Of a DNA stretch of 64,000 nt, positions 1-64,000 are shown one piece after another. Source of the stretch: a virus; the IMG/VR virus record IMGVR_UViG_3300009159_005447, positions 1 through 64,000 of that record. One strand, given 5' to 3'. A program made the position numbers and the translations under genes. The notes beneath the pieces are model-generated. The model made no database searches. It was given only the letters and a program-made list of their open reading frames with translations, and had not been told where the DNA came from. Numbering within the stretch: position 1 is the stretch's first letter; every line of letters begins with the position of its first letter.

Positions 1-3000
1 CGTCCAATGTTTAGTATTTGTATCTGTACCAATAACAACATTGCCACCGTTCTTTTCAATCTTGACATACTGATCGTCATCGCCTAGATATATGTCATTT
101 GTTGCAGGATCGCCTGCCACTAGATGAATGTGGCTTGCTTCACTGCTGCCAGTTCTTGTTAGAGTAAGAGCTGTCATTCCACCAATGCCAATTCCGGAAC
201 TGTTAGTAATTGTAAATGTAAAGGTTGTTATGGCACTTGACACTGGTATAGTCCAAGATAATTGCTGGCTACCCTCGTTGCTAAATGTCAATGTGCCTGT
301 TGTAGCAGTGCCTAGTCCTCCAACACCAAAGTCACCGGTAAATGTATAATCAACTGTTCCGGTTACTGAACTGCTATTATTAGGATTAACAGTTATTATG
401 ATAGTATCACCGTCAGTGAATCCACCTGGATGATCAGAAGTAATTCCAGTAGGGCTAGTTCCACGCAGAACCAAACTCTGTCCAGCGGCTGCTCCCGGAG
501 GAGTGATAACTGTGGTAGTGGCTGTTTCACCTATGACGCCACCTTGCGGCAATGCCAAGTTACCATCTGTGCCAAATTCCCAGGTGTTGCCGTTTTCATT
601 AGTTTTAATCTGTAAATTGGCACCAGCACTGACAATCAATGGCTGTCCGTAGGCAGCTTGATCTATATAACCGTGTGTAAAGCCTAACGTACCGGGTAGT
701 TGAAGTTTACCATCTGTGCCAAATGTCCAGGTACTAGTTACAGTATTAGCACCACTGGAATCGGCAGTTTGCAATCTGATATTGCCGTCAACCGTTACCA
801 CTTCAAAATCACTAGTCTCTGGTGGTGTGATATTAAATGTTTTTTGTCCAGTAATATCGTCAGTTGTTTGAGAAATGTTAGCACCATTGGCTAATTCTAA
901 AACAGCATCTTCGCGAAAACGCCATCCATAACCGTTAACTTGAATCTCGGCATAAGTTTCTTCCACCCAGATATAGTTTTCGTTGCTTTCTAATTGTGCG
1001 TAATTTGATCCAACAATGTTGATTGCGTTTGCTGAACCGTCGTTATTGATTACACCACCGCCTGGTATTGTCAATTGACCATCGGTGCCAAATGTCCATT
1101 CATTGTTGTTTACTGTAATTTTAGAGCCAATGCTAACCGGTGGTCCGGTAAATGTGTAGCTTTCACCATCTTGGAATTGTGGACCACCTGAGTTTCTATC
1201 TAAAATTATAAACTGGCCAGCCGCGTTAACAGCTTGTATCACACCATTGACAACACCGGGCCCGTTGACAACCCAAGTTGTATCAAGACCAGTATAGTCC
1301 AATGTAGTGAATGTACCTGTATAACTATCACTGCCGAATGAATTTAACGATGGACCTTTGATTAAATTATCTTTTTTATCATCGATAGTAGTACCATTGG
1401 GTAATGTTAGATTACCATCTGTGCCAAAGGTCCACTGACTTTGTGCTGACAATATATCAACATCGACTGTAGCTTGTATTCTTGCGCTGGCTGTGGAACT
1501 AGTAGGTAAATTCAGCTGTCCAGTTTCTGCCAATTCTACAGTGTATGCGCCATTAACCAACGTTGATGCTGTTGTATTGGCCGCTGTGTTTTGGAACGTT
1601 CCATCACTGAAAGTAATACCAGGCCAGCTAACAGGAGCCGGGCTTGTAGTCATATTGGTCTGCGGTAGTATTATGTTACCATCTGAGCCAAAGTTCCAAA
1701 TTTTATCGGAAACAACCCCGCCACTGCCGGGATTAATTCTTATTGTTTTACCGCTGGTAATAGACAAGTCCCACGATAGGTCGATACTGTTAACACCGCC
1801 TGGTCCGCCTTGAATGCGTCCCGGGACTGTTAAATCACCATCTACATCAAATCGCAATTCACCACTGTTTCGTGCCTTGAATACCAAATTGGTGTCGTTG
1901 GCAGATATAACTGTGTCATTGTGTACAACGCCGTACTCAACTGTGAGCACAGTCCCGGGATCCGGACGACTATAGTTTAATCCATACGGTGCCTCAAAAT
2001 TCCAGTATGTTCCATAATCACCGACTGTATAGGTATTGCCAGTTGCTGTGCCTTGGGCCTGTGCGCTATTTGATCCAGCATCGCCAGCAAGCCAAAACAA
2101 TTTAAATGTTGGATCAGCCAGCGGCACCGCCAATTGTGGGTTGTCTGCTTGCAGAACTCTGAATCCAAATGCACCACTGGGTGTAGTGTAGGTATCAGCC
2201 AAAGTTCCTGTTATGTTTTCTCTAGTGGTGGTAACTGGTTTGCTTAAAGTAACATCACCGGCAATGGTTATGTTGGCAAACGTTGGGCTACCAGTTGTGA
2301 ATAGTTGTGCATCTTGGTCTGTGCCCGGTCCCGTTGCACCAGTATCACCTTGTGGCCCAGTTGCACCAGTATCACCTTGTAGACCTGGGTTACCATCATT
2401 GCCTGCTGGTCCCTGTGGCCCAGTGGCTCCTTGTGGTCCAGTGTCGCCAGCTGGTCCTTGTATACTGCCAACATCGGCCCAGGCACTACCGTTCCATACA
2501 GCTAAATGTCCTGTACTAGTAAGTATGTAGGCATCGCCCAATGATCCTGTTGGCACTGCCGCAGTTAAAGCAGTCAAGTCAGCATACGAACCTTTAATCG
2601 ATACCCCGGTGCCATCCGATCCTCTGGGTCCAGTTGCACCAGCACTACCTGTTAAACCAACACTGCCAGTTGCACCAGTGCTACCAGTTAAACCAACACT
2701 ACCTGCGGATCCAGATGCGCCATCTGCGCCAGCACTGCCGGTGTAGCCACGAGCTCCTGCACTGCCAGTTGCACCAGTGCTACCAGTTAAACCAACACTA
2801 CCTGCGGATCCAGATGCGCCATCAGCGCCAGCACTGCCGGTATAACCACGAGCACCACTTGCGCCATCTGTGCCAGCACTACCTGTATAACCACGAGCAC
2901 CAGCACTGCCAGTGAGCCCTGCACCAGCACTGCCAGTATATCCAATTGGGCCAGCACTGCCTGCGGGCCCCTGAGATCCTGCATTACCAGTATCACCTTT

Positions 3001-3255
3001 GGGGCCAGCACTACCAGTATAACCTCTACTACCTATGGCACCAGCTGGTCCCGATGGTCCGGCATCACCCGTTGATCCAACAATACCTCTTGGGCCTGCT
3101 GGGCCTTGCGGGCCGGTAGCACCGGCTGCGCCCGCATAACTTTTAATTGCTGCACCAGTAATTTTTTTGTTGGCACCATCTTGTACTACAGGAATAACTG
3201 TAGAGTCAGTCATTGCTCCTGCTGATGGTAGTTGTGAAATTTTAATTGTAGTCAT
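1..3255 (-). CDS. Collagen-like tail fibre/adhesin, partial
   Basis: The frame opens at ATG 3255 and stays open for 1,085 codons to the window edge, so the C-terminus is missing. After a head of about 45 residues (starting [13 protein letters not shown]), residues ~48-315 are Gly-X-Y collagen repeats rich in GATG and GSAG. They are interrupted near residues 215-260 by a short module (GDAYIL...LAVWNGSAW) that recurs in the second fibre gene at 50704. From ~residue 320 onward there are beta-rich repeats built around W-T-F-G-T-D-G-x-L-x-L-P, at least six copies. Collagen-like segments with such repeats are typical of phage tail fibres and structural proteins. The role in host binding is inferred. 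Plus-strand frames here are antisense shadows of the repeats. Confidence 0.85.
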
Positions 3256-3260
3256 ATATT

Positions 3261-3527
3261 TTACTCAGTTTCAAGGATGTCGCCTGTTTCCGTGGTGAAC
3301 TCAATTAAGTCTTCTGAATTGTTTTCAAATATTAAATCTGATCCCGACGGCACCGGAGCAAAAGTACTCCAGGGACGTCCAATTTCCGGACTTACTGTTC
3401 CTAGGTAGGTATTTAAAACACGATAGCCAATAGTACCAAACGCCTGACGCTCCAACGTAGCTAGATTAATCTTTGCTATTTTTCGTTGTTCTTTGGTAGA
3501 CAGTGTACTAATTCCGTTGGCGGCCAT
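3261..3527 (-). CDS. Small conserved phage protein, probably structural
   Basis: This 88-residue protein starts MAANGISTLSTKEQRKIAK, has a basic helical N-terminus and an acidic C-terminus. Proteins with this opening occur beside structural genes in T4-like environmental phages, from memory of the family. It lies 5 bp upstream of the collagen-like fibre start, so the two are probably co-transcribed from the late-type promoter at 3550. No catalytic motif is visible. Function unknown. Confidence 0.75.
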   Translation of the reverse strand: MAANGISTLSTKEQRKIAKINLATLERQAFGTIGYRVLNTYLGTVSPEIGRPWSTFAPVPSGSDLIFENNSEDLIEFTTETGDILETE

Positions 3528-3549
3528 TCTATCTTTCGTATTAATTGTA

Positions 3550-3557
3550 GTATTTAG
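3550..3557 (-). promoter_or_regulatory. T4-type late promoter core (CTAAATAC)
   Basis: The minus strand reads CTAAATAC 22 bp upstream of the start at 3527, matching the core seen before many genes in this window. Probably drives the small protein and the fibre. Confidence 0.6.
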
Positions 3558-3573
3558 CGCCGTTCAGAAATAA

Positions 3574-3597
3574 GAAAGCCCGCATAAGCGGGCTTTC
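3574..3597 (-). terminator. Intrinsic terminator
   Basis: A perfect 10-bp stem (gaaagcccgc / gcgggctttc) with an ATAA loop lies just after the stop at 3620. It ends the 4413-3620 small-gene run and isolates the fibre operon. Confidence 0.8.
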
Positions 3598-3619
3598 AAT
3601 AAGTTTATTTTATTCTGCG

Positions 3620-4009
3620 TTATCGTCGCATAGTGCTAATTGCTATAGCCTCTTCATCACTGAAAATAGGAACAGCATTGGACTTGTGCATAGTGCCAAT
3701 GCCCAACATTTTAGTGCCTGTGTACTGAGGAATAGGCCTAGTAGAAGCGATGCCGTCTCCAGTGTTAAGGCTAGGAATGTGCCGAGTACTTCTGCCGGGT
3801 GGGGTACTTAACTTATAAGTTAATGGCTCTGCGTCCAACGCACGCCGACGCTTTTTCTCTTCTGCCTCAACTTCCCATTTCTTTTGCAGTTCTTTCCAGC
3901 TGGCATCAAGCTCTCGAGCCTTTCGCGCTTCTTCTGCATTACGAAATTTAACCTTGCCTTTTCTGCGGCCGTTTAAACTCAAACTGGGATGATGTAAGTG
4001 CATTGACAT
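3620..4009 (-). CDS. Basic hypothetical phage protein
   Basis: The protein has 129 residues. The N-terminal half is strongly charged (Lys/Arg/Glu) and probably helical, residues ~20-60. The C-terminal half is Pro/Thr/Ser rich and probably extended. An alternative start two codons downstream (4003) is possible. It is the last gene of a short run of three before the terminator at 3574. Not recognised; the charge pattern would suit nucleic-acid or scaffold binding, but that is only a guess. Confidence 0.7.
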   Translation of the reverse strand: MSMHLHHPSLSLNGRRKGKVKFRNAEEARKARELDASWKELQKKWEVEAEEKKRRRALDAEPLTYKLSTPPGRSTRHIPSLNTGDGIASTRPIPQYTGTKMLGIGTMHKSNAVPIFSDEEAIAISTMRR

Positions 4010-4021
4010 AATGTACGCCTA

Positions 4022-4246
4022 TTATACAATTTTACCCAACACTGAGGAAATCAATCTGTCCAACTCTGCTTGGTAATCGTAGTTACCCACTCGACGTTTG
4101 AGCCAGATTGCCTCCACTAGTGCCTTGGCATCGTTGTGTGCGTCAACGGGCAATGCTCCGCGATTTTCTAATTCATCAAGCAGATCATCTGTGCCAAAAT
4201 CTGTCAGACTGACGTCTACTTCGACTTCGGTGTATACAGTAGGCAT
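4022..4246 (-). CDS. Small hypothetical protein
   Basis: This 74-residue acidic protein begins MPTVYTEVEVDVSL. I chose the ATG at 4246 rather than 4258 because it overlaps the upstream stop by one base (TAATG), the arrangement used throughout this genome. The central part (DDLLDELENRG) resembles short phage proteins with an Asp/Glu-rich helix. Function unknown. Confidence 0.7.
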   Translation of the reverse strand: MPTVYTEVEVDVSLTDFGTDDLLDELENRGALPVDAHNDAKALVEAIWLKRRVGNYDYQAELDRLISSVLGKIV

Positions 4247-4413
4247 TAGGCACCCCAAAAAGGACTATAAATTTCTTCGGACATTTCAACAGAATTTTCT
4301 GCCAAAAACTTGCGCTCACGTTCTGCAACAATACGTTCTTCGTCTAGCCATTGGTTAAACTCTTGTTCAAACTCTTTAATGTCTTTTTCGGTAAAATCTG
4401 CAGGATAAATCAT
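4246..4413 (-). CDS. Small hypothetical protein (55 aa)
   Basis: The reading frame extends further upstream, but the real start is the ATG at 4413. It has a GGAG Shine-Dalgarno six bases before it and a consensus sigma-70 promoter directly upstream. The product starts MIYPADFTEKDIKEFEQEF and is acidic and helical. It is the first gene of a three-gene early-type run (4413-3620), linked to the next by a TAATG overlap. Function unknown. Confidence 0.7.
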   Translation of the reverse strand: MIYPADFTEKDIKEFEQEFNQWLDEERIVAERERKFLAENSVEMSEEIYSPFWGA

Positions 4414-4437
4414 AGAAATCTCCGTTGTTGAGCCACT

Positions 4438-4466
4438 ATTATAGCACGAACCCGTTTGGTTGTCAA
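4438..4466 (-). promoter_or_regulatory. Sigma-70 promoter (TTGACA-17-TATAAT)
   Basis: The minus strand carries consensus -35 TTGACA and -10 TATAAT with a 17-bp spacer ending in TGC. It drives the gene starting at 4413 and lies in the divergent gap with the plus-strand operon at 4496. Confidence 0.9.
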
Positions 4467-4495
4467 GTACTACTAAATAGTTAAAAAGGAACAAA

Positions 4496-4777
4496 ATGGG
4501 CGAAATTTTCAAATTGATTGGGGATTTAGGGTTTCCGATTGCTGTAGCACTTGCAGGTGGGTACTTTGTTTTCTTGACCATTAAACTGCTATTGCAGGGT
4601 GTATTGGGTAGCATCAAAGGTATGGCTGGTATCATTACCGCCTTGGACAATCGTGTCAGAACTATGAATCACGATGTTGTACGTATTGATGCTGTTGTGT
4701 CAAATGCGCTGGGCCTACGCCCAGACGTTGACCGTATTGCTCGTGCCGATGGCAAGAATGACGCCAGGAGAGATTAA
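4496..4777 (+). CDS. Small membrane protein, holin-like
   Basis: The 93-residue protein has one hydrophobic segment (residues ~12-35) preceded by the G-F-P-I motif, then an amphipathic helical tail. The N-terminal arrangement resembles YvrJ/BhlA-type phage holin-like proteins. A paralogous arrangement occurs two genes downstream (4967). It is one of only four plus-strand genes in the window, with AAAAGGAAC as ribosome binding site. Membrane role inferred; holin activity not shown. Confidence 0.7.
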   Translation: MGEIFKLIGDLGFPIAVALAGGYFVFLTIKLLLQGVLGSIKGMAGIITALDNRVRTMNHDVVRIDAVVSNALGLRPDVDRIARADGKNDARRD

Positions 4778-4974
4778 TGAAACATTTCGGTTACGACTGG
4801 GATCTCGGTCCCGGCTACATTATTCCAGACGAAGAATTAAACACCAATAAATTGGGTTGGAAGCCGGGACAGTTTTGGCAAGTACAGCAAGCAGAAGATG
4901 GAAAGTTGTCGTTGCATCTAGTGGATCCGATTGTACAATTTGTATTAGATAAACCAGGAGATAACAATGAGTGA
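4777..4974 (+). CDS. Small hypothetical protein between two holin-like genes
   Basis: The 65-residue soluble protein starts MKHFGYDWDLGPGYIIPDEE and is rich in Trp, Gly and Asp. Its start overlaps the stop of the upstream membrane protein by one base (TAATG), and its end overlaps the next start by 8 bases, so all three are translationally coupled. The conserved look and position suggest a partner of the flanking membrane proteins. Function unknown. Confidence 0.7.
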   Translation: MKHFGYDWDLGPGYIIPDEELNTNKLGWKPGQFWQVQQAEDGKLSLHLVDPIVQFVLDKPGDNNE

Positions 4975-5347
4975 AATAGTAGAAGCAATTAACAAGTATG
5001 GGTTTCCTATTGTTATGGCCGTGGGTATGGGCTATATCATCAAATACGTCTGGGAATGGAGTACTAAAGAAGTTAAACCAGTAATCAGCGAAGCAAACAC
5101 AGTTCTTATTGCTCTAATTGATCGTATCCGTATGTTGGACAACGACTTGATTCGTTTAAATCAAAAAGTAAACACAGTGTTACATCTACGTGGCAAAATG
5201 ATCGAAAGCGATCGTGTTATGGAAACTGTTAAAGTTGAAGCACAGGCTAATAAGAAATTCCACGACGCTATAGACGAAGCAGATAGCATTGGTAGTAAAA
5301 AGATTGACGCTGCCGACAAGAAAACTGCTGCCGCCGGCGAAGGGTGA
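4967..5347 (+). CDS. Membrane-anchored coiled-coil protein, holin-like paralogue
   Basis: The 126-residue protein has the same plan as the gene at 4496: a short N-terminus with Y-G-F-P-I, one membrane segment (residues ~12-30), and an extended helix with a heptad-like pattern (residues ~40-75). It then adds a Lys/Ala/Asp-rich tail. It ends 2 bp before the convergent stop of the adenylate cyclase gene. Possible holin/spanin or membrane scaffold; no direct evidence. Confidence 0.7.
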   Translation: MSEIVEAINKYGFPIVMAVGMGYIIKYVWEWSTKEVKPVISEANTVLIALIDRIRMLDNDLIRLNQKVNTVLHLRGKMIESDRVMETVKVEAQANKKFHDAIDEADSIGSKKIDAADKKTAAAGEG

Positions 5348-5349
5348 TA

Positions 5350-7398
5350 TTACTTTTCGTGAGCTACAAACTCACCGTTCCAGTTGTCACCTAGATCTTG
5401 TTGCTTCATAAAGTCGCAACGCTCGATCCAAATCTTGTAGTACTTGTCCATCTGTCCACCAAAGTTGCCTTTTAGCTTACCGCACATAGCGGCAGCTTCG
5501 TCAAACTTTTTCTGGCGGTACAAGTCGTGCATTACTTCGTGTGCTATTTTATCTCTGGTGTAATCCACACCCTTGGTACGTAGTACTGTATAGATTAAGT
5601 CTGCCACTGTTTTACCTTTTGGTTGTAGGTTGTCCAGCAACAAGTAGAAGAAATCATCCTTGGTTCTATTATACGTTTCTGCTCCGACAATGGCCAAAAC
5701 TCCATAGGCCTTACAACGTGCTTCTAATCTTGCCGCAGTACTAACCATATCACCTAAGATGTCATAACTATGGCGTTCTGTGCTTCCCATTTCGCCGATA
5801 AAACCAATGCCACTGTTACAACCCCAGCCCATTGCCGCAGGTGGTAAACCTTGTGCTTCCATAACTTTAGTGTATTCATCTACTTTGTCCAACATCTCTA
5901 ATCCTACGGCAACAATTGTACGTGCGTGGTTGGGGTCTTCAATGGGAGCACCGTGTATGTGCATACTTGCGTCGCCTACATACTTGATAATCATACCCTT
6001 GTTGTCCAACATCGGTTGACTGATAGCATCCATATAACCATTCATATACTTGCCCAGCCCGGCAACGTCATCGCCGTAGTATTCACCAATTGGTGTAAAG
6101 CCACGTAGGTCACTGAACATAACTGATACATCCTTACGTACACCGCGCTTGATTAAGTCTGGATCTTTTTGCAGTAACTCTACAACTTCTTTTGAACAGT
6201 AACCAGCAAACTGTTTCTTAATTGCTTGTTTCTGCAAGAATTCACTTACAAACTTAACACCATAAGCGTGAAGCATAACCAAAACAAGGCCCCCGACCGG
6301 AATAGTCGCGTCCACGAGCTGTAGGCCACTGCTATATGCGTATCCACATAAAGGTATAATAGAGCCAATAATAACAACACCTGCGCCAATACCAACATAA
6401 GTCCACCTTGTTAAAAACAATAATAAAATTCCGGCCAAGGCAATGCCAATCAGTTCGGCACCATCAGCCCAATCCGGACGCTGAATCACAGTGCCGTTTA
6501 CCATTGTGGCAACAGCCGCAGCCTGCATATCCTGTGGCCATACACTGCCAATGCTAGTTGGTACGGGATTACCTAGTCCTGCTGCCGCAGTGCCTACTAT
6601 AACAATAGCACCGCCGAAGTCTTTGGGCAAGTTCATTAGACTTACACTCTTAGATTTCTGACTCCAGTCAATCCAAATACGCCCCAGGTTGTCTGTGGTA
6701 ATGGGACCAAACTTTGGTATACGCATTTTCTCTACACCATTTTCAGACAACTTAACCTGAAAGGTGCTGTCGCCTGCGGCTAGTCGTAAAGTTTCCATTG
6801 CCAGGCTAGGATATAGTTTTTCTTCAACACTGACAATCAATGGTAAACGACGATTTACACCATCCACTTCGGGCAGTGTATTAACAATACCAACACCGTA
6901 GGCATTGTTTTCTAACACAGGCACGTTGGCAATCAATCCTGGATACTGAACAATTTGATCTAGAAATTCAGGGCCTAATACAGCGGCACCCGGGTTCCTT
7001 GGACTATTACGTGTACGGTCACTGGGCACACTGGGCAATATAACTGGATAATGTTTTAGTGTAGATGCAAGCCGAGCATCCTGCCCGCTTCTGTCCGGGT
7101 TGGGCATAAGCACGTTAAACACAACCAAGCCAGCATTACGTGCATATAGGTCTTCAATGATCTTAGCGTATTCTCCGCGGGGCAAAGGCCATTGTCCAAA
7201 TTTAGTAAGACTATCTTCGTCGATGTTTACGGTGTAGATGTTATTTTCCGTGGCTTCTTTACTGACAATTAGTGTATCAAAATATCGCAGTCTTACACTT
7301 TCAATGAAAGTAGGATCTGCAATTCTAACACCCAATACCAGCGCCAATGTAAGCAATGCTGTCCAAGGACTAATTAATATTTTTTTAAGGTTGTTCAT
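5350..7398 (-). CDS. CHASE2-domain membrane adenylate cyclase
   Basis: This 682-residue protein has an N-terminal membrane helix (~11-25), an extracytoplasmic CHASE2 sensor (~28-300), three membrane helices (~312-390) and a cytoplasmic class III cyclase domain (~420-600). Metal-binding aspartates D430 (FSDLRGFT) and D476 (YVGDA) are present, as are K472 and D546 (YDILGD), the pair expected for ATP rather than GTP. Transition-state Arg557 is kept, but the usual Asn is Ser553 (MVSTAARLE). It would make cAMP in response to a periplasmic signal. CHASE2 cyclases and FecR-domain proteins often co-occur in bacteria, and a FecR protein is encoded 2 kb away. A phage copy is unusual; activity with Ser553 is uncertain. 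Confidence 0.92.
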   Translation of the reverse strand: MNNLKKILISPWTALLTLALVLGVRIADPTFIESVRLRYFDTLIVSKEATENNIYTVNIDEDSLTKFGQWPLPRGEYAKIIEDLYARNAGLVVFNVLMPNPDRSGQDARLASTLKHYPVILPSVPSDRTRNSPRNPGAAVLGPEFLDQIVQYPGLIANVPVLENNAYGVGIVNTLPEVDGVNRRLPLIVSVEEKLYPSLAMETLRLAAGDSTFQVKLSENGVEKMRIPKFGPITTDNLGRIWIDWSQKSKSVSLMNLPKDFGGAIVIVGTAAAGLGNPVPTSIGSVWPQDMQAAAVATMVNGTVIQRPDWADGAELIGIALAGILLLFLTRWTYVGIGAGVVIIGSIIPLCGYAYSSGLQLVDATIPVGGLVLVMLHAYGVKFVSEFLQKQAIKKQFAGYCSKEVVELLQKDPDLIKRGVRKDVSVMFSDLRGFTPIGEYYGDDVAGLGKYMNGYMDAISQPMLDNKGMIIKYVGDASMHIHGAPIEDPNHARTIVAVGLEMLDKVDEYTKVMEAQGLPPAAMGWGCNSGIGFIGEMGSTERHSYDILGDMVSTAARLEARCKAYGVLAIVGAETYNRTKDDFFYLLLDNLQPKGKTVADLIYTVLRTKGVDYTRDKIAHEVMHDLYRQKKFDEAAAMCGKLKGNFGGQMDKYYKIWIERCDFMKQQDLGDNWNGEFVAHEK

Positions 7399-7406
7399 TG
7401 ATTTAA

Positions 7407-7712
7407 TTATATGAAGGGTTTGTCGGTGTACAAGAATTGACTTCTATGGCCAGTGCCCAGGATACAGGCAATGCCATCACTGTACTGAATAAGACTCCAA
7501 GTTCCTGTTTTTTGGTTGTGGGTCAAATAAAAATTGCTAATATCATCTGCGCCTGCCCAGGCCGGTTGTTCTTTGTATTGTTCTCCTGTTACTGTTTCAA
7601 TGATTGTTTTTAAATCAGAACAAACAACAGGCTTGTTAAGTTGTATAATTTCCCGGGCGTTGGCTATTGGGCTGACTAAGCAGAATAGGAACGCCAGTGC
7701 TAGGTTACGCAT
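7407..7712 (-). CDS. Small secreted protein with two cysteines
   Basis: The 101-residue precursor has a clear signal peptide (MRNLALAFLFCLVSPIANA, cleaved about residue 19). The mature part carries two cysteines (about C32 and C82) that could form a disulphide, and an N-Q-K-T-G-T-W-S segment. Similar short secreted proteins occur in phages and proteobacteria without a known function. It lies 8 bp upstream of the cyclase gene behind its own late promoter, so the two are probably co-expressed. Confidence 0.8.
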   Translation of the reverse strand: MRNLALAFLFCLVSPIANAREIIQLNKPVVCSDLKTIIETVTGEQYKEQPAWAGADDISNFYLTHNQKTGTWSLIQYSDGIACILGTGHRSQFLYTDKPFI

Positions 7713-7733
7713 TTCTGGCTCCTTGTAAAGTAA

Positions 7734-7742
7734 TATTTATAG
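7734..7742 (-). promoter_or_regulatory. T4-type late promoter (CTATAAATA)
   Basis: A full TATAAATA core lies 22 bp upstream of the start at 7712, with AAGGAG between. It would transcribe the secreted protein and the CHASE2 cyclase late in infection. Confidence 0.75.
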
Positions 7743-7775
7743 GCTACTGCTCGAGGTAGTAGCACAATTAAAAAC

Positions 7776-8258
7776 TTATCTCAGAAGCATAGCAACACTA
7801 AACGCATATAGCGGTATTGCTATTGCTGAAAAACTTATAAAAATTAAGGCTCTATCAATCAAGTCAGATTGCGCTTTAATTTTAGCATTTTTAATGTCTG
7901 CTTCTATTTTAGCACGTTCTTTATACAATCTGACACGTTCAGCCATCATATGATCCCAGACATCTTTGTTGCCTGAATATATTAACATTTCTTTAAGATC
8001 TTTTTCAGCATCACGCAAGGCTTTGCTTTGCATAGCAATTTGTATCGACATTGCCCTAATCTGTCCGTCAGTGAGAACATTTTTGCTATTCTGTGCTTTT
8101 ATGTTGGCAGAGTGTATTGTATCACTGTTTTCAAAAAATTTGGCAAATTGCCCGTAGAGGCTGTTGACATCCTTGCCCAAAGCAATGGCTTTTTTAATAT
8201 AGCCCACTGATTGCTGTGCGGCTGTAAACGCAATACCAATGGTGACAGGATCAAGCAT
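7776..8258 (-). CDS. Coiled-coil protein with C-terminal membrane segment
   Basis: The 160-residue protein is helical over residues ~15-130 with a Lys/Glu/Ala-rich heptad-like stretch (~85-130), followed by one long hydrophobic segment (~135-158). Its N-terminus (MLDPVTIGIAFTAAQQSV) is shared with small phage proteins of unknown role. The start overlaps the upstream gene by 8 bases. It belongs to the same run as the curlin-repeat genes; a direct link to amyloid secretion is not shown. Confidence 0.75.
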   Translation of the reverse strand: MLDPVTIGIAFTAAQQSVGYIKKAIALGKDVNSLYGQFAKFFENSDTIHSANIKAQNSKNVLTDGQIRAMSIQIAMQSKALRDAEKDLKEMLIYSGNKDVWDHMMAERVRLYKERAKIEADIKNAKIKAQSDLIDRALIFISFSAIAIPLYAFSVAMLLR

Positions 8259-8409
8259 TTTTCTTGGGCTCCTTATCCTTGGGCGGAGGTTTAGTCCATT
8301 CTAAACATACAACTCTACGATTATAAACATCGCCTGACCACGTCCACTTTACACATCTAGGCTGATCTAGTACTGCACCAAGCATTATTAATAGTCCAGA
8401 AAACATCAT
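8251..8409 (-). CDS. Small membrane or secreted protein (52 aa)
   Basis: I place the start at 8409, where ATGATG overlaps the upstream TGA stop; 8406 is equally possible, and the longer frame to 8457 lacks a usable start context. A hydrophobic N-terminus (MMFSGLLIMLGAVLDQ) precedes a short part with two cysteines and a Pro/Lys-rich tail. It overlaps both neighbours, so it is coupled to the curlin-repeat gene upstream. Function unknown. Confidence 0.6.
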   Translation of the reverse strand: MMFSGLLIMLGAVLDQPRCVKWTWSGDVYNRRVVCLEWTKPPPKDKEPKKNA

Positions 8410-9533
8410 TGGCCTTGTACCACAGTGATCTTGGCACATCCGCCGGCAGTGGCACAATTAAATTGGATGGCGTATGTTTGTGGTGAGGACCCAGACTGTG
8501 ACAATGACAAATCAACTGGCATTCCAGTTAATCCTATTTTAGTTGAATGGTTCCCTGAACCTTGTTGTAGCACATCTACATTTTTTTGGCCGCCAGTCAA
8601 CGTAATCTCGGCATAGTGATTACCAGAGTCTTTTTGCTGTAGCAACACACTATTGTTGTTGTCTTGGATCTTTACGTAGGCGCCCTTATAACCGCCGGTA
8701 CTTTGCTGTGTAATGTTGGCATTATTTCCATTGCCTGTTATAGCAAGTTCGGTATAGTTGACCATTGTGCTAGCATTGCCTGTTTGATTTATGCTAACGT
8801 TATTATTAGAACCGTTGCCTTCGTAACGAACAGCATTGTTTCGGGTGCCAGATTGATTTACCGAAATAGTATTGCCATTGCCAATTTGTTCTATATAGAC
8901 CTGAGTGTTATTGGTAGTACGATTAACAAAGGTATTACGTCTAGTAGTCCATTGTGTATCTGGGGATATTGCCACACCCGACTGTCCACCACAGCACAGA
9001 CTAGGTGCCGCAGGTGCCGCTGTTTGTCCAGCAGTCAGTGGCTCAGTGGAATAATTACTAGCATAACTATTAGCTTGTGCCATTGTGGGGTTCAGTGTGC
9101 CAGTCCAGGTCACCCCGCTGGTGTTAGCCATACCAGAACTACCGCTGAATAGTTGTCCTGTATCGTTGTCATTGCCTACAAAGAAGAAATAGTCTGAGCC
9201 CATATTGACAATATGACCAGTGCCCATATTTGTTTTGGCAACACCATTACTGCCATATTGTACAGCCAGCCACGGATTGTTAGCATCTTTATGTTCGTTA
9301 GACTGGAACTGTATATAATCACCTGCGGCCCATTGTATTTGTCCACTGGTCCACGGTATTTTATACGCCGTTCCTGGATTCTTGCTGTAGATTTGACAGG
9401 TGCTTGTAGTAGTACAAGCACTAACATTCCATTGACTATCCGCAATCTGGTATCTGCCAAACTTAATATCAGTGAGTGCGGCAAAAGCATTACCGCATAA
9501 CAATAGTAGCAATAAGAATATTGTTTTCATCAT
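8406..9533 (-). CDS. Secreted protein with C-terminal curlin repeats
   Basis: The 375-residue precursor has a signal peptide (cleaved near residue 18-19, NAFA|A). A Ser/Thr/Asn-rich N-terminal domain (~20-205) with a C-C-G-G motif follows. A C-terminal region (~210-375) carries curlin-type repeats such as VYIEQIGNGNTISVNQSG, with Asn and Gln ladders at the spacing of CsgA/CsgB. Curlin repeats stack as an amyloid beta-solenoid. The N-terminal domain may display a cargo or bind a surface. It overlaps the FecR gene by 4 bases (ATGA) and lies downstream of CsgFG. Amyloid formation is inferred. Confidence 0.85.
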   Translation of the reverse strand: MMKTIFLLLLLLCGNAFAALTDIKFGRYQIADSQWNVSACTTTSTCQIYSKNPGTAYKIPWTSGQIQWAAGDYIQFQSNEHKDANNPWLAVQYGSNGVAKTNMGTGHIVNMGSDYFFFVGNDNDTGQLFSGSSGMANTSGVTWTGTLNPTMAQANSYASNYSTEPLTAGQTAAPAAPSLCCGGQSGVAISPDTQWTTRRNTFVNRTTNNTQVYIEQIGNGNTISVNQSGTRNNAVRYEGNGSNNNVSINQTGNASTMVNYTELAITGNGNNANITQQSTGGYKGAYVKIQDNNNSVLLQQKDSGNHYAEITLTGGQKNVDVLQQGSGNHSTKIGLTGMPVDLSLSQSGSSPQTYAIQFNCATAGGCAKITVVQGQ

Positions 9534-10630
9534 TTAACATTTCTTCGCAGTCCCGAGTTTTGCTTTATGTAAACAACATTGCCACCGGGCGATCCGTCGC
9601 CAATCAATTCAGACGCCGCAGAATCATTGTGAACTACAGTGATTAAAGTATTTGATGAATAACCTTGTGTTTTTACTTCGGCATAATGTTCGTTTTCTGT
9701 GTTACGGTATGCTATGCCCTTACCTCTGGCTGACAATTCGCCTTCGCTTTTTTCCCACAGAACGCAAACAGTTGTTGTGGCGTTACAACTTGTATCTATT
9801 TTGTAACTGTTGGCTGCAATAATCTTTGCTTGCTCTTCGGTATCTTGTTTTTTGATTTTCTCACCTAGTCTACGTGCTTGCTCTTGCTCTTCTTGTTCTT
9901 GATCTTGATCTTTTTTAGTTTTACCACTTTGCGTATTAATGGCTCGCACAATCTCCATTGGCTTTACAATGATTAAGTTATTTGATATTTTTGATTCAGT
10001 CATATTCATTACCACAGGCGGCGTAGGCGGCAAATTGCTACTTGCCACAAACGTTCCTTGGAATGCGTGATCCAATACAACCTTGCCCGCTGATGTTTCT
10101 ACTTCAATACTGCCCACACGGCATTTGTTTTCTTCTAGTTCGTATTCTTTTACTTTTTCGCCTTCTTTACAACTAGGAACTAACACTATCAATGACTGTC
10201 CTGTTTCGTCAACTGTCATTGTAAAATCTGTGCCGCGAACGGCAACACTGGCGGTGGGTGTTTTTATTGCTACCTGCTGTGCATTTGTTTTTGCTATTTG
10301 ACCGCTGGCATAGCGGACGGTGCCCATACCCACTTTAAGTGCTAACTTACCTGCATCGCTTTTCTTTGGATCAAAGACAAAATCATCAATTAGAAGGCGA
10401 CTGTTTTCTGTTATTTTTACTTTTGTATCATCTACAAAGGATAATTGAACACTGCCATTTTTTGTAGTGTAGATATCGTTACTTTCGATACCGGCGCCTT
10501 TGGTACCCGCAACTTTATCTTTGCCGCGAGTTATTTCTCCGGGTGCCCCTGTTGATTCGGCCACATTGCCAATGCCCGCCCAGGCACTAGCACTTGCAAA
10601 TAAGCACAAAAATAACACAAGACTACGCAT
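9530..10630 (-). CDS. FecR-domain secreted protein
   Basis: The 366-residue precursor has a signal peptide (MRSLVLFLCLFASASAWA). A FecR domain spans ~40-165 (DGS-like turn, ITENSRLLIDDF, TPTASVAVRGTDF). It is followed by a Gln/Glu/Lys-rich linker (~235-270) and a C-terminal beta-rich domain with curlin-like features (YIKQNSG). FecR domains form extracytoplasmic beta-helical modules, here without an anti-sigma partner. It sits between two curlin-repeat genes in the csg-like run. It may be a surface scaffold or a sensor partner for the CHASE2 cyclase; the latter is inference from known co-occurrence. Confidence 0.88.
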   Translation of the reverse strand: MRSLVLFLCLFASASAWAGIGNVAESTGAPGEITRGKDKVAGTKGAGIESNDIYTTKNGSVQLSFVDDTKVKITENSRLLIDDFVFDPKKSDAGKLALKVGMGTVRYASGQIAKTNAQQVAIKTPTASVAVRGTDFTMTVDETGQSLIVLVPSCKEGEKVKEYELEENKCRVGSIEVETSAGKVVLDHAFQGTFVASSNLPPTPPVVMNMTESKISNNLIIVKPMEIVRAINTQSGKTKKDQDQEQEEQEQARRLGEKIKKQDTEEQAKIIAANSYKIDTSCNATTTVCVLWEKSEGELSARGKGIAYRNTENEHYAEVKTQGYSSNTLITVVHNDSAASELIGDGSPGGNVVYIKQNSGLRRNVK

Positions 10631-10631
10631 A

Positions 10632-11399
10632 TTACCTTGCTATTGCGGTTCTTGGATTTGTTATTGTACTGGCACTGCTGGTACGAACAGTGATGGTGTT
10701 ATTGTCACCGGTGGTTTTAATGTCAATAGTGGTATCGTTAGTACCTTGCTGTTGAGTCATTATGCTGTTGCTACTACCACTGATTATTTGTTTTAAGAAA
10801 TGTCCATTGGCACCACTGGCATCAAACTGTTCAATGTCAAGTTTATTGCCACCGCCCGTGATACTAATGTCACTTATACCATTGGAACTTTTTAAGTCTT
10901 TGGTAATAACGTTAGTGCTACCCGTAATAGCCAAAGTACTTTGGATATCACTGCCAATGATATTTTGAACAACGGTGTTACTATCACCAGTGATAGTTTC
11001 AGTGATTTTGTTACGCAAATTACTTGCGTTGGTACTATCGCCCACTGTTAACTTAGTGCTATTGTTATTGCCGGTAACAGTACTGGTATACTCGTTATTA
11101 TTACCTTTAATATTGTATTGGCCTAAATTGTTATCGCCCTTTTGAATCATCGCGACGGTATTGCTATTACCGTTGATAGTAGCATAGTTGGTATTACTTG
11201 CTGTGACATTGGCAATACCGCCGACAGTGTTAGTGCCGCCGGTTTGCTCTATTGTCACAGTATTGGTGTTACCAATCTGTTCAATGTAAACTTTGTTAGG
11301 GCCCGTGGAAGTATTTAATACTTGCGCCATACCTGATCCTGTTAGCAATAGTAATGCTAACCCTGAAAGCACCTTATTATATTTTTTATAATGCTTCAT
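10632..11399 (-). CDS. Curlin-repeat amyloid protein (CsgA/CsgB-like)
   Basis: The 255-residue precursor has a signal peptide (~1-25) and then almost only curlin-type repeats rich in Asn, Thr, Gly and Gln: VYIEQIGNTNTVTIEQTGG near residue 38, then repeated G-N-x-N-x-(T/V) turns to ~240. This is the main fibre-subunit candidate for the CsgG channel encoded upstream. The gene has an odd leader: the AAGGAG is 35 bases from the ATG, with a 9-bp hairpin between them. Whether it is nucleator- or major-subunit-like cannot be told. Confidence 0.9.
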   Translation of the reverse strand: MKHYKKYNKVLSGLALLLLTGSGMAQVLNTSTGPNKVYIEQIGNTNTVTIEQTGGTNTVGGIANVTASNTNYATINGNSNTVAMIQKGDNNLGQYNIKGNNNEYTSTVTGNNNSTKLTVGDSTNASNLRNKITETITGDSNTVVQNIIGSDIQSTLAITGSTNVITKDLKSSNGISDISITGGGNKLDIEQFDASGANGHFLKQIISGSSNSIMTQQQGTNDTTIDIKTTGDNNTITVRTSSASTITNPRTAIAR

Positions 11400-11407
11400 C
11401 TAATTTC

Positions 11408-11440
11408 AATAATTAGTTATTGTTCCTAATTATTCTCCTT
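11408..11440 (-). promoter_or_regulatory. Hairpin between ribosome binding site and curlin start
   Basis: Perfect 9-bp arms (11408-11416 and 11426-11434) separate AAGGAG (11435-11440) from the ATG at 11399. If folded, the hairpin shortens the 35-base gap to an effective 8 bases. This suggests structure-assisted initiation; inference from sequence only. Confidence 0.55.
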
Positions 11441-11492
11441 GGGTTGTTTGCTACCTGCAAACCTAACTTTCGACCTACTACGCTTTTAGATA

Positions 11493-11526
11493 TTTGCCAG
11501 ACTGTAGGTCACTTGTCATCTGGCAA
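11493..11526. repeat. Inverted repeat between csgG and curlin gene
   Basis: Arms TTTGCCAGA and TCTGGCAAA flank a spacer of about 16 bases just after the csgG stop. No strong T-run follows, so it looks more like an mRNA processing or stability hairpin than a terminator. It would allow different levels of CsgG and curlin. Confidence 0.5.
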
Positions 11527-11533
11527 ACATATT

Positions 11534-12559
11534 TTATTTTTCTTCTTCTCCAAAGATTTTAACTGCAAGTCCTGTGACTTCGTCTTTAATTGTGTATGTG
11601 AGTCCTGTGACTCGCTTAGTAAATTTTCCCCAGAAACCTTCAGTTTCAGTTCTTTCATTATTTTTGCTGACGTTGGGCTTAGGTGGTGGGGCTGTAACTT
11701 CGGTGGTGTCTTTAGGTGGGGCTTTCTCTTGAACCAACTCATTCTTTTTCTCCTCCTGTTTAAAGTTCCAGTGCCCTTTACGAGCACCTTCGCGAATGGT
11801 ATCTACAACGGCTGCCTGTATAGCCAGGCTAGTTGCTTTGTTAATGCTTTCATTGATGCTTGCTCCAATCTCAGCTTCAACTGCACTGGTGCCATCTTGG
11901 GCAAATCTCAACAAGCCTGCTTTGTCCATATAACTTAGTACCGTCTTTGTGACGGTTACACTGGTTAGTACTTCTCCGGTGCTAACACTTACTGTTCTTA
12001 AATTAACTGTAACAGTATCGCTTTGGTATTGTGTACTAGTACCAATGCCCAATACCCTTACACCACTGCCACCAGTTAAGGTATTCGAGTCATAGCCAAC
12101 GATGCCGCCTTCAACAATGACGCCGGCAAATACCATTGGTGGTAAAGGTTGAGCATCGCGTCCTTGGTATTGCTCACGTGCTTGGCGTATCATCTGTCTT
12201 TCTTTAATGATATTATCCAAGCCAACTCTTTCTAGTACAAGAAACCATTTGGCGTCGCCTACATCTTGTAATGCTTTGATTAAATAACTTTCTGCACCTT
12301 GTGTGACTGCTGAACTTAAACTGGCAATGTTTTGAATGCTTTTACGCTGGCCTGTTTTGTCTGTAAATCCGTAGACAGCAATAGTAATTGGACCACCTGC
12401 AGGCGCAAGCAATTTGTTGTCATCTTTTTTTAGATAAACATTTTGCTCCACAATCGGTTCGTCAAATTGGTTGCCCGTAATTAACTTACGAGTACTGCTA
12501 CTTATAGCACACCCCGATAATATTGTCACCGCCAGTAATAGAAATAATATTTTTTTCAT
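11534..12559 (-). CDS. csgG: CsgG-like curli secretion channel lipoprotein
   Basis: The 341-residue precursor has a lipoprotein signal with lipobox L-S-G-C (lipidated C17) and a CsgG core at ~50-270: IAVYGFTDKTGQ, WFLVLERVGLDNIIKERQ, the GGIVGYDSN beta-hairpin region and RTVSVSTGEVL. CsgG forms the nonameric outer-membrane pore exporting curli subunits. Here a Lys/Pro/Glu-rich C-terminal extension of ~70 residues makes it longer than the roughly 277-residue enterobacterial protein. Its start overlaps the csgF-like stop by one base. No CsgE or CsgD is seen nearby. Confidence 0.92.
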   Translation of the reverse strand: MKKILFLLLAVTILSGCAISSSTRKLITGNQFDEPIVEQNVYLKKDDNKLLAPAGGPITIAVYGFTDKTGQRKSIQNIASLSSAVTQGAESYLIKALQDVGDAKWFLVLERVGLDNIIKERQMIRQAREQYQGRDAQPLPPMVFAGVIVEGGIVGYDSNTLTGGSGVRVLGIGTSTQYQSDTVTVNLRTVSVSTGEVLTSVTVTKTVLSYMDKAGLLRFAQDGTSAVEAEIGASINESINKATSLAIQAAVVDTIREGARKGHWNFKQEEKKNELVQEKAPPKDTTEVTAPPPKPNVSKNNERTETEGFWGKFTKRVTGLTYTIKDEVTGLAVKIFGEEEK

Positions 12560-13050
12560 TAGAAATAGAACGTCCCTGCTGGTACTTTCATAGTAGTATT
12601 TTGTGAAGGGTTGCTATTATTTGTAATATTAATAATAATCAGACCGTTGTCAGATCCGTCACCTAATTTCCAAGTAATAGTGTTGCCTCCTAAATCCGGA
12701 ATAGACCCACAAACAATACCTTTGGTTGTACAGGTTGATCCTTCACCAAACATACTGTCTGTTAATTGTTTTGCTAATTGGCTATAAATCCTTGCTTCTA
12801 AATTAGCCAAGAATTTTGCTTGGGGAGTGTTTAATGCTTCAGCTTCTACCTTTGCTTTTAGTGTGTCGGACAGTGCTTTATTTTTATCTTTTTGTAGATC
12901 TTCTAATTGTTTTAGTGTTAGTACGTGACTACTGTACCCTGATCCACTGAATGCAGGACTATTAAACTGATGTGACAATTCGGCTCCGTGACTACACACG
13001 GCAACTAATAGCGCAGCCGAAATGAAAAGTTCTTTGACTTTTTTGATCAT
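12559..13050 (-). CDS. csgF: CsgF-like curli assembly factor
   Basis: The 163-residue precursor has a signal peptide ending around SHG|AE. The mature N-terminus (QFNSPAFSGSGYSSHVL) matches the CsgF segment that inserts into the CsgG pore (consensus F-x-N-P-x-F-G-G). A helical middle and a C-terminal beta part (WKLGDGSDNGLIIINITN) match CsgF's IVDIANRDGQLQL-like strand region. CsgF couples secretion to nucleation at the cell surface. First gene of the module, one base overlap with csgG. Two extra cysteines (CTTKGIVC) are present. Confidence 0.88.
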   Translation of the reverse strand: MIKKVKELFISAALLVAVCSHGAELSHQFNSPAFSGSGYSSHVLTLKQLEDLQKDKNKALSDTLKAKVEAEALNTPQAKFLANLEARIYSQLAKQLTDSMFGEGSTCTTKGIVCGSIPDLGGNTITWKLGDGSDNGLIIINITNNSNPSQNTTMKVPAGTFYF

Positions 13051-13068
13051 TGTACATCTCCTTACACT

Positions 13069-13075
13069 TATTTAC
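13069..13075 (-). promoter_or_regulatory. Late-type promoter core (GTAAATA) upstream of csgF
   Basis: GTAAATA occurs 18 bp upstream of the csgF ATG with AAGGAG between. It is a weaker match than the full TATAAATA cores, but no better promoter is seen, so this is the best candidate for the csgFG-curlin run. Confidence 0.45.
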
Positions 13076-13121
13076 TAGTACTTCGTCCGAAATTCTAATG
13101 TATTATTGTGCTAGATCAAAA

Positions 13122-13146
13122 AAAAGCCCTACAATGTAGGGCTTTT
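13122..13146 (-). terminator. Intrinsic terminator after ahpD
   Basis: Stem agccctac/gtagggct with an AAT loop; the minus-strand transcript continues into eight T. It separates the ahpCD transcript from the csgF promoter region. Confidence 0.88.
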
Positions 13147-13168
13147 ATACAGTATAAAGTAGGTTAAT

Positions 13169-13675
13169 TCAACTGTTTAATACCTTAGCAACACTATTCA
13201 TTACGCTGGCAATACGACCAATGTCACGAAGTTGTTCCACAGTATAGCCTTCCTTTTTGAGTGTTTCATAATGTGCTTTCACACAGAAATGACACTTTCC
13301 AACAATACTAGCTGCCAGACTAAATGCTTCAAAGTTTGATTTGGTAGTTCCACCGTGGCTTGCAATGGCATTCATACGCAACTGAGCAGGCAATCCCTTA
13401 AGGGCAGGATCATCGGCCATTTCAACGTAGGGATACCATACGTTGTTCTGTGCCATAATGCTAGCGGCTGTCATTGCACTGTCAGCAAACACAGGAGCAT
13501 CTGCTAGCAAGACTGCAAGGACTTTACCGTTGCCGGTTGCGGCCAATGCGGCTACAGCACAGCCCATAGCAACATCCGTATCCAATGTACTACGCACCAG
13601 AACAGCATCAAGATTTAACTTGGTGTCCTTTGCGTAGTCGGGCAATGCACCTTTAATTGCATCAATAAATGACAT
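13169..13675 (-). CDS. ahpD: AhpD-like alkyl hydroperoxidase
   Basis: The 168-residue protein is of the carboxymuconolactone decarboxylase/AhpD fold. The catalytic relay is complete with AhpD spacing: E116, C128-x-x-C131 (GKCHFC), H135. AhpD reduces AhpC or acts directly as a weak peroxidase. The start overlaps the ahpC stop by one base (TAATG), so the pair is co-translated. It is cytoplasmic. Sequence quality and length are normal for the family; a phage-borne copy would protect infected cells against peroxide. Confidence 0.92.
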   Translation of the reverse strand: MSFIDAIKGALPDYAKDTKLNLDAVLVRSTLDTDVAMGCAVAALAATGNGKVLAVLLADAPVFADSAMTAASIMAQNNVWYPYVEMADDPALKGLPAQLRMNAIASHGGTTKSNFEAFSLAASIVGKCHFCVKAHYETLKKEGYTVEQLRDIGRIASVMNSVAKVLNS

Positions 13676-14217
13676 TATAGCGTCTCTCCGCCTACAGTAC
13701 GGTTACAAGCACATAGTTCGCCAGTTTGTAGTGCATCCAATACACGAAGTGTTTCTTCTGGGCTACGACCAACGTTCAAGTTGTTGACAGTAACGTGTTG
13801 GATAACGTTATCTGGGTCAACGATGAATGTGGCACGTAATGCCGCGCCTGCTGGAGCATAGAATACACCAAGCTGGTCAATCAGTGACTTGTTCCAATCG
13901 CGAGAGGTGTCTGCAAACTGATTGTGTGTGATCTTAATAAGATCTGGATGACTTTTTTGCCACGCAACTTTGCAAAACTCGTTGTCTGTGCTGCCTGTTA
14001 ACAGAACTGCGTCACGGTCTTCAAAGTCTTTAGACAATTTGTCGTAGGCCACAATTTCTGTAGGGCAGACAAAGGTAAAGTCTTTAGGATAATAGACAAT
14101 CACTTTCCATTTGCCCGGGAAGCTGTTTTCTGTAATGTCAAAGAATGCATCTTCTGGCTGGCCTGGCTTAACGCCTGTGACTGTAAATTCGTCTAATTTA
14201 TCACCAACTGTTTTCAT
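13675..14217 (-). CDS. ahpC: AhpC-type 2-Cys peroxiredoxin
   Basis: The 180-residue peroxiredoxin has the peroxidatic Cys51 in F-V-C-P-T-E and a resolving Cys near the C-terminus (C169 or C171 in ELCACN). It reduces H2O2, alkyl hydroperoxides and peroxynitrite. It pairs with ahpD, as in actinobacterial and many proteobacterial loci, and no ahpF is present. A sigma-70 promoter lies upstream and a strong terminator downstream of ahpD, so this is a compact two-gene operon. Confidence 0.95.
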   Translation of the reverse strand: MKTVGDKLDEFTVTGVKPGQPEDAFFDITENSFPGKWKVIVYYPKDFTFVCPTEIVAYDKLSKDFEDRDAVLLTGSTDNEFCKVAWQKSHPDLIKITHNQFADTSRDWNKSLIDQLGVFYAPAGAALRATFIVDPDNVIQHVTVNNLNVGRSPEETLRVLDALQTGELCACNRTVGGETL

Positions 14218-14249
14218 TTTGTTTTTCCTTCAAGTTAAGTTATTCTTAA

Positions 14250-14278
14250 ATTGTACACTACTAGTGCAGGAAAAACAA
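14250..14278 (-). promoter_or_regulatory. Sigma-70 promoter of ahpC (TTGTTT-17-TACAAT)
   Basis: The -10 TACAAT is preceded by TG (extended -10), with TTGTTT 17 bp upstream. It reads toward ahpC. Confidence 0.7.
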
Positions 14279-14292
14279 CTTTTTTGGAGAAA

Positions 14293-14475
14293 TTACTCAA
14301 TGACTTCGGGGCAACAATGATAAAACCTTAATAAGAATTCTGTCATTATTATCCCATTTGGTACCCAAAATCGTATCCGGTTTAAATGAAATTCACATCT
14401 CAGCTGATTTTCAACTATCCATTCGACAACAGCGATGCGATTTATATCGTGTGTGTAAATGCAATATTGTTTCAT
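14293..14475 (-). CDS. Possible small protein (60 aa)
   Basis: The frame encodes MKQYCIYTHDINRIAVVEWI... with a phage-like hydrophobic/aromatic pattern. It lies 21 bp downstream of the cupin gene in the same direction, but no clear ribosome binding site precedes the ATG. It could be real through coupling to the cupin transcript, or chance. Function unknown. Confidence 0.45.
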   Translation of the reverse strand: MKQYCIYTHDINRIAVVEWIVENQLRCEFHLNRIRFWVPNGIIMTEFLLRFYHCCPEVIE

Positions 14476-14496
14476 AAAACGAAACTATTTGCAAAT

Positions 14497-15111
14497 TTAT
14501 TCCGTTTTAAAGGTACCGTTGAACATAGGGTGATTGTATTCGGCTGGAGTGCTACTAAAAACGTGCAACGGTAATACAAACAAGTCGGAGTCGCCGGTAC
14601 TAAAATGATGCGGAATCATCTTATCTAGTAGAAGTACCATCCCGGGTGTTAGATCGTAATCTACAGTACGACCCGATGCTCCAATGTGACTTGTACCTTG
14701 CCCTGCAAGAACATAAACTACTCGAACTGTAGAATGTATGTGGTGAGCTTGCTCGCTGGAGTGTGGGGGAATCATTAACATTTGCCAGGTTGGGTCACCG
14801 ATACGATTTGGGTTAATCAATTGCTTAGAACTGCATCCATTAATATAGGGCAAGTCTGTATATCTGCTAAATGTGCTGGATCTAGTTTCTGGACGATAGC
14901 CAAAAATTTCAATGCATACGGTGTCGCTGTAGAAATCTGCATCTTGCGTTCCGGCATATACTGTGTTGTTATCTTTGATAAACCAGTAACTATTGTATTT
15001 GTTAACAGGTATGTTATGTTGCCCTACATATACTCTATAGGCGTAAAGATCGTGGTCCTTTGACTCGATAATTTCGGGCGTTGAAATGTTGTGAAACGTG
15101 TAACCTAGCAT
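14497..15111 (-). CDS. Cupin-domain protein
   Basis: I start it at ATG 15111, which has GGAAAG five bases upstream, rather than the TTG at 15159. The 204-residue product has a C-terminal cupin barrel (~120-190) with metal-binding histidines in A-H-H-I-H-S-T and a second motif L-T-P-G-M...P-H-H. The N-terminal ~100 residues are unrecognised. It lies 61 bp after the glutamine-amidotransferase-like gene, suggesting a metabolic pair acting on a small ligand. Substrate unknown. Confidence 0.8.
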   Translation of the reverse strand: MLGYTFHNISTPEIIESKDHDLYAYRVYVGQHNIPVNKYNSYWFIKDNNTVYAGTQDADFYSDTVCIEIFGYRPETRSSTFSRYTDLPYINGCSSKQLINPNRIGDPTWQMLMIPPHSSEQAHHIHSTVRVVYVLAGQGTSHIGASGRTVDYDLTPGMVLLLDKMIPHHFSTGDSDLFVLPLHVFSSTPAEYNHPMFNGTFKTE

Positions 15112-15133
15112 TGTTCTTTCCAATCTAAAATAA

Positions 15134-15140
15134 TATTTAC
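15134..15140 (-). promoter_or_regulatory. Late-type promoter core (GTAAATA)
   Basis: GTAAATA lies 22 bp upstream of the cupin ATG, matching the position of late cores elsewhere in the window. Confidence 0.45.
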
Positions 15141-15172
15141 CATAGTGAAGTTTGGGCAATTTTTTTGGGTAG

Positions 15173-15817
15173 TTATTGTTCCATTAGCTGGTCAACAAAC
15201 TCTAATAGAAGTTTATGATGTCTAGTTTCGTGCCACTTTGATTCTAGAAAAGGTTTGTTATACCAAAACTTTTCGCTTTCTGGGTGTGGCCCGATTAATC
15301 CAATCCGTCCTTGTATTACTGCGGCAGGATCCCCGTTGGCGTAAGAGCCTATTGTGGTGAATTTAGTTGAATCCCCAAGTATTGAGCAACCATCATAAAA
15401 GAACATTTGTTGCTTAGTTCCTTGCCAATCGATGTCTGCTGTGGTCCCAAAACTACGACGAATATCAGCAGTAGGTTGTTTAATGTATTGTTCTATTTCT
15501 ATACCATCTAGTATATCAAAATAGTTTGGGCCTGCCCAGTAAGCACCCATACAAATGCCTAAATACCGCCCGCCTCTTTCAATATAGTCGGCCACGTGAT
15601 TGGCAGTCTTGCGCTTAAAAAATCCAAAGTATGTGTCTGCATCTCCAATACCACCGGGAAATGCTATCATATCTATATCATCAAAGAATTCTTTATTGAT
15701 TTGCTCTTCGTTAAAGAGTTTAAAACTGTAGTGCGGATAAAGCGCAGACAGCATTCCGTTGCAACATTGAACGGAGCACATTGGATGTCGAACATATAGA
15801 GCTATTCGACCCTTCAT
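15173..15817 (-). CDS. Class I glutamine-amidotransferase-like protein (BPL_N type)
   Basis: The 214-residue protein resembles the biotin-protein-ligase N-terminal family: FPGGIGDAD near residue 54, the nucleophile elbow Y-L-G-I-C-M-G-A-Y-W (Cys ~89), and L-I-G-P-H-P-E with the expected histidine and glutamate (~180). Members are thought to act on small molecules, but the reaction is not established. It immediately precedes the cupin gene. Cytoplasmic. Confidence 0.8.
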   Translation of the reverse strand: MKGRIALYVRHPMCSVQCCNGMLSALYPHYSFKLFNEEQINKEFFDDIDMIAFPGGIGDADTYFGFFKRKTANHVADYIERGGRYLGICMGAYWAGPNYFDILDGIEIEQYIKQPTADIRRSFGTTADIDWQGTKQQMFFYDGCSILGDSTKFTTIGSYANGDPAAVIQGRIGLIGPHPESEKFWYNKPFLESKWHETRHHKLLLEFVDQLMEQ

Positions 15818-15850
15818 AGTGATATTTTCATAACAATGTTATTTAACAAA

Positions 15851-15876
15851 AAAAAAGGCCCCGGGGGGCCTTTTTT
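15851..15876 (-). terminator. Intrinsic terminator after outer-membrane protein gene
   Basis: A perfect 12-bp inverted repeat (aaaaaaggcccc/ggggcctttttt) with a 2-base loop and long T-run, 10 bp after the stop at 15887. Confidence 0.9.
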
Positions 15877-15886
15877 AGACTTAAAA

Positions 15887-16336
15887 TTAGAAACTAACTT
15901 TTAGTCCTGCTGTAGCACGGTTACCATCAAATTGGCTAACACGATCTTGACCCATTTGACGTGTTAGGTCTAAGCCAAGGCTAACAGTTTTAGTAACTGG
16001 AAGACTAGCGCCAGCGCCAACAACTAGAGCGTAGCCATCGGCACCGCGTTGGTTGTTAATAAAAGCACCGCCGCCTTTGACAGCAAAAGAAACTGCACCA
16101 AGTTTGGCAACTTCACGACTAGCAATTAGGCTATAACGATCTTGATCGTTTGTGCCTTTAGTAGCACGATCAAAACCAGCTGTGACACCCAAGGCGCCAA
16201 GTTTTGTTCCGACGGTGATACCAGTGGCTTCTCTATCGTTGCCTGCATAATCGCGAGCATAATTTAAGCCAAGTTCAGCGGCACTGGCTACACCAGCTGC
16301 CAATGCAATCGTAGTTGCAATAACAAGTTTTTTCAT
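15887..16336 (-). CDS. Small outer-membrane beta-barrel protein
   Basis: The 149-residue precursor has a signal peptide (MKKLVIATTIALAAGVASA). The mature part shows alternating hydrophobic strands with Gly turns, and it ends in Phe (LKVSF), the usual C-terminal signal for BAM-assembled barrels. Size suggests an eight-stranded barrel. Phage-encoded barrels can change the host surface or block superinfection; that role is inferred. It has its own sigma-70 promoter and terminator, so it is a single-gene unit. Confidence 0.82.
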   Translation of the reverse strand: MKKLVIATTIALAAGVASAAELGLNYARDYAGNDREATGITVGTKLGALGVTAGFDRATKGTNDQDRYSLIASREVAKLGAVSFAVKGGGAFINNQRGADGYALVVGAGASLPVTKTVSLGLDLTRQMGQDRVSQFDGNRATAGLKVSF

Positions 16337-16383
16337 ATATTTCCTTTTAAAAAGTTACACGGGTTTAACCCCGATGCAACCTT

Positions 16384-16412
16384 ATTATATATGCAACATT
16401 TGGTAAAGTCAA
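16384..16412 (-). promoter_or_regulatory. Sigma-70 promoter (TTGACT-17-TATAAT)
   Basis: Near-consensus -35 and perfect -10 with a 17-bp spacer, reading toward the outer-membrane barrel gene. A palindrome (CGGG-TTAA-CCCG) lies in the leader at about 16359. Confidence 0.88.
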
Positions 16413-16458
16413 TGAAAAAGTCACCAAAAAATAACAATCTTTAAAGTTATAACCCTAG

Positions 16459-17352
16459 TTAAACAGGGATATACTCAATACCTGTAGTGGCCAATCCTAC
16501 CAAACCAATGGCAGTCTCAAACGATGGTAACTCGCTGGCAGTTAGCAATACGTCTGCTTGACTGTATTTGTTAGTGCTCATCCAGGTTAACAAACTTTGT
16601 GTTTCGGCATAGGTAGCATTTGTACCCATAACGTTTTTGTAAACGTGCTTGATGAATGTCTCATCGCTAACGCCACCAGCGTCTGCTTTGTAAACATCTG
16701 TGGCCAATAATGCTGTGGCCAATTGTTTGTTGGTCCAGCCCGCATCGGCTAAAGCAATACCAATTCCTGTGTAGGCTTTGGTAACGTCAGACACGCCCAG
16801 CGCGGCTGCCAACAATGCATAAACATCACCGGCACGACCTGTGGCATCAAAGGCAATAGCCTTGTCGGTGAACACAACACGTTCGTGGTTGGCAAGATTA
16901 AACTCAACGTTAGTGGCCAACGTGCTGTCTAATTCAATTTTACCGGCAGTTTTAGTTACAGTATATTCTGTACTGGCACCGCCCATTGTATAAGTGTCAA
17001 CGCCTGTGGTACCAGTAACATCTACAGTAACATCCACAGTGCCGTCGCCAACACGACCTGTGCCCACTACGCCAAATGTAGCAATCTTACCCAGCGTACC
17101 CACAGTGGCCACTGTAACAATTAAGTTATTAGTCGAAGTACCACCCAGTGATGTACCTGCTAGTGTAATGGTGTCACCGGCCGCATAACCGCGACCGGCA
17201 CTGGCGGCTAGTTCGTCTAATACCACGGTGTAAACACCATTGGTTTTCGTTACATCAAAAACTGCGCCATCTCCCGATCCGCCGGTTAAACCTGAAACGT
17301 TTTGATACGTTGCGTTAACGGGCTTATCTTTAATTGTAATAGTTGTAGTCAT
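16459..17352 (-). CDS. Secreted/structural protein with DUF4214-like domain
   Basis: The 297-residue, Gly/Thr/Val-rich protein has beta-repeat modules at residues ~20-140 (GRGYAAGDTITLAGTSLGG), a repeat type common in phage structural proteins. The C-terminal region ~150-280 (FIKHVYKNVMGTNATYAETQ) resembles DUF4214 domains of surface and type I-secreted proteins. No signal peptide is visible. It could be a virion decoration or a secreted S-layer-like protein. AAGGAAA serves as ribosome binding site. Confidence 0.7.
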   Translation of the reverse strand: MTTTITIKDKPVNATYQNVSGLTGGSGDGAVFDVTKTNGVYTVVLDELAASAGRGYAAGDTITLAGTSLGGTSTNNLIVTVATVGTLGKIATFGVVGTGRVGDGTVDVTVDVTGTTGVDTYTMGGASTEYTVTKTAGKIELDSTLATNVEFNLANHERVVFTDKAIAFDATGRAGDVYALLAAALGVSDVTKAYTGIGIALADAGWTNKQLATALLATDVYKADAGGVSDETFIKHVYKNVMGTNATYAETQSLLTWMSTNKYSQADVLLTASELPSFETAIGLVGLATTGIEYIPV

Positions 17353-17383
17353 AGGTTTTCCTTTTTAATCATATGATCCTACG

Positions 17384-17430
17384 ATTATACACACTTTGGC
17401 AAACAAAACTTGTGCGTGTACGCACAAGTT
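17384..17430 (-). promoter_or_regulatory. Promoter with overlapping palindromic operator-like site
   Basis: TATAAT (17384-17389) lies 31 bp before the start at 17352. At the -35 position there is no good hexamer. Instead a perfect palindrome with 11-bp arms, aacttgtgcgt/acgcacaagtt, spans 17407-17430. This is the layout of a promoter controlled by a dimeric regulator. The regulator is unknown. Confidence 0.55.
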
Positions 17431-17463
17431 TGACACGATAGTTTGGAAATTTACCCAAAAGAA

Positions 17464-17481
17464 AACCCGCCAAGGCGGGTT
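17464..17481 (-). terminator. Intrinsic terminator after glycosyltransferase gene
   Basis: Stem aacccgcc/ggcgggtt with an AA loop, followed on the minus strand by TTTTCTTTT. Confidence 0.8.
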
Positions 17482-17526
17482 CACTGCTGGTTACGCAAAT
17501 CCAGCGACACGTTATCTTGTGCCCGA

Positions 17527-18249
17527 TTAATCCCAATATTTACTGTTGTCTAGACTGTCCCAATACTTTTTGTTGTTGCGATTAATGAAATTTTTAGTAA
17601 GATATTTGGCCATTCCCATATATCCCATCTTTTTAAATCTACGACTGTCTTGACCAAAGTGATGTCTGACAATCTTAAATTTTCTAGGGCTATACATCCT
17701 TGATAGAAAATAATCTTCTGAGGTCGAAAATTGTTCAGGGAAGCCGCCGTATTCTTCAAAACGATCTCGACGTGTTAACATAAATGCTCCCACAGCAAAA
17801 GGACTAAAGAACTTTAAGGTGTGATTAATTAGATTAAATGCAGTGAACCCAATCTTTGCTCTCGGGTCGCTATCGTAACATTTAATATTCAACCCCACAA
17901 GATCCAAGTTCTTAGATTCAATTGCATCAACGGCATCTTGAATAACTGTGTTCTTAAAGAAGCGAACATCGGCATCAATGAATAAAATATACGGAGTAGT
18001 AACCAGACGTGCTCCGTTGTTCTTGGCAATGGAAACAGGCCCGCCGTCAATGATTTCAATATTTAATCCAGCACTATTATCCTGTATGACTTGTCTGGTA
18101 TTGTCAGTGGAGCAATCAGCAATGATGATTCTGGTATTACCAATTTTTTGTTCGCGTAACGAGTCTAACAAATGATGAATATAATTTTCTTCATTCTTGC
18201 AAGGCACTACAATAGTAATTTTGTCACTGAGGGTTATTGTCTTATACAT
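17527..18249 (-). CDS. Family 2 glycosyltransferase
   Basis: The 240-residue protein has a GT-A fold with IVVPCKNEE near residue 13, ADCSTDNT, and the metal/nucleotide-sugar D-A-D motif (FIDADVRF, ~92-99), then an acceptor part with SEDYFLSR. It transfers a sugar from a nucleotide donor to an unknown acceptor. It lies 21 bp after the LpxH-like gene, a pairing that suggests envelope glycan or lipid modification. The acceptor could also be a virion protein. Confidence 0.87.
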   Translation of the reverse strand: MYKTITLSDKITIVVPCKNEENYIHHLLDSLREQKIGNTRIIIADCSTDNTRQVIQDNSAGLNIEIIDGGPVSIAKNNGARLVTTPYILFIDADVRFFKNTVIQDAVDAIESKNLDLVGLNIKCYDSDPRAKIGFTAFNLINHTLKFFSPFAVGAFMLTRRDRFEEYGGFPEQFSTSEDYFLSRMYSPRKFKIVRHHFGQDSRRFKKMGYMGMAKYLTKNFINRNNKKYWDSLDNSKYWD

Positions 18250-18270
18250 CGTCCTTCTACCTTAAAATTT

Positions 18271-19152
18271 TTAAACTTTAGATTCCACTTGATCGTGCTT
18301 AGGACTTGCTCGCAGGTTTTTTGATCCGAGAACTGTAGCTCTATTCTTCCCGGTTGATCCTGTGGATCCGTTAGGTGTACTGCTATCAATATCATCAGCC
18401 ACATTATCCTTCTCCTTAGTCCAAGTTATGATCTCCCAACTACCGTTCCAGTGTTCTACCAGTGCGGTACACGATTCAACCCAGTCGCCATCATTCATAT
18501 AGACAACACCGTCTATCATTTTTATTTCGGCGTGGTGTATGTGTCCGCATATCACTCCATCAAATCCACGCTTCTTACAATATGCCGCTAGATTTTTTTC
18601 AAATTGGAATATAAAATCTACGGCTTTTTTAACTCTGTGCTTAAGAAACTTGCTAATGCTAAAGTAACCAAAACCCATACGATGACGTATCCAATTATAC
18701 CTGGAGTTGAGTGTAAGAACAAAGTCATATGCTTTATCTCCCAAGAATGCTATCCACGGCGCCAATCTTGTTATGCCATCGAATAAATCTCCGTGGGTAA
18801 CCAAGTAGTGTTTGCCATCGGCACCTATGTGTTCAATTTGATTATGTATTTCCACCAAACCAAAACTGAAACCGTAGGGTATCATTGGTCTTAGAAATTC
18901 ATCGTGGTTACCTGCTACATATACAACACGAGTACCGCGCTTGGCGTGACCTAACACCCTGCGAACAACATTGGTGTGACTTTGTTTCCACCGCCATTTG
19001 TTTTGTTGTATGCGCCAAGCGTCTATAATATCACCTACTAGGTATAGTGTATCACAGGTATTATGCTTGAGAAAATTATTGAGTTTATCCGCTTGACAGT
19101 CTTTAGTTCCGAGATGCACATCACTAACAAAGATTGAGCGGTATGTTTTCAT
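18271..19152 (-). CDS. LpxH-like metallophosphoesterase
   Basis: The 293-residue protein has all calcineurin-type motifs: SDVHLG (~9), GDIIDAW (~40), AGNHDEF (~80), T-H-G-D (~119) and C-G-H-I-H-H (~199). The overall pattern resembles the UDP-2,3-diacylglucosamine diphosphatase (LpxH/LpxH2) branch. An extra Ser/Thr/Gly-rich tail of ~45 residues follows. A role in lipid A or cell-surface modification is plausible given the adjacent glycosyltransferase, but the substrate is unproven. Confidence 0.85.
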   Translation of the reverse strand: MKTYRSIFVSDVHLGTKDCQADKLNNFLKHNTCDTLYLVGDIIDAWRIQQNKWRWKQSHTNVVRRVLGHAKRGTRVVYVAGNHDEFLRPMIPYGFSFGLVEIHNQIEHIGADGKHYLVTHGDLFDGITRLAPWIAFLGDKAYDFVLTLNSRYNWIRHRMGFGYFSISKFLKHRVKKAVDFIFQFEKNLAAYCKKRGFDGVICGHIHHAEIKMIDGVVYMNDGDWVESCTALVEHWNGSWEIITWTKEKDNVADDIDSSTPNGSTGSTGKNRATVLGSKNLRASPKHDQVESKV

Positions 19153-19158
19153 ATATCA

Positions 19159-19165
19159 TATTTAC
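19159..19165 (-). promoter_or_regulatory. Late-type promoter core (GTAAATA)
   Basis: GTAAATA is only 6 bp upstream of the ATG at 19152, which would give an almost leaderless transcript if used. Confidence 0.4.
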
Positions 19166-19216
19166 CGCCCAATACGTTGCAATTCCGTTACAGTTTTATT
19201 ACACAGTAAAAAGAAA

Positions 19217-19232
19217 ACCCGCCGAAGCGGGT
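19217..19232 (-). terminator. Intrinsic terminator of tmRNA gene
   Basis: Stem ACCCGC/GCGGGT closed by a TTCG tetraloop and followed by TTTTCTTTTT on the minus strand. Confidence 0.88.
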
Positions 19233-19421
19233 ATCTGATTTTCTGTTACGAGGTATGTCTTACCCTAGGCTGTGTTTTCACGCGGCCAATGCGAACTGTG
19301 AGTCGTTTGCGGTTACTTTGTTTTGCTTCTGCGGCCGGGAATCCCCAACCCTAACGGCTTCTACATTGCCGGACTGTCCATTTCATTACTCTTGACCCAA
19401 TCGATATCTATGTCAGGCCCA

Positions 19422-19520
19422 TCATAAAAAGACTATGTAACATACTATTGCCAGTATACTTACAAAGTTAAAAACACCACATACTACTTGGTATACGTAT
19501 TCTTCGCCTTTGTTACCCAT
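19422..19520 (-). CDS. Tiny membrane peptide in the tmRNA intervening segment (32 aa)
   Basis: The ATG at 19520 has TAAGGAG seven bases upstream and starts a 32-codon frame (MGNKGEEYVYQVVCG...) with a hydrophobic C-terminal half of single-membrane-span length. It lies exactly between the acceptor piece's CCA end (19533) and the coding piece's 5' end (19420), in the segment that would be cut out during two-piece tmRNA maturation. It may be a real coupled gene or a chance frame. Confidence 0.5.
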   Translation of the reverse strand: MGNKGEEYVYQVVCGVFNFVSILAIVCYIVFL

Positions 19521-19603
19521 AATATCTCCTTATGGTGGACCTGCCGGGAACTGCCCCCGGGTCTTGAATCCTTTTCAATCTACTTCATACAGTCTTAAAC
19601 TAC

Positions 19604-19632
19604 ATTATATATTTATTTTTGGGCGGCGTCAA
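19604..19632 (-). promoter_or_regulatory. Sigma-70 promoter of tmRNA (TTGACG-17-TATAAT)
   Basis: Strong promoter with 17-bp spacing, embedded in the 3' end of the small upstream gene. The start point would fall just before the acceptor piece. An AATAAATA late-like core overlaps it (19608-19615). Confidence 0.85.
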
Positions 19633-19786
19633 TCGCTTTGGTGACAATGTTGTAGACCTGTGCATACGTATCTGTAATTTGATCCAATTGTTGTTCTGTG
19701 ACCAAATCATTATCCTCTAGTAGAACCAGGTCACGAGCTAGATTTTCTTGAAGATTTTTTAGTTGGTTTTGATCAGGTTGAGACAT
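19613..19786 (-). CDS. Small helical hypothetical protein (57 aa)
   Basis: The start at 19786 (MSQPDQNQLKNLQENLARD) follows the radical SAM stop with a one-base gap. The longer frame to 19864 lies inside that gene and is rejected. The product is Gln/Asp/Leu rich and probably one or two amphipathic helices. Its 3' end carries the tmRNA promoter. Function unknown. Confidence 0.65.
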   Translation of the reverse strand: MSQPDQNQLKNLQENLARDLVLLEDNDLVTEQQLDQITDTYAQVYNIVTKAIDAAQK

Positions 19787-19787
19787 A

Positions 19788-21314
19788 TTATGACCACATA
19801 ACCATATCGTAATAGTCTTTAAACAATTCAATTGATTGTTCTTTAACCAAAGCAAAATGCTCAACGGACCTAGGATTGGTCATTATATCTTCTGCAGACT
19901 CCCCGTACCATAGACGAGCCGGGGAGAACCAAGTATTTGGCTTTCTATATTTTTTCATTTCTTCTGTTAACTTGGCAGCAACTCGCTTAGCCGATGCTGT
20001 AGTCCAACAGTCGTTGCGCCAGGTCTTTTCCACAGAGTCAAAGTTTTCTGCAGGATTATCATCAAATACAAACCCATATTTTTCTGCATTTTTGTCAAAC
20101 TCAGACTGTATGGTATATTTAGATTTTTTGTCTCCGGGGCCAAATAGCCCCAATGGCACAAAATTAATAGAGTGCAATTTATTTTCAACAAACCATCTAG
20201 CGGTTGTCACGACGTGATTTTTTGTTTCGTGTGGCAGGCCAACAATAAAATTGGTATGCATCGGAACCTTGTTTTGCCATATGTTGTGATATAATTCAGG
20301 TATGTACTCTCTGGCGTGTTTACCGCTCCAGGCCTTGCCTACAATTTTACTGGCCTCGGGGTGCAAACTTTCAATTCCGTGATAGGCACCAAACAAGCCA
20401 GCCTCCTGTAACATATAAGGAACGTCTGGATATCTTTGCAGTAAATCTGCTCTTAGGTATGTAGCAAAGTTAATTTTAAAAGGCAACCGTTGTGTCATAG
20501 CGTGGAACGCCGCCATCTTGGTTTCGGTATCATTGAATGTGTCATCTAAAATATAGTAGCCAGTAGTCTTAAACTTTTCGTAGTTGTTTCGCAACTCGGC
20601 CTCTAGTCGATCCATTGATCTGATATAATCTAGTTTTCCTTTTCCAAGGTGTGGGTACTGGCAAAATCTACAGGCAAAAATACAACCCCTGCTCACATCC
20701 AACGGTAATGGTTCCCCGGGTAATATAAAATCTTGTTCAATGAACATAAAGTCATCCGACTCAATGTTATACGTGGGGTTTCTAGCAGTGTCATAAACCA
20801 TTCTAGGTTTTGCAATGTCCCCGGGAAACTCGGGCCAAGGAAACTGCAATGATCCAATTGGGGCGGGACCTTTTTCTTTAATATAGTTAAGGTACTCTAA
20901 AAAGATATCTTCACTGGCCGCAGTGTAGCTCATAACTGTAGCATCTATTAGTCCGTAACCAGATATCTTGTCACTCATATATCCACCAATGACAAATTTA
21001 ATCTGTGGATTTTCTTTTTTTATCAAATTGAGCACACTTAACAAATCTTCAGAAATACGCTTATGGGTTCCGTCGCTGTGCTCTGTTGTAGTCTGCATCA
21101 AGAACGTCGAAGACAGCGCAATAATTGATGTGTCTTTTGTGATAAACTTATTAATTAGTTTGTACAGTTTCTTTTCTCTAAAATGGGTTATAAAATCCAA
21201 TACTTGACACTGGTATCCATTTTTTCTAATCCAGTGTGCAACCTTGTACGGGCCAATATACCGCATTAAATATTTTACATCTCGCGGTTCGCCGTTCAGA
21301 AAAATTACATCCAT
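19788..21314 (-). CDS. B12-binding-like radical SAM enzyme
   Basis: The 508-residue protein has an N-terminal Rossmann/B12-binding-like domain (~1-150) and a radical SAM barrel with C211-x3-C215-x2-C218 (GCIFACRFCQYP) binding a 4Fe-4S cluster. The barrel continues through GLPHET near residue 380. A C-terminal domain follows. Such proteins occur in T4-like environmental phages, but the substrate is not established. Preceded by a full late promoter core, so probably a late gene. Confidence 0.87.
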   Translation of the reverse strand: MDVIFLNGEPRDVKYLMRYIGPYKVAHWIRKNGYQCQVLDFITHFREKKLYKLINKFITKDTSIIALSSTFLMQTTTEHSDGTHKRISEDLLSVLNLIKKENPQIKFVIGGYMSDKISGYGLIDATVMSYTAASEDIFLEYLNYIKEKGPAPIGSLQFPWPEFPGDIAKPRMVYDTARNPTYNIESDDFMFIEQDFILPGEPLPLDVSRGCIFACRFCQYPHLGKGKLDYIRSMDRLEAELRNNYEKFKTTGYYILDDTFNDTETKMAAFHAMTQRLPFKINFATYLRADLLQRYPDVPYMLQEAGLFGAYHGIESLHPEASKIVGKAWSGKHAREYIPELYHNIWQNKVPMHTNFIVGLPHETKNHVVTTARWFVENKLHSINFVPLGLFGPGDKKSKYTIQSEFDKNAEKYGFVFDDNPAENFDSVEKTWRNDCWTTASAKRVAAKLTEEMKKYRKPNTWFSPARLWYGESAEDIMTNPRSVEHFALVKEQSIELFKDYYDMVMWS

Positions 21315-21337
21315 TTAAATATACCTTGTTAATGATT

Positions 21338-21345
21338 TATTTATA
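21338..21345 (-). promoter_or_regulatory. T4-type late promoter (TATAAATA)
   Basis: Perfect T4 late core 24 bp upstream of the radical SAM start. Confidence 0.75.
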
Positions 21346-22258
21346 GTGGATTACTTCGGGCCGGTGTTTTCCATTTTTCAGCTAACGCGGCAACCAATTC
21401 TTTAACTGTTGCCAGTTTATGCTGTCGCATAAATTTAATAATCTTAATGGCGTGTTCTCTATCAGGGCCTGCACTGGGTTTACGTGCATTGCTCAATTCG
21501 TTGGCCAATCCCTGTGCGGCATTTTCTCGATCGTAGTCATAGCTCAGACCATATCTAATCTGGTCTGCTTTCTTGCTTAATTGACTTTTATCATTGGCAC
21601 TGAGCAATTCCATCCAAGGCATTAAATATCCTCGGTGTCTGCTGACATAACCTTTTGAAGTATCTGGTCCAGTTAAAACAGAAACATCGCCTTGGTGCCT
21701 TGGGTCAAAGTTTCTCCAGGCTACAGGGTCGGTGTAAAAATGTGTTTGAATACCTTGTCGTTTGGCTGCAATTAAAGTTTTTCTACCCCAGGCACGTACA
21801 TCTGTGCTGGCTTCAGGTTTAACATAAACGTGTATGGCGGTAACACCACCAATTGAGATACTAGGATCTTTGCTAAACACACGATCTTCTGCTTCGTGTG
21901 TCCTGTGTGATGCTTTTGCTGGATCACGGTTCTCCCAATAATCCACAGGCTTGGAAATATAATGATTATTAAACCAATTGCCATCTAGTACAAACAAGAC
22001 AGCAGAGTCGCCTATGTAGTTGGTGTGATATCCACCTTGGCGTGTTCTGGTTGTGCTTAAAAAGTAATGGTAATCCTTGGGTGCATATTGTTGCTCAATA
22101 CTGCCCAATGTGCTACTTAATTGAAACTGCCCTGAAGTCAGAATCTTTAAAGCAGATGTAATATTGGTGTAGTGGAAAGCAGTCCTGCTCAGGCTTTCAG
22201 AGACTGGCCTACGATCCTCTACTTGTCCATCTAATTCAAAAAGTTCGTTAACTCGCAT
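21341..22258 (-). CDS. ADP-ribosyltransferase-like phage protein, possibly packaged
   Basis: The start at 22258 gives MRVNELFEL, an opening shared with other genes here; the frame to 22297 is rejected. The 305-residue protein has FHYTNITSALKIL (~28), YFLSTTRTRQGGYH, VLFVLDG and AEDRVFS. This layout resembles ADP-ribosyl/phosphotransferase-fold proteins (H-Y-T, S-T-x-R, E-x-R). T4 carries comparable enzymes (Alt) in its head. The N-terminal L-F-E fits a prohead-protease site (L-x-E). Enzyme class and packaging are inferences. Confidence 0.7.
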   Translation of the reverse strand: MRVNELFELDGQVEDRRPVSESLSRTAFHYTNITSALKILTSGQFQLSSTLGSIEQQYAPKDYHYFLSTTRTRQGGYHTNYIGDSAVLFVLDGNWFNNHYISKPVDYWENRDPAKASHRTHEAEDRVFSKDPSISIGGVTAIHVYVKPEASTDVRAWGRKTLIAAKRQGIQTHFYTDPVAWRNFDPRHQGDVSVLTGPDTSKGYVSRHRGYLMPWMELLSANDKSQLSKKADQIRYGLSYDYDRENAAQGLANELSNARKPSAGPDREHAIKIIKFMRQHKLATVKELVAALAEKWKTPARSNPL

Positions 22259-22261
22259 CAA

Positions 22262-22269
22262 GTATTTAC
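22262..22269 (-). promoter_or_regulatory. Late-type promoter core (GTAAATAC) abutting a start codon
   Basis: The core ends 3 bp before the ATG at 22258, so a late transcript would start at or inside the start codon. Either the mRNA is leaderless or the site is unused. Confidence 0.45.
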
Positions 22270-22298
22270 CGTTTGGCACACTTGAGGCAATCAACAAA

Positions 22299-22463
22299 TT
22301 ATTTGTCGTAGGGCTTTAAAAAGTCATCGTTGGCACTGTCTTCTTCAAATTTGGACCAATCGTATGTGGCCACGGCGTGTGCCCAAAAACCGATTAATCC
22401 AAAAATCAAAACCAACAGTAATAGATTACTGAGCGCAGGTACGAGTTCTTGTAATTGTGCCAT
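22299..22463 (-). CDS. Small membrane protein (54 aa)
   Basis: The frame encodes MAQLQELVPALSN followed by a membrane span (L-L-L-L-V-L-I-F-G-L-I-G-F-W) and a charged tail ending P-Y-D-K. It starts 38 bases inside the preceding gene without a clear ribosome binding site, so it probably depends on coupling. The clean membrane-plus-charged-tail pattern supports a real gene. Function unknown. Confidence 0.6.
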   Translation of the reverse strand: MAQLQELVPALSNLLLLVLIFGLIGFWAHAVATYDWSKFEEDSANDDFLKPYDK

Positions 22464-22767
22464 CTGAATGTTGTGTCTCTGTCCACGGAGTACAATTTTG
22501 GCTAGTGCCGTAAACTTGACCGGGCTGTTGTTGTATAATCACCGGGGGTTGTTGCACAATAACAGGGGTTTGGTTACGAGCTATTTCATAGCCAATTACG
22601 CCACCAATAATAGTCGGGGCAATCCACATCCAACCATTACTTCCTCTGTGCCAGTGACCGTGGTGACCGTATTGGGCACGATACCCGTGGTGCGGTGACA
22701 TTGTGGCATACTGCGCCATTGCTGGCACACTTGTCAAAAGAGCCAAGGCTAATACAATTTTTCTCAT
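22426..22767 (-). CDS. Secreted His/Gln-rich protein
   Basis: The 113-residue precursor has a signal peptide (MRKIVLALALLTSVPAMA), a His/Gly-rich segment (~23-42), a hydrophobic Gly stretch (GGVIGYEIA), a Gln/Pro-rich region, and a C-terminal part with two cysteines (NCTPWTETQ, RTRTC). Proteins of this composition are known as small periplasmic or membrane proteins without an assigned role. AGGAGG and a full late promoter precede it. Confidence 0.78.
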   Translation of the reverse strand: MRKIVLALALLTSVPAMAQYATMSPHHGYRAQYGHHGHWHRGSNGWMWIAPTIIGGVIGYEIARNQTPVIVQQPPVIIQQQPGQVYGTSQNCTPWTETQHSDGTITRTRTCAQ

Positions 22768-22797
22768 TGAAACCTCCTAAGGTATACTAATATAACG

Positions 22798-22805
22798 TAT
22801 TTATA
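22798..22805 (-). promoter_or_regulatory. T4-type late promoter (TATAAATA)
   Basis: The minus strand reads CTATAAATACG 31 bp upstream of the start at 22767. Confidence 0.75.
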
Positions 22806-22832
22806 GCACACTTGGTTGACAACTGCAGAGAT

Positions 22833-22857
22833 AAAAAAAGCCCAGACTAGCTGGGCT
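22833..22857 (-). terminator. Intrinsic terminator
   Basis: Stem agcccag/ctgggct with a 5-base loop and a following run of T on the minus strand; it ends the gene at 22878. Confidence 0.88.
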
Positions 22858-22877
22858 CTTGTCTTGCACTAACGCAA

Positions 22878-23228
22878 TTACTCTGCCACTGCGTCTTTGG
22901 CGCGGGCTTTGATAGCGTCCAGGCTTGGCTTGGTAGCCTTAGCAGGCTTTGCGGCCTTGGTTACCTTGACAACAGAAGCACCGTTGTACTTGGCGTCGGC
23001 AGCGTCGATGGCCGCTTTGTAGTCGGCACGAGCATACAGCTCAGTACCTTTGAGGAAAGTTGCACACTCGCCTTTGCTAACAGCCGAGGGCATCTCCACG
23101 AGCTCGATCTCATCGTGACCGGTTTTTTGCAAAACCTTAACACGAGCCATATCGTTTGCAAAGCGAACTTTGAAGTCGCCACCGCAACGTGAAACACCAG
23201 TAACTTTGAAAGATTTGTCATTTGACAT
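22878..23228 (-). CDS. Small basic hypothetical protein, early type
   Basis: The start is ATG 23228 (MSNDKSFKVTGVSRCGGDFK), with AGGAG and a perfect sigma-70 promoter upstream; the longer frame to 23399 is rejected. The 116-residue product has a beta-rich N-terminal part (~1-75) and a Lys/Ala/Pro-rich tail (KAAKPAKATKP) that suggests nucleic-acid binding. It is a single-gene unit with its own terminator. Function unknown. Confidence 0.75.
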   Translation of the reverse strand: MSNDKSFKVTGVSRCGGDFKVRFANDMARVKVLQKTGHDEIELVEMPSAVSKGECATFLKGTELYARADYKAAIDAADAKYNGASVVKVTKAAKPAKATKPSLDAIKARAKDAVAE

Positions 23229-23285
23229 AACGCACACTCCTATGAGTTTAGTTGATAAAAATGTTGCTAGTTGCAACGTACTCAA

Positions 23286-23314
23286 ATTATAGCTGACTTT
23301 ACTTCGAATGTCAA
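23286..23314 (-). promoter_or_regulatory. Perfect sigma-70 promoter (TTGACA-17-TATAAT)
   Basis: Both hexamers match the consensus exactly with 17-bp spacing. It should be very strong early in infection. Confidence 0.95.
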
Positions 23315-23328
23315 CCACTTTTTGATCT

Positions 23329-23508
23329 TTAATAGCCCGATTTTTCCCGAATAGCCAACACTTGGCCAAACGCTTCAAACACGGCCTTTGCGGTTGCAAA
23401 GTTGTCAGGGCCGGGCATAGTCATTGTGGTGACTTGACCGATGGTGGCATTAGAACCGCCGCCCAGAGGACGATTAACGCGAATTGTAACTTCCCACAGC
23501 TTAGACAT
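23329..23508 (-). CDS. Small hypothetical protein (59 aa) with KLWEVTIRVNRP motif
   Basis: The frame from ATG 23508 (MSKLWEVTIRVNRPLGGGS) has GGAGTAAAGT as ribosome binding site and lies right behind a copy of the repeated promoter cassette. The sequence looks like a two-strand, one-helix fold (strand, Gly/Ser turn, helix FATAKAVFEAFG), a pattern I associate with small phage proteins. Function unknown. Confidence 0.75.
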   Translation of the reverse strand: MSKLWEVTIRVNRPLGGGSNATIGQVTTMTMPGPDNFATAKAVFEAFGQVLAIREKSGY

Positions 23509-23515
23509 ACTTTAC

Positions 23516-23590
23516 TCCTTTTTGCTTACTATGCTAGTATTATAACACACTTCGAACTTCTGGTCAACCGTTTTATTGTTGTTTTTACAA
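23516..23590 (-). repeat. Repeated early promoter cassette, copy 1
   Basis: On the minus strand the unit comprises an A-rich upstream tract (GTTG..AAACAACAA), -35 TTGACC (23562-23567), a 17-bp spacer, -10 TATAAT (23539-23544), then the fixed leader ACTAGCATAGTAAGCAAAAA and an AGGA ribosome binding site. Near-identical copies precede the genes at 23997, 25213 and 25944. Confidence 0.88.
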
Positions 23591-23592
23591 CA

Positions 23593-23997
23593 TTATTGGA
23601 TGGCCTTGCGTAGCACAATTTCTTGTTTGGCAAAGGCCTGAATCTCCCAGGGCTGTTCTAGGTAAGGGTAGTTGGTGGCGTAGAACTTGCCTTTCCACTT
23701 TTTACCTTTGGGTGTGACTTTCAAAATACCTTTGGCAAATTGAGAGACGTGGGTCAACTCGTGTGCCAGGGTAACACCCATTGCTACTAAATCCTTAACA
23801 GGCCTAATCACAACCAGGTACGTGTCAATTCCTGTTAAGGGAACGGTGGTGCCTTGGTCTTCCAAATCACTGTCCAATATAATGTGCAACAATTTTTTAC
23901 TTTTTGTAAGTTTCAATTGCTCCAACATTGAGGGCAAAAGAGCCTCTACAAACTTTTTGTGTTTTGTACTACCCTCAACATAAAATTGCATCATCAT
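23593..23997 (-). CDS. Small zinc metallopeptidase-like protein (HEXXH)
   Basis: The ~134-residue protein has the zinc-binding motif H-E-L-T-H in GVTLAHELTHVSQF (~80-93). It has a downstream conserved tail (PYLEQPWEIQAFAKQ) with a possible third ligand Glu, like compact SprT/ImmA-type domains. Three consecutive ATGs occur (23997, 23994, 23991); the last fits the AAGG spacing best. Expressed from cassette copy 2. Substrate unknown. Confidence 0.78.
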   Translation of the reverse strand: MMMQFYVEGSTKHKKFVEALLPSMLEQLKLTKSKKLLHIILDSDLEDQGTTVPLTGIDTYLVVIRPVKDLVAMGVTLAHELTHVSQFAKGILKVTPKGKKWKGKFYATNYPYLEQPWEIQAFAKQEIVLRKAIQ

Positions 23998-24002
23998 CCT
24001 TT

Positions 24003-24075
24003 TTGCTTACTATGCTAGTATTATAGCACGTTTGGGCGGGTTGGTCAACCGAAATTTTGTTGTTTTTTTGCAACA
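24003..24075 (-). repeat. Repeated early promoter cassette, copy 2
   Basis: -35 TTGACC (24043-24048) and -10 TATAAT (24020-24025), 17-bp spacer, followed by the same leader as copy 1; an upstream tract of A-rich sequence with GTTGC is also shared. Confidence 0.88.
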
Positions 24076-24095
24076 CCAAAAGTAGTACTAAAGTA

Positions 24096-24344
24096 TTACT
24101 TTTTTAGTCGGAATTTTTGTAGTACTTTATTAGCATCAGAGGTATCACCGACCCCTTCGCTGTCAATGATGTCTAGTACCTGCTGTTCAAGTTCTGCACG
24201 GGCACGGGCAATCAGCTCAAGTGCGTAGGCCATATCATCACTGTCACTTTGGTCCCAGAATCGCTCGAGTTCTTCGTTGCTGGTGTTGAGAATGAATTGC
24301 AGATTGTTGCGATCCCAATCATTGAATGACTTAAAGTTTCCCAT
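24096..24344 (-). CDS. Small acidic hypothetical phage protein
   Basis: I start at ATG 24344 (MGNFKSFNDWDRNNLQFILN), with GGGAG upstream; the frame to 24407 is rejected because that stretch is the 3' end of the upstream gene in another frame. The 82-residue product is helical and acidic (SDSDDMAYALELIARARAE). The start lies one base after the upstream stop, so the two are coupled. Function unknown. Confidence 0.72.
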   Translation of the reverse strand: MGNFKSFNDWDRNNLQFILNTSNEELERFWDQSDSDDMAYALELIARARAELEQQVLDIIDSEGVGDTSDANKVLQKFRLKK

Positions 24345-24345
24345 A

Positions 24346-24839
24346 TTAACTCCCTGTGGACAAAAATAGAATTGCCGGGTTGATTGAACTTTGCGTAAAC
24401 GCCTCAATAAAAATATGATGGTTGTCTTTGCTGTTGCGGATCGCAGAGTCCGCGGCTACATACAATGCCTCCCAAGTGTTGCCAGTAACTGGAACAACAA
24501 CGTCTTCACCGCCCAATGGTCTTTGTACACAACTTCAGTGGCACCGGTGTAAGGATGTTGGGCCTTAAGGTCGTCAACTTCGTAAACACTCCAGACGGCG
24601 CTCGCACCCAATTCTTGGCTGACATCACTGTAGTGATTGCTCTTAGCGTCAAAGTCTTGGTTGTCTTGTTGGTATGCACCAGCTAGGCCTTGCTCCATAT
24701 CTCTAATGGCCGCGGCCAACTTGTCTGTGATGGGCTCCCGCACCACACCGCTGAGTGTGTCGTGGACACCGCGCATCTCACACAAGGCGTTATGAATGGC
24801 AGTAAACTCTTTGGCAGTTAATTTGACATCAGCGTACAT
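24346..24839 (-). pseudogene. Frameshifted phage gene (or programmed -1 frameshift)
   Basis: The frame starting at ATG 24839 (MYADVKLTAKEFTAIHNALC) codes convincingly to about 24524 (GATEVVYK). It then runs to an early stop at 24456 through unlikely sequence. The -1 frame continues the protein well (RPLGGEDVVVPVTGNTWEAL, then YVAADSAIRNS) to a TAA at 24346, one base before the next start. One missing A in the AAA at 24522-24524, or ribosomal slippage there, explains it. Total ~163 residues. Function unknown. Confidence 0.65.
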
Positions 24840-24841
24840 AA

Positions 24842-25213
24842 TTAGGCCACCTTCTTGAAGTAACCGTAGGGCAGACCTACGCAAAAACAGAAATACTCAA
24901 AATCACCATTGGCGCCTTCGGCGTCCATCAACCAGGCAATCACTCGCTCGCGGTTGGTACCGGTGTGCATCAGGTTGGTAACACGGTCTTCAAAATCTAC
25001 AATGGCTTTAGCCTCGGCGGCCCGGCGCTGGATAGCTTCGCGCTCGATCACAAGGTTCAGATAGCCAAACTCCTTGAGGAAGTCAGCTTCGGTCCAAGTG
25101 GAGGTATCAACGCCACGTGGGCGAACACCGTAGGCATCCTTGTACATATCCCAAAATTGGCACTGCATCTGTTCCAACACGGACATCTCTTCCCAGCTTT
25201 TGAAATCTTCCAT
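24842..25213 (-). CDS. Conserved hypothetical phage protein
   Basis: The 123-residue protein has a recognisable pattern: E-Q-x-Q-C-x-F-W-D near residue 14, GVRPRGVDTSTWTEADF (~29-45), a long helix with many Glu/Arg/Ala (~50-85), and a C-terminus W-L-M-D-A-E-G...LPYGYFK. I recognise this arrangement from many phage genomes but know no function. Expressed from promoter cassette copy 3; followed after 2 bp by the frameshifted gene. Confidence 0.8.
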   Translation of the reverse strand: MEDFKSWEEMSVLEQMQCQFWDMYKDAYGVRPRGVDTSTWTEADFLKEFGYLNLVIEREAIQRRAAEAKAIVDFEDRVTNLMHTGTNRERVIAWLMDAEGANGDFEYFCFCVGLPYGYFKKVA

Positions 25214-25224
25214 TTTGAACTCCT

Positions 25225-25295
25225 TTTTGCTTACTATGCTAGTATTATAGCACTTTCGGGCAGTTTGGTCAACCGTTTTTTGTTGTTTTTTTACA
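25225..25295 (-). repeat. Repeated early promoter cassette, copy 3
   Basis: -35 TTGACC (25267-25272) and -10 TATAAT (25244-25249), 17-bp spacer, identical leader into AAAAAGGAGTTC. The upstream A-rich GTTG tract is also kept. Confidence 0.88.
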
Positions 25296-25518
25296 ACCCT
25301 ACGCTCTTTTTAATTACGTAACGGGCAATTTTCTCGTCAAAGTACATACGAACGCCATCTTTAACGGGATCTTGTACTACGATCTCACCTAGCTCTGTGG
25401 CAAGAGCTTGAGTGAAATTAAGTAGGATAGACCGAGTGTCTTCCATTTGATCCAGTGGATCTCGGTCTAGAATCGCTTGGTAATCGTTGATTAGTTTTTC
25501 TATGTTTTGATGAATCAT
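25291..25518 (-). CDS. Small hypothetical protein
   Basis: The 75-residue protein (MIHQNIEKLINDYQAILDRD) is helical at the N-terminus with a basic C-terminal part (EKIARYVIKKS). It ends a three-gene run that starts at the promoter cassette upstream of 25944. Start separated by 2 bp from the preceding stop. Function unknown. Confidence 0.7.
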   Translation of the reverse strand: MIHQNIEKLINDYQAILDRDPLDQMEDTRSILLNFTQALATELGEIVVQDPVKDGVRMYFDEKIARYVIKKSVGL

Positions 25519-25520
25519 TA

Positions 25521-25664
25521 TTAGACTCCTGTGTGAAAAGGATTACGTCGACGCAAATGAGCCACAGCGGCTTCTTTGGTTTCAAAACGTCCACTGATGG
25601 GCGTTTGGTGTGCGCCACGTACAATGTACCAACCACCCAATAAACCGTTATAGATAACTTTCAT
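25521..25664 (-). CDS. Small hypothetical protein (47 aa)
   Basis: The start is ATG 25664 (MKVIYNGLLGGWYIVRGAHQ) with GGAG upstream and a one-base gap from the preceding stop. The motif G-R-F-E-T-K-E-A-A-V-A-H-L resembles the strand-turn-helix of very small phage proteins that modify or mimic short domains (WYIVRG...F.TKEEA). The longer frame to 25724 is rejected. Function unknown. Confidence 0.7.
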   Translation of the reverse strand: MKVIYNGLLGGWYIVRGAHQTPISGRFETKEAAVAHLRRRNPFHTGV

Positions 25665-25665
25665 A

Positions 25666-25944
25666 TCAATTGCTCCAAAATGCTTCGCTGTCAACCCGGC
25701 AAGCCCAAGGTGTGTCAGCATCAATTTCTACGTCTTTACCTGTCATCAAATTGCGAACAGTGATCTTGGGTGCAACATAAGTATCACGAGCAACAATGCT
25801 CAGGTCACCAGCTGACCAACCTGCCTTTTTGCAAAGACGAGTGCGAGTAGCACGGGCGGCACCATAGCTCTTGTATGCACGGCTCTTGTTAGGACCGTCT
25901 GTAACAATAAGACCGGTACCTTTTGCGACGATTACGTATGACAT
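25666..25944 (-). CDS. Conserved hypothetical phage protein (92 aa)
   Basis: The start ATG 25944 (MSYVIVAKGTGLIVTDGPNK) lies behind promoter cassette copy 4 with GGAG; the frame to 26079 is rejected. The protein is basic in its middle (ARATRTRLCKKAG) and ends in a conserved region (RNLMTGKDVEIDADTPWACR). I know this pattern from other phages without a function. First gene of a three-gene early run. Confidence 0.75.
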   Translation of the reverse strand: MSYVIVAKGTGLIVTDGPNKSRAYKSYGAARATRTRLCKKAGWSAGDLSIVARDTYVAPKITVRNLMTGKDVEIDADTPWACRVDSEAFWSN

Positions 25945-25949
25945 ATTTG

Positions 25950-26032
25950 ACTCCTTTTTGCTTACTATGCTAGTATTATAGCGCATTTCGGGCTTTTGGG
26001 CAACCGAAATTTTGTTGTTTTTTAGCAACAAA
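25950..26032 (-). repeat. Repeated early promoter cassette, copy 4
   Basis: -35 TTGCCC (25998-26003) and -10 TATAAT (25975-25980), 17-bp spacer, same fixed leader and AAAAAGGAG. The only copy with a changed -35. Confidence 0.85.
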
Positions 26033-26038
26033 CTGCTA

Positions 26039-26296
26039 TTATTCTGCGGTGTTGTATTCAAACAACACCCATTTAGCACGATTTAGCAGTTGACGCTGGC
26101 TTTCGATGGTTTCAAAAGATGGTTGCTTATAGGCCATCATTTCTTGTGCATCGCTGAGCAGGCTGGCTACAATCATTGACGGGCCTGACAATTTAAAAGT
26201 GATCGACGATTCGATGTTTCTACGCATATCTTGCTCGGTGCAACCATACATAGAAACTTCACGTTTTTCGCGTTCTGTCAAAATAACTTTAGTCAT
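26039..26296 (-). CDS. Small hypothetical protein
   Basis: The 85-residue protein (MTKVILTEREKREVSMYGCT) is helical and charged. It contains a segment MIVASLLSDAQEMMA and ends W-V-L-F-E-Y-N-T-A-E. It has its own strong promoter (26329-26358) and GGAG ribosome binding site. Function unknown. Confidence 0.7.
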   Translation of the reverse strand: MTKVILTEREKREVSMYGCTEQDMRRNIESSITFKLSGPSMIVASLLSDAQEMMAYKQPSFETIESQRQLLNRAKWVLFEYNTAE

Positions 26297-26328
26297 TTAC
26301 TAGCTCCTTTTTGTTAACGTATGCCCAT

Positions 26329-26358
26329 ATTATAGCAGGAAACGGATAACCCTGTCAA
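26329..26358 (-). promoter_or_regulatory. Sigma-70 promoter (TTGACA-18-TATAAT)
   Basis: Consensus hexamers with 18-bp spacing and TGC before the -10. The leader (GTTAACAAAAAGGAG) is a divergent relative of the repeated cassette. Confidence 0.85.
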
Positions 26359-26392
26359 CCGAACGGGTATTGTCAATATCAGTACTAAAGTA

Positions 26393-26605
26393 CTACTTTT
26401 TGTGATTTGCCGCTAGTAGCGCAATAATATCCTGTTGCAAAAAAGCAACATCCTCGTTACTGACGTAAAAATCAGTAGTAGGATCGTAGTACTGGCCCTC
26501 TTTTGGGTCATAATACAGTACTTGGCCGTTGGGATAATGAAACGGGCCTTCTAACCCTTTGCGGGTGCCATACTCTTTTTCATTTTTAAAAACGACATAG
26601 GACAT
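26393..26605 (-). CDS. Small hypothetical protein (70 aa)
   Basis: The start ATG 26605 (MSYVVFKNEKEYGTRKGLEG) has GGAG five bases upstream; the TTG at 26617 is rejected. The protein is rich in Tyr and Asp in its middle (YYDPKEGQYYDPTTD). The N-terminus resembles that of the 25666 gene (MSYVIVAKG), suggesting distant relatedness. It has its own promoter. Function unknown. Confidence 0.68.
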   Translation of the reverse strand: MSYVVFKNEKEYGTRKGLEGPFHYPNGQVLYYDPKEGQYYDPTTDFYVSNEDVAFLQQDIIALLAANHKK

Positions 26606-26632
26606 AGCGGACTCCAAAGTGGTTAAGCCCGT

Positions 26633-26661
26633 ATTATAGCAGAAACGAGTAGCTCTGTCAA
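26633..26661 (-). promoter_or_regulatory. Sigma-70 promoter (TTGACA-17-TATAAT)
   Basis: Exact consensus hexamers, 17-bp spacing; the -35 overlaps the end of the Rieske gene. Confidence 0.9.
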
Positions 26662-27560
26662 CCTCGGGGTTTTGTCACTGTCCAAGCCCGGAATTCTTGC
26701 TTTTGAGGCTCTAAGTTTTCGGGTCTGACCGTACGCCAACCGGGCTCTAGTCGCTCACTTTGATCGCAGTCTTGACGCCAGGCAGTTTCCCAAACGCCGC
26801 TGTTTACTTCCCACGCTTCATTTGGGTAATCAAGATCTTGATATTTAAACACGTGGCAACGAGTGGTTGCATCATCGACGGGTCTGTTGACCATAACAAA
26901 TACTGCACCCGGTTGCCATTCAAACATAGTGCCATCGTATTGTGCAAGCCAGGCCGCAGAGCAGGCTAGGTTTCTATGTTTAGTGTACTGTGTCCATTGG
27001 CTATCTTCTGCTGGTGCACCGGGAACATATTGTATGCTACCGCCATTCCAAGTTGACCACTTAATCTTTCGCACATCGGGAACATCAATTTTATCGTACA
27101 ATCCAGGATGCACCATTGGAATATGATCTATGTCTAAAAATAGATCCATAATTGGAGTGGAATTACTTTTAACAATGTCTTGTCGATATTCAACCAGCTT
27201 GTAGTTCCCAGTAACATTGAAGTCTACAGGTACTGGCTCACTGAACAAGAATCCGGACCATTCGTATACTTGTTGTGTTGACAACGTATCTTTGTTTTTA
27301 CATTTAATTGTAGATTCTGCGTGACCTACTGTGCCGCTGCCAACGGGTGCGCCATCTTTGGACCAGCTATATCCGTGATACGGGCAGACTGGGGCTAACC
27401 CGCGGCCCAGGCCAGATCGTATACGGCTCCCTTGGTGAGTACACAAATTGCTTTGTAATTTAAAAACGCCATCATCATTTAACAATGCCTGTGTGTTTTC
27501 TGTTTGTTCAAGTACTTGCCAGTGTCCAGTTTCAATATCGTTCTTGTGTGATAAGAACAT
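26658..27560 (-). CDS. Rieske-type non-haem iron oxygenase
   Basis: The 300-residue protein has a complete Rieske centre: C40-x-H42 (LCTHQGS) and C59-x2-H62 (VCPYHGYSW) bind the 2Fe-2S cluster. The catalytic domain carries D143-x2-H146-x4-H151 for the mononuclear iron. These are the two halves of an oxygenase alpha subunit, although shorter than typical ring-hydroxylating enzymes. No reductase or ferredoxin is seen nearby. Substrate unknown; a phage copy is uncommon. A late-type core overlaps the preceding gene's stop. Confidence 0.9.
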   Translation of the reverse strand: MFLSHKNDIETGHWQVLEQTENTQALLNDDGVFKLQSNLCTHQGSRIRSGLGRGLAPVCPYHGYSWSKDGAPVGSGTVGHAESTIKCKNKDTLSTQQVYEWSGFLFSEPVPVDFNVTGNYKLVEYRQDIVKSNSTPIMDLFLDIDHIPMVHPGLYDKIDVPDVRKIKWSTWNGGSIQYVPGAPAEDSQWTQYTKHRNLACSAAWLAQYDGTMFEWQPGAVFVMVNRPVDDATTRCHVFKYQDLDYPNEAWEVNSGVWETAWRQDCDQSERLEPGWRTVRPENLEPQKQEFRAWTVTKPRG

Positions 27561-27578
27561 TTACACCTCTTTGTTTAT

Positions 27579-27586
27579 GTATTTAT
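27579..27586 (-). promoter_or_regulatory. T4-type late promoter core (ATAAATAC)
   Basis: The core overlaps the stop codon of the nucleotidyltransferase-like gene and lies 18 bp upstream of the Rieske start, with AGAGG between. Confidence 0.6.
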
Positions 27587-28290
27587 TTGAGCGACAAAGT
27601 GGCGTCTACGAACCGGTCATAGCCCTTGCGTAGATTATCAATATAGCCTAAGTTTCTAAGTACTTTAAAGGCTAAATTTTCAGTGCTAAATTCACCAGCG
27701 GCCTCTAAGCCGTTTTGGCGCATACGATATACTTTCTCAATGGCCTGTTTGTAATCGTCGGGGTTTCGTGCAGATCTAACAGTCTGAGTGATTAGGTCCA
27801 TCATTACTTGTACCTTGCGATCTACGGCACGTTTGTCCACAGTGGGCGGCATATACCCTGGTTTAGTAATCCATTGATTATCCAGAACACTAAACATACC
27901 AGCACTATGTGGTGGCTTGGCTGTGTCTTCGATATACAGTTCTACATCGTGTCCGTTGATGGTTATATCGTGATTGTCGTTCCAAATTGTTTTCTTTGCC
28001 TTGTACAATGCTTCGGCAATGTTATCGCAATTTAATTTGCTATAGTCTGTGACAATGTGCAAATCAAAGTCGCTGAATTTGGTCCAATTGAAATTGGCCA
28101 GGCTTCCGGTTAATCTAACGTCGTCGACGTCAAAGTCGGGCAAGTCCAAGTAGTCAACAAAGAGTTCAGCAATGTCTAATAATCGCTCGTGAACTTTGGG
28201 CAACATTGTCCACTCGTCCCAGGCCGCCGGGCTTAGGTGAGGATGGTACTGTATGTTGCCTTTTAATAAATCAAGTTCTGTCAATTTCAT
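27583..28290 (-). CDS. Nucleotidyltransferase-fold protein
   Basis: The 235-residue protein has the nucleotidyltransferase signature L-T-G-S-x9-F-S-D-F-D-L-H (~60-78; Gly-Ser and the metal-binding Asp pair) with a third acidic strand later (DVELYIED). Family members transfer NMPs to proteins, RNA or drugs; the target here is unknown. It begins MKLTELDLL, similar to the openings at 22258 and 32102. The start overlaps the upstream stop (ATGA). Confidence 0.8.
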   Translation of the reverse strand: MKLTELDLLKGNIQYHPHLSPAAWDEWTMLPKVHERLLDIAELFVDYLDLPDFDVDDVRLTGSLANFNWTKFSDFDLHIVTDYSKLNCDNIAEALYKAKKTIWNDNHDITINGHDVELYIEDTAKPPHSAGMFSVLDNQWITKPGYMPPTVDKRAVDRKVQVMMDLITQTVRSARNPDDYKQAIEKVYRMRQNGLEAAGEFSTENLAFKVLRNLGYIDNLRKGYDRFVDATLSLK

Positions 28291-29342
28291 TGTGGCATTC
28301 TATTGGCTATAACAGTGCCAACGTCCAAGTAGTCAGCTAACCATTCTGGATCTCGTTCGACTTCAAAGCCTTTAAAATCAAAGGGTTTGCCAGTATTGGT
28401 TTTACTGATCATTAAGTCTCCTGGGTCTGCATCCTCGGGTAATCTTATCAGCATAGGCATAGTGTTACTGGTGTACTTTTTGCGATAAGGCAATACGTGA
28501 CCAAAGCAAGGTCCGGTGGCGGCTCTGTATAAAGAGTCCCATTCAAATCCTAGTATAACGCCGGATTGATATCTATTACCATCAATGATACTGGGTATTG
28601 GGCCAAATGATTCTACAAAAACAGTTGCATTGCGATCGTTGGGAAACTGTGGATATACCATTACAGGCATCTCTCCAAGGAATCCTTCTGCGGCTTTGGT
28701 AACAATCAAATATCGACCTTTCATACCAGTACGAAACTCTATGGGCAACAGTCCCAGTCCAGTAGGATCTTCTATAGTGTCTTCTTGGAATCCTGGCATA
28801 TCTTCAAAGTAGGCACTGGCAAATCCATAGTCGGTCATTAATCCGTTGGGGAAATTTTCTCCCGGGCGATATATAGTGCCTGGTAATCTTTTGTTGTAGT
28901 AGTTGGGGATATAACCAGATGAAAGTTCTATTTTAATTTCTTGGCTTAATCTTTCTATTCCCACACTGTCTTCTTCAGAAAAATCAAATACAAAAGGATG
29001 ATGCTGTCGTTCGTTGCTTTTACCCACGTACAAATCGGGTCTTGGATCGTAGGTAGTATAAGCAAATTCGTATTCATTAATGTCAACAATGTCTGTTGCT
29101 ACCTTGTTAGGATAACCGGGCATACGTCCCTTATACTTTACTGTAATACTGCAATTGGTTGTTTCGGTTACCTCGTGGTCACCGCCAAAGCTGGTATTAC
29201 TAAGAATAGAATACACACCCGGCGGGTATGCTCCTAGGCACTCAAGAGTATAAGGAGCATAGCTGGTATCTCCACCAGTCCAGTGTAGATTGCGGACTAC
29301 CTTAACTCTTGGGGGTAAACGATATTGTACAATTAAGCTCAT
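28287..29342 (-). CDS. Hypothetical phage protein (351 aa)
   Basis: The protein has many aromatic residues and prolines and a predicted mixed beta fold; no known catalytic motif is visible. Segments such as RLPGTIYRPGENFPNG and RLPEDADPGDLMISKTNTGKP look well conserved. It sits between the amidoligase-like giant and the nucleotidyltransferase in one coupled run (ATGA overlap downstream, one-base gap upstream), so the three may act together. Function unknown. Confidence 0.72.
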   Translation of the reverse strand: MSLIVQYRLPPRVKVVRNLHWTGGDTSYAPYTLECLGAYPPGVYSILSNTSFGGDHEVTETTNCSITVKYKGRMPGYPNKVATDIVDINEYEFAYTTYDPRPDLYVGKSNERQHHPFVFDFSEEDSVGIERLSQEIKIELSSGYIPNYYNKRLPGTIYRPGENFPNGLMTDYGFASAYFEDMPGFQEDTIEDPTGLGLLPIEFRTGMKGRYLIVTKAAEGFLGEMPVMVYPQFPNDRNATVFVESFGPIPSIIDGNRYQSGVILGFEWDSLYRAATGPCFGHVLPYRKKYTSNTMPMLIRLPEDADPGDLMISKTNTGKPFDFKGFEVERDPEWLADYLDVGTVIANRMPQ

Positions 29343-29343
29343 A

Positions 29344-31911
29344 TTAACTCATTATTGGCACAACTTCAACATCTGTTCCGTGCTCGTAGTCGTGGTCTCT
29401 TTGCCAATTTTCAGCAACACGATTGGCGTCTGATTGATTGTTGCCTATGCCACTGAAGCGATGTACTTCTTCACCATCAACTAATACTTGCCAGGCGCCT
29501 GTGAATGCACCGCCAGCGGCACGTTGTTGCGCTAGGTCTGTTGTGCTTCCTGGAGTGGGTGTTGTCTGAGACGTTGGAACTAATGCATAACCTCGGCGAT
29601 CACCGCCCATTTGTTCTAACCATCGATCAAACTTCATACCTGCTTGCATTGCACCGCCTGCCTGGAACGTATGCACTACACTACCATCTGCTCTTCTTAT
29701 AATCTTATAATTATCGGCTGGTGTGGGAGTTCGAGCAAGTTCTAAATCTGGCTCAATGTCAGTTATGCCCGCAGACTGCCCAGGCTGACCAAGGCTTTGA
29801 TTTGGATCAGACACAAAGTTCCACTCAATGCCACTTCCGCGATTAGCTTCAATCCACTGTCTTAGTACTAGTAAAGCGTCGTTATTGTCAAAAGCCATAT
29901 AACGATATACTGGTGTTCGTGGCGCCCGATTATTAACAATAACCCAGTTTCCATCGGGGTTACTTCGACGGCCGCCGAGTGTCGGGCCCTGCGATTGGCC
30001 AACTGCGCCAGCTGGGACAGGTTCACCTGCTCGGGCACTAACCGGCTGGTTGCCAACTTGTCTAATGCCAAACATATCGGCTGCTTGGAACCGTAGTAAA
30101 CGGTGAGGGCCGTGTGCAATATAATCCTGCAAGTATTCTGTTGCCGTGTTGTCATCGGTGACAAAATTTGGTGGAATACTTTCCACAGCATTGCCAGTCT
30201 GTTTGTTGTAAATTTCGTAACGCGGTGCTTCGTATGGACGCAAAGGTGTTGCAGTTATGTTGGTTGCACGAGCCCAGTCTGGGTATTCTGAACGACCTTT
30301 TTCTATTGCTTCTTGTTCGCTTGACGCAACAACCTGTACACTAGCACCAAATCCGGGACGACCCACCGACCACCACATTTTTTTACCGTTGGGTTCTTTC
30401 TTCAAACTACGTTCGAGTTGTGCCTGTTTAATAAAACTCTTTAATGCAGCCTGCGGTAATTCTCCAGCGGCATACTTGGCAAAATAAGCCAATGTATTTG
30501 TGCGGTCCAAATCGTTGCCAGCCAACAACTTGTAAAGTTTCTTGGCGTATTCTTCTTTGTATTTTGTTTCATCTACTGCGGCGTCCATTGCAACAGCAAA
30601 GCGCAATAGTGTATTTTCAATTTTGCCTTGACCTGCGGCTAGTTCGCCTAGCCAATCGCCACCAGGGCTACGAAATTCAATATAACCATCCTTGGTGTTG
30701 ATACTGGTATACTTGCTGGTACTACCACTGTGGATTAATTTTGCGGCACTGGTATTTAAGTGCCCTTTCATTTTATCTAATAGCAGTTTAACATCTTCTG
30801 GACGCTGTTTGATATTGTCTTTGACAATCTTCAGAGCACTCTTGCAGTAGGTATTGCCTGCACGGCCAAATTGGTCTAGAACATATTCATCGCCCATTAG
30901 TATAGCAAGTTTAACATAGTCTAAGTTTTCTAATCCGCCTTGCCATTTTGGAACGCTGACGTTGATGTGTAGACCAGTGCTGTCATTGGTATAGCAACCT
31001 GTTTGTGCCGCCCACTTTTCAACCTTCTTCAAGTCACTTAATAGTTCGTCTAAGGGCAACGCTGGACTAACAAATTCTAATCCGCCATCGCCGGGTTCAT
31101 CAGCTTCGAGGCTACCGTCGGGTTCTACTAAGTAGTGCAACTCTGTGGCGCTGGGTCTTGTTACGCTACGACTATGGTAGTTGCCACTAGCTTCAACAGC
31201 TCGGCCAATGGCACGACCAAAACTGTCTGCGGTGTCTTCGACGCTGACTCCGCCCCCTGAACTCGGGGTATAGTAATGTGGCCAAGAGATAGTGTAATTG
31301 TTAGCAACATCTTGCATAGTAGAAAGTCCTGCGTGTTCTAACCATTCGTCTTCTTTGTCGGAGTCGTTGAAGTAATCTCCCTGTGCGTCCTCACGGGCCT
31401 GATCGTACCAATAATTTCCATATCCTTCGCCAATGATTACATCCACAGCTTCAGCAACTTCTTTTTTACCATAATTATCTTTGGTATCTTCGTCGTCTTC
31501 TTCTCTGCCTAGAATTTCTGCAATCTCGTCGTTGCTGGCATTTTCTTTGAGATAGTTATATATAAACTCTGCTTCGTCACTGTCCCAGCGACTATCAAAA
31601 TCTTCTCCTAACCACTCGGTGTATTGTTCGCGCATTGCGTTAACTAAGTCTTGGCAATCCCTACGACTATTATAATCGCCATCGTAGAAGAAATCATAAG
31701 CATCTTGAATACTGCGTATACTTTCGTCTGAGTCATAGTCCGGCTCTGGGTACTCATCCTCGTCATCTTGTGCGGCGCCGGGAACAATCATTTCAAATTC
31801 CATACCTGCTCTAGCGCCAATTTGGCTAGCGGCACGACGAAGCCCTGTGGGGCTCATATTGATTTCAAATAGATCCTGGTCTTCGTTAATTAATAAATCT
31901 GTAGCTCTCAT
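29344..31911 (-). CDS. Large amidoligase-like protein with C-terminal repeats
   Basis: The 855-residue protein begins MRATDLLINEDQDLFE, followed by a very acidic region (~45-200). It then has an ATP-grasp-like amidoligase segment: GMEFEMIVP (~36), EPDGSLE, GGLEFVSPALP, STGLHINVSVP and YIEFRSPGGD. Amidoligases form amide bonds on peptides or cell-wall-like substrates. Four C-terminal modules of ~55 residues (~520-855; e.g. YKIIRRADGSVVHTF) repeat the plan 'strand, G-x-x-V, hydrophobic helix, W'. Similar giants occur in T4-like environmental phages. The L-F-E near the N-terminus could be a prohead-protease site. Confidence 0.75.
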   Translation of the reverse strand: MRATDLLINEDQDLFEINMSPTGLRRAASQIGARAGMEFEMIVPGAAQDDEDEYPEPDYDSDESIRSIQDAYDFFYDGDYNSRRDCQDLVNAMREQYTEWLGEDFDSRWDSDEAEFIYNYLKENASNDEIAEILGREEDDEDTKDNYGKKEVAEAVDVIIGEGYGNYWYDQAREDAQGDYFNDSDKEDEWLEHAGLSTMQDVANNYTISWPHYYTPSSGGGVSVEDTADSFGRAIGRAVEASGNYHSRSVTRPSATELHYLVEPDGSLEADEPGDGGLEFVSPALPLDELLSDLKKVEKWAAQTGCYTNDSTGLHINVSVPKWQGGLENLDYVKLAILMGDEYVLDQFGRAGNTYCKSALKIVKDNIKQRPEDVKLLLDKMKGHLNTSAAKLIHSGSTSKYTSINTKDGYIEFRSPGGDWLGELAAGQGKIENTLLRFAVAMDAAVDETKYKEEYAKKLYKLLAGNDLDRTNTLAYFAKYAAGELPQAALKSFIKQAQLERSLKKEPNGKKMWWSVGRPGFGASVQVVASSEQEAIEKGRSEYPDWARATNITATPLRPYEAPRYEIYNKQTGNAVESIPPNFVTDDNTATEYLQDYIAHGPHRLLRFQAADMFGIRQVGNQPVSARAGEPVPAGAVGQSQGPTLGGRRSNPDGNWVIVNNRAPRTPVYRYMAFDNNDALLVLRQWIEANRGSGIEWNFVSDPNQSLGQPGQSAGITDIEPDLELARTPTPADNYKIIRRADGSVVHTFQAGGAMQAGMKFDRWLEQMGGDRRGYALVPTSQTTPTPGSTTDLAQQRAAGGAFTGAWQVLVDGEEVHRFSGIGNNQSDANRVAENWQRDHDYEHGTDVEVVPIMS

Positions 31912-32102
31912 TATCGTTTAACCTGATGTTGTCTTTTGCCTATGGGCTTGGTGGGAAAATATGCCGCAATTTGTTTAGCAGGAGTGTTGGGTCGCACATC
32001 AACAGTCAAGCTGGTGCTGTAACGTGGATCGTTTTTTTGTTTATTATTTGCAATTACGCCCACTCCTGCGGCGTCTTCGCGCACGATTTCGTTAACTCGC
32101 AT
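31911..32102 (-). CDS. Small hypothetical protein with MRVNE N-terminus (63 aa)
   Basis: The start at 32102 (MRVNEIVREDAAGVGVIANN) follows a late-type core; the longer frame to 32216 lies inside the neighbour. The product ends in a basic segment (KPIGKRQHQVKR). The opening repeats the M-R-V-N-E of the ADP-ribosyltransferase-like gene, suggesting a common sorting signal. Stop and next start share one base (TAATG-type overlap). Function unknown. Confidence 0.7.
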   Translation of the reverse strand: MRVNEIVREDAAGVGVIANNKQKNDPRYSTSLTVDVRPNTPAKQIAAYFPTKPIGKRQHQVKR

Positions 32103-32124
32103 TGGTATCTTTCCTATATACCTA

Positions 32125-32132
32125 GTATTTAG
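32125..32132 (-). promoter_or_regulatory. T4-type late promoter core (CTAAATAC)
   Basis: Located 22 bp upstream of the start at 32102, it would drive the coupled run 32102-27583. Confidence 0.6.
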
Positions 32133-32145
32133 TGCGAGTACGAAG

Positions 32146-32757
32146 TTAGTCTTTTGATGTATATTTGTAGTTAACCATCCAACCGTAGCTTTGCTCTTGA
32201 CGCATATCGCTGTCATCTGCGTTGGGAATGATTCTGTAAACAGTTGCGCCGTTGCCTAAATGGAACTTGGCCACAGGATCTCTGCCGCGTTCTAGCAGTG
32301 CTTTTATCTGGTCTTCTTCTGTTGGGGGCTCTGGGAAATGACGCTTTAAACTAGGAATAGGACTCATTGTTACAAAGTTAGTGACGCTGGGTAAATTGGT
32401 GCGAATCCATTCCCCAGCGGCATTGATTAGTTCTGCACCTACATTTTTAATTTCGGAAACAACATCAGTTCTAAACACGCTGTAAAAGATGGCGTGAGTT
32501 GCTTCGCGCAGGCTTACCAAGGGCTGATGGATGTCAAACAAATGGTTAATGTTACCTGGCAGTCCGTTGGTAAATGCAACACACAGTACGCCAACAATGG
32601 CTCCATTGGCTACCAAGAAAAAGATGTTACGATCTTCTCTGGTACGAACATCAATTGGTCTAACTTCGTAATCGTGCACCGGATCCTGCTTGACATATTC
32701 AAGCATATCAATTTGAAATTTTGGATCACGTAAGTGTAGAAGTTCTTTGCCGGTCAT
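32146..32757 (-). CDS. Malonyl-CoA decarboxylase-like protein (catalytic domain only)
   Basis: The 203-residue protein matches the C-terminal catalytic part of malonyl-CoA decarboxylase: AIFYSVF (~89), F-V-T-M-S-P-I-P (~128-135, with the conserved Ser132), DPVAKFHLGNGA (~160-171, conserved His166) and SYGWMVNYKY at the C-terminus. Full enzymes are about 400-500 residues; this lacks the helical N-terminal domain. It would release CO2 from malonyl-CoA or bind acyl-CoA. Phage examples are unusual. Activity unproven. Confidence 0.82.
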   Translation of the reverse strand: MTGKELLHLRDPKFQIDMLEYVKQDPVHDYEVRPIDVRTREDRNIFFLVANGAIVGVLCVAFTNGLPGNINHLFDIHQPLVSLREATHAIFYSVFRTDVVSEIKNVGAELINAAGEWIRTNLPSVTNFVTMSPIPSLKRHFPEPPTEEDQIKALLERGRDPVAKFHLGNGATVYRIIPNADDSDMRQEQSYGWMVNYKYTSKD

Positions 32758-32759
32758 AA

Positions 32760-32795
32760 AAATACCTGTGTTTTGAGATGTACACAGGTATTTAT
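32760..32795 (-). promoter_or_regulatory. Late promoter core with leader hairpin
   Basis: ATAAATAC (32788-32795) is followed at once by an 11-bp inverted repeat (AAATACCTGTG / CACAGGTATTT) ending 2 bp before the start at 32757. The transcript would begin with a hairpin and lacks a normal ribosome binding site. Confidence 0.55.
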
Positions 32796-32853
32796 TATAA
32801 CAGCTTATTTTAACATTTAAAAGAAGATAATTACTCGACTGAAGTATTATGCG

Positions 32854-33669
32854 TTAATCAGCTTTGCCACATTTAGCACGTTTAGCATTGGTCAATGCAC
32901 CGTAGTCAACTGGCCACTCTGCGCCTGGGTTAACCTCTTTAGCACCGGCAGGAAACTTATATGCCACACCTGCTTGCTTCATAATGTCTGCCACAGGCAT
33001 ACGGAATTTAGTCAAGTCATTGCCTAGATTAACATAAGGTTTAGTGTGTGGGAATCCCCAACCTGCTATTTCTTTAGTGGCATTGTTGATTACAATTTTA
33101 TAGTAACCGTGTGGAACAATAACTCCATTGCCAATGGTAAGATCACCAGCGCCATAGAATGCGCCAACGTATATGGTAAAAGGCTGGTTGAGTTGGACTG
33201 CCCAGCCTCTGACGGACGTCTCTAATAATTTCCATATTCCCCGATTTAAAGAGCCGTGCTGAGGATACATATTTGTCATTAAAAAACTTTCGTATTCCAC
33301 TTGTTGGCTCCAGGATAAATCCCCGTCGGGCGCGGCGTGTCCTTTGTCATAGCCAGTGCCGGCATAATCATCCGGACGGGCGCCTGTGCCGCCTAGGCTT
33401 TGATCAGCAACAAATGCATTGGTGCGGGGAAAGCACCCTAATGCGTTTTGTGGTAATAGTGTGTAGGCAACATAAGCAGGGATCTTAACAGGTGCATCAT
33501 ATGCAACCAAGTATGCTTCACGGCAAATAGGCAGTGCTGGTCGTGCTGTTTGTGCAAAGCCGTAAGGGCTATGAACTTGGCAATTTTGTACGGGTAGCGG
33601 TGCTCGTTGATCCCAGGCTTGAACTTGAAACGCAACGACCGCTAGAATAATCGATAATAATTTTTTCAT
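32854..33669 (-). CDS. Secreted DNA/RNA non-specific endonuclease
   Basis: The 271-residue precursor has a signal peptide (~1-18, FQVQA|W) and a beta-beta-alpha-metal nuclease domain. Its motif is D108-K-G-H111 (DRGH in most members) with downstream N142 and E150 (LNRGIWKLLE), the metal-binding and supporting residues. The family cleaves DNA and RNA without sequence preference. Export to the periplasm or outside is unusual for a phage nuclease and could serve exclusion of incoming DNA or nutrient scavenging. Confidence 0.9.
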   Translation of the reverse strand: MKKLLSIILAVVAFQVQAWDQRAPLPVQNCQVHSPYGFAQTARPALPICREAYLVAYDAPVKIPAYVAYTLLPQNALGCFPRTNAFVADQSLGGTGARPDDYAGTGYDKGHAAPDGDLSWSQQVEYESFLMTNMYPQHGSLNRGIWKLLETSVRGWAVQLNQPFTIYVGAFYGAGDLTIGNGVIVPHGYYKIVINNATKEIAGWGFPHTKPYVNLGNDLTKFRMPVADIMKQAGVAYKFPAGAKEVNPGAEWPVDYGALTNAKRAKCGKAD

Positions 33670-33704
33670 CTAGGGTCTCCTACGAGTATTTATGGAGACC
33701 CTAG
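33670..33704 (-). promoter_or_regulatory. Late promoter core inside a perfect inverted repeat
   Basis: Arms ctagggtctcc (33670-33680) and ggagaccctag (33694-33704) enclose the late core ATAAATAC (33686-33693). The arm next to the ATG also contains GGAG at ribosome-binding distance. Confidence 0.6.
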
Positions 33705-33711
33705 ATTCAAT

Positions 33712-34302
33712 TTACCGTTTGTCTACTACTTTATCTGCTAACCCGTACTCTACGCTTTGAACTGCACTCATAAAGTTATCGCGATCCATATCTCGCTCAA
33801 GCTCTTCGTAGGTCTTATTTGAGGTATTGTGCTTGACGTAAAGGTTGGTCAAGTTGCGTTTCATAATCAAAATTTCTTCAACCTGGATTTTCATATCAGA
33901 TGCTTTACCGCCTGCTCCGCCGCTGGGCTGATGAATCATATGTCTTGCACTGGGTAACATTAAACGTTTACCCGGTGCTCCTGCTTGTGCTAGCAAACTG
34001 CCCATAGAGCAGGCCTGCCCCATAACGATAGTTGACACATCAGGTTTGATGAACTGCATAGTATCGTAGATGGCCATACCAGCAGTAACAACCCCACCGG
34101 GACTATTGATATAAAAAAGAATATCTGTATCCGGATTGTCGCTTTCCAGAAATAGCAGTTGTGCAACAATTAGACTAGCACTGTGATCATTGACATCGGT
34201 GTCCAGCATAACAATGCGGTCTTTAAGTAAACGACTGTATAAATCGTAACTGCGTTCGCCTTGGCTGGTTCGTTCCAGAACCATTGGCACTAAATTTGGC
34301 AT
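33712..34302 (-). CDS. clpP: ClpP protease subunit
   Basis: The 196-residue protein is full length with the catalytic triad S99 (GQACSMGS), H124 (HMIHQPSGG) and D175 (ERDMDRDNF). The N-terminal L-V-P-M-V-L-E segment that forms the axial loops is normal, so no long propeptide is needed. ClpP forms the tetradecameric chamber fed by ClpX, which this phage encodes at 45491. It has its own sigma-70 promoter. Cytoplasmic. Confidence 0.96.
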
Positions 34303-34327
34303 AATACTCCTTGATAGTTATAAGAGT

Positions 34328-34356
34328 ATTATAACAGAAAATTAGGATAAGAACAA
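34328..34356 (-). promoter_or_regulatory. Sigma-70 promoter of clpP (TTGTTC-17-TATAAT)
   Basis: Perfect -10 with a partial -35 at 17 bp; AAGGAG precedes the clpP ATG. Confidence 0.75.
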
Positions 34357-34830
34357 GTCTTGTGTTTTAAACCAACGACGTCGGCTATGGCTAACTTTGA
34401 GAGGAACACCATACTCTATTAGACGTTCTCGGTGTTCAAAGAAACTTGGACCGTGACTCATCAACCAATTCTTGCCGCCTTCTTGGCGCTCGGGTCCTCG
34501 GACGTCCCACTGATATTGGTGGCACATTTCGTGTGCTAAAGTTGCAACCATCCATTGGGTGCTGTACCATTTATTCATTAGACGTATTTTACAATGACTT
34601 CCAGTATTTTCGTCTACTTGAAGTAGTCCATAACACATACCCCAGGCTTTTTGTATTGTACACAGTTGTAGTTCCGGTCTATATAACGCATTGTCAAATA
34701 CGTAACGATTCAGAATGTTATATGTAGATACAACTTCTTTCATTGTTGGACGATAGCACAATCGTCTCTGAAGTGTCTTGGGCGGCAATGGTGTTGCCAT
34801 TAGAACTCTAATTGGATTTGGTCTTGCCAT
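34342..34830 (-). CDS. SprT-like metallopeptidase
   Basis: The 162-residue protein has the SprT zinc motif H-E-M-C-H-Q-Y-Q-W (~100-108) with the downstream H-G-P-S-F element (~126) expected to give the third ligand. SprT-like domains cut DNA-bound or crosslinked proteins. In-frame ATGs at residues 11 and 30 are alternative starts. The gene ends 40 bp before clpP; late and -10-like elements lie upstream. Confidence 0.82.
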   Translation of the reverse strand: MARPNPIRVLMATPLPPKTLQRRLCYRPTMKEVVSTYNILNRYVFDNALYRPELQLCTIQKAWGMCYGLLQVDENTGSHCKIRLMNKWYSTQWMVATLAHEMCHQYQWDVRGPERQEGGKNWLMSHGPSFFEHRERLIEYGVPLKVSHSRRRWFKTQDLFLS

Positions 34831-34856
34831 AGTACACTACCCTTTACTGTTATAGA

Positions 34857-34867
34857 TATTTATTATA
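34857..34867 (-). promoter_or_regulatory. Late-type core overlapping TATAAT
   Basis: The minus strand reads TATAATAAATATC, combining TATAAT with AATAAATA, 27 bp upstream of the SprT-like start. No good -35 is seen, so late use is more likely. Confidence 0.5.
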
Positions 34868-34883
34868 CGTTAGTAGAATAAAA

Positions 34884-34909
34884 AAAACGACACTGAATAG
34901 TGTCGTTTT
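34884..34909 (-). terminator. Intrinsic terminator after phasin-like gene
   Basis: Stem with 11-bp arms (aaaacgacact/agtgtcgtttt) around GAAT, followed by T-run on the minus strand. Confidence 0.9.
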
Positions 34910-34930
34910 CTGGGTAGTTAATTACCTAAA

Positions 34931-35245
34931 TTAAGCGGCTTTTTTGCTGGCAGCTTTGGCAACAGGGCTCATAACAGATTTAGTTAAATCGGTGTAGACC
35001 TTGGTAAAAGTTTCGGACATTTTTGTGTAATCAGCTTTGGCAGTTTCTGCTACTGTTTTGGCAAATTCTTGTCCAACTGTGGTCATTGTGTCTGTGCTAG
35101 TCTTCAATGCCTTGCGTGTGTAATCAGTTTGAGCATCAATGAAATCATTGAATGCTTTGGCAAGCACTTCATTTTGAACGAATGTGCTGACTACTTGTTT
35201 TTTGCTGTTTTGTACTGCTTCGATGGTGCTATCTAGTGTAAACAT
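34931..35245 (-). CDS. Phasin-like helical protein
   Basis: The start ATG 35245 (MFTLDSTIEAVQNSKKQVVS) has AAAGGAGAAA upstream; the frame to 35317 is rejected. The 104-residue product is almost entirely amphipathic helix (Ala/Thr/Lys/Val) with a basic Ala/Lys tail, as in phasins that coat polyhydroxyalkanoate granules. Phasin similarity is by pattern only. A coiled-coil nucleoid or chaperone-like role is possible. Single-gene unit. Confidence 0.65.
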   Translation of the reverse strand: MFTLDSTIEAVQNSKKQVVSTFVQNEVLAKAFNDFIDAQTDYTRKALKTSTDTMTTVGQEFAKTVAETAKADYTKMSETFTKVYTDLTKSVMSPVAKAASKKAA

Positions 35246-35308
35246 AGTTTCTCCTTTAGACGAAAGTTTACTATTGTGACCCGCCCTGTGCGGCATCCCA
35301 ATTCTTAC

Positions 35309-35340
35309 ATTGTACACTTATTTATGTTGCGATGCAACAT
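35309..35340 (-). promoter_or_regulatory. Sigma-70 promoter with overlapping palindrome and late core
   Basis: TTGCAT (35332-35337) and TACAAT (35309-35314), 17-bp spacing. The -35 lies inside a 17-bp palindrome ATGTTGC-GAT-GCAACAT (35324-35340), and CATAAATA (35319-35326) sits in the spacer. Both early and late use seem possible. Confidence 0.65.
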
Positions 35341-35373
35341 ATTTTTTAATTTTTTCTAGTGAGCTGTCACTAA

Positions 35374-35381
35374 GTAAATAC
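35374..35381 (+). promoter_or_regulatory. T4-type late promoter core, plus strand (GTAAATAC)
   Basis: Located 33 bp upstream of the plus-strand start at 35415 with AAGGAG between. Confidence 0.55.
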
Positions 35382-35414
35382 ATAACATTCAAGTTAACTT
35401 GCAAGGAGAAAAGA

Positions 35415-35729
35415 ATGGAATTTTTATTATTATTAGCAGCCGTAGCAATCGGTTACGTAATTTGGACCAACGTAAAAAAGTCCGAAGAAGTTGTAAATGA
35501 AGTCATTGAGCAGGCTCCACCTTACAAAGTGGAAGCACCGGCTCCTGCGGTAACTGAAGCAGTTAAGCCTGCGGAAGTTGTTGCAGAACCAGTGGTTGAG
35601 GCCAAGAAACCAGCTGCCAAAAGAGCACCGGCTAAAAAGCCAGCTGTTCAGAAAGCCCCAGCTAAAACTACAGCGGCTAAAAAGCCAGCTGTTAAGAAGG
35701 CACCAGCCAGAACGACTAAGAAGATTTAA
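35415..35729 (+). CDS. Membrane-anchored Lys/Ala/Pro-rich protein
   Basis: The start ATG 35415 has AAGGAG upstream; the longer frame is rejected. The 104-residue product has one N-terminal membrane helix (MEFLLLLAAVAIGYVIW), a short acidic stretch, and a long basic tail with repeats of A-K-K-P-A-V-x-K-A-P-A like histone H1 tails. Such a layout could tether DNA or RNA to the membrane. Function inferred only. It is the only plus-strand gene outside the 4.5 kb cluster. Confidence 0.7.
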   Translation: MEFLLLLAAVAIGYVIWTNVKKSEEVVNEVIEQAPPYKVEAPAPAVTEAVKPAEVVAEPVVEAKKPAAKRAPAKKPAVQKAPAKTTAAKKPAVKKAPARTTKKI

Positions 35730-35746
35730 TAGTTTTTGAACTCGTT

Positions 35747-35771
35747 AAAAAAGGACCCTAGGGTCCTTTTT
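35747..35771. terminator. Bidirectional intrinsic terminator
   Basis: The palindrome ggaccctagggtcc flanked by A6 and T5 lies between convergent stops at 35729 and 35775 and can act on both strands. Confidence 0.9.
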
Positions 35772-35774
35772 CTA

Positions 35775-36806
35775 TTAGAGCACACCTAATTTCTTGGCGT
35801 GCTCTGCAAAAGCAAAACTGGCTAAATTTTTACCTTTAGCTTCACACATAATATCGTGTGTGGCTAAGAATCCAACAGCCCAATCATTGACAGCATCGTT
35901 CCAAAAGAAATCAGAATGTGCTCTAAGTTTTTGTTTCTTATACCCTTGCTCAATCAGCGCATCACGGGAGGGATGTTGGTCACGGGGGTATTGTTCAATA
36001 TAATCGTCCCTACTGACACTGTAATGTAAAGTAGGACGCACACCGCGCCAGCTATCCATAACACGTTTAACGCGATCATCAGACGGTTGTATATATTCAC
36101 CTTCGCGGATCCAATGATGATGTATATCAAGCACAATAGGTACAATGTCAGCAATAGAAAGGCAATCAAGTATTCCATAAGTTATTTCTTCGTTTTCGAT
36201 AGTAATTGTATTACGTGCCTCGGCACTTAATCTAGGGTAGACTTTTCTAATGCCAGCAGTACCGGCTCTGCCGGAGATGTGAACATTGACTTTAAAGTCT
36301 TGAAAAGTTTTGCCGTAGCCCATCCATCGGACCATATCGGCGTGATATTCAAATTCTTCTACACTGCGCTCAACTATTTCAGGGTTCTCACTAGCAAGAA
36401 CAGTAAACTGGCCAGGATGAAAACTAAGCCTAACCCCAAGAGCTCGAGCACGAGCACCAACGTGCCCAAAGCCACGTTCGCAGTAAGCCAAAACATCAGG
36501 GCGATGGTAAAAATAACCCCAAGTAGGCTCGGTATATACAGGCAAAAGATCGCTACTAAGGCGGACCATACGAAGATGCGTTTCAAGTTGACCAACTCTT
36601 TCTACTAGCTGACTAGTAGCCTCAATGTTTTGGACCATTAGGTCCCATAACTTTTGTTCTGCTACTGCCTTGCTTTGCCTATTTAGCCAAGCCACGGTAG
36701 TTGCACCGGTATTATATTTTTTGCAGTCGTCTTTGGGTTTAATACCATTGACTTGGTCAGAATGATCGATCCACTTGCAGGCAAAACCAATTCGAGGAGT
36801 AGTCAT
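35775..36806 (-). CDS. uvsE: UV damage endonuclease (UvsE/UVDE type)
   Basis: The 343-residue TIM-barrel protein carries the family motifs in order: IGFACKW, R-L-S-S-D (~83), SFHPGQF (~128), N-V-H-I-S-G (~174), IENEE (~200), LDIHHHW (~223), HYSVSR (~258), AHSDFFW and M-C-E-A-K-G-K. Conserved His/Glu/Asp residues bind three metals. It nicks DNA 5' of UV photoproducts, and would repair phage DNA damaged by sunlight. It has a strong sigma-70 promoter, so is probably early. Confidence 0.94.
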   Translation of the reverse strand: MTTPRIGFACKWIDHSDQVNGIKPKDDCKKYNTGATTVAWLNRQSKAVAEQKLWDLMVQNIEATSQLVERVGQLETHLRMVRLSSDLLPVYTEPTWGYFYHRPDVLAYCERGFGHVGARARALGVRLSFHPGQFTVLASENPEIVERSVEEFEYHADMVRWMGYGKTFQDFKVNVHISGRAGTAGIRKVYPRLSAEARNTITIENEEITYGILDCLSIADIVPIVLDIHHHWIREGEYIQPSDDRVKRVMDSWRGVRPTLHYSVSRDDYIEQYPRDQHPSRDALIEQGYKKQKLRAHSDFFWNDAVNDWAVGFLATHDIMCEAKGKNLASFAFAEHAKKLGVL

Positions 36807-36835
36807 AATATAATAGCTAAAAACTAAGTTAAGCT

Positions 36836-36864
36836 ATTATAGCAAACTTTTTGGTTTAGGTCAA
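36836..36864 (-). promoter_or_regulatory. Sigma-70 promoter (TTGACC-17-TATAAT)
   Basis: Strong promoter with TGC before the -10; the -35 overlaps the last codons of the 36861 gene. Confidence 0.88.
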
Positions 36865-37940
36865 GCCGTTACTGTTCCGAATTTTGCCCAACGTGCGCCA
36901 CCTAAACTTACCCATCCAATTGGGCTACCGATTTCGGGTTCGGTATTCCAGACAATAGTTCCCATTGCGCGATCGTCGTCGGGTACTTGGTTTCCGCTGG
37001 TATGGCGGATTGAACCAATCTTAATGACGTTAACCGAAACACTGCCATCTGGATTGATGACCAGATTGTGTTGTTTGTTGGAACTTAACACCATACGCTG
37101 TGCCTTTGGCACACCAACTATAGCATAATCTTTTTCCAACTTGCCCAATACAATTTGGACTTCTTGGTCCCAAACGTCCAGCACAGATTCTGGATCCATA
37201 GTGTTAATGCCAACACGATTTTGGCTTACATAAACTGTTTCGTCTAGTAGAGTTTCGCCGATTACTTGTAGCTCTTTTAGTGCGCCAACTTTTTGTAAGT
37301 TACTGTTCAAGATTCCGGGTGCCAACGCACCGTCACGTACAATACGGATTCCTTGATGTTTAACGTAATCAGAATTAATACCATTGATCTTGATGTGTTC
37401 CATCATATGATTTTGAAAGTTTTCCAATAAGCCAACAGTTAATTCTTGCTGTACCTTGGCCATTGTTGCATCGGAAATATCCCGGAACAACTTACTGTCT
37501 GCGGATATGCTACCACTTAAAGTTAAATCGCCTTCAATGACAGCATTACCAGCAACACGTAGTTCTTTGGTTACCAATTGATTTTCAAATACAGTAGCTT
37601 GATCTAAAATTGTTAGTTGTGTTCCAGTGGATTGATCCTGTATACCAGTAGATTCAAAATTACGTAGCGTTCCGCCGGCGATCTGATCTGCCTTGATCCA
37701 TAGACCTTCGGGATCAATGGCACGGCCCGGAACGCTACGATCAGGGAACCCAAACGTCTTAGTTTTGGAGTTTAAAACATTGCTCACGTGCTCACGTACA
37801 ACTGTGGCAATGTCAATTTTGCCCAGTTGTTCATTTACATTGTTTAGTACAGAGCGAGTGACCTGCGCCTGTAACTCAGATAGAAAGTTGTCGGTAACCG
37901 ACTTGAATAGTACTTGTGTAGTTTCGTTCAATTGACTCAT
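36861..37940 (-). CDS. Phage fibre/baseplate-like structural protein
   Basis: The 359-residue protein has an N-terminal helical region (~1-60). A segment with fibre-like turns follows (LRVAGNAVIEGDLTLSGSIS, ~125-145), then a helical bundle (~150-185), and a motif V-Y-V-S-Q-N-R-V-G-I-N-T-x-x-P-E-x-x-L-D-V (~238-258). That motif is typical of tail-spike/fibre C-terminal regions. It precedes a conserved T4-like phage gene set. Likely tail fibre, hinge or baseplate component. Confidence 0.78.
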   Translation of the reverse strand: MSQLNETTQVLFKSVTDNFLSELQAQVTRSVLNNVNEQLGKIDIATVVREHVSNVLNSKTKTFGFPDRSVPGRAIDPEGLWIKADQIAGGTLRNFESTGIQDQSTGTQLTILDQATVFENQLVTKELRVAGNAVIEGDLTLSGSISADSKLFRDISDATMAKVQQELTVGLLENFQNHMMEHIKINGINSDYVKHQGIRIVRDGALAPGILNSNLQKVGALKELQVIGETLLDETVYVSQNRVGINTMDPESVLDVWDQEVQIVLGKLEKDYAIVGVPKAQRMVLSSNKQHNLVINPDGSVSVNVIKIGSIRHTSGNQVPDDDRAMGTIVWNTEPEIGSPIGWVSLGGARWAKFGTVTA

Positions 37941-37947
37941 AGCATCC

Positions 37948-38673
37948 TCAGAATTTAATAGTAATCACGTGCTCATAATTTTTCTTAATGATACTCTTGT
38001 ACATAAGGTTTTTATGAACGTAAAAATTGCTAGCCCCAGCGTCGATGCTGAATTTGGCTAACTGTTTAAAATACATATTTCGTCTAGCAAAAGGACCATA
38101 CGTGGCACAGCTCAAATCATTGATTACATAATTTTTACTGTCGGCACTGTTCTTGTCCTTTAGGCTATAATTGTAGTGTTCTAGATATATTTTATTTTCT
38201 TGGTTGCCGCGAATCATTATAGGTTGGCTGAACTCGCGGTCTTTAAAATCTTGATTTTTGTAATCTCTTAGGGTAGTAATGATTACATCAGCAGTGACAG
38301 CGGCTAGTTGATTTACTAAATCTCTTTGCTCTTGATCGCTATTGGCAAATGTGAAATATTCATCTGCGGCAATGACTACACTGTATTTTTTTGATTTGCT
38401 GGCAGTGGCAAGATCTATGTGAGTGTATGCACATTTTTGTGCATCTAAGAATGTAAGTACTTCGACACTTACTGATGTGATATTAAAGTTTTTTGAACCT
38501 AACCCTAAGCACCAAGGACTAAAACCCACAAACAATATATCGGTATTTGCAAGTCCGTAGTGGTCTAGTACTTCTTGAAGAAGATCTTGTTTTTTGCTGA
38601 TTACGTCAGATGGTTTTGTGTTGTGAACAAACCCGTCTAACAAAATGTCGCTGTATTGGGTAAAGGTTGTCAT
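37948..38673 (-). CDS. Methyltransferase-fold-like hypothetical protein
   Basis: The 241-residue protein shows a Rossmann-like order: a strand DILFVGFSPW (~45), T-H-I-D-L (~83), YSVVIAADEYF (~95), then a helix and I-I-T-T-L-R. It lacks a clear glycine-rich SAM loop. It lies 7 bp upstream of the fibre-like gene and may be structural. Late-type promoter inside an inverted repeat precedes it. Function unknown. Confidence 0.65.
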   Translation of the reverse strand: MTTFTQYSDILLDGFVHNTKPSDVISKKQDLLQEVLDHYGLANTDILFVGFSPWCLGLGSKNFNITSVSVEVLTFLDAQKCAYTHIDLATASKSKKYSVVIAADEYFTFANSDQEQRDLVNQLAAVTADVIITTLRDYKNQDFKDREFSQPIMIRGNQENKIYLEHYNYSLKDKNSADSKNYVINDLSCATYGPFARRNMYFKQLAKFSIDAGASNFYVHKNLMYKSIIKKNYEHVITIKF

Positions 38674-38688
38674 TATTGTTGTTTGTTA

Positions 38689-38716
38689 CGGAAACTCTTT
38701 GTATTTATGAGTTCCG
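38689..38716 (-). promoter_or_regulatory. Late promoter core within an inverted repeat
   Basis: CATAAATAC (38701-38709) lies between near-complementary arms cggaaactc and gagttccg. Similar bracketing is seen at 33670 and 53739. Confidence 0.55.
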
Positions 38717-38737
38717 TTGCTTCACAACTAACAACGA

Positions 38738-39046
38738 TCAGCTGACCTTTAATCTTTCCAGGATGATTTGATAGAAACTATCTAATTCCCCGCCAAATCT
38801 GCCTACTAAATGGCCGATAAGTTCTTCACAAGGGGCATAGTTCTTCTGTTTTATATGTTCTACTAAAGTCTGATGTAACTTAGTATATCTATCTATTGAT
38901 GGTAGCTCATTGGCAGGAATAAGGTCACCGGGTACTAGACAAAAGCATTCTAATTTTTGTCCATCAACATCAAAGGTTTCTAGTTCTAATACTATATACC
39001 GTTGTGCCAATTCCTCGGCCGACTTCCTGTTAAAAATTATATTCAC
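38738..39046 (-). CDS. Conserved T4-like phage hypothetical protein
   Basis: The 102-residue protein has the pattern Y-I-V-L-E-L-E-T-F near residue 17 and H-L-V-G-R-F-G-G-E-L-D-S-F-Y near the C-terminus, which I know from T4-like environmental phages. The start is GTG at 39046, overlapping the exonuclease stop by 4 bases (GTGA). Function unknown; position beside a nuclease suggests DNA metabolism. Confidence 0.75.
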   Translation of the reverse strand: MNIIFNRKSAEELAQRYIVLELETFDVDGQKLECFCLVPGDLIPANELPSIDRYTKLHQTLVEHIKQKNYAPCEELIGHLVGRFGGELDSFYQIILERLKVS

Positions 39047-39588
39047 TTGCGTTCAAATCTAGGTTTAACACCTTGTTGTGCATAAATCTCTTGCACACCT
39101 ATTGCTTGGTAAACACAATCCATTAAAGCATTGTGTGCATTTTTTCTATACTTGTCTCGTGGGTCACCAAAGACACCAAACAAAGTTCTACTGTCCCGTA
39201 CTTGGTAAAATTGCCAAGGGGTGGGTTTACCTATTTGTCTATATAAGTCTTCGATGATGACCATATCAAAGGCAGGACCTTGACACCAAATTTGGTCCAC
39301 ACCCACCATCATCTTATTAAGAACTTTTGTAAACTGATCGATGCTGATACGCCCGTCAATGCCCAGTGCAGCCTCCCGAACTTCTTCAGGTTGTTTGGCC
39401 CACCAATCTAGTGTTTCATCTTGGACGTGGCGCCCAAGAGCAGTTTGCTCATCAACATCAATCTTAACATCCAATCCCTCCTCAGCATCAATTCGTCCGC
39501 TAAAAGGATCAAATTTAACAGCACCCACACTGAGTATAACTGCATTAGGTTTTGTACTTAAAGTTTCAATGTCAAGCATCAGGTCCAT
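39043..39588 (-). CDS. DexA-like 3'-5' exonuclease
   Basis: The 181-residue protein is a DEDDh-type exonuclease: D-I-E-T (~6-9, metal ligands), G-P-A-F-D (~106) and H-N-A-L-M-D-C (~152-158) with the catalytic His and last Asp. It resembles T4 DexA in its 'DIETLST...WWAKQPEEVRE' layout. It would degrade single-stranded DNA from the 3' end. It overlaps genes on both sides. Confidence 0.88.
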   Translation of the reverse strand: MDLMLDIETLSTKPNAVILSVGAVKFDPFSGRIDAEEGLDVKIDVDEQTALGRHVQDETLDWWAKQPEEVREAALGIDGRISIDQFTKVLNKMMVGVDQIWCQGPAFDMVIIEDLYRQIGKPTPWQFYQVRDSRTLFGVFGDPRDKYRKNAHNALMDCVYQAIGVQEIYAQQGVKPRFERK

Positions 39589-40042
39589 TTTTTGCTTCCG
39601 CTTCTGCTACACGTTTGCGTAGACTGGAACTACTAAAGGAATGATCTCGTCCATTGTAGACAATTTCGATTCCGCGTCTGTGACAAATTTCTTTACCAGT
39701 AAAGTCTTTGTCTTTGTATTCTACACCTAGTATACGCACATCCACAGGCAATGTCAAAAGAATGTCTTCCAAATCTTTTTCTCTGTTGTAAACAACTATT
39801 TCGTCTACAAAACGAGTAGCACTTAATTGGATCTGACGCTCCACGATACTTTGAATTGGAGAATTCTTTTCCGGACGATCCCAGCTGGCATTGTTTTGTA
39901 ATCCTGCAATCAAATAATCACAGTGGTTCTTAGCTTCTGCCAACATAGCAATATGACCGGCGTGTAACATATCAAATTGGCTAAAAGTGATACCAATTTT
40001 CATTCCCTGATCTTTGAGCTCTTTAATCTTATTAAATATCAT
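39572..40042 (-). CDS. Cytidylyltransferase-like nucleotidyltransferase
   Basis: The 156-residue protein has the H-x-G-H motif in FDMLHAGHIAML (~24-35) and the second signature S-S-S-S-L-R-K-R (~137-144). It is the size of glycerol-3-phosphate cytidylyltransferase or the RfaE/HldE adenylyltransferase domain. It would activate a small alcohol- or sugar-phosphate as a CDP/ADP derivative. Substrate not evident. It overlaps the exonuclease by 17 bases. Confidence 0.85.
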   Translation of the reverse strand: MIFNKIKELKDQGMKIGITFSQFDMLHAGHIAMLAEAKNHCDYLIAGLQNNASWDRPEKNSPIQSIVERQIQLSATRFVDEIVVYNREKDLEDILLTLPVDVRILGVEYKDKDFTGKEICHRRGIEIVYNGRDHSFSSSSLRKRVAEAEAKNGPDA

Positions 40043-40548
40043 TAGTTACTGTCCACAAAATCAATTACATTACCTTCTTCGTCGGCGCAGATAATACGAA
40101 CATTGCCTTCTTCGTCTTCAACCTCCAACGGTCCCCAAACCCATACTTCCGTATCGCTTAGGTACCAGTCACCGTCCCCATCTTCTTCTACAGCATACGA
40201 ACCGTCTTCTTCGATAAGAGCCGTTAAACGGGCAACTTCGTCTTCGTCCTCGATTCCTTCAATTTCAATATCTCCCCAGCAACCACCATCAAACATTTCA
40301 ATAAGCTCTGAGCTTTCAATGTTGTTGCCGTACAGGCTGTTTAAATCCAGGCTGTCTTTTTTACCATCCCCGCCGGGTACTTCTGTAAATTCAATCTCAG
40401 GGAAATTATCGTCACTGGTCTCAATTGAATATTCTGCAAAACGATAACCATCTCGCACAATAATTTTACCATCGGTTTCACGATTGTAAAAGTATTCAAT
40501 TTGTTCGCAAGATTTTTTGTAGTGAGTTCTGATGGTCCATAGTGCCAT
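40042..40548 (-). CDS. Very acidic conserved phage protein
   Basis: The 168-residue protein is strongly acidic in its C-terminal two thirds (EIEGIEDEDEVARLTALIEE, YAVEEDGDGDW), with an aromatic N-terminus (MALWTIRTHYKKSCEQIEYF). The high negative charge recalls DNA-mimic proteins, but the family has no known function. TAATG overlap with the next gene. Driven by the sigma-70 promoter at 40572. Confidence 0.75.
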   Translation of the reverse strand: MALWTIRTHYKKSCEQIEYFYNRETDGKIIVRDGYRFAEYSIETSDDNFPEIEFTEVPGGDGKKDSLDLNSLYGNNIESSELIEMFDGGCWGDIEIEGIEDEDEVARLTALIEEDGSYAVEEDGDGDWYLSDTEVWVWGPLEVEDEEGNVRIICADEEGNVIDFVDSN

Positions 40549-40571
40549 TATAGTTCCTTTAGAAAAACTTA

Positions 40572-40600
40572 ATTTTACACTATTTTTTTAACAATGCCAA
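40572..40600 (-). promoter_or_regulatory. Sigma-70 promoter (TTGGCA-17-TAAAAT)
   Basis: Both hexamers are near consensus with 17-bp spacing; AAAGGAA follows before the start at 40548. Confidence 0.72.
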
Positions 40601-40621
40601 GTATTTCGGCAAGAGTCAGTG

Positions 40622-40726
40622 TTATTTGGTGCCGCAGTTACAACTGCGTCCTTGGACACAGTTTTGGTTACAGTGTGGGTTTGGTTTGAAGAATTCTTTA
40701 AAGAATCCTAGTATAGACTTGATCAT
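40622..40726 (-). CDS. Cys-rich mini-protein (34 aa) downstream of clpS
   Basis: The frame MIKSILGFFKEFFKPNPHC continues into a Cys-rich tail (CNQNCVQGRSCNCG) with five cysteines, a possible metal or zinc knot. It overlaps the clpS stop by 4 bases (ATGA). Short proteins with this C-N-Q-N-C...G-R-x-C-x-C signature occur in phages. Function unknown. Confidence 0.65.
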   Translation of the reverse strand: MIKSILGFFKEFFKPNPHCNQNCVQGRSCNCGTK

Positions 40727-41037
40727 TCTGCTTCAAGTTTAACTTGTAGTGGGAACCCGTGACTACGGGCTAAAATGGTAACTTCAATGCCTTTTTGCTC
40801 AGCTAATTCATAAGGCATAACAGCAACTACAGCAGATCCATCATCGTGAATCTTTTGAGTTAATTGCATCGCAGATTCTCTGGATATATCAAACACGCTA
40901 ACTAAACTTTCAACCACAAATTCCATTGTAGTAGTGTCGTCATTAAGATATATAACTCGAAACAAACTAGGCTCCTTAAAGTCAGTGTTTGGGTTAATTT
41001 TTGGTTTTATAATAGTGTCTGTGATAGCATCTGTCAT
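40723..41037 (-). CDS. clpS: ClpS adaptor protein
   Basis: The 104-residue protein has the ClpS core: YLNDDTTTMEFVVESL (~30-45, N-end-rule pocket), K-I-H-D-D-G-S-A (~62-69) and PYELAEQK (~76-83), with a disordered N-terminal extension. ClpS delivers N-degron substrates to ClpA; no clpA is seen here, so it may redirect the host ClpAP. It follows hsp20 and has a late-type promoter and strong leader hairpin. Confidence 0.92.
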   Translation of the reverse strand: MTDAITDTIIKPKINPNTDFKEPSLFRVIYLNDDTTTMEFVVESLVSVFDISRESAMQLTQKIHDDGSAVVAVMPYELAEQKGIEVTILARSHGFPLQVKLEAE

Positions 41038-41050
41038 TAATATCTTTCAA

Positions 41051-41072
41051 AATGCGGGGTTTCCCCCGCATT
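41051..41072 (-). terminator. Strong hairpin: hsp20 terminator and/or clpS leader
   Basis: A 9-bp stem aatgcgggg/ccccgcatt with a GAAA tetraloop (minus strand) lies 5 bp after the hsp20 stop. The T-run behind is short, and the late core (41073-41080) abuts it, so it may also form the 5' end of the clpS mRNA. Confidence 0.65.
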
Positions 41073-41080
41073 GTATTTAC
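41073..41080 (-). promoter_or_regulatory. T4-type late promoter core for clpS (GTAAATAC)
   Basis: The core overlaps the hsp20 stop codon and lies 35 bp upstream of the clpS start. Confidence 0.55.
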
Positions 41081-41529
41081 TTGTCGGCTGAAGTGATTGC
41101 AATTTTACGTGGTTTCAATCCCTCGGGAATTTCGCGTTCAAGATTGATAATTAGCATACCGTTCTTGATTACTGCATCCTTGACAATTACGTGATCACCC
41201 AACGGAATGGTACGTTTAAAGCTACGGGTACTAATACCCTTGTAGATATAATTTACCTCATCTTTGTTGGCAGATTTTTCCCCGGTAATGGTGAGGTTAT
41301 TACCTGCTACGTCCACATCAATCTCATCCAATTGAAAACCGGCAACTGCAACCTCTAGGGCAAAGTTGTTGTTATCATATTTGATAATATTGTATGGAGG
41401 GTAGTTAGTACTGGTGTTTGATAATTGTTCGTGTGTACGAGCCAATTGTTCAAATACCTCGTCAAACCCTACGGTAAAACGAGTTAGTGGTGAAAAGTCT
41501 ATACGACCTATTGTTAGTCTTTCTGTCAT
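41077..41529 (-). CDS. Small heat-shock protein (Hsp20/IbpA family)
   Basis: The start ATG 41529 (MTERLTIGRIDFSPLTRFTV) has AAGGAG seven bases upstream; the longer frame is rejected. The 150-residue protein has an alpha-crystallin domain (~35-135: NNFALEVAVAGFQ, LTITGEKS, SFKRTIPLGDHV, GMLIINLERE) and a short tail. The tail carries K-I-A-I-T in place of the canonical I-x-I. It holds unfolded proteins for DnaK. It has a perfect early promoter and the leader hairpin shared with dnaK. Confidence 0.93.
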   Translation of the reverse strand: MTERLTIGRIDFSPLTRFTVGFDEVFEQLARTHEQLSNTSTNYPPYNIIKYDNNNFALEVAVAGFQLDEIDVDVAGNNLTITGEKSANKDEVNYIYKGISTRSFKRTIPLGDHVIVKDAVIKNGMLIINLEREIPEGLKPRKIAITSADK

Positions 41530-41542
41530 TTTTATCTCCTTA

Positions 41543-41584
41543 TTAAGCAAGACTTGTGTAGGGCCCGATTATCGGCACCCTACA
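41543..41584 (-). promoter_or_regulatory. Structured 5' leader of hsp20 (shared with dnaK)
   Basis: On the mRNA a 7-bp stem TGTAGGG/CCCTACA (41584-41578 with 41563-41557) encloses TGCC...GGG, followed by TCTTGCTTAA (41552-41543) before AAGGAG. The stem starts at the predicted transcript end. dnaK has the same element with two compensated base-pair changes. Confidence 0.7.
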
Positions 41585-41588
41585 TTTA

Positions 41589-41617
41589 ATTATACTAAAT
41601 TAGCTAGCATTTGTCAA
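41589..41617 (-). promoter_or_regulatory. Perfect sigma-70 promoter of hsp20
   Basis: TTGACA and TATAAT separated by 17 bp, immediately after the groEL stop. Confidence 0.93.
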
Positions 41618-41619
41618 CA

Positions 41620-43245
<1,626 letters not shown>

Positions 43246-43527
43246 TTACTCGATGATTGCCAACACATCTTCTTCTTTTAAGACGATATGTTCTTGATTA
43301 TTGATTTTGACTGTTTGTCCAGCAAATTTGCTATACATAACTACGTCGCCTTGTTTAACTTCCATTGGAATGACAATACCCTCATCGGTAACTCTGCCAG
43401 ACCCAGCTGCCACTACAGTACCCCTTAGGGGTTTCTCTTGTGCATTGTCTGGGATAACAATGCCAGACGCTGTTACGCTTTCGCCTTCTAGCGGTTTGAC
43501 TAAGATTCTATCTCGAGTTGGTTTCAT
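43246..43527 (-). CDS. groES: GroES co-chaperonin
   Basis: The start ATG 43527 ([20 protein letters not shown]) has AAGGA upstream inside the dnaK end. The 93-residue protein has the mobile loop region with S-G-I-V-I-P (~21-27) that binds GroEL and a normal beta-barrel ([22 protein letters not shown]). The pair groES-groEL is complete, unlike T4, which supplies only a GroES substitute (gp31). Confidence 0.96.
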
Positions 43528-43531
43528 AATT

Positions 43532-45430
43532 TTAATCCTTCTTGACTTCTTTAACTTCCGCATCAACTACATCAGCTGGTGCTTGTGCTACTTCTGGACT
43601 GGCTTCTGGCTTTTCAGCCTCAGACTTGACCTGCATAAGTGGGCTAGTAGTTTGTACGTATTCTCCAATCTTAGCATTGATATCATTGGCGTCGTCTGCC
43701 TTCATTGATTCCTTAAGAGCAGTCAAGGCCTCATTGATTTTAGTCAACTCTTCCACTTTGATCTGACTTCCGTATTTTTCAATGTCTTCGTCAAATTGAT
43801 TGATTACACCTTCTGCGCTGTTACGTGCTTGTACCAGCTCAATGTGCTTCTTATCGGCTTCGGCATTAAGTTCAGCATCCTTGACCATTTGCTGAATTTC
43901 AGCTTCGGTTAGTCCACTGTCGCTTTTAATGGTAATATTATTAGCTTTGCCAGTGGCTTTGTCTGTGGCACTAATCTTCATAATGCCATTGGCATCAATG
44001 TCAAAGGTAACTTCGATTTGTGGTTGGCCACGACGTGCAGGTGCAATTCCATCTAACTTAAACTCACCCAATACTTTGTTGTATTGGAATAGTTCACGCT
44101 CACCTTGTGCCACTTTAATATCAACTGCTGGTTGATTGTCGTCGGCGGTGCTAAACACTTGACTGTGTTTGGTTGGAATGGTTGTGTTCTTGGCAATCAT
44201 CTTAGTCATTACACCACCAAGAGTTTCAATACCCAAGCTCAATGGTGTAACATCAAGTAATAGAACGTCCTTACGATCGCCACCTAGTACAGCACCTTGT
44301 ACAGCGGCACCAGCGGCCACTGCTTCGTCTGGATTAACATCCTTGCGCGGCGCTTTGCCAAACAGTTTCTCAACGACTTCTTGCACCTTGGGCATACGTG
44401 TCATACCACCAACAAGGATAACTTCGTCAATGTCGTTGGATGTAACGTTTGCATCTTTCATAGCAATCTTGCAGGGCTCTAAGCTACGTTGAATCAATTC
44501 GTCAACTAGGCTTTCTAGTTTGGCACGTGACAACTTAATGTTCATATGCTTGGGACCAGTAGCATCTGCGGTGACATAAGGCAAGTTAACATCGGTCTGT
44601 GCGCTACTTGACAGCTCAATCTTGGCCTTTTCTGCGGCTTCTTTCAAACGTTGCAATGCTAGAACATCTTTACTTAGGTCAACGCCCTGGTCCTTCTTGA
44701 ATTCATCAATCAAGTAATCCATAATGCGTTGGTCAAAGTCTTCACCACCTAGGAATGTATCGCCGTTGGTGCTTAATACTTCAATTTGCTTGTCGCCATC
44801 TACGTTGGCAATTTCAATGATGGATACGTCAAATGTACCACCACCCAGGTCGTATACAGCAATCTTACGATCTTTCTTGTCTGCTTTGTCTACGCCGTAG
44901 GCTAGAGCGGCCGCAGTGGGCTCGTTAATAATACGCAATACTTCCAGACCTGCAATCTTACCTGCATCCTTGGTAGCTTGACGTTGGCTATCGTTAAAGT
45001 AAGCAGGTACTGTGATCACAGCCTGTGTTACTTCGTGACCCAAATAGTCCTCGGCAGTTTTCTTCATTTTACGAAGAACTTCGGCACTGATCTGTGGGGG
45101 TGCTAATTTATTGTCGTTAGCTTCAATCCAAGCATCTCCGTTATCTGCCTTGATAATTTTATAAGGCATTAAGTTGATGTCTTTTTGTACAGCCTCCTCA
45201 ACAAACTTACGACCAATTAAACGCTTGGCCGCATAAATTGTGCTTCTGGGGTTAGTAACTGCTTGGCGTTTTGCACTTGCACCAACTAGTATTTCGTCGT
45301 TAGTATACGCAACAATACTAGGTGTGGTTCTAGCACCTTCGCTGTTTTCAATTACTTTGGGGATTCCGTTTTCTACAACGGCTACGCAAGAGTTTGTGGT
45401 ACCCAAATCGATACCAATGATTTTGCTCAT
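43532..45430 (-). CDS. dnaK: DnaK (Hsp70) chaperone
   Basis: The 632-residue protein is full length. It has the ATPase domain (1-~385: [34 protein letters not shown]), the linker D-V-L-L-L-D-V, the substrate domain (~390-505) and the helical lid. It ends in an acidic tail with [12 protein letters not shown], like the EEVKKD end of bacterial DnaK. No DnaJ or GrpE is encoded in the window. It is transcribed from a late promoter that overlaps the clpX stop. The sequence style is betaproteobacterial, suggesting capture from such a host. Confidence 0.97.
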
Positions 45431-45445
45431 TTTGTTTCTCCTATG

Positions 45446-45483
45446 TTAAGCAAGAATGATGTAAGACCCAATGGCATCTTACA
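45446..45483 (-). promoter_or_regulatory. Structured 5' leader of dnaK (shared with hsp20)
   Basis: On the mRNA a 7-bp stem TGTAAGA/TCTTACA (45483-45477 with 45466-45460) encloses TGCCATTGGG, followed by TCTTGCTTAA (45455-45446) and AGGAG. Compared with hsp20, two stem pairs differ G-C to A-T with both sides changed. Confidence 0.7.
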
Positions 45484-45487
45484 AAAT

Positions 45488-45495
45488 TATTTATA
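45488..45495 (-). promoter_or_regulatory. T4-type late promoter of dnaK (TATAAATA)
   Basis: A perfect core overlapping the clpX stop; the predicted start point falls at the base of the leader hairpin. Confidence 0.75.
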
Positions 45496-46708
45496 CCTGA
45501 TCTTTAGTTTTTTTAAATTTTGTTCTAACAATTTCTTCCGTAATTTCAAGTTTACGTTCGGGCGATTTCTTTAACTTTTCAATGTCAAACAAATACGGTT
45601 GTACTATCTGCTCTAGTATACCCTTTAATGCCCTTGCACCACTTTCTAATTTAAGTGCTTCTTCTGCAATGGCTAATATTGCACCATCTGTAAAACTCAA
45701 TTCTATGTTGTCAATGTTAAAATAAAATTGTGTCTGTTTAATTAAGTTATTTTTGGGTTCTACTAGAATACGAACCAGTCCGTCGAGATCTAAATTATCA
45801 ACCTGTGTGATGATTGGAAAGCGTCCTGTAAACTCGGGAATCATTCCAAATTTAATAAAATCTTCTTGTCGGAAGTTACTGCGGTCAGTTTTACCTGATC
45901 CGGTAACGCTGTTAAATCCAATCTTGGATCCGCCAGCTAACCTTTTATCAATGATATTGTCAAGGTCAGTGAACGCACCGGCAGCAATAAACAGAATATT
46001 TTTAGTGTCTATTTCCACAGTATCGTTGGCAACGTTTTTGCGATTGTTGCTAAGTTTAATTTGACACTTTGTACCTTCAACCAGCTTGAGCAGGGCCTGT
46101 TGCACACCTTCGCCGGATACATCACGCACCAATGGACTTTCACTGCGCCGTGCAATTTTATCAACTTCGTCAATGAAGACGATGCCTTGTTCGCATTTTT
46201 CTATATCGTACTCGGCTTCGGCTAGCAGCCTACTGATCATACTTTCAACGTCTTCGCCAACATAACCAGCTTCTGTCAGAGTAGTAGCATCAGCAATAAC
46301 AAATGGAACTTTAAGGTAGCCTGCAATCTTACGGGCTAACAATGTTTTGCCTGATCCAGTGGGACCAAAAATTAAGATATTTGACTTTTCAACTTCTGCC
46401 TGTGGTTTGAAATATATGCGCTTATAATGATTTACAATGGCTACGCTGAGTGTAATCTTTGCGGCATCTTGCCCAACAATGTGCGTATCTAAATAACGTT
46501 TAACCTTGACTGGATCTAAAACTCCGTTGAGCTTCTTTTCCTTTTTAAGTTCGTCATTCTTTTCTTTGGTTAAGATATTGCTACAAAGGTCAATGCACTC
46601 GTCGCAAATACCAGCGTCATTGGCCACAATAAGTTTGTGTACTTCGTTGCGGTTCTTTCCGCAGAAGTTACAAAATACAGGTTGTGATGCTTGTAATATA
46701 TTAGTCAT
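45491..46708 (-). CDS. clpX: ClpX unfoldase
   Basis: The start ATG 46708 ([13 protein letters not shown]) overlaps the upstream gene by 8 bases. The 405-residue protein has the Cys4 zinc domain (C13, C16, C35, C38), Walker A GPTGSGKT, pore loop A-G-Y-V-G-E-D, Walker B F-I-D-E-V-D-K and TGRFPI. It retains the I-G-F loop (SKIGFN) that docks on ClpP. Together with phage ClpP and tmRNA this makes a complete tag-and-degrade route. Confidence 0.96.
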
Positions 46709-47027
46709 TCTTTGAAAAATATTCCATTGCAGTAGCGTAAGGTTGATCCTTACCAACCCACGTTATTTTACCCAGGACATCGTATAGTGGGATCAACCCT
46801 ACTGGCTCGGTATTGTCTCTATTAATTATAATATGACTGCACTCAAGTGCAACCTCGCTTGCCCATTTATTATCTTGCATACCATCGTGATAAAGATATA
46901 TTGTATACTCTTTATCACAGATACGCAACCAGCGCATTACCATATCAATGTCGATGGTTGTTGCGTTGAAAATAAGATATGCGTTGGGGGTGTTTGATTT
47001 ATCCGGGGGTGTTATTACCGTACTCAT
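46701..47027 (-). CDS. Hypothetical phage protein (108 aa)
   Basis: The protein has two strand-like halves: AYLIFNATTIDIDMVMRWLR, then E-Y-T-I-Y-L-Y-H-D and SHIIINRDNTEPVG. The plan (short strand, helix, strand with Y-H-D) occurs in T4-like phages downstream of the coiled-coil membrane gene. It overlaps clpX (8 bases) and its upstream neighbour (29 bases). Function unknown. Confidence 0.7.
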   Translation of the reverse strand: MSTVITPPDKSNTPNAYLIFNATTIDIDMVMRWLRICDKEYTIYLYHDGMQDNKWASEVALECSHIIINRDNTEPVGLIPLYDVLGKITWVGKDQPYATAMEYFSKND

Positions 47028-48954
47028 TGCCTAGAAATTCTGCTATTTGTTGACGTTCGGTGTCGCTTAGATCGTCAGGATCATAACGGCCGGCTTCGAT
47101 CTCAACTACAAGATACTTGATATACTCTTCGTTGTACACATAAGTGTCGGTTAACTCTTTTTCTACTTCAATCCACTTTGACCCATTGTACTTAAACAAA
47201 CGATTGGGTTTGTAGTCTACTCGTAGATATAGTTCACTGCGCTCTGGGGCAGGCGGAAATGATGTGCCAAAGTGTGCTTTAACTTCACGAGGCACAGCTT
47301 GATCATTGTCAGCTGTTAATTGCGTGTCAGCTGTGATTTCTTTAATCTTTGGATCAAATGTTTCAACAACGTCTGTTTTAACTTTTGGCGGTGGTTCTGC
47401 CGCTTCGGCCATCACTACAGTTTTAGCTTTTCGGGGTGCCGCTGCCTCGGTGTTGTAATTAACAGGAGCAGGTACTTCTGGAAACAATGTGCTAACGGCA
47501 ACAACTGGGCCTGTGGGTAAGAATGCCTCTACGGACTTTTTAAGTTGCTCAACTTGCTCATCAGTTAACGGACCGTCGTCTGGTTCGTATGCTGGTACTG
47601 GTTCAGATATAATTACGTTTGGCAATCCTTCGAGACTCTCTCCAGCATCCAATCTACGTGCCACTTCCTTGCCATTGGCCAAGAATTCCTGTAATTCTTG
47701 TTCTTTGGCTTCTTCGTCTTCTATGGCCTGCAATGTTTCTTCGCTAATGCGATACACATCTTCTTCGGTCCAATCTTCGTCGCCAAACTTGTAATCGTAC
47801 TCTGGTTTAACGGAAAGCGGTGCCGGCGGAATGTATGTTATCTCAATGGGTTCTTCATCTAAGAACGGACCATCTATTACATCACATTCTTTGTTAGGAC
47901 AGAAAGGACCAATGCCCGGGGCCATTATCAATGGAGTTTTGCATTTGTAGCAAGGATCTAATTCAGCGTCGCTGGGTTCCTCGGGCTTATGCACCATTGG
48001 AGTCAAATTTTGAAAATGTGCAAAAGGTACATTTAAATAAGGGTGCTTGCTAGTGTTAAAGTCGTCAGGTGGTGCTGGGGGAACTTCGAGTACAGCACTT
48101 TCTCCCTGTTCATCCTGGACGGTAACTTGTTCATCTGCTCGGCGTGCCGCTTCTTTTGCTTGATCAAAAAATGCATTGATCTTTTCTTGTTCTTTATCTT
48201 CTCTAGCCCATTCTAATTGCCTGGATCCTGCCAAGATTAACACCAGTGCCAGTGGATCAAATACAACCACAATAAGAATAATAACCCAACGTACTGCACG
48301 TTCTAGTAGATCAGCATCGGGATTGTCGCCATAGGCGAATGCCGCAATGTATTTTATCGGCCCAACTTCTGCTTCAACTTTACGTACTTCAGCGGCAATA
48401 GGCGCCCTTTCTTCAGATAATTGACTAATAATTTTCTGTTCGGCAGTGATCTCAGATTGGAGACGAGCACGTTCTTTTTGTTGTCCTCTTCGAATCGCAA
48501 CTGCTTTGTCAGCACCCTTTTCATCTTGGCTTCGGCCCATAACTTGGTCCACAGCCTCATCCATCTGTTTAAGCGCCTTACGGTTCGCATCTATATTGTC
48601 CTTTGCAGTTTTGATTTTCTCATCATATATTGCAATCTTACCTTGTACATCACCCGATACTAAACTCTGGTCACTGTGAGCCTTACTTAGGAATCCAAAA
48701 ATACCCATAGAAGTCAGCAACATTAAAAACAGTACCGCGGGTATCAAATATGCTTTATATAAAAAAGAGCTTCTGCTCCAATTCTTGTGTAACCAAACTG
48801 TTGCAGTAACTTTGCCAACTTCTAGTGCGCCACCCATAACCACAACAGGCAAAACGGCCGCGGCAAAGATAGCCGTCAGACCTAGTACAGAATAATATGC
48901 GGCAACTAAACTTAATGTTAGTGCCACAAATAATGTGAGATAACCAAATAGCAT
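46999..48954 (-). CDS. Large membrane coiled-coil protein, T4-like phage type
   Basis: The start ATG 48954 (MLFGYLTLFVALTLSLVAAY) is chosen; the frame to 49020 is rejected. The 651-residue protein has three N-terminal membrane helices (~2-20, ~25-50, ~68-92), then a coiled coil (~105-195) and another membrane helix (~215-240). It ends in a long acidic region with a zinc ribbon (CYKCKTPL...CPNKEC, ~340-360). The N-terminal part (AYYSVLGLTAIFAAA, FGFLSKAH) is a hallmark of T4-like environmental phages. Function unknown; perhaps membrane remodelling. Confidence 0.82.
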   Translation of the reverse strand: MLFGYLTLFVALTLSLVAAYYSVLGLTAIFAAAVLPVVVMGGALEVGKVTATVWLHKNWSRSSFLYKAYLIPAVLFLMLLTSMGIFGFLSKAHSDQSLVSGDVQGKIAIYDEKIKTAKDNIDANRKALKQMDEAVDQVMGRSQDEKGADKAVAIRRGQQKERARLQSEITAEQKIISQLSEERAPIAAEVRKVEAEVGPIKYIAAFAYGDNPDADLLERAVRWVIILIVVVFDPLALVLILAGSRQLEWAREDKEQEKINAFFDQAKEAARRADEQVTVQDEQGESAVLEVPPAPPDDFNTSKHPYLNVPFAHFQNLTPMVHKPEEPSDAELDPCYKCKTPLIMAPGIGPFCPNKECDVIDGPFLDEEPIEITYIPPAPLSVKPEYDYKFGDEDWTEEDVYRISEETLQAIEDEEAKEQELQEFLANGKEVARRLDAGESLEGLPNVIISEPVPAYEPDDGPLTDEQVEQLKKSVEAFLPTGPVVAVSTLFPEVPAPVNYNTEAAAPRKAKTVVMAEAAEPPPKVKTDVVETFDPKIKEITADTQLTADNDQAVPREVKAHFGTSFPPAPERSELYLRVDYKPNRLFKYNGSKWIEVEKELTDTYVYNEEYIKYLVVEIEAGRYDPDDLSDTERQQIAEFLGNEYGNNTPG

Positions 48955-48958
48955 ATCT

Positions 48959-48966
48959 GTATTTAC
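48959..48966 (-). promoter_or_regulatory. Late-type core abutting a start codon (GTAAATAC)
   Basis: The core ends 4 bp upstream of the ATG at 48954, as at 22262, implying a leaderless late mRNA if used. Confidence 0.45.
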
Positions 48967-49048
48967 CGAAAATATGTGAGTAGAATTAGAACTGTCGTGT
49001 AGTATAACACAACAGGTCAACCTATGTCAACAATTATTGGATTTAAAT

Positions 49049-50689
49049 TTATCCTTTATAACCACCACGATAGGGATTATAAAGATAATTGTTTGGCCCA
49101 CCAAGTAGTGCAGTGGAATTGTACCAGTCGTCGTCTTTGGCAGAAGTGGAGATTTGATTTTTAATACCAAAATTTTGAATCCATTTTTTACAATTAGCTG
49201 GTGTTGTTTTGGGATTCTTAGAAAGATATAATGCCAGTACACCAGTTACCTGTGGAGCAGCCATACTAGTTCCACTGATCTTACAAACATAATGATTTTG
49301 AGCAGGATCTGTAGAAGGCGGCCTGCCAAACATATAAGGGTTTAGTGGTCTGAATCCCGATTGTGCTGGATCGGAATTTGACGCGGCACGACTAGTGGCA
49401 GCAGTAATCATAGTTCCGGGTGCAACAACATCACAGCCTGGTCCTCTTTCACTGTACGTTCCTAATACTTCTAACAACAAATTGCCTCGGTATATTGGAC
49501 TCTGGGAAGCGGCGCTGACAGTGATAACGTTAGTAGATCTTGGGCTACCACCCCTGTGATAATAGATAGGGGAACCTGGTGGGAACACTCCGGCATAATA
49601 GTTATTAGTGGTGTAATAGTTATCGTAGTCTTTGCCACGGGCCACATCAATTTTGTTTCCGTAGTTTCCAGAACTGTGTACAAAAATTACTCCTTCTTTT
49701 TCTGCGTCAGTAACTTCAGCGTCAACAGAAGGAATTTCCAATCCGTGTATCCCATTATACCCTGGTTGCATACCATATCGTTGTTGTGGTTCAACTGGCG
49801 TATTGTATGTGTTTAATGTACCCCTGTACTTAATGGAATTTATAATATTGTAATTTTTATTATCGTTGTAATACCAAGCGTACCCCCAACTCATATTAAC
49901 TACAGTGGGTCGTCGTGCTCCAGTCTTTGGATCAATGGGTTTCTTTTTGTGCCACACCCGAATAAGGTCAAATTGATCATCAGAATCAATGGCCTGAGAG
50001 GTATCGCCAAATACTCGTATTGAATATAATCTTGCATTTTTTGCCGCGCCAAATGTTTTGCCAGCGGCAGTTGAAGCTACGTGTGTTCCGTGTTGACCTT
50101 GACTATCACCACCAGTAGTTCTGCAAACATAGTGGTTTGGTGGCATAGTGCCGGGAATACCAGTGGCAGCATACCAGTCTATACGCCGAACACGGCTAGC
50201 ACCAGTTGAATCTAAAAATTCCGGGTGTTCCCAGTCTATACCATCATCCATAATTATGATGTCAACACCAGCGCCATCATTGTCGTACTCATATGAATTG
50301 CCTGTTGCTGCCTCAGCTTTTAACAAAGATGACCTACGTAATCCCCAATTGACATTGTATTTGTCGTCTGCACTATTCCTATTAAAATTTCCATTGGTTC
50401 CGTCATATGCTCTATTACGCTGAACAGCGTGATGCATACGTGAATCGGGATTTGGTGGACGGTGTACTGCCACTACCCTGGTATCTTTGTCAAGGTCGGC
50501 AGCTTCTTGATCAGTAAGGTAATAATGTGTAATTCTTGGATTGCCCAGTCTAGGATTTGCAACACCCACGGGCCTATCTGGAATAGTCCTATGATTCACA
50601 CCGTTGCGGCCAGTAGTATCCAACGTGAGATCTACGTGCAGACTATCAATGTCTGTCTCACTGTTAGCTACAACTATGTATTCATTCAT
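49049..50689 (-). CDS. Subtilisin-like (S8) protease, structural-type
   Basis: The 546-residue protein has the complete S8 triad: D148 (IIIMDDGIDW), H200 (GQHGTHVAS) and S475 (SGTSMAAP), with oxyanion N342 (HSSGNYGN). There is no signal peptide; the N-terminal ~120 residues may be a pro- or virion-attachment domain. In T4-like environmental phages similar subtilases lie among structural genes. Immediately downstream of the second fibre gene (14 bp), so probably a virion or fibre-processing protease. Confidence 0.9.
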   Translation of the reverse strand: MNEYIVVANSETDIDSLHVDLTLDTTGRNGVNHRTIPDRPVGVANPRLGNPRITHYYLTDQEAADLDKDTRVVAVHRPPNPDSRMHHAVQRNRAYDGTNGNFNRNSADDKYNVNWGLRRSSLLKAEAATGNSYEYDNDGAGVDIIIMDDGIDWEHPEFLDSTGASRVRRIDWYAATGIPGTMPPNHYVCRTTGGDSQGQHGTHVASTAAGKTFGAAKNARLYSIRVFGDTSQAIDSDDQFDLIRVWHKKKPIDPKTGARRPTVVNMSWGYAWYYNDNKNYNIINSIKYRGTLNTYNTPVEPQQRYGMQPGYNGIHGLEIPSVDAEVTDAEKEGVIFVHSSGNYGNKIDVARGKDYDNYYTTNNYYAGVFPPGSPIYYHRGGSPRSTNVITVSAASQSPIYRGNLLLEVLGTYSERGPGCDVVAPGTMITAATSRAASNSDPAQSGFRPLNPYMFGRPPSTDPAQNHYVCKISGTSMAAPQVTGVLALYLSKNPKTTPANCKKWIQNFGIKNQISTSAKDDDWYNSTALLGGPNNYLYNPYRGGYKG

Positions 50690-50703
50690 ATATTACCTTT
50701 TTA

Positions 50704-53700
50704 TTAGAACGTAGTCTCCCAGCCAACTATGCGGATCCAAATATTAGCTGATCCGTCGTAATTTGCTGTACAATAATAGAAATAAGTCGATCCATCCCAG
50801 GCCACATCGCCAGCTTGGTCGCCTACGCCGCCAACACTAGAAGCTGGTATGCTGGCTACGTACCTGCCAGGCGTTCCGGGGAACCCACTAGGACCAGTTG
50901 CACCAAGGCTACCAGTATATCCATATCCGCCCTGTGGACCAGCTGATCCAGCAGGCCCAGTTGCCCCATTAACGCCAGTTGCCCCAGCAACGCCAGTTGC
51001 ACCTCGCACGCCAGTGGCACCAGTGGCGCCCGCTGGGCCAGTGGCACCTGTAATACCAAACGGTCCAGTAGCACCAGTTAAACCAGTGGTACCAGTAGTA
51101 CCTGCAGGTCCAGTGGCACCTTGGTTGCCTTGCACACCAGTGGCACCTTGTCCACCAGCTGGTCCAATTGGACCACTAGGTCCAGTAGAACCAGGAGGAC
51201 CAACTAATCCTTGTACGCCTGTGGGACCAGTGGAACCCACACGATCAATGCCTGTAGCACCAGTTAAACCAGTAAGTCCAATTGGGCCTTCTGGACCAGT
51301 TGCCCCAGTTGTACCAAAGCTGCCAGTATATCCTGTATCACCACGATCGCCTTTACTGCCTATGTATCCAATTGGGCCTGTGGAACCCTGTGGCCCAACA
51401 ACAGTACCAGCACGGTACCAGCCCGATGATATAGACCAAACATATAATCCGCGGTCTGCGTCAACAATCCAAGCATCGCCGGGTAAGTTATTCACTGTTG
51501 GCAATTGACTGGCTAATGCCAATGATCCTTGGATGTTTAAACTAACACCAGTAGGTCCAGTTGCGCCCTGAGATCCTGTAAAGCCAATATCACCTTTAAC
51601 GCCAGTTGCGCCAAAACTTCCTGTGTACCCATATGGTCCAGTTGCGCCTTGGGATCCGGTGTAGCCTGTGGCACCAAATACACCAGTTGCGCCTGCAAGA
51701 CCGTTTGGTCCTCTAGCACCAGTGGCACCTGTTGGCCCTTCTAATCCCTGTGTACCTTGGTTGCCCTGAATACCTTGGTTACCCTGCGGACCTGTGGCAC
51801 CCGATGGCCCAAGTGGACCACTTGGGCCTAATAGACCGGTTGCGCCAACTACACCTTGTGCGCCAGTTAAACCTGTGGCACCCGTTACGCCAGTAGCCCC
51901 AGTGGCACCAAGCTCGCCAATTAAACCAGCAATACCTCTAGCACCGGTGGCGCCTTGATTACCAATTGGGCCAGTGGATCCCTGACTGCCTGTGTATCCA
52001 ATTGGTCCGCTGGGACCAGTGGATCCCACACCAGTGGCACCTAAACTACCTGTATATCCCTGTATTCCTCGGGGACCTGTTGCACCCAGCGGGCCCGAAG
52101 CACCACTCGGTCCTGAAATATTTCCAACATTGGTCCAGGTAGTACCGCTCCATACCCACAAATTATTAGTATCGGCAGTGATATACGAGTCACCAACAGC
52201 GCCAGTGTACGGTGCGGGCAATGCGGTGCTGTTAGCCAACGAGCCAATAATTTTAACGCTGGTTCCATCAGATCCACGTGGGCCTGTACTACCCTCTGGC
52301 CCAGTAGCGCCTGTTGCACCATCGGGTCCTGTTGCACCCTGTATACCTGTGGCACCAGTATCACCAACGCCCGTGGGTCCTTGACTACCAGTGAAACCAA
52401 TGTCGCCTGTTGCGCCAGTGGATCCTGTTGCGCCAGTGTCACCAATAACACCCTGACTACCTGCATATCCAAGTGGGCCTGTAGCACCTGTTTCGCCTTG
52501 GCTACCAACATATCCGTCTACGCCTTGACTGCCAGTATATCCAATGCTGCCAGTATATCCAATTGGGCCTGTGGAACCAGTATTACCAGACATACCAGTG
52601 GCACCGGGAACACCGGTAGCCCCTTCGATGCCCCGATCACCTTTAGCACCAGTTGCACCTAAGTCTCCCTGTGGCCCAACAACACCAGTGGCACCAGTTA
52701 AACCGTTTGTTCCACGTAGTCCTGTAGCACCTGTTTCGCCACGAGCACCAAATGGTCCAGTTGCACCGATTACGCCAGTTGCACCAATTACGCCAGTTGC
52801 ACCAATGGAACCTTGAGGTCCTTGATTTCCAGATATGCCACGTGGGCCGGTGGCACCAGTCGCACCGCCTGGGCCGCTAGCACCAGTAGGACCACCCGAC
52901 GGTCCAATTGGACCTTGCGGACCCGTGGCGCCCTGTGGACCAACTAGTTGTCCTAAATCTACCCACTCTGCACCAGAGTAGGCCCAGATACTTTGACCAA
53001 TAATGTAGGCATCTCCAGCATCTGCGCCAACTGGCAACCCAGACTGGTTATTCAGAAGTCCTAGCATACGTAGCATACCAATTGGCACGCCATTGATTGT
53101 AGTGCCAATCGGTAAGGAGATCTGTCCACCCACAGTTGTGTTTATAATATTTTCACCAATGCCCAGTGTATCATTTACACGCAAGTCGCTAATGTAAATC
53201 TTACCATCGTTGCCGGTAACTGGAACATTGTCTAAGTAAAGAGCACCACTGGCTCCTAGATATAAATCTTTAAATTGTTTTGACGTGCTACCAATGCTGT
53301 AAGTTTCGGTGCTTAATGGTAAAATGTCTGTGTTAACTTTGGTTAAGTCAACATTGCTGTTGCCCCCGCCCCCACCACTGGCTAATAATGCGTCAATCTG
53401 TGACTGTGTATAATAGTCATCTATAATGAACGCTGTATTCTGTTCTGTGCTGTCCGGAAACCGTATTGCCCCGGAAGTTTTAAAAATCCAGGTTTTATCT
53501 CCGCCACCATTGTAACCGGCAACAATAGATGCATTCTCGGGGCTCTGTACACTGTTGCCCGAGAATGTGATTAAACTATCGTTAAAGGAATCATCCCCGC
53601 CAACTGCTATATTGCCGTCGATGAGGTCCTGGAAATTTGAGTTGATCTTTGTAAAAGCCGTGCGTAGCGAATCGCCATCTCCACTACTTGGCCCAGATCC

Positions 53701-53727
53701 TGTGTCTACAAGTCTAATGTTACCCAT
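50704..53727 (-). CDS. Collagen-like tail fibre protein (1,007 aa)
   Basis: The N-terminal region (~1-260) starts [20 protein letters not shown] and has [14 protein letters not shown], a common phage structural opening, plus a [10 protein letters not shown] turn. Then ~700 residues of Gly-X-Y repeats rich in GATG, GSTG and GYTG follow. These are broken by two related modules (~490-535 and ~735-780, each with G-S-L-A and LWVWSGTTW-like strands). The ~65-residue C-terminus holds [14 protein letters not shown]. This is a trimeric fibre candidate. The same interruption module occurs in the partial fibre at base 1. Late promoter upstream. Confidence 0.85.
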
Positions 53728-53738
53728 ATATTGTGTCC

Positions 53739-53756
53739 TATAAACAGTATTTATAG
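53739..53756 (-). promoter_or_regulatory. T4-type late promoter in an inverted repeat (CTATAAATAC)
   Basis: The extended core (53747-53756) lies inside the palindrome CCTATAAA/TTTATAGG, 20 bp upstream of the fibre start. Confidence 0.7.
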
Positions 53757-53772
53757 GATATATGCGATTAGG

Positions 53773-54096
53773 TCAGATGCTAAAACTGCTACCGCAACCG
53801 CAGGTTGACTGTGCATTTGGGTTTGTTATAACAAATTCCTTGGCCCAAAGTTCGTCTTTAAACCCTATGGAAGAGCCGTCTAAGTACATTGCACTCATTG
53901 AGTCAACTAGTATTTTAAACGTTGCACAGTCAATGACGTGATCGTCTTCGTTGGCTATTTCGTCTAGTGTAAATCCATAACTAAACCCCGAACAGCCACC
54001 ACCTTGCACAAATATGCGTAGTTTAAGATCGGGGTTGCCTTCATCTGCCAGGATATCGCGTATTCTTTCCTGTGCTGTATCTTGTACTGTGATCAT
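53773..54096 (-). CDS. A-type Fe-S carrier (IscA/ErpA)
   Basis: The 107-residue protein has the three conserved cysteines C35 (GGGCSGF), C99 and C101 (TCGCGSSFSI), with normal family length. It delivers Fe-S clusters to target proteins; possible clients here are the Rieske and radical SAM enzymes. It overlaps the SOD gene by 4 bases. Phage IscA/ErpA-like proteins are known from some T4-like phages. Confidence 0.93.
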   Translation of the reverse strand: MITVQDTAQERIRDILADEGNPDLKLRIFVQGGGCSGFSYGFTLDEIANEDDHVIDCATFKILVDSMSAMYLDGSSIGFKDELWAKEFVITNPNAQSTCGCGSSFSI

Positions 54097-54653
54097 TTAA
54101 TGCCGCCGTAGATTCTGCGATTGATTTTTTCCCAATCAATACAACGCCATATATTGTCTAGATATTTTTCTTTATTGCTGGCATAATCCAGGGCCCAGGA
54201 GTGTTCCCACCAGTCAATAAGTAGAGCTATATCCTTTTTAATCACGTGATTACGAATGGTTTTGATTTCACCACTGCGTGACATATAGACCCAACCCGAA
54301 CCTTGTATACCCATTGCTGTTTTTTTAACTTCATCTTTGAAGCGATCAAAACTGGTCCAGCGACGGTTAATAAGTCCAAGACTGGTGCCGTGCGGTTTAT
54401 TACCATTGCGAGGATTCATTAATTGTGTAAAATAAACGTTGTGCAGGTAAGCGCCAGCTTCATTAAACGCAGGATCTCCCTGGCCTGCATTGTAACGATC
54501 AACATAGCCTTTATATAACTTGCCGTAATGATAATTCACAGCGGCCATACTTAAAACAGGAGACAGTCCGTCTCTAGGATAAGGTAATTTTGCTTGTTCC
54601 AACGTTGGTCCGCTTTTAGCTTCGACCAAATTAATTGCTCTACGTAAATCCAT
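54093..54653 (-). CDS. Fe/Mn superoxide dismutase-like protein
   Basis: The 186-residue protein keeps all four metal ligands: H42 (NYHYGK), H71 (LHNVYF), D147 and H151 (D-W-W-E-H). L-P-Y at 23-25 and W-E-H-S-W-A-L-D-Y match the SOD core. It is compact and has a short extra N-terminus (~20 residues). Activity is plausible given conserved ligands, but some T4-like phage relatives are diverged. It overlaps infA by one base and the IscA gene by four, forming a coupled trio. Confidence 0.88.
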   Translation of the reverse strand: MDLRRAINLVEAKSGPTLEQAKLPYPRDGLSPVLSMAAVNYHYGKLYKGYVDRYNAGQGDPAFNEAGAYLHNVYFTQLMNPRNGNKPHGTSLGLINRRWTSFDRFKDEVKKTAMGIQGSGWVYMSRSGEIKTIRNHVIKKDIALLIDWWEHSWALDYASNKEKYLDNIWRCIDWEKINRRIYGGIK

Positions 54654-54877
54654 TACTTATTACGGTATACCACTCGACCACGATGCATATCATACGGACT
54701 CATTTCAATATCAACACTGTCCCCTAATAGGATTTGAATATTGTGTTGACGTAACTTTCCGCCGATGGTGGCAATAATCTTATGATTTTTGTTATCGTTT
54801 AATACTACTCTAAACATCGCATTGGGCAATACTTCCTCAACTTTGCCTTGTGTGCGAATCATATCTTCTTTAGCCAA
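54653..54877 (-). CDS. infA: Translation initiation factor IF-1
   Basis: The 74-residue S1-fold protein starts with A-K-E-D (TTG start at 54877, AGGAG nine bases upstream). It has the usual IF-1 pattern: G-K-V-E-E-V-L-P-N-A-M-F-R-V, I-A-T-I-G-G-K-L-R and G-D-x-V. IF-1 blocks the ribosomal A site during initiation. A TTG start matches weak initiation control. A late-type core precedes it, so the factor would be made late. Phage IF-1 is rare. Confidence 0.95.
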   Translation of the reverse strand: MAKEDMIRTQGKVEEVLPNAMFRVVLNDNKNHKIIATIGGKLRQHNIQILLGDSVDIEMSPYDMHRGRVVYRNK

Positions 54878-54899
54878 GTGGCACTTCTCCTTTAAAAAT

Positions 54900-54907
54900 G
54901 TATTTAG
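54900..54907 (-). promoter_or_regulatory. Late-type promoter core for infA (CTAAATAC)
   Basis: The core lies 22 bp before the TTG start and overlaps the stop of the 54904 gene. Confidence 0.55.
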
Positions 54908-55251
54908 CGACTATCTAGCTCAATTACCGTTGACTCCACGACTTTAGCTAGGTTTAAAGCCGCTTGTTTGTTTAAAATGATGTGATGTTCTTGGCGGTTA
55001 ACACCGTTGACTAAGACATTCCACGCTGTTCTGAAACGATTAAATTTTTTGTCCCAGAACGGTGTCCACGTATCAACGTAGAAGCCAACTTCTACATCCT
55101 GTGTTTCTTTGTCGCCATTAACTTCAATCCACATTTTTACACTGTGCTCGGTACTGCTACAATCACATTCAATGTGATAGTTTTTAGCATCACCGTAATC
55201 CCCAGCTAGAGAAATACCACGAGCTGGTGTTTGTGCCTTGAGTGCGGTCAT
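54904..55251 (-). CDS. Conserved hypothetical phage protein (115 aa)
   Basis: The protein has an N-terminal segment with C-D-C-S (~30) and a beta-rich core (VKMWIEVNGDKETQDVEVGF, VDTWTPFWDKKFNRFRTAWN) and ends in a short helix. The same layout appears in many T4-like environmental phages. It overlaps its upstream neighbour by 4 bases. No function is known. Confidence 0.75.
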   Translation of the reverse strand: MTALKAQTPARGISLAGDYGDAKNYHIECDCSSTEHSVKMWIEVNGDKETQDVEVGFYVDTWTPFWDKKFNRFRTAWNVLVNGVNRQEHHIILNKQAALNLAKVVESTVIELDSR

Positions 55252-55412
55252 TTTTTTCCTTGTTGATATTTAAATTCGCGCTTTAACCAGTACTTGTACC
55301 TGTCCCAATACTCTTTTATAGAATAGGGCAATTCGCGGTGCATAAGTCTTTCTTCTGCATTGTCTATCCAAATATTTCTAACCCAACCACGAAATTTGGT
55401 ATCTTTTTTCAT
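55248..55412 (-). CDS. Small basic phage protein (54 aa)
   Basis: The frame from ATG 55412 (MKKDTKFRGWVRNIWIDNAE) is strongly basic and aromatic (EYWDRYKYWLKREFKYQ). It starts one base after the upstream stop and overlaps the next start by 4 bases. Short proteins of this kind accompany the 55414-type gene in T4-like phages. Function unknown. Confidence 0.75.
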   Translation of the reverse strand: MKKDTKFRGWVRNIWIDNAEERLMHRELPYSIKEYWDRYKYWLKREFKYQQGKK

Positions 55413-55413
55413 T

Positions 55414-56250
55414 TTAAGTCCACAGGCTTTGGCGAATCTTAATAAGACGAATCATCATACGTTCGTCTTCGTCTTCGTATTGCTTTTCAATCTTTGCAGA
55501 AAGTTTAAGTGCTCTGGTAGATTCTGCACGTTCCTTGGCATTGGCATCATCAGCGCCAAGTATTGCGTCAGGATCTGCTTGACGTCGACGCTCGCAGACT
55601 GCACTCCATCCGCTGACATCGTGTACATCTGGTCTGTTAGGATACTCTTCTTTCCACCAATAGTACAAATCAAGAATCTCACGTGCCGACACTGCCTGTT
55701 GAGTTGGTTTGTTGTAGTCTTTGTGTGTGGGTAAGTAGCTGAAACTAGAACCCATAGTTAGACTGGATGCCCATTCTAAATATTCAACACCGGCTTCGGG
55801 ATTACGCCAAGTTCTCCAACGTAGCCAACCACTGCGCCACCAAGGTACATTGTACTTGGTCTTAGCCTCGTCACTCCACAAACAGTGATGCCACGCTTGT
55901 TCTATTTCAACAAAATCTACTAACTCGTTAAAAAGACAAGGGAGAAAGCGGCTGCCAACATCTGACCAAGTACCAGGCTTGATATCCCTAGGGTGAGCAG
56001 TAAGGCTATGACTGCGACTAATCCAACGGTTATTAATATAGTAACGTACATCATTTAATCGATCCGGAATGTAGTAAACAGTTTTTTGAAGGTAGTCCAA
56101 TAGCTCTTCGGCAATCCAGTATCGAACAGGATGTTCCGCTTTAGCAGTTCGTGTCCAGTTTCCCCAGCCTTGGCTGGTTAAAGCACCGGGCTTGGGAGTC
56201 TTTCTTATCCAGTCCGCAAAGGCACTGTTTGACCAATAACTACTTCTCAT
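55414..56250 (-). CDS. Conserved T4-like phage protein (278 aa)
   Basis: The protein begins MRSSYWSNSAFADWIRKTPK and is very rich in Trp and Arg (GWGNWTRTAKAEHP, WWRSGWLRWRTW). Its C-terminal half carries a helical basic tail (DANAKERAESTRAL). I recognise this family from T4-like environmental phages; its role is not known. ATGA overlap with the upstream gene. Likely cytoplasmic, possibly nucleic-acid related. Confidence 0.78.
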   Translation of the reverse strand: MRSSYWSNSAFADWIRKTPKPGALTSQGWGNWTRTAKAEHPVRYWIAEELLDYLQKTVYYIPDRLNDVRYYINNRWISRSHSLTAHPRDIKPGTWSDVGSRFLPCLFNELVDFVEIEQAWHHCLWSDEAKTKYNVPWWRSGWLRWRTWRNPEAGVEYLEWASSLTMGSSFSYLPTHKDYNKPTQQAVSAREILDLYYWWKEEYPNRPDVHDVSGWSAVCERRRQADPDAILGADDANAKERAESTRALKLSAKIEKQYEDEDERMMIRLIKIRQSLWT

Positions 56251-56606
56251 TTCTTTTCCGTGTATGCGTCTAGTAGAGCCGCCATAAAATCAGTTCTTTC
56301 AACTTCACTGAGTGCTGTTGAATCTTTATCCACTGCAAATCTTGTAACAGAGTTGTTAGATTTAATTCCTACTACCAAATCTTTAAAAGTTTTGGCCTGG
56401 GCAACAAATTCTCCACCAACGTAGGCATAATAGACGTTGTCAATTTTTTCTACCTTTAGCTCAACTGCTTCATCAGAATCAGTTTCTTTATTGTGTTCAT
56501 CGATTACGGCATCAATGATGCTGTGCATCATTGTTATTTTACCCAACCAATAGCATACAATGCCGTAGACAAGAAGTGCAATGATTGTCAGCCAATCAAA
56601 CTCCAT
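56247..56606 (-). CDS. Small membrane protein (119 aa)
   Basis: The protein has one N-terminal membrane helix (MEFDWLTIIALLVYGIVCYWL), then an acidic part with a beta-hairpin (YYAYVGGEFVAQAKTFKDL). Similar genes neighbour the 55414-type gene in phages. Overlaps the next gene by 4 bases. Function unknown. Confidence 0.72.
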   Translation of the reverse strand: MEFDWLTIIALLVYGIVCYWLGKITMMHSIIDAVIDEHNKETDSDEAVELKVEKIDNVYYAYVGGEFVAQAKTFKDLVVGIKSNNSVTRFAVDKDSTALSEVERTDFMAALLDAYTEKK

Positions 56607-56607
56607 A

Positions 56608-57114
56608 TCACTCTCCTTGGTTATATGCTACAATGAAATCCCTTAACGCTTGTTCAATGTATCGATTGAGTGTAATGTCTTGCAAGTGTGCATTCTTCAT
56701 TGCGGCAAACAGCAAGTCATCTTCAAGATCCAATTCAATTTGAACACGGGTATCGTATTCAGTGCCGGCAACAATGGCTGTGCATTTTTCTATGTAGTCT
56801 GCTGCCACATCTAATTCGATGAATTTTTTATCATCATAGGACGTCAACGGATCAATGCCACGTTTGGCTGCTTCGGCAAAGTACGATTCCTTGTATTCGG
56901 GGTTAAACCAAACGTAGGACCTTTCGTTTTTGTAGTCGTGTACTTCGGCAATGTATACGTTGTCGGGGCCATCAAAAACAATGTTGGCAGAATACAAATC
57001 GGGGTGGTCGCTGTCTAACCATCTTGCGTCGGGACTAAAACAATCCCAACCGTAGGGGCTGCCTCCGGTAATACGATGTCCAATAGCTGTGTTAAAACGT
57101 TCCACGGTAACCAT
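56608..57114 (-). CDS. Hypothetical protein with ribbon-helix-helix-like C-terminus
   Basis: The 168-residue protein has an N-terminal beta-rich domain (~1-70, TGGSPYGWDCFSPDARWLDS). Its C-terminal segment (~125-165) follows the ribbon-helix-helix plan 'strand V-Q-I-E-L-D-L, helix, turn L-Q-D-I-T-L-N-R-Y-I, helix', suggesting a DNA-binding module. First gene behind the sigma-70 promoter at 57147. Function unknown; may be a regulator. Confidence 0.7.
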   Translation of the reverse strand: MVTVERFNTAIGHRITGGSPYGWDCFSPDARWLDSDHPDLYSANIVFDGPDNVYIAEVHDYKNERSYVWFNPEYKESYFAEAAKRGIDPLTSYDDKKFIELDVAADYIEKCTAIVAGTEYDTRVQIELDLEDDLLFAAMKNAHLQDITLNRYIEQALRDFIVAYNQGE

Positions 57115-57146
57115 TTTTTACTCCTAGTAGGTTAATTGATAGCTGT

Positions 57147-57175
57147 ATTTTACTTGAAAATTTGCCCGATGTCAA
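57147..57175 (-). promoter_or_regulatory. Sigma-70 promoter (TTGACA-17-TAAAAT)
   Basis: Consensus -35 and near-consensus -10 at 17 bp, reading into the coupled run 57114-54904. Confidence 0.88.
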
Positions 57176-57180
57176 GCAAG

Positions 57181-57354
57181 TTATGCCCATTTTAGTCTAA
57201 ATAATGTGGCGTGTTCGTCGTCGTTGAAAATAAAACGGTAATTTTGAGCAGGCCAGTCGGTTTCAACAGTCCATATGGATCTTGGTAAATGTTCCAGGCA
57301 CCAGGTGATGGCGCCAGCGGTACGTTTAGACTCCTGAATATGGATTGTAATCAT
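57181..57354 (-). CDS. Small paralogue of the 'F-x-L-K/R-W' family (57 aa)
   Basis: The frame MITIHIQESKRTAGAITWCL ends with R-F-I-F-N-D-D-E-H-A-T-L-F-R-L-K-W-A. It belongs to the same family as the genes at 58992, 59303, 59527, 59766 and 59945: short N-terminal strand, W-helix, and a terminal strand-helix with F-x-L-K-W. It starts 29 bases inside the DD-peptidase gene without a clear ribosome binding site. Function unknown. Confidence 0.68.
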   Translation of the reverse strand: MITIHIQESKRTAGAITWCLEHLPRSIWTVETDWPAQNYRFIFNDDEHATLFRLKWA

Positions 57355-58168
57355 AATTGATAATTGGACCTTTTTGATCTAAGGGGTTAACATAGGTGTG
57401 AATTAAATTTCTAGCTTCGTAATCTCGTCGTTGCTTGCTGGGTTCCCCTAGGATAACAACTGCGTATTGATGGCCAGCACGTTCGACTAACATAGCCAGG
57501 CACCGGCCGGCACGGTTGGTGAATCCTGTTTTACTAACAACAATATTATCAAACTCGTCTAAAATAACTTTGTTGGTATTACTGATGCTGACAGTTCGAA
57601 TTTTCTTTCCCTGTAGAGTTTCTAACTCTACTTCGGGGCGACTACTCAATGCACGAATGTCGGGGTATGTGCCGGCGGCCGCAACCATTTTTACAATGTC
57701 TCGGGCTGTGGCACTGTTGCCAGCACCAAGACCGGTTGGGTCTTGAAATTCTGCTGTCCACATTCCCAGACTACGTGCTTTGTCGTTCATCGAACGAATA
57801 AAGGTTTGACGATCACCTAGAAAGTTCTTGCTGAGTAATTCAGCGGCATAGTTGTCACTGCGAACTAATGTTAGCTTCAACAATTCGCCTACAGTATACT
57901 CCCTGCGTCCCATATACGGAGACTTCAATGAAATCTTACGAAGGGGATTGGGCATCTGATCCAACACAACCATTGCTGTCATCAATTTGGTAATACTGGC
58001 CATACTACGGACAACATTGGCATTTTTCTCAAGGGCCACTGAATTTGTGTCAGAGTTCATTACTACAATACTATGTTCGGGTACTGGCACAGCCGCTTTT
58101 TGTTTCTTTGCGGCTTCTGCGTTAAAGATCGAAATGCTTATTAATATTGTTATTATAAATCTTTTCAT
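57326..58168 (-). CDS. Serine-type D-Ala-D-Ala carboxypeptidase/endopeptidase (PBP7-like)
   Basis: The 280-residue precursor has a signal peptide (~1-19) and all active-site motifs of the SxxK peptidases: S58-x-x-K61 (SITK), S104-D-N106 and K213-T-G215 (SKTGFTN). It resembles PbpG/DacA-type periplasmic enzymes that trim peptidoglycan peptides. In a phage it could loosen the cell wall or alter it against other phages. No C-terminal membrane anchor is visible. Confidence 0.93.
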   Translation of the reverse strand: MKRFIITILISISIFNAEAAKKQKAAVPVPEHSIVVMNSDTNSVALEKNANVVRSMASITKLMTAMVVLDQMPNPLRKISLKSPYMGRREYTVGELLKLTLVRSDNYAAELLSKNFLGDRQTFIRSMNDKARSLGMWTAEFQDPTGLGAGNSATARDIVKMVAAAGTYPDIRALSSRPEVELETLQGKKIRTVSISNTNKVILDEFDNIVVSKTGFTNRAGRCLAMLVERAGHQYAVVILGEPSKQRRDYEARNLIHTYVNPLDQKGPIINYDYNPYSGV

Positions 58169-58467
58169 ATGTAAGTTAACCTGAATAACGTTATAGCACC
58201 TTCATCATAAAAATCAAGATGGATCTGTTCTTCATAGTATCCCCCGGACATTTTTGGAACATATTCTCTATGCCGCCTGACTGTAAATCCCAATGTGCGT
58301 TTCATCTTGTCACGGACTAACAACACACTAGGACTATCTCTATAACGGTTAGCGATCTTATTATAAATTACTGCCCATTCCTGCTCAGTGAACTTGATAG
58401 TGCTAGATATCGCCTTCTCGTTCTCTATACTCTCGTCTTGCTTTGGCCAATGTAAAGATTTTACCAT
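58165..58467 (-). CDS. Small hypothetical protein with paralogue-like C-terminus
   Basis: Start uncertain. I choose ATG 58467 (MVKSLHWPKQDES), nine bases after GGGA, which overlaps the phosphatase gene by 65 bases; 58473 and 58494 are alternatives. The ~100-residue product has a helical part (FTEQEWAVIYNKIANRYRD) and ends I-H-L-D-F-Y-D-E-G-A-I-T-L-F-R-L-T-Y-I, the same closing pattern as the neighbouring paralogue family. Overlaps the DD-peptidase start (ATGA). Function unknown. Confidence 0.6.
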   Translation of the reverse strand: MVKSLHWPKQDESIENEKAISSTIKFTEQEWAVIYNKIANRYRDSPSVLLVRDKMKRTLGFTVRRHREYVPKMSGGYYEEQIHLDFYDEGAITLFRLTYI

Positions 58468-58933
58468 TGTCATCTTCCCATTCTGCTGGTACACCGTTAA
58501 TAGTATGTGGCTCTTGTTCGTCGTAGAGCCAGCCTAACACTCGCATCATTTTGTGCTTGACTAGCAGATTTGGACTGCGAAATGCTTCACAATCGTCAAA
58601 GCCCATCATAACACCAATTTCACAAACTGCACCACTACGGCAAACACCTGCGTGACAATGTACAACTACATTCATTCTATTTAGTAGGGCGTGTTGCAGT
58701 AATTCTACCAGCCGTTGTGCTTGCTCATCACTGCATCTGAATGCTTCGTCAATGGTGTAGTCGTTGGCTTCGATATCAAGGAATTCAAATTGATGAGTTT
58801 CTTTGAATTTGTGCATAGGGACGGGAAACTCCATACACGGGTCAACAATTTGAATCAACATACTATTTTCGCCAGCATTATGGTGACGTCCTCTTGGGAT
58901 ATCAACAAGTGCTACGTTTTCGATCCAGGGCAT
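58403..58933 (-). CDS. Dual-specificity/tyrosine phosphatase-like protein
   Basis: The 176-residue protein has the phosphatase signature C93-x5-R99 in V-H-C-H-A-G-V-C-R-S-G, with a likely general acid upstream (FEFLDIEAND) and a helical C-terminus. Cys-dependent phosphatases of this kind occur in T4-like environmental phages. It has a perfect sigma-70 promoter, so it is probably an early host-signalling effector. Substrate unknown. Confidence 0.87.
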   Translation of the reverse strand: MPWIENVALVDIPRGRHHNAGENSMLIQIVDPCMEFPVPMHKFKETHQFEFLDIEANDYTIDEAFRCSDEQAQRLVELLQHALLNRMNVVVHCHAGVCRSGAVCEIGVMMGFDDCEAFRSPNLLVKHKMMRVLGWLYDEQEPHTINGVPAEWEDDNGKIFTLAKARREYREREGDI

Positions 58934-58955
58934 AATTACTCCTATGTGATAATAT

Positions 58956-58984
58956 ATTATACACTATTTCAGTGTGTTTGTCAA
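58956..58984 (-). promoter_or_regulatory. Perfect sigma-70 promoter (TTGACA-17-TATAAT)
   Basis: Exact consensus with 17-bp spacing, reading into the phosphatase gene. Confidence 0.93.
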
Positions 58985-58991
58985 TGGGGTA

Positions 58992-59300
58992 TTACGCTAC
59001 CCATTTTAGTGCAAAATAAACTGCATCTTCTTTACTTTCGAATAAAAATTCCCGCCCGTTTCTTTTAAACTGCTGTTGGCAATGTTCTTCCAACCAAACA
59101 GTAATATCAACGGCGTGTCGGTTATCCTGCAGTCTTGACAAGGTCACAGGTGTCCAACCGGATTGTTCCAACATTGACCATAATATTCCGCGGTCTATTT
59201 CCTTGGCCATCCGTTCGGCTGCTTTATTGGCTATTGCTTGTTCTAAAGTGTCACGATCTAAAGACTCACGAGACCAAGCCATTGCACGTTTCTTTTGCAC
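58992..59300 (-). CDS. Paralogue family member (102 aa), GTG start
   Basis: The start GTG at 59300 is placed because GGAGGAA lies seven bases upstream, overlapping the previous gene's stop; the ATG frames at 59342 and 59282 lack this. The longer N-terminal helix (ESLDRDTLEQAIANKAAERM) is unlike the other paralogues. The end ITVWLEEHCQQQFKR...EFLFESKEDAVYFALKWVA carries the family closing motif. Function unknown. Confidence 0.7.
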   Translation of the reverse strand: MQKKRAMAWSRESLDRDTLEQAIANKAAERMAKEIDRGILWSMLEQSGWTPVTLSRLQDNRHAVDITVWLEEHCQQQFKRNGREFLFESKEDAVYFALKWVA

Positions 59301-59302
59301 AA

Positions 59303-59536
59303 TTATTCCTCCGACCAACGTAGCATAAACATAGTTAGACATTGTGGGTTATGTAGTTGCCAACCATTGTAGGCTGTTCTTCGACCTACCTGATGTTCTT
59401 CAACCCACTGATCTATCTCCAACAATACCGAATCGTCGGGCGCAAAGGACCAGCTGGCCACACCAAGTTGATCTTTGTCTACCCAAATTTCCACGTAATT
59501 TTTTACGTGTTTTCGGGTAATAACTTTTAAGCCCAT
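59303..59536 (-). CDS. Paralogue family member (77 aa)
   Basis: The start is ATG 59536 (MGLKVITRKHVKNYVEIWVD), 10 bases inside the upstream gene; TTG 59545 is rejected. It contains W-V-E-E-H, G-W-Q-L-H-N-P-Q-C-L-T-M-F-M-L-R-W near the end, the family pattern of a Trp-containing helix and terminal F-x-L-R-W. Function unknown. Confidence 0.7.
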   Translation of the reverse strand: MGLKVITRKHVKNYVEIWVDKDQLGVASWSFAPDDSVLLEIDQWVEEHQVGRRTAYNGWQLHNPQCLTMFMLRWSEE

Positions 59537-59769
59537 TTTAAACAAAACAATGTGAGGGATTCGTGGTTGGGAATGTCCACTGTCATTCCTTCTTTTTTAC
59601 AATTATGTTCTTCACACCAATGGACTAGTTCTTCGTAATGGTTATACCAATACGAAATATCAGTTAGCACAATCAAATGGGAGTTGGGTGATTCTTGAAG
59701 TCCGTCTGCCAAGTACGCCGGGGCAATTATAAATCGCTGTTCTTTCCAGCTTTGCATTATGTCTGTCAT
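59527..59769 (-). CDS. Paralogue family member (80 aa)
   Basis: I start at ATG 59769 (MTDIMQSWKEQRFIIAPAYL), which overlaps the upstream stop by 4 bases. It has W-C-E-E-H-N-C and ends V-D-I-P-N-H-E-S-L-T-L-F-C-L-K-W-A. Family layout identical to its neighbours. Function unknown. Confidence 0.72.
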   Translation of the reverse strand: MTDIMQSWKEQRFIIAPAYLADGLQESPNSHLIVLTDISYWYNHYEELVHWCEEHNCKKEGMTVDIPNHESLTLFCLKWA

Positions 59770-59948
59770 TGCCATCTCAACATAAACATCAGTGCTTCTT
59801 TTTCGTCACCAAAGAAGAAATCAATTTTTGTATTGTCATAGGTATTGTATCCGTCTTGGTGCATATCGTTAGTGATGTAACTTGGACAATTTTCTTTTGC
59901 CCAGGTCATTGCTTCCCAGACTGGATCATAGGGTAATGTAACAATCAT
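59766..59948 (-). CDS. Paralogue family member (60 aa)
   Basis: The protein MIVTLPYDPVWEAMTWAKEN ends I-D-F-F-F-G-D-E-K-E-A-L-M-F-M-L-R-W-Q. It is closest in plan to the member at 57181 (W-helix near residue 15, F-F-G-D-E before the closing motif). ATGA overlaps on both sides. Function unknown. Confidence 0.72.
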   Translation of the reverse strand: MIVTLPYDPVWEAMTWAKENCPSYITNDMHQDGYNTYDNTKIDFFFGDEKEALMFMLRWQ

Positions 59949-60187
59949 CTATATTTTAACAAGAAGTAGGTTGCATTTTGTTCAGAAAATTTAGCACGTA
60001 TACTGATGCGGTATCCCCAAGACTTGTGATCAATTGCCCTCCCCCAAATTGGCTCTTCTACGCAATTTTCCATTACCCATTTTCCAGAGTCTGACTGTTG
60101 CCAGTCATAGATAGGGCCCGCGGCATAAATTTCAGGGTCATCTACATCGCCTAATCTAAATTCGTGTACGGTTAAAGTAACAGTCAT
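59945..60187 (-). CDS. Paralogue family member (80 aa)
   Basis: The protein MTVTLTVHEFRLGDVDDPEI has a helix with Trp (YDWQQSDSGKWVMENC) and ends I-S-I-R-A-K-F-S-E-Q-N-A-T-Y-F-L-L-K-Y-R, a variant of the family closing motif. First of the tandem set; start overlaps the structural-type gene upstream by one base. Function unknown. Confidence 0.72.
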   Translation of the reverse strand: MTVTLTVHEFRLGDVDDPEIYAAGPIYDWQQSDSGKWVMENCVEEPIWGRAIDHKSWGYRISIRAKFSEQNATYFLLKYR

Positions 60188-60621
60188 TATGTTTTTTTAA
60201 GTATGTCCCAGACTTTCATCTTGTCCCGAATATCTGCTTCCAGTGCCCTATACTCATCGCCTAGGCGTTTGAGTTCATCCCATTCTTTTTCAAGTTCCAG
60301 GGAAGGTCGTAACAGCCCCAGTCTTTGCTCAACTGCGTCAAGTGTGCTTTGAATGTTTTCCAGCGTGGTTTTGAGGCTTGTTCCATTGACCACAACATCT
60401 GCATTATCGCCGGTGAGTTGCAGAGTCCCGGACGCCGAAGATGTTAGCCACGGGCTGGCACTGGTCCATTGGGTAGCAGATCCAGAACTTGTTAACCATT
60501 GGTTAGAGGTCCCACCGTTGGCAATTGATACGTTACTGACGCTGTATGTAGATCCAACTGCTCCTACCATTGTACCCGAGTAGCCTGATATGGGTAATGT
60601 TGCTGTTGTTGTTTTAGACAT
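60187..60621 (-). CDS. Phage structural-type protein with C-terminal coiled coil
   Basis: The start is ATG 60621 (MSKTTTATLPISGYSGTMVG); the longer frame is rejected. The 144-residue protein has a Ser/Thr/Gly-rich N-terminal part (~1-75) with repeated W-L-T-S-S-(G/A)-S. It then has a strand D-V-V-V-N-G-T-S-L and a C-terminal helix with I-Q-S-T-L-D-A-V-E-Q-R-L-G-L-L-R-P and W-D-E-L-K-R-L-G. This layout is common near structural genes of T4-like environmental phages. Function unknown. Confidence 0.75.
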   Translation of the reverse strand: MSKTTTATLPISGYSGTMVGAVGSTYSVSNVSIANGGTSNQWLTSSGSATQWTSASPWLTSSASGTLQLTGDNADVVVNGTSLKTTLENIQSTLDAVEQRLGLLRPSLELEKEWDELKRLGDEYRALEADIRDKMKVWDILKKT

Positions 60622-60641
60622 AGGTAAAGTTATTTTTAAAA

Positions 60642-60670
60642 ATTTTAACGCATTGCTAGACAAATGTCAA
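60642..60670 (-). promoter_or_regulatory. Sigma-70 promoter (TTGACA-17-TAAAAT)
   Basis: Consensus -35 and near-consensus -10 at 17 bp, just after the tRNA terminator, driving the run 60621-57181. Confidence 0.88.
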
Positions 60671-60686
60671 GATAATTTAGTCAAGA

Positions 60687-60710
60687 AAAAGCCCGCCTAA
60701 GCGGGCTTTT
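60687..60710 (-). terminator. Intrinsic terminator of the tRNA cluster
   Basis: Stem aaaagcccgc/gcgggctttt with a CTAA loop and T-run, 4 bp after tRNA-Val. Confidence 0.9.
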
Positions 60711-60713
60711 GTT

Positions 60714-60788
60714 TGGTACCTGGTCACGGTTTCGAACCGCGGACCCTTTCCGTGTAAAGGAAACGCTCTCCCCCTGAGCTAACCAGGC
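60714..60788 (-). tRNA. tRNA-Val (anticodon TAC)
   Basis: Cloverleaf with a 7-bp acceptor (GCCTGGT/ACCAGGT), anticodon loop TTTACAC, T-loop GGTTCGAAACC and encoded CCA. Last tRNA before the terminator. Confidence 0.95.
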
Positions 60789-60796
60789 AATTGTAA

Positions 60797-60870
60797 TGGA
60801 GCGGGATAGGAGAATCGAACTCCTGACTAAACCTTGGCAAGGTTTCGTTTGACCATTAAACTAATCCCGC
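60797..60870 (-). tRNA. tRNA-Gly (anticodon GCC)
   Basis: Acceptor GCGGGAT/ATCCCGC, anticodon loop TTGCCAA, T-arm AGGAGTTCGATTCTCCT, encoded CCA. Confidence 0.95.
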
Positions 60871-60877
60871 ATATAAT

Positions 60878-60961
60878 TGGTGCCCCAGGGGAGACTCGAA
60901 CTCCCACGCCTTTCGACAATGGCTTCTAAGACCATCGTGTCTACCATTCCACCACCAGGGC
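60878..60961 (-). tRNA. tRNA-Leu (anticodon TAG)
   Basis: 84-base class II tRNA with a long variable arm; anticodon loop CTTAGAA gives TAG (reads CUA/CUG). T-arm GGGAGTTCGAGTCTCCC; CCA encoded. Confidence 0.93.
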
Positions 60962-61036
60962 ATATCTAACAGGTTAATACCGGTTTAATGACCCGGCAGT
61001 CGCCATATGTTTATATCGCTGTAATTAACCTAAATT
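60962..61036. other. Spacer with tRNA-like inverted repeats
   Basis: AGGTTAAT (minus strand) near 61031 can pair with ATTAACCT near 60970, and CCGG/CCGG lies inside near its 3' end. It looks like a degenerate tRNA or processing spacer, but no D-arm or anticodon arm can be drawn. Confidence 0.3.
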
Positions 61037-61111
61037 TGGTTGCGGGGGAAGGACTCGAACCTCCGGCTCCCGGGTTATGAGCCCGGTGGTCTACCACTGA
61101 CGTACCCCGCG
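61037..61111 (-). tRNA. Initiator tRNA-fMet (anticodon CAT)
   Basis: Anticodon loop CTCATAA closed by a stem with the three G-C pairs (GGG/CCC) diagnostic of bacterial initiators. The 5' C1 faces A72, the unpaired end required for formylation and initiation. CCA encoded. Confidence 0.95.
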
Positions 61112-61116
61112 ATATT

Positions 61117-61302
61117 TTATTTAACCTTTAACAAATACTCAGTACCAATTTTTCCTTGTTCAATTTCTTTGATTGCTGTTATTGCTTCTTTGTTGTTGGT
61201 ATCTATCATCGGCCGATGACCGCGCTTTAGTTCTCTAACTCGGACCGATGCCGCTAGCACTATGTCGAATCTATTTGTTAATGGTTCTTTTTTAAATGTC
61301 AT
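61117..61302 (-). CDS. rpoZ: RNA polymerase omega subunit
   Basis: The 61-residue protein matches the omega core: L-T-N-R-F-D-I-V-L-A-A-S-V-R-V-R-E-L (~8-25), a basic K-R-G-H segment, and K-E-A-I-T-A-I-K-E-I-E-Q-G-K-I (~38-52). Omega binds the beta' subunit and helps assembly. It sits among tRNA genes and has AAGGAAT as ribosome binding site. It is slightly shorter than most bacterial omegas. Likely modifies or stabilises the host polymerase during infection. Confidence 0.88.
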   Translation of the reverse strand: MTFKKEPLTNRFDIVLAASVRVRELKRGHRPMIDTNNKEAITAIKEIEQGKIGTEYLLKVK

Positions 61303-61311
61303 TTTATTCCT

Positions 61312-61386
61312 TGGTCCGGCGTACAGGAATCGAACCTGTATTGATAGCTTAGAAGGCTACTGTTCTGTCCATTGAACTAACGCCAG
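61312..61386 (-). tRNA. tRNA-Arg (anticodon TCT)
   Basis: Acceptor CTGGCGT/ACGCCGG (one G-U), anticodon loop CTTCTAA, T-arm ACAGGTTCGATTCCTGT, encoded CCA. Reads AGA/AGG, rare in many hosts. Confidence 0.94.
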
Positions 61387-61397
61387 CTAATGTTGCT

Positions 61398-61426
61398 ATT
61401 ATACAGTATTTAACCTAGCTTGTCAA
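61398..61426 (-). promoter_or_regulatory. Perfect sigma-70 promoter of the tRNA-rpoZ cluster
   Basis: TTGACA and TATAAT at 17 bp; a TTAAATAC late-like core lies in the spacer. It would transcribe tRNA-Arg, rpoZ and the other four tRNAs to the terminator. Confidence 0.9.
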
Positions 61427-61542
61427 TTAAAATGATGGTTTTTTTGTGTCAGGATAACCAACAACCCCGGATACACAGCCCATCCCACGTTTCGTGTATC
61501 GCGGACGCTGATTCTCAACCTAGGCGGAGGTGGGTCAGCGGT

Positions 61543-62145
61543 TTACATTGTAGGACCGTTGCCGTTCCTAAATCCGATCTCACCGCCTTCGTTGGCGATG
61601 CGCTTGTAGACATCCTCCAACAAGATAGGAGTGAAATCTGTTTGCTCCACGCAAACACAATGGTAACGGACATCGTTTTCGTCCCCGTACAAAATAGCAC
61701 CAGTACGAGCATCAACGCCACGTGCCTTCTTGACACGATTTGTGTGCAAGTGACCGTGAATGTTAACACCAAACCGCCCCAATGATGCTTCGTGTACAGG
61801 AATATGACTCAAGATCATTCCGTTCAATACGTGATATGCTCTCAATTCACGAAAGTACCTGCGGTACTCCTCATCACGGAAGATGTCGTGGTTGCCACGG
61901 ATCAATACCTTGTCACCGTTCAATCGATGCAATATGGGCAAGGCCTTGCGGTTGATCACAACATCACCCAAGTGATAGACCTTGTCGTTGGGACGAACTG
62001 TGTCGTTCCACCGGCGTACCATTTCCTTGTCCATTTCGTCAGGGTCGGTCCAGGGACGGATCTTTGTAACTCCATCTTCTTCGGTAAAGCGGCACACACC
62101 GGCGTGACCGAAATGCGTATCACTGACTAAAAATGTTGCTGGCAT
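61543..62145 (-). CDS. Calcineurin-like metallophosphoesterase
   Basis: The 200-residue protein has SDTHFGH (~8), HLGDVV (~58), RGNHD (~83), S-H-I-P (~113) and H-G-H-L-H (~130), the full set of dinuclear-metal motifs. Similar small phosphoesterases are frequent in phages, where they may hydrolyse nucleotide 2',3'- or oligoadenylate-type phosphodiesters; the substrate here is unknown. The ~110-bp region downstream (61431-61542) holds no gene that I can see. Confidence 0.88.
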   Translation of the reverse strand: MPATFLVSDTHFGHAGVCRFTEEDGVTKIRPWTDPDEMDKEMVRRWNDTVRPNDKVYHLGDVVINRKALPILHRLNGDKVLIRGNHDIFRDEEYRRYFRELRAYHVLNGMILSHIPVHEASLGRFGVNIHGHLHTNRVKKARGVDARTGAILYGDENDVRYHCVCVEQTDFTPILLEDVYKRIANEGGEIGFRNGNGPTM

Positions 62146-62160
62146 TGTGTACTCCTTTCT

Positions 62161-62634
62161 TTAATTAAACCAAATCTCATCAAAGCCTTCCTCAACAGTG
62201 GGTGGCTCCACGCTTAAATCAATTGCCATCTGTTCTACTACATTCTGCGGAATAACTTTGCCTGGACGGCTGGCCAATCTACGAGCAAGTTCTTCTTTTT
62301 CAGGTGTCTTGAACACCACGGCAATTTTGTAGTAGTCGGGTAGCATACGAAACTTTCTTGCACGACTTGCAATAGAGGTACTGGTTTGATCCCAGATAAT
62401 ATCTTTACCTGCATCACGTGCGCCATTTACTGCACCAGCCATTTTGGCCACTGCAACAGGCATATATTCTTCAAATACTTCGCTGTAGGTTTTACCCACA
62501 GTCTCGGCCCATTCCTCCACGTACTTGTCTGTGGATACGTATGCACAATCGTCAAACCATTCTTGCGATTTTGCCCAGGTGCTTTTACCCGAAGCAGGCA
62601 CGCCAACCAGTACATAGAGTTTTCTTTTTTCCAT
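62161..62634 (-). CDS. P-loop polynucleotide-kinase-like protein
   Basis: The 157-residue protein has Walker A GVPASGKSTW (~11-20), the S-T-D segment (~35) and a lid region with R-R-L-A-S-R-P-G. This is like the N-terminal kinase domain of T4 Pnk; the phosphatase half is absent. It would phosphorylate 5' ends of RNA/DNA, useful for repair of cleaved tRNA. It has a perfect sigma-70 promoter. No RNA ligase is visible next to it. Confidence 0.85.
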   Translation of the reverse strand: MEKRKLYVLVGVPASGKSTWAKSQEWFDDCAYVSTDKYVEEWAETVGKTYSEVFEEYMPVAVAKMAGAVNGARDAGKDIIWDQTSTSIASRARKFRMLPDYYKIAVVFKTPEKEELARRLASRPGKVIPQNVVEQMAIDLSVEPPTVEEGFDEIWFN

Positions 62635-62640
62635 AGCTGT

Positions 62641-62669
62641 ATTATAGCAGATACCTGCTGGTTTGTCAA
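62641..62669 (-). promoter_or_regulatory. Perfect sigma-70 promoter (TTGACA-17-TATAAT)
   Basis: Exact hexamers, 17-bp spacing with TGC before the -10; the kinase start is only 7 bp downstream of the -10, so the leader would be very short or absent. Confidence 0.9.
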
Positions 62670-62693
62670 CCGAAAATTATGTAGTAATTAGTA

Positions 62694-63872
62694 TTACCTG
62701 CAGAATTCGCTGAGATCGACGCGATATCCGTCAATGTATTCACGCATTAACTCGCGACCGTGAAAGGCATAGCCTGCAGGTCCGTTGTGAATCACGTGCC
62801 GTGACCAATTGACAAATCTATCTGAACTGTGCAATCTCTTTTTGCCAGCTTCAATGGCATAGCGCCAGAATGGTGTGTCCAATTTGTTTTCGCCTACGTA
62901 GTTGATGGCAATCAAATCCTGTATGTACTCCACGTGGTCCAAGTACATACGATTGACTATGTTCTCAACACCCCAGGCATTGTCTGTGTTTGCCAACGCT
63001 TCGCAAAAACGTTTGGTTAATAACATATAAAAATGCAAAGGGATAGCCTGGTGCGGTTCAAAGAAATAAAGCCTATTGCCCATAGACAATATCCTACCAG
63101 CTTGTGCCTGTGTTTTGTAGTAAGGCGCCCAGGAGAACTTGCGTAGCGGTTCTGTGTCAATGTCTTTGATAGCGGCAAACTTGGCCTTGGCTTCGTCTAG
63201 GCTGGTAATTGCGTTATTGTACAAATAGCCCCAGGCTTTTCTATGCTGTAAGGGTACACCAAACATCCATCCATTGTCGTGGATGTAGCTGGATGTATAA
63301 GGTTCATTGTAGCGTTGAAAATCAGGATACAGTATAACAGAGTTAACAGAAACAAACTGTGGTTTATTGTATTCTACACTGTTTAATTCTTCTGCCGAAG
63401 GCGTTCCGCGGCAATCAATTACATAGTTAAAGGAGTAAGCATCTTTATCACCTCTAATGGTGGCCGCATATTCAACCTGCGTGATACTTTTAACATTCTC
63501 TGGAACCATTGTAAAATTCTCGTAGAGTTGTTCAAGTCTTTCAAATACAAAGGCACTGAATTTCTCGCTGTTGACGTGCAATCCCGGTGCGGCATAGCGT
63601 ATGGTAAAATCTTCACCGTGTGCCGCAGTCCAATTGTATTTGGTACAATATCTTAAGGTACCATCGATCTTGTCTAGGTCTGTTAAAGGATCAAAACGAA
63701 TAGCTTCGTACATCAGACCGTATATAGCGGCACTGGCGCTTTCGCCTACGTGAGTAATGGGGATATCAGGATTGTAAAAACAAGTTACCTCAACGGACTT
63801 GGGTAAGTTTGTTAATAAAGTTGAAACGGCAACTGCACTGGCGGTGCCAACGCCTACTATTCCAATTTTCAT
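62694..63872 (-). CDS. Tryptophan-halogenase-like flavoprotein
   Basis: The 392-residue protein has an N-terminal FAD-binding motif G-V-G-T-A-S (~7-12), V-G-E-S-A-S (~42-47) and D-C-R-G (~153). In place of the W-x-W-x-I-P halogenase signature it has G-W-M-F-G-V-P (~200-206), losing the second Trp, so halogenation is doubtful. It is shorter than PrnA-type enzymes (~510-540). Related proteins are common in T4-like environmental phages. Its role may be a monooxygenase or structural flavoprotein. Confidence 0.82.
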   Translation of the reverse strand: MKIGIVGVGTASAVAVSTLLTNLPKSVEVTCFYNPDIPITHVGESASAAIYGLMYEAIRFDPLTDLDKIDGTLRYCTKYNWTAAHGEDFTIRYAAPGLHVNSEKFSAFVFERLEQLYENFTMVPENVKSITQVEYAATIRGDKDAYSFNYVIDCRGTPSAEELNSVEYNKPQFVSVNSVILYPDFQRYNEPYTSSYIHDNGWMFGVPLQHRKAWGYLYNNAITSLDEAKAKFAAIKDIDTEPLRKFSWAPYYKTQAQAGRILSMGNRLYFFEPHQAIPLHFYMLLTKRFCEALANTDNAWGVENIVNRMYLDHVEYIQDLIAINYVGENKLDTPFWRYAIEAGKKRLHSSDRFVNWSRHVIHNGPAGYAFHGRELMREYIDGYRVDLSEFCR

Positions 63873-63886
63873 AATTTATAATTTGT

Positions 63887-63963
63887 TGGTCGGAGTACGA
63901 GGGATCGAACCTCGGACCTCCTGGTCCCAAACCAGGCGCACTACCAGGCTGTGCTACACTCCG
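63887..63963 (-). tRNA. tRNA-Pro (anticodon TGG)
   Basis: Acceptor CGGAGTG/TACTCCG, anticodon stem CCTGG/CCAGG with loop TTTGGGA, T-arm CGAGGTTCGATCCCTCG, encoded CCA. It lies upstream of the halogenase-like gene, apart from the other five tRNAs. Confidence 0.94.
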
Positions 63964-64000
63964 AAATTGTTCTGTTGTATAATGTATTTAAGTAAGTTGA

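Follow-up and report, generated by a model that had tools for sequence, protein, structure and literature searches.

Permuted tmRNAs have so far been seen as RNA genes whose spacer is short and discarded. Their occurrence in phages is established: a 2021 study counted 53 two-piece tmRNAs in phage genomes and described a permuted tmRNA in phage Melnitz (PMC9004378), and the jumbo phage AP-J-162 is reported to carry a tmRNA together with six Clp proteins (PMC11242549). Protein-coding genes within structural RNA genes have also been described. In Coxiella, the intervening sequence of the 23S rRNA contains the S23 ORF, is excised by RNase III, and is reported to be untranslated and decaying (PMC4990558), whereas tmRNA group I introns, which are self-splicing, lie in the T-loop and carry homing endonuclease genes (PMC11915505). 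For the intervening segment (IVS) of permuted tmRNA genes, a 2025 tmRNA database paper notes one tRNA gene and one repeat, and mentions no ORFs (PMC11915505). Here we describe a large tailed-phage-type virus with a permuted tmRNA gene, the IVS of which, we are rather confident, doubles as a protein-coding slot, with translation of the encoded peptide predicted from sequence.

The stretch analysed here (the window; 64,000 nucleotides) is part of a 70,446-base IMG/VR virus record, which is itself a fragment. Covariance models and sequence reading delineate a complete permuted two-piece tmRNA gene at positions 19597-19205 on the minus strand, where all features of the locus given below are located. 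In a cmscan search, RF04321 (tmRNA_permuted) matched 19594-19278 over its full length with an E of 8.6e-18 and 97.9 bits, against a gathering score of 47, and RF01849 (alpha_tmRNA) scored 60.7 bits against a cut-off of 50, the best of its clan in the window. A predicted sigma-70-type promoter (19604-19632), which agrees with the consensus at 11 of 12 positions, consists of TTGACG (19632-19627), a 17-nt spacer and TATAAT (19609-19604). The acceptor piece (19533-19597, starting at about 19597) and the coding piece (G1 at 19420, with a provisional 3′ end at 19233) were delimited by the RF04321 alignment and covariation in relatives. The two pieces are connected by three helices: the acceptor stem, formed by GGGCCTG (19420-19414) and CAGGTCC (19543-19537), in which all seven of seven positions pair and G3:U70, the alanine identity pair, is present; the P2 helix, formed by 19570-19564 of the acceptor piece and 19400-19394 of the coding piece; and the outer helix, formed by GACTGT (19594-19589) and ACAGTC (19377-19372). 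The T-arm (19560-19544) has a GGCAGTT loop, and the discriminator A19536 is followed by an encoded CCA (19535-19533), which lies upstream of G19420. The tag frame (19310-19278) starts with the resume codon GCA, reads ANDSQFALAA-stop and has the hydrophobic ALAA end; a search of the window for a tag-like pattern gave one occurrence, and 100 shuffles gave none. The gene ends with an intrinsic terminator (19207-19232), in which a 6-bp hairpin, ACCCGC-UUCG-GCGGGT (19232-19217), precedes a T-run.

The initial annotation had proposed a permuted two-piece tmRNA with the CCA-bearing acceptor piece first, a 7-bp acceptor stem, a second ACAGTC/GACTGT helix, the ANDSQFALAA tag, a promoter and a UUCG terminator, and all of these were recovered. 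Of the kinds of check it suggested, covariance models returned scores above cut-off for both RF04321 and RF01849; ARAGORN did not report the gene. ARAGORN also missed the tmRNA genes of relatives with GGCAGTK T-loops, and a relaxed run yielded only noise; the GGCAGTT T-loop is probably the reason for the miss. A BLASTN search with the window tmRNA found no match among phage isolates. Thus, score, CCA and piece order, acceptor stem, G3:U70, covariation and tag frame all place the gene in the permuted tmRNA family (RF04321), and the window tmRNA is a real, further member of the already published phage-borne permuted tmRNAs.

A tag-based pattern search retrieved at least 119 viral stretches, and RF04321 passed its cut-off in 43 of the 50 related records searched whole, among the matches listed. 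The same anatomy, comprising G3:U70, CCA, T-arm and tag, recurs in about 100 phage contigs, with G3:U70 present in the fitted relatives and the tag ANDSQFALAA common to many phage permuted tmRNAs. The P2 and outer helices, which played no part in choosing the relatives, show many two-sided changes, and across the four helices 93% of cells pair, compared with 77% after shuffling of partners and no more than 58% after sliding of the strands. Two relatives, L293 and L298, fit beta_tmRNA and not alpha_tmRNA. The tmRNA at locus L075 looks mosaic, with a coding piece near that of the window and the 5′ part of its acceptor piece near L069, and its outer helix therefore pairs poorly.

Among phage isolates, the search found permuted tmRNAs in three: Melnitz, HTVC008M and Phosso. 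Melnitz (a cultivated phage of Methylophilales H5P1, MZ577097) resembles the window in having a permuted two-piece tmRNA (113.4 bits) near a curli operon. It differs in its tag (ANDNYVPVDYALAA), in that ClpP was not found in Melnitz, and in a reported glutamine riboswitch (PMC9004378), a counterpart of which was not found in the window. In the Sinorhizobium phage Phosso (PV764938.1, 349596-350198; L267), a permuted tmRNA of 113.3 bits with the tag ANDNVSTKVALAA lies in a stretch without annotated features. Its IVS of about 410 nt contains no obvious ORF led by a Shine–Dalgarno (SD) sequence, and the phage also encodes ClpX and ClpP.

In the window, acceptor pairing sets the boundaries of a 112-nt IVS (19421-19532), closed by a 9-bp terminal stem (19532-19524 with 19433-19425); its fold z is -2.26 alone and -4.65 with flanks. 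The 5′ strand of this stem contains the SD sequence AAGGAG (19526-19531), 5 nt before an ATG. The IVS thus reads UAAGGAG, 5 nt, AUG, 32 codons and UGA, and the stop ends 1 nt before G1, the RNase P site. This ORF (19422-19520), which the initial annotation overlooked while correctly describing the two-piece tmRNA, encodes a 32-aa product, MGNKGEEYVYQVVCGVFNFVSILAIVCYIVFL, predicted to be a single membrane-spanning peptide. The location of the SD sequence inside the stem may block translation. A homologue of equal length occupies the same place in L341, the IVS of which is also 112 nt (52% identity, E 1e-12 in a single comparison), and DNA patterns derived from the C-terminus of the window peptide retrieved L341 only. 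For this one pair, with 27 differences, pN/pS is 0.72 and the substitutions at codon positions 1/2/3 number 13/5/9, without a third-position excess. Given its SD sequence and its place, a 52%-identical homologue that agrees with it in position and length, and the behaviour of the group described below, the window ORF is probably coding.

The contrary view is that this is an ordinary phage permuted tmRNA, in which the tmRNA alone matters and the ORF is a frame left open by chance within an RNA hairpin. Consistent with that view, the window/L341 pair lacks clear purifying selection, and 43 of the 57 unique tag-found IVSs, among the matches listed, have no SD-led ORF running to the end. In the remaining 14 of these 57 listed IVSs an SD-led ORF reaches the IVS end, compared with an expectation of 0.4 from whole-IVS dinucleotide shuffles, or 1.6 if the first 16 nt are left unshuffled (no more than 5 in any of 200 shuffles). 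The IVS ORF is therefore common, not universal, in phage permuted tmRNAs. A second scan, which required an SD and an ATG after an acceptor end, gave, among the matches listed, 82 unique IVSs that have a matching coding piece; SD and ATG were thus selected for, but the length of the open frame, the position of its stop and the choice of frame were left free. Among these listed matches, 76 of the 82 IVSs have a frame that runs open until 14 nt or less from the end, with 8.1 expected from dinucleotide shuffles. For the listed IVSs of at least 150 nt, the SD frame is open in 35 of 39 against 0.36 expected, an excess of about 100-fold that is confined to this frame: the other two frames are open in 1/39 and 0/39. 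Still among the matches listed, 46 of the 82 have a stop separated from the coding piece by exactly 1 nt, 19 have no in-frame stop within the IVS, as in the MKYTALCP and EWYH families, and few are broken by a stop well inside it. The distance from the start of the IVS to the ATG is 9-14 nt, mostly 11-13, where the search pattern allowed 9-15. As a group, these IVSs have an SD sequence and a start codon followed by a frame that reaches the IVS end more often than expected by chance, and in 14 of 14 loci checked the RF04321 match spans the ORF. Tags are readable in 54 of the 82 (among the matches listed); 53 end in A, mostly as ALAA, and the ORF-bearing tmRNAs are therefore not broken.

Melnitz also has an SD-led ATG frame in its 142-nt IVS, which, unlike the window's, runs on without a stop as far as the RNase P site. 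This frame (MZ577097.1, 46096-46218; L266) starts with MFKWLSKTRLVV and reads MFKWLSKTRLVVITRDYFRERNRKADAKIPKYLSGTRSVYD; it is unannotated, and the region is labelled SsrA only in all four isolates. Two IVSs without an SD-led ORF, L032 and L048, contain tRNA-T-arm-like stretches (GGTTCGATTCC and GGTTCGAATCC, respectively), which are perhaps tRNA remnants.

The encoded proteins themselves also argue against a chance frame. Several contain recognizable domains, with Pfam matches to thioredoxin (L309, E 4e-21), DUF2061 (L289, E 3.5e-20) and CxxCxxCC (L277, E 1.3e-6), and 38 of the 82 encoded proteins (among the matches listed), as well as that of the window, have a membrane-like stretch. For the DUF2061 protein one match was obtained, to an environmental phage record, and the L115 IVS protein has no match in phage isolates. 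Across the aligned ORF families, substitutions at codon positions 1/2/3 number 149/91/317, the pairs within families not being independent, and median pN/pS is 0.36 (96 pairs), with most families well below 0.5 and a few near or above 0.7. Set beside this third-position bias in most other ORF families and the equal-length homologue of the window ORF at the same position, a chance frame is unlikely.

IVS content differs between phages. The window has a free gene of 57 aa (MSQPDQNQLKNLQENL...; 19613-19786, minus strand) just upstream of the tmRNA, and a homologue of this gene lies inside the tmRNA IVS of L298 (57% identity, E 3e-19 in a single comparison), which belongs to a relative of the window phage, as its AhpC and an outer-membrane-like protein are 83% and 59% identical, respectively. 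The IVSs of L318, L356 and L092 each hold two tandem ORFs; the second ORF of L318 resembles the only one of L030, and L092 combines the L129 ORF with another. Judged from these comparisons, IVS cargo is swapped or stacked among related phages. This variability and stacking could also mark the ORFs as selfish or decaying cargo that is hardly translated, like the Coxiella S23 ORF, whose protein is reported not to be made in vivo and whose IVS RNA is rapidly degraded (PMC4990558). Decay, however, sits poorly with SD sequences at near-fixed spacing, with purifying selection in most ORF families and with the scarcity, among the matches listed, of frames with a stop well inside the IVS. Against selfish cargo, no mobility protein was found among the ORFs except possibly the HNH-like L343, read as such by eye and without a Pfam match. 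We consider such cargo improbable, and favour the IVS as a protein-coding slot.

The ends of phage IVSs pair with covariation: in 126 IVSs, most of which end in TGAT, 94% of cells are paired over six positions, beginning with the fourth, versus 71% with partners shuffled between IVSs. The end hairpin is of the same type in bacterial IVSs, an example being AAAACCGGC...GCCGGCTTTTGAT. The two-piece tmRNAs of alpha- and betaproteobacteria (RF01849, RF01850) share with the phage genes the acceptor piece in first place, G3:U70, CCA and the joining helices, as well as an IVS hairpin that often ends in GAT. This common hairpin and GAT end favour a chance frame to the extent that a near-end stop comes free. 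By contrast, the IVSs read out in the sampled bacteria are short, 5-47 nt and one of 115 nt, without an ORF like those of the phages, and phage matches are longer (median span 273 versus 216, p 5e-13, with stricter filters applied to the 299 bacterial genomes). Phage lineages may have widened the loop of an ancestral processing hairpin, the 5′ strand of which would have become the SD sequence, while its conserved UGAU would have been used as the stop.

The window encodes several partners of tag-directed proteolysis on its minus strand. ClpP (33712-34302; PF00574, E 3e-76) has a Ser/His/Asp triad that aligns to E. coli-type ClpP, and ClpX (45491-46756), aligned to solved ClpX, has the zinc finger, Walker motifs (Walker A), the GYVG pore loop and the ClpP-docking IGF. 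ClpX and the adaptor ClpS (40723-41037; PF02617, E 1.2e-24) flank a chaperone/protease island (40723-46756) that also includes Hsp20, GroEL, GroES and DnaK, with ClpP nearby. SmpB was not found in the 70-kb record, a fragment, in 50 related records or in 8 more records, which include the complete genomes of Melnitz, HTVC008M and Phosso; positive controls worked. The initial annotation had suggested that the virus could run its own trans-translation. ClpX and ClpP with their functional motifs, and also ClpS, are indeed present, but no SmpB was found, so the suggestion is overstated: host SmpB, AlaRS and EF-Tu would be needed unless the missing part of the phage encodes them. The tmRNA most likely relies on host SmpB, and the tagged proteins may be passed to phage and/or host ClpXP.

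The lack of SmpB in the phages searched would also suit a tmRNA that is not a functional rescue RNA but acts against host trans-translation, as a decoy or an inhibitor. A tag-less tmRNA of phage DS6A, reported to inhibit the host tmRNA (cited in PMC11915505), offers a precedent. In the window, however, the tag frame is intact, and in most relatives it is ALAA-ended, as expected if the tag is used; a decoy therefore appears very improbable, and we retain the functional rescue RNA.

ClpP occurs in 17 and ClpX in 8 of the 50 related records. All five records above 100 kb in the first set contain ClpX and tmRNA together, a weak association given how the set was assembled and that it includes fragments. 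The idea of a conserved module of ClpX and tmRNA did not hold generally: besides the 8/50, a permuted tmRNA was present in 3 of the 17 viral records found through ClpX. A radical-SAM gene was likewise rejected as a conserved tmRNA neighbour, since the fetched flanks of its relatives in 13 viral contigs contained no tmRNA. A curli operon (8406-13050, minus strand), comprising CsgF-like, CsgG, curlin-like, FecR-like and second curlin-like genes (CsgG by search, the rest by eye and position), lies 6 kb from the tmRNA and has the gene order of Melnitz and HTVC008M. Among phage isolates, CsgG matched only these two and one short record. The window also holds collagen-like fibre genes (by eye) and a gene for a 682-aa protein (5350-7398, minus strand), CHASE2-adenylate cyclase-like by eye, which matches PHROG 35576, an entry without an assigned function. 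DnaK is nearest to that of Burkholderiales (about 71%), only a hint of a Burkholderiales host. Most candidate host genomes have, by ARAGORN, a one-piece tmRNA with a tag that is mostly ANDERFALAA or ANDERYALAA.

Taken together, we propose that a single transcript would run from the gene's own sigma-70 promoter to the UUCG terminator. From what is known of the family, host RNase P would cut before G19420 and a tRNA 3′ nuclease after A19533, and the two pieces would be held together by the acceptor, P2 and outer helices. Host AlaRS would charge the RNA via G3:U70, with host EF-Tu and host SmpB as partners, and ANDSQFALAA would be added to stalled chains, directing them to host and/or phage ClpXP. 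In the IVS stem-loop, the 5′ strand would serve as the SD sequence, the loop as the ORF and the conserved 3′ end, UGAU, as the stop. The same transcript would also encode the predicted 32-aa membrane peptide, and in related phages other peptides or small domain proteins. A functional coupling of mini-gene and tmRNA is conceivable but doubtful: RNase P cleavage would leave an IVS messenger that ends 1 nt after its stop, or is stopless, so that the tmRNA would tag the peptide from its own precursor, a self-limiting switch yielding membrane peptide only at low rescue capacity.

The arrangement resembles the Coxiella S23 system in that a protein ORF lies within a segment excised from a structural RNA precursor. 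It differs in that the latter involves RNase III and one protein family, whereas phage IVSs have RNase P-type boundaries, many unrelated cargos, conserved SD sequences and purifying selection in most families. As in tmRNA group I introns, a protein-coding gene is located within a tmRNA gene, but in the phages no intron is involved, and the cargo sits within a permuted gene, in its IVS, and is almost never endonuclease-like. A search of the open-licence literature gave no account of proteins encoded in tmRNA IVSs, and the IVS as a small-protein slot in phage tmRNAs seems not to have been reported before. The tmRNA by itself is a routine addition; the nested gene is the point of interest. If our reading is correct, a set of phage micropeptides has escaped annotation, as in the Melnitz region labelled SsrA only, a ribosome-binding site would be built into a processing stem with the stop set against the RNase P site, and one transcript would couple ribosome rescue with small-protein expression in aquatic phages.
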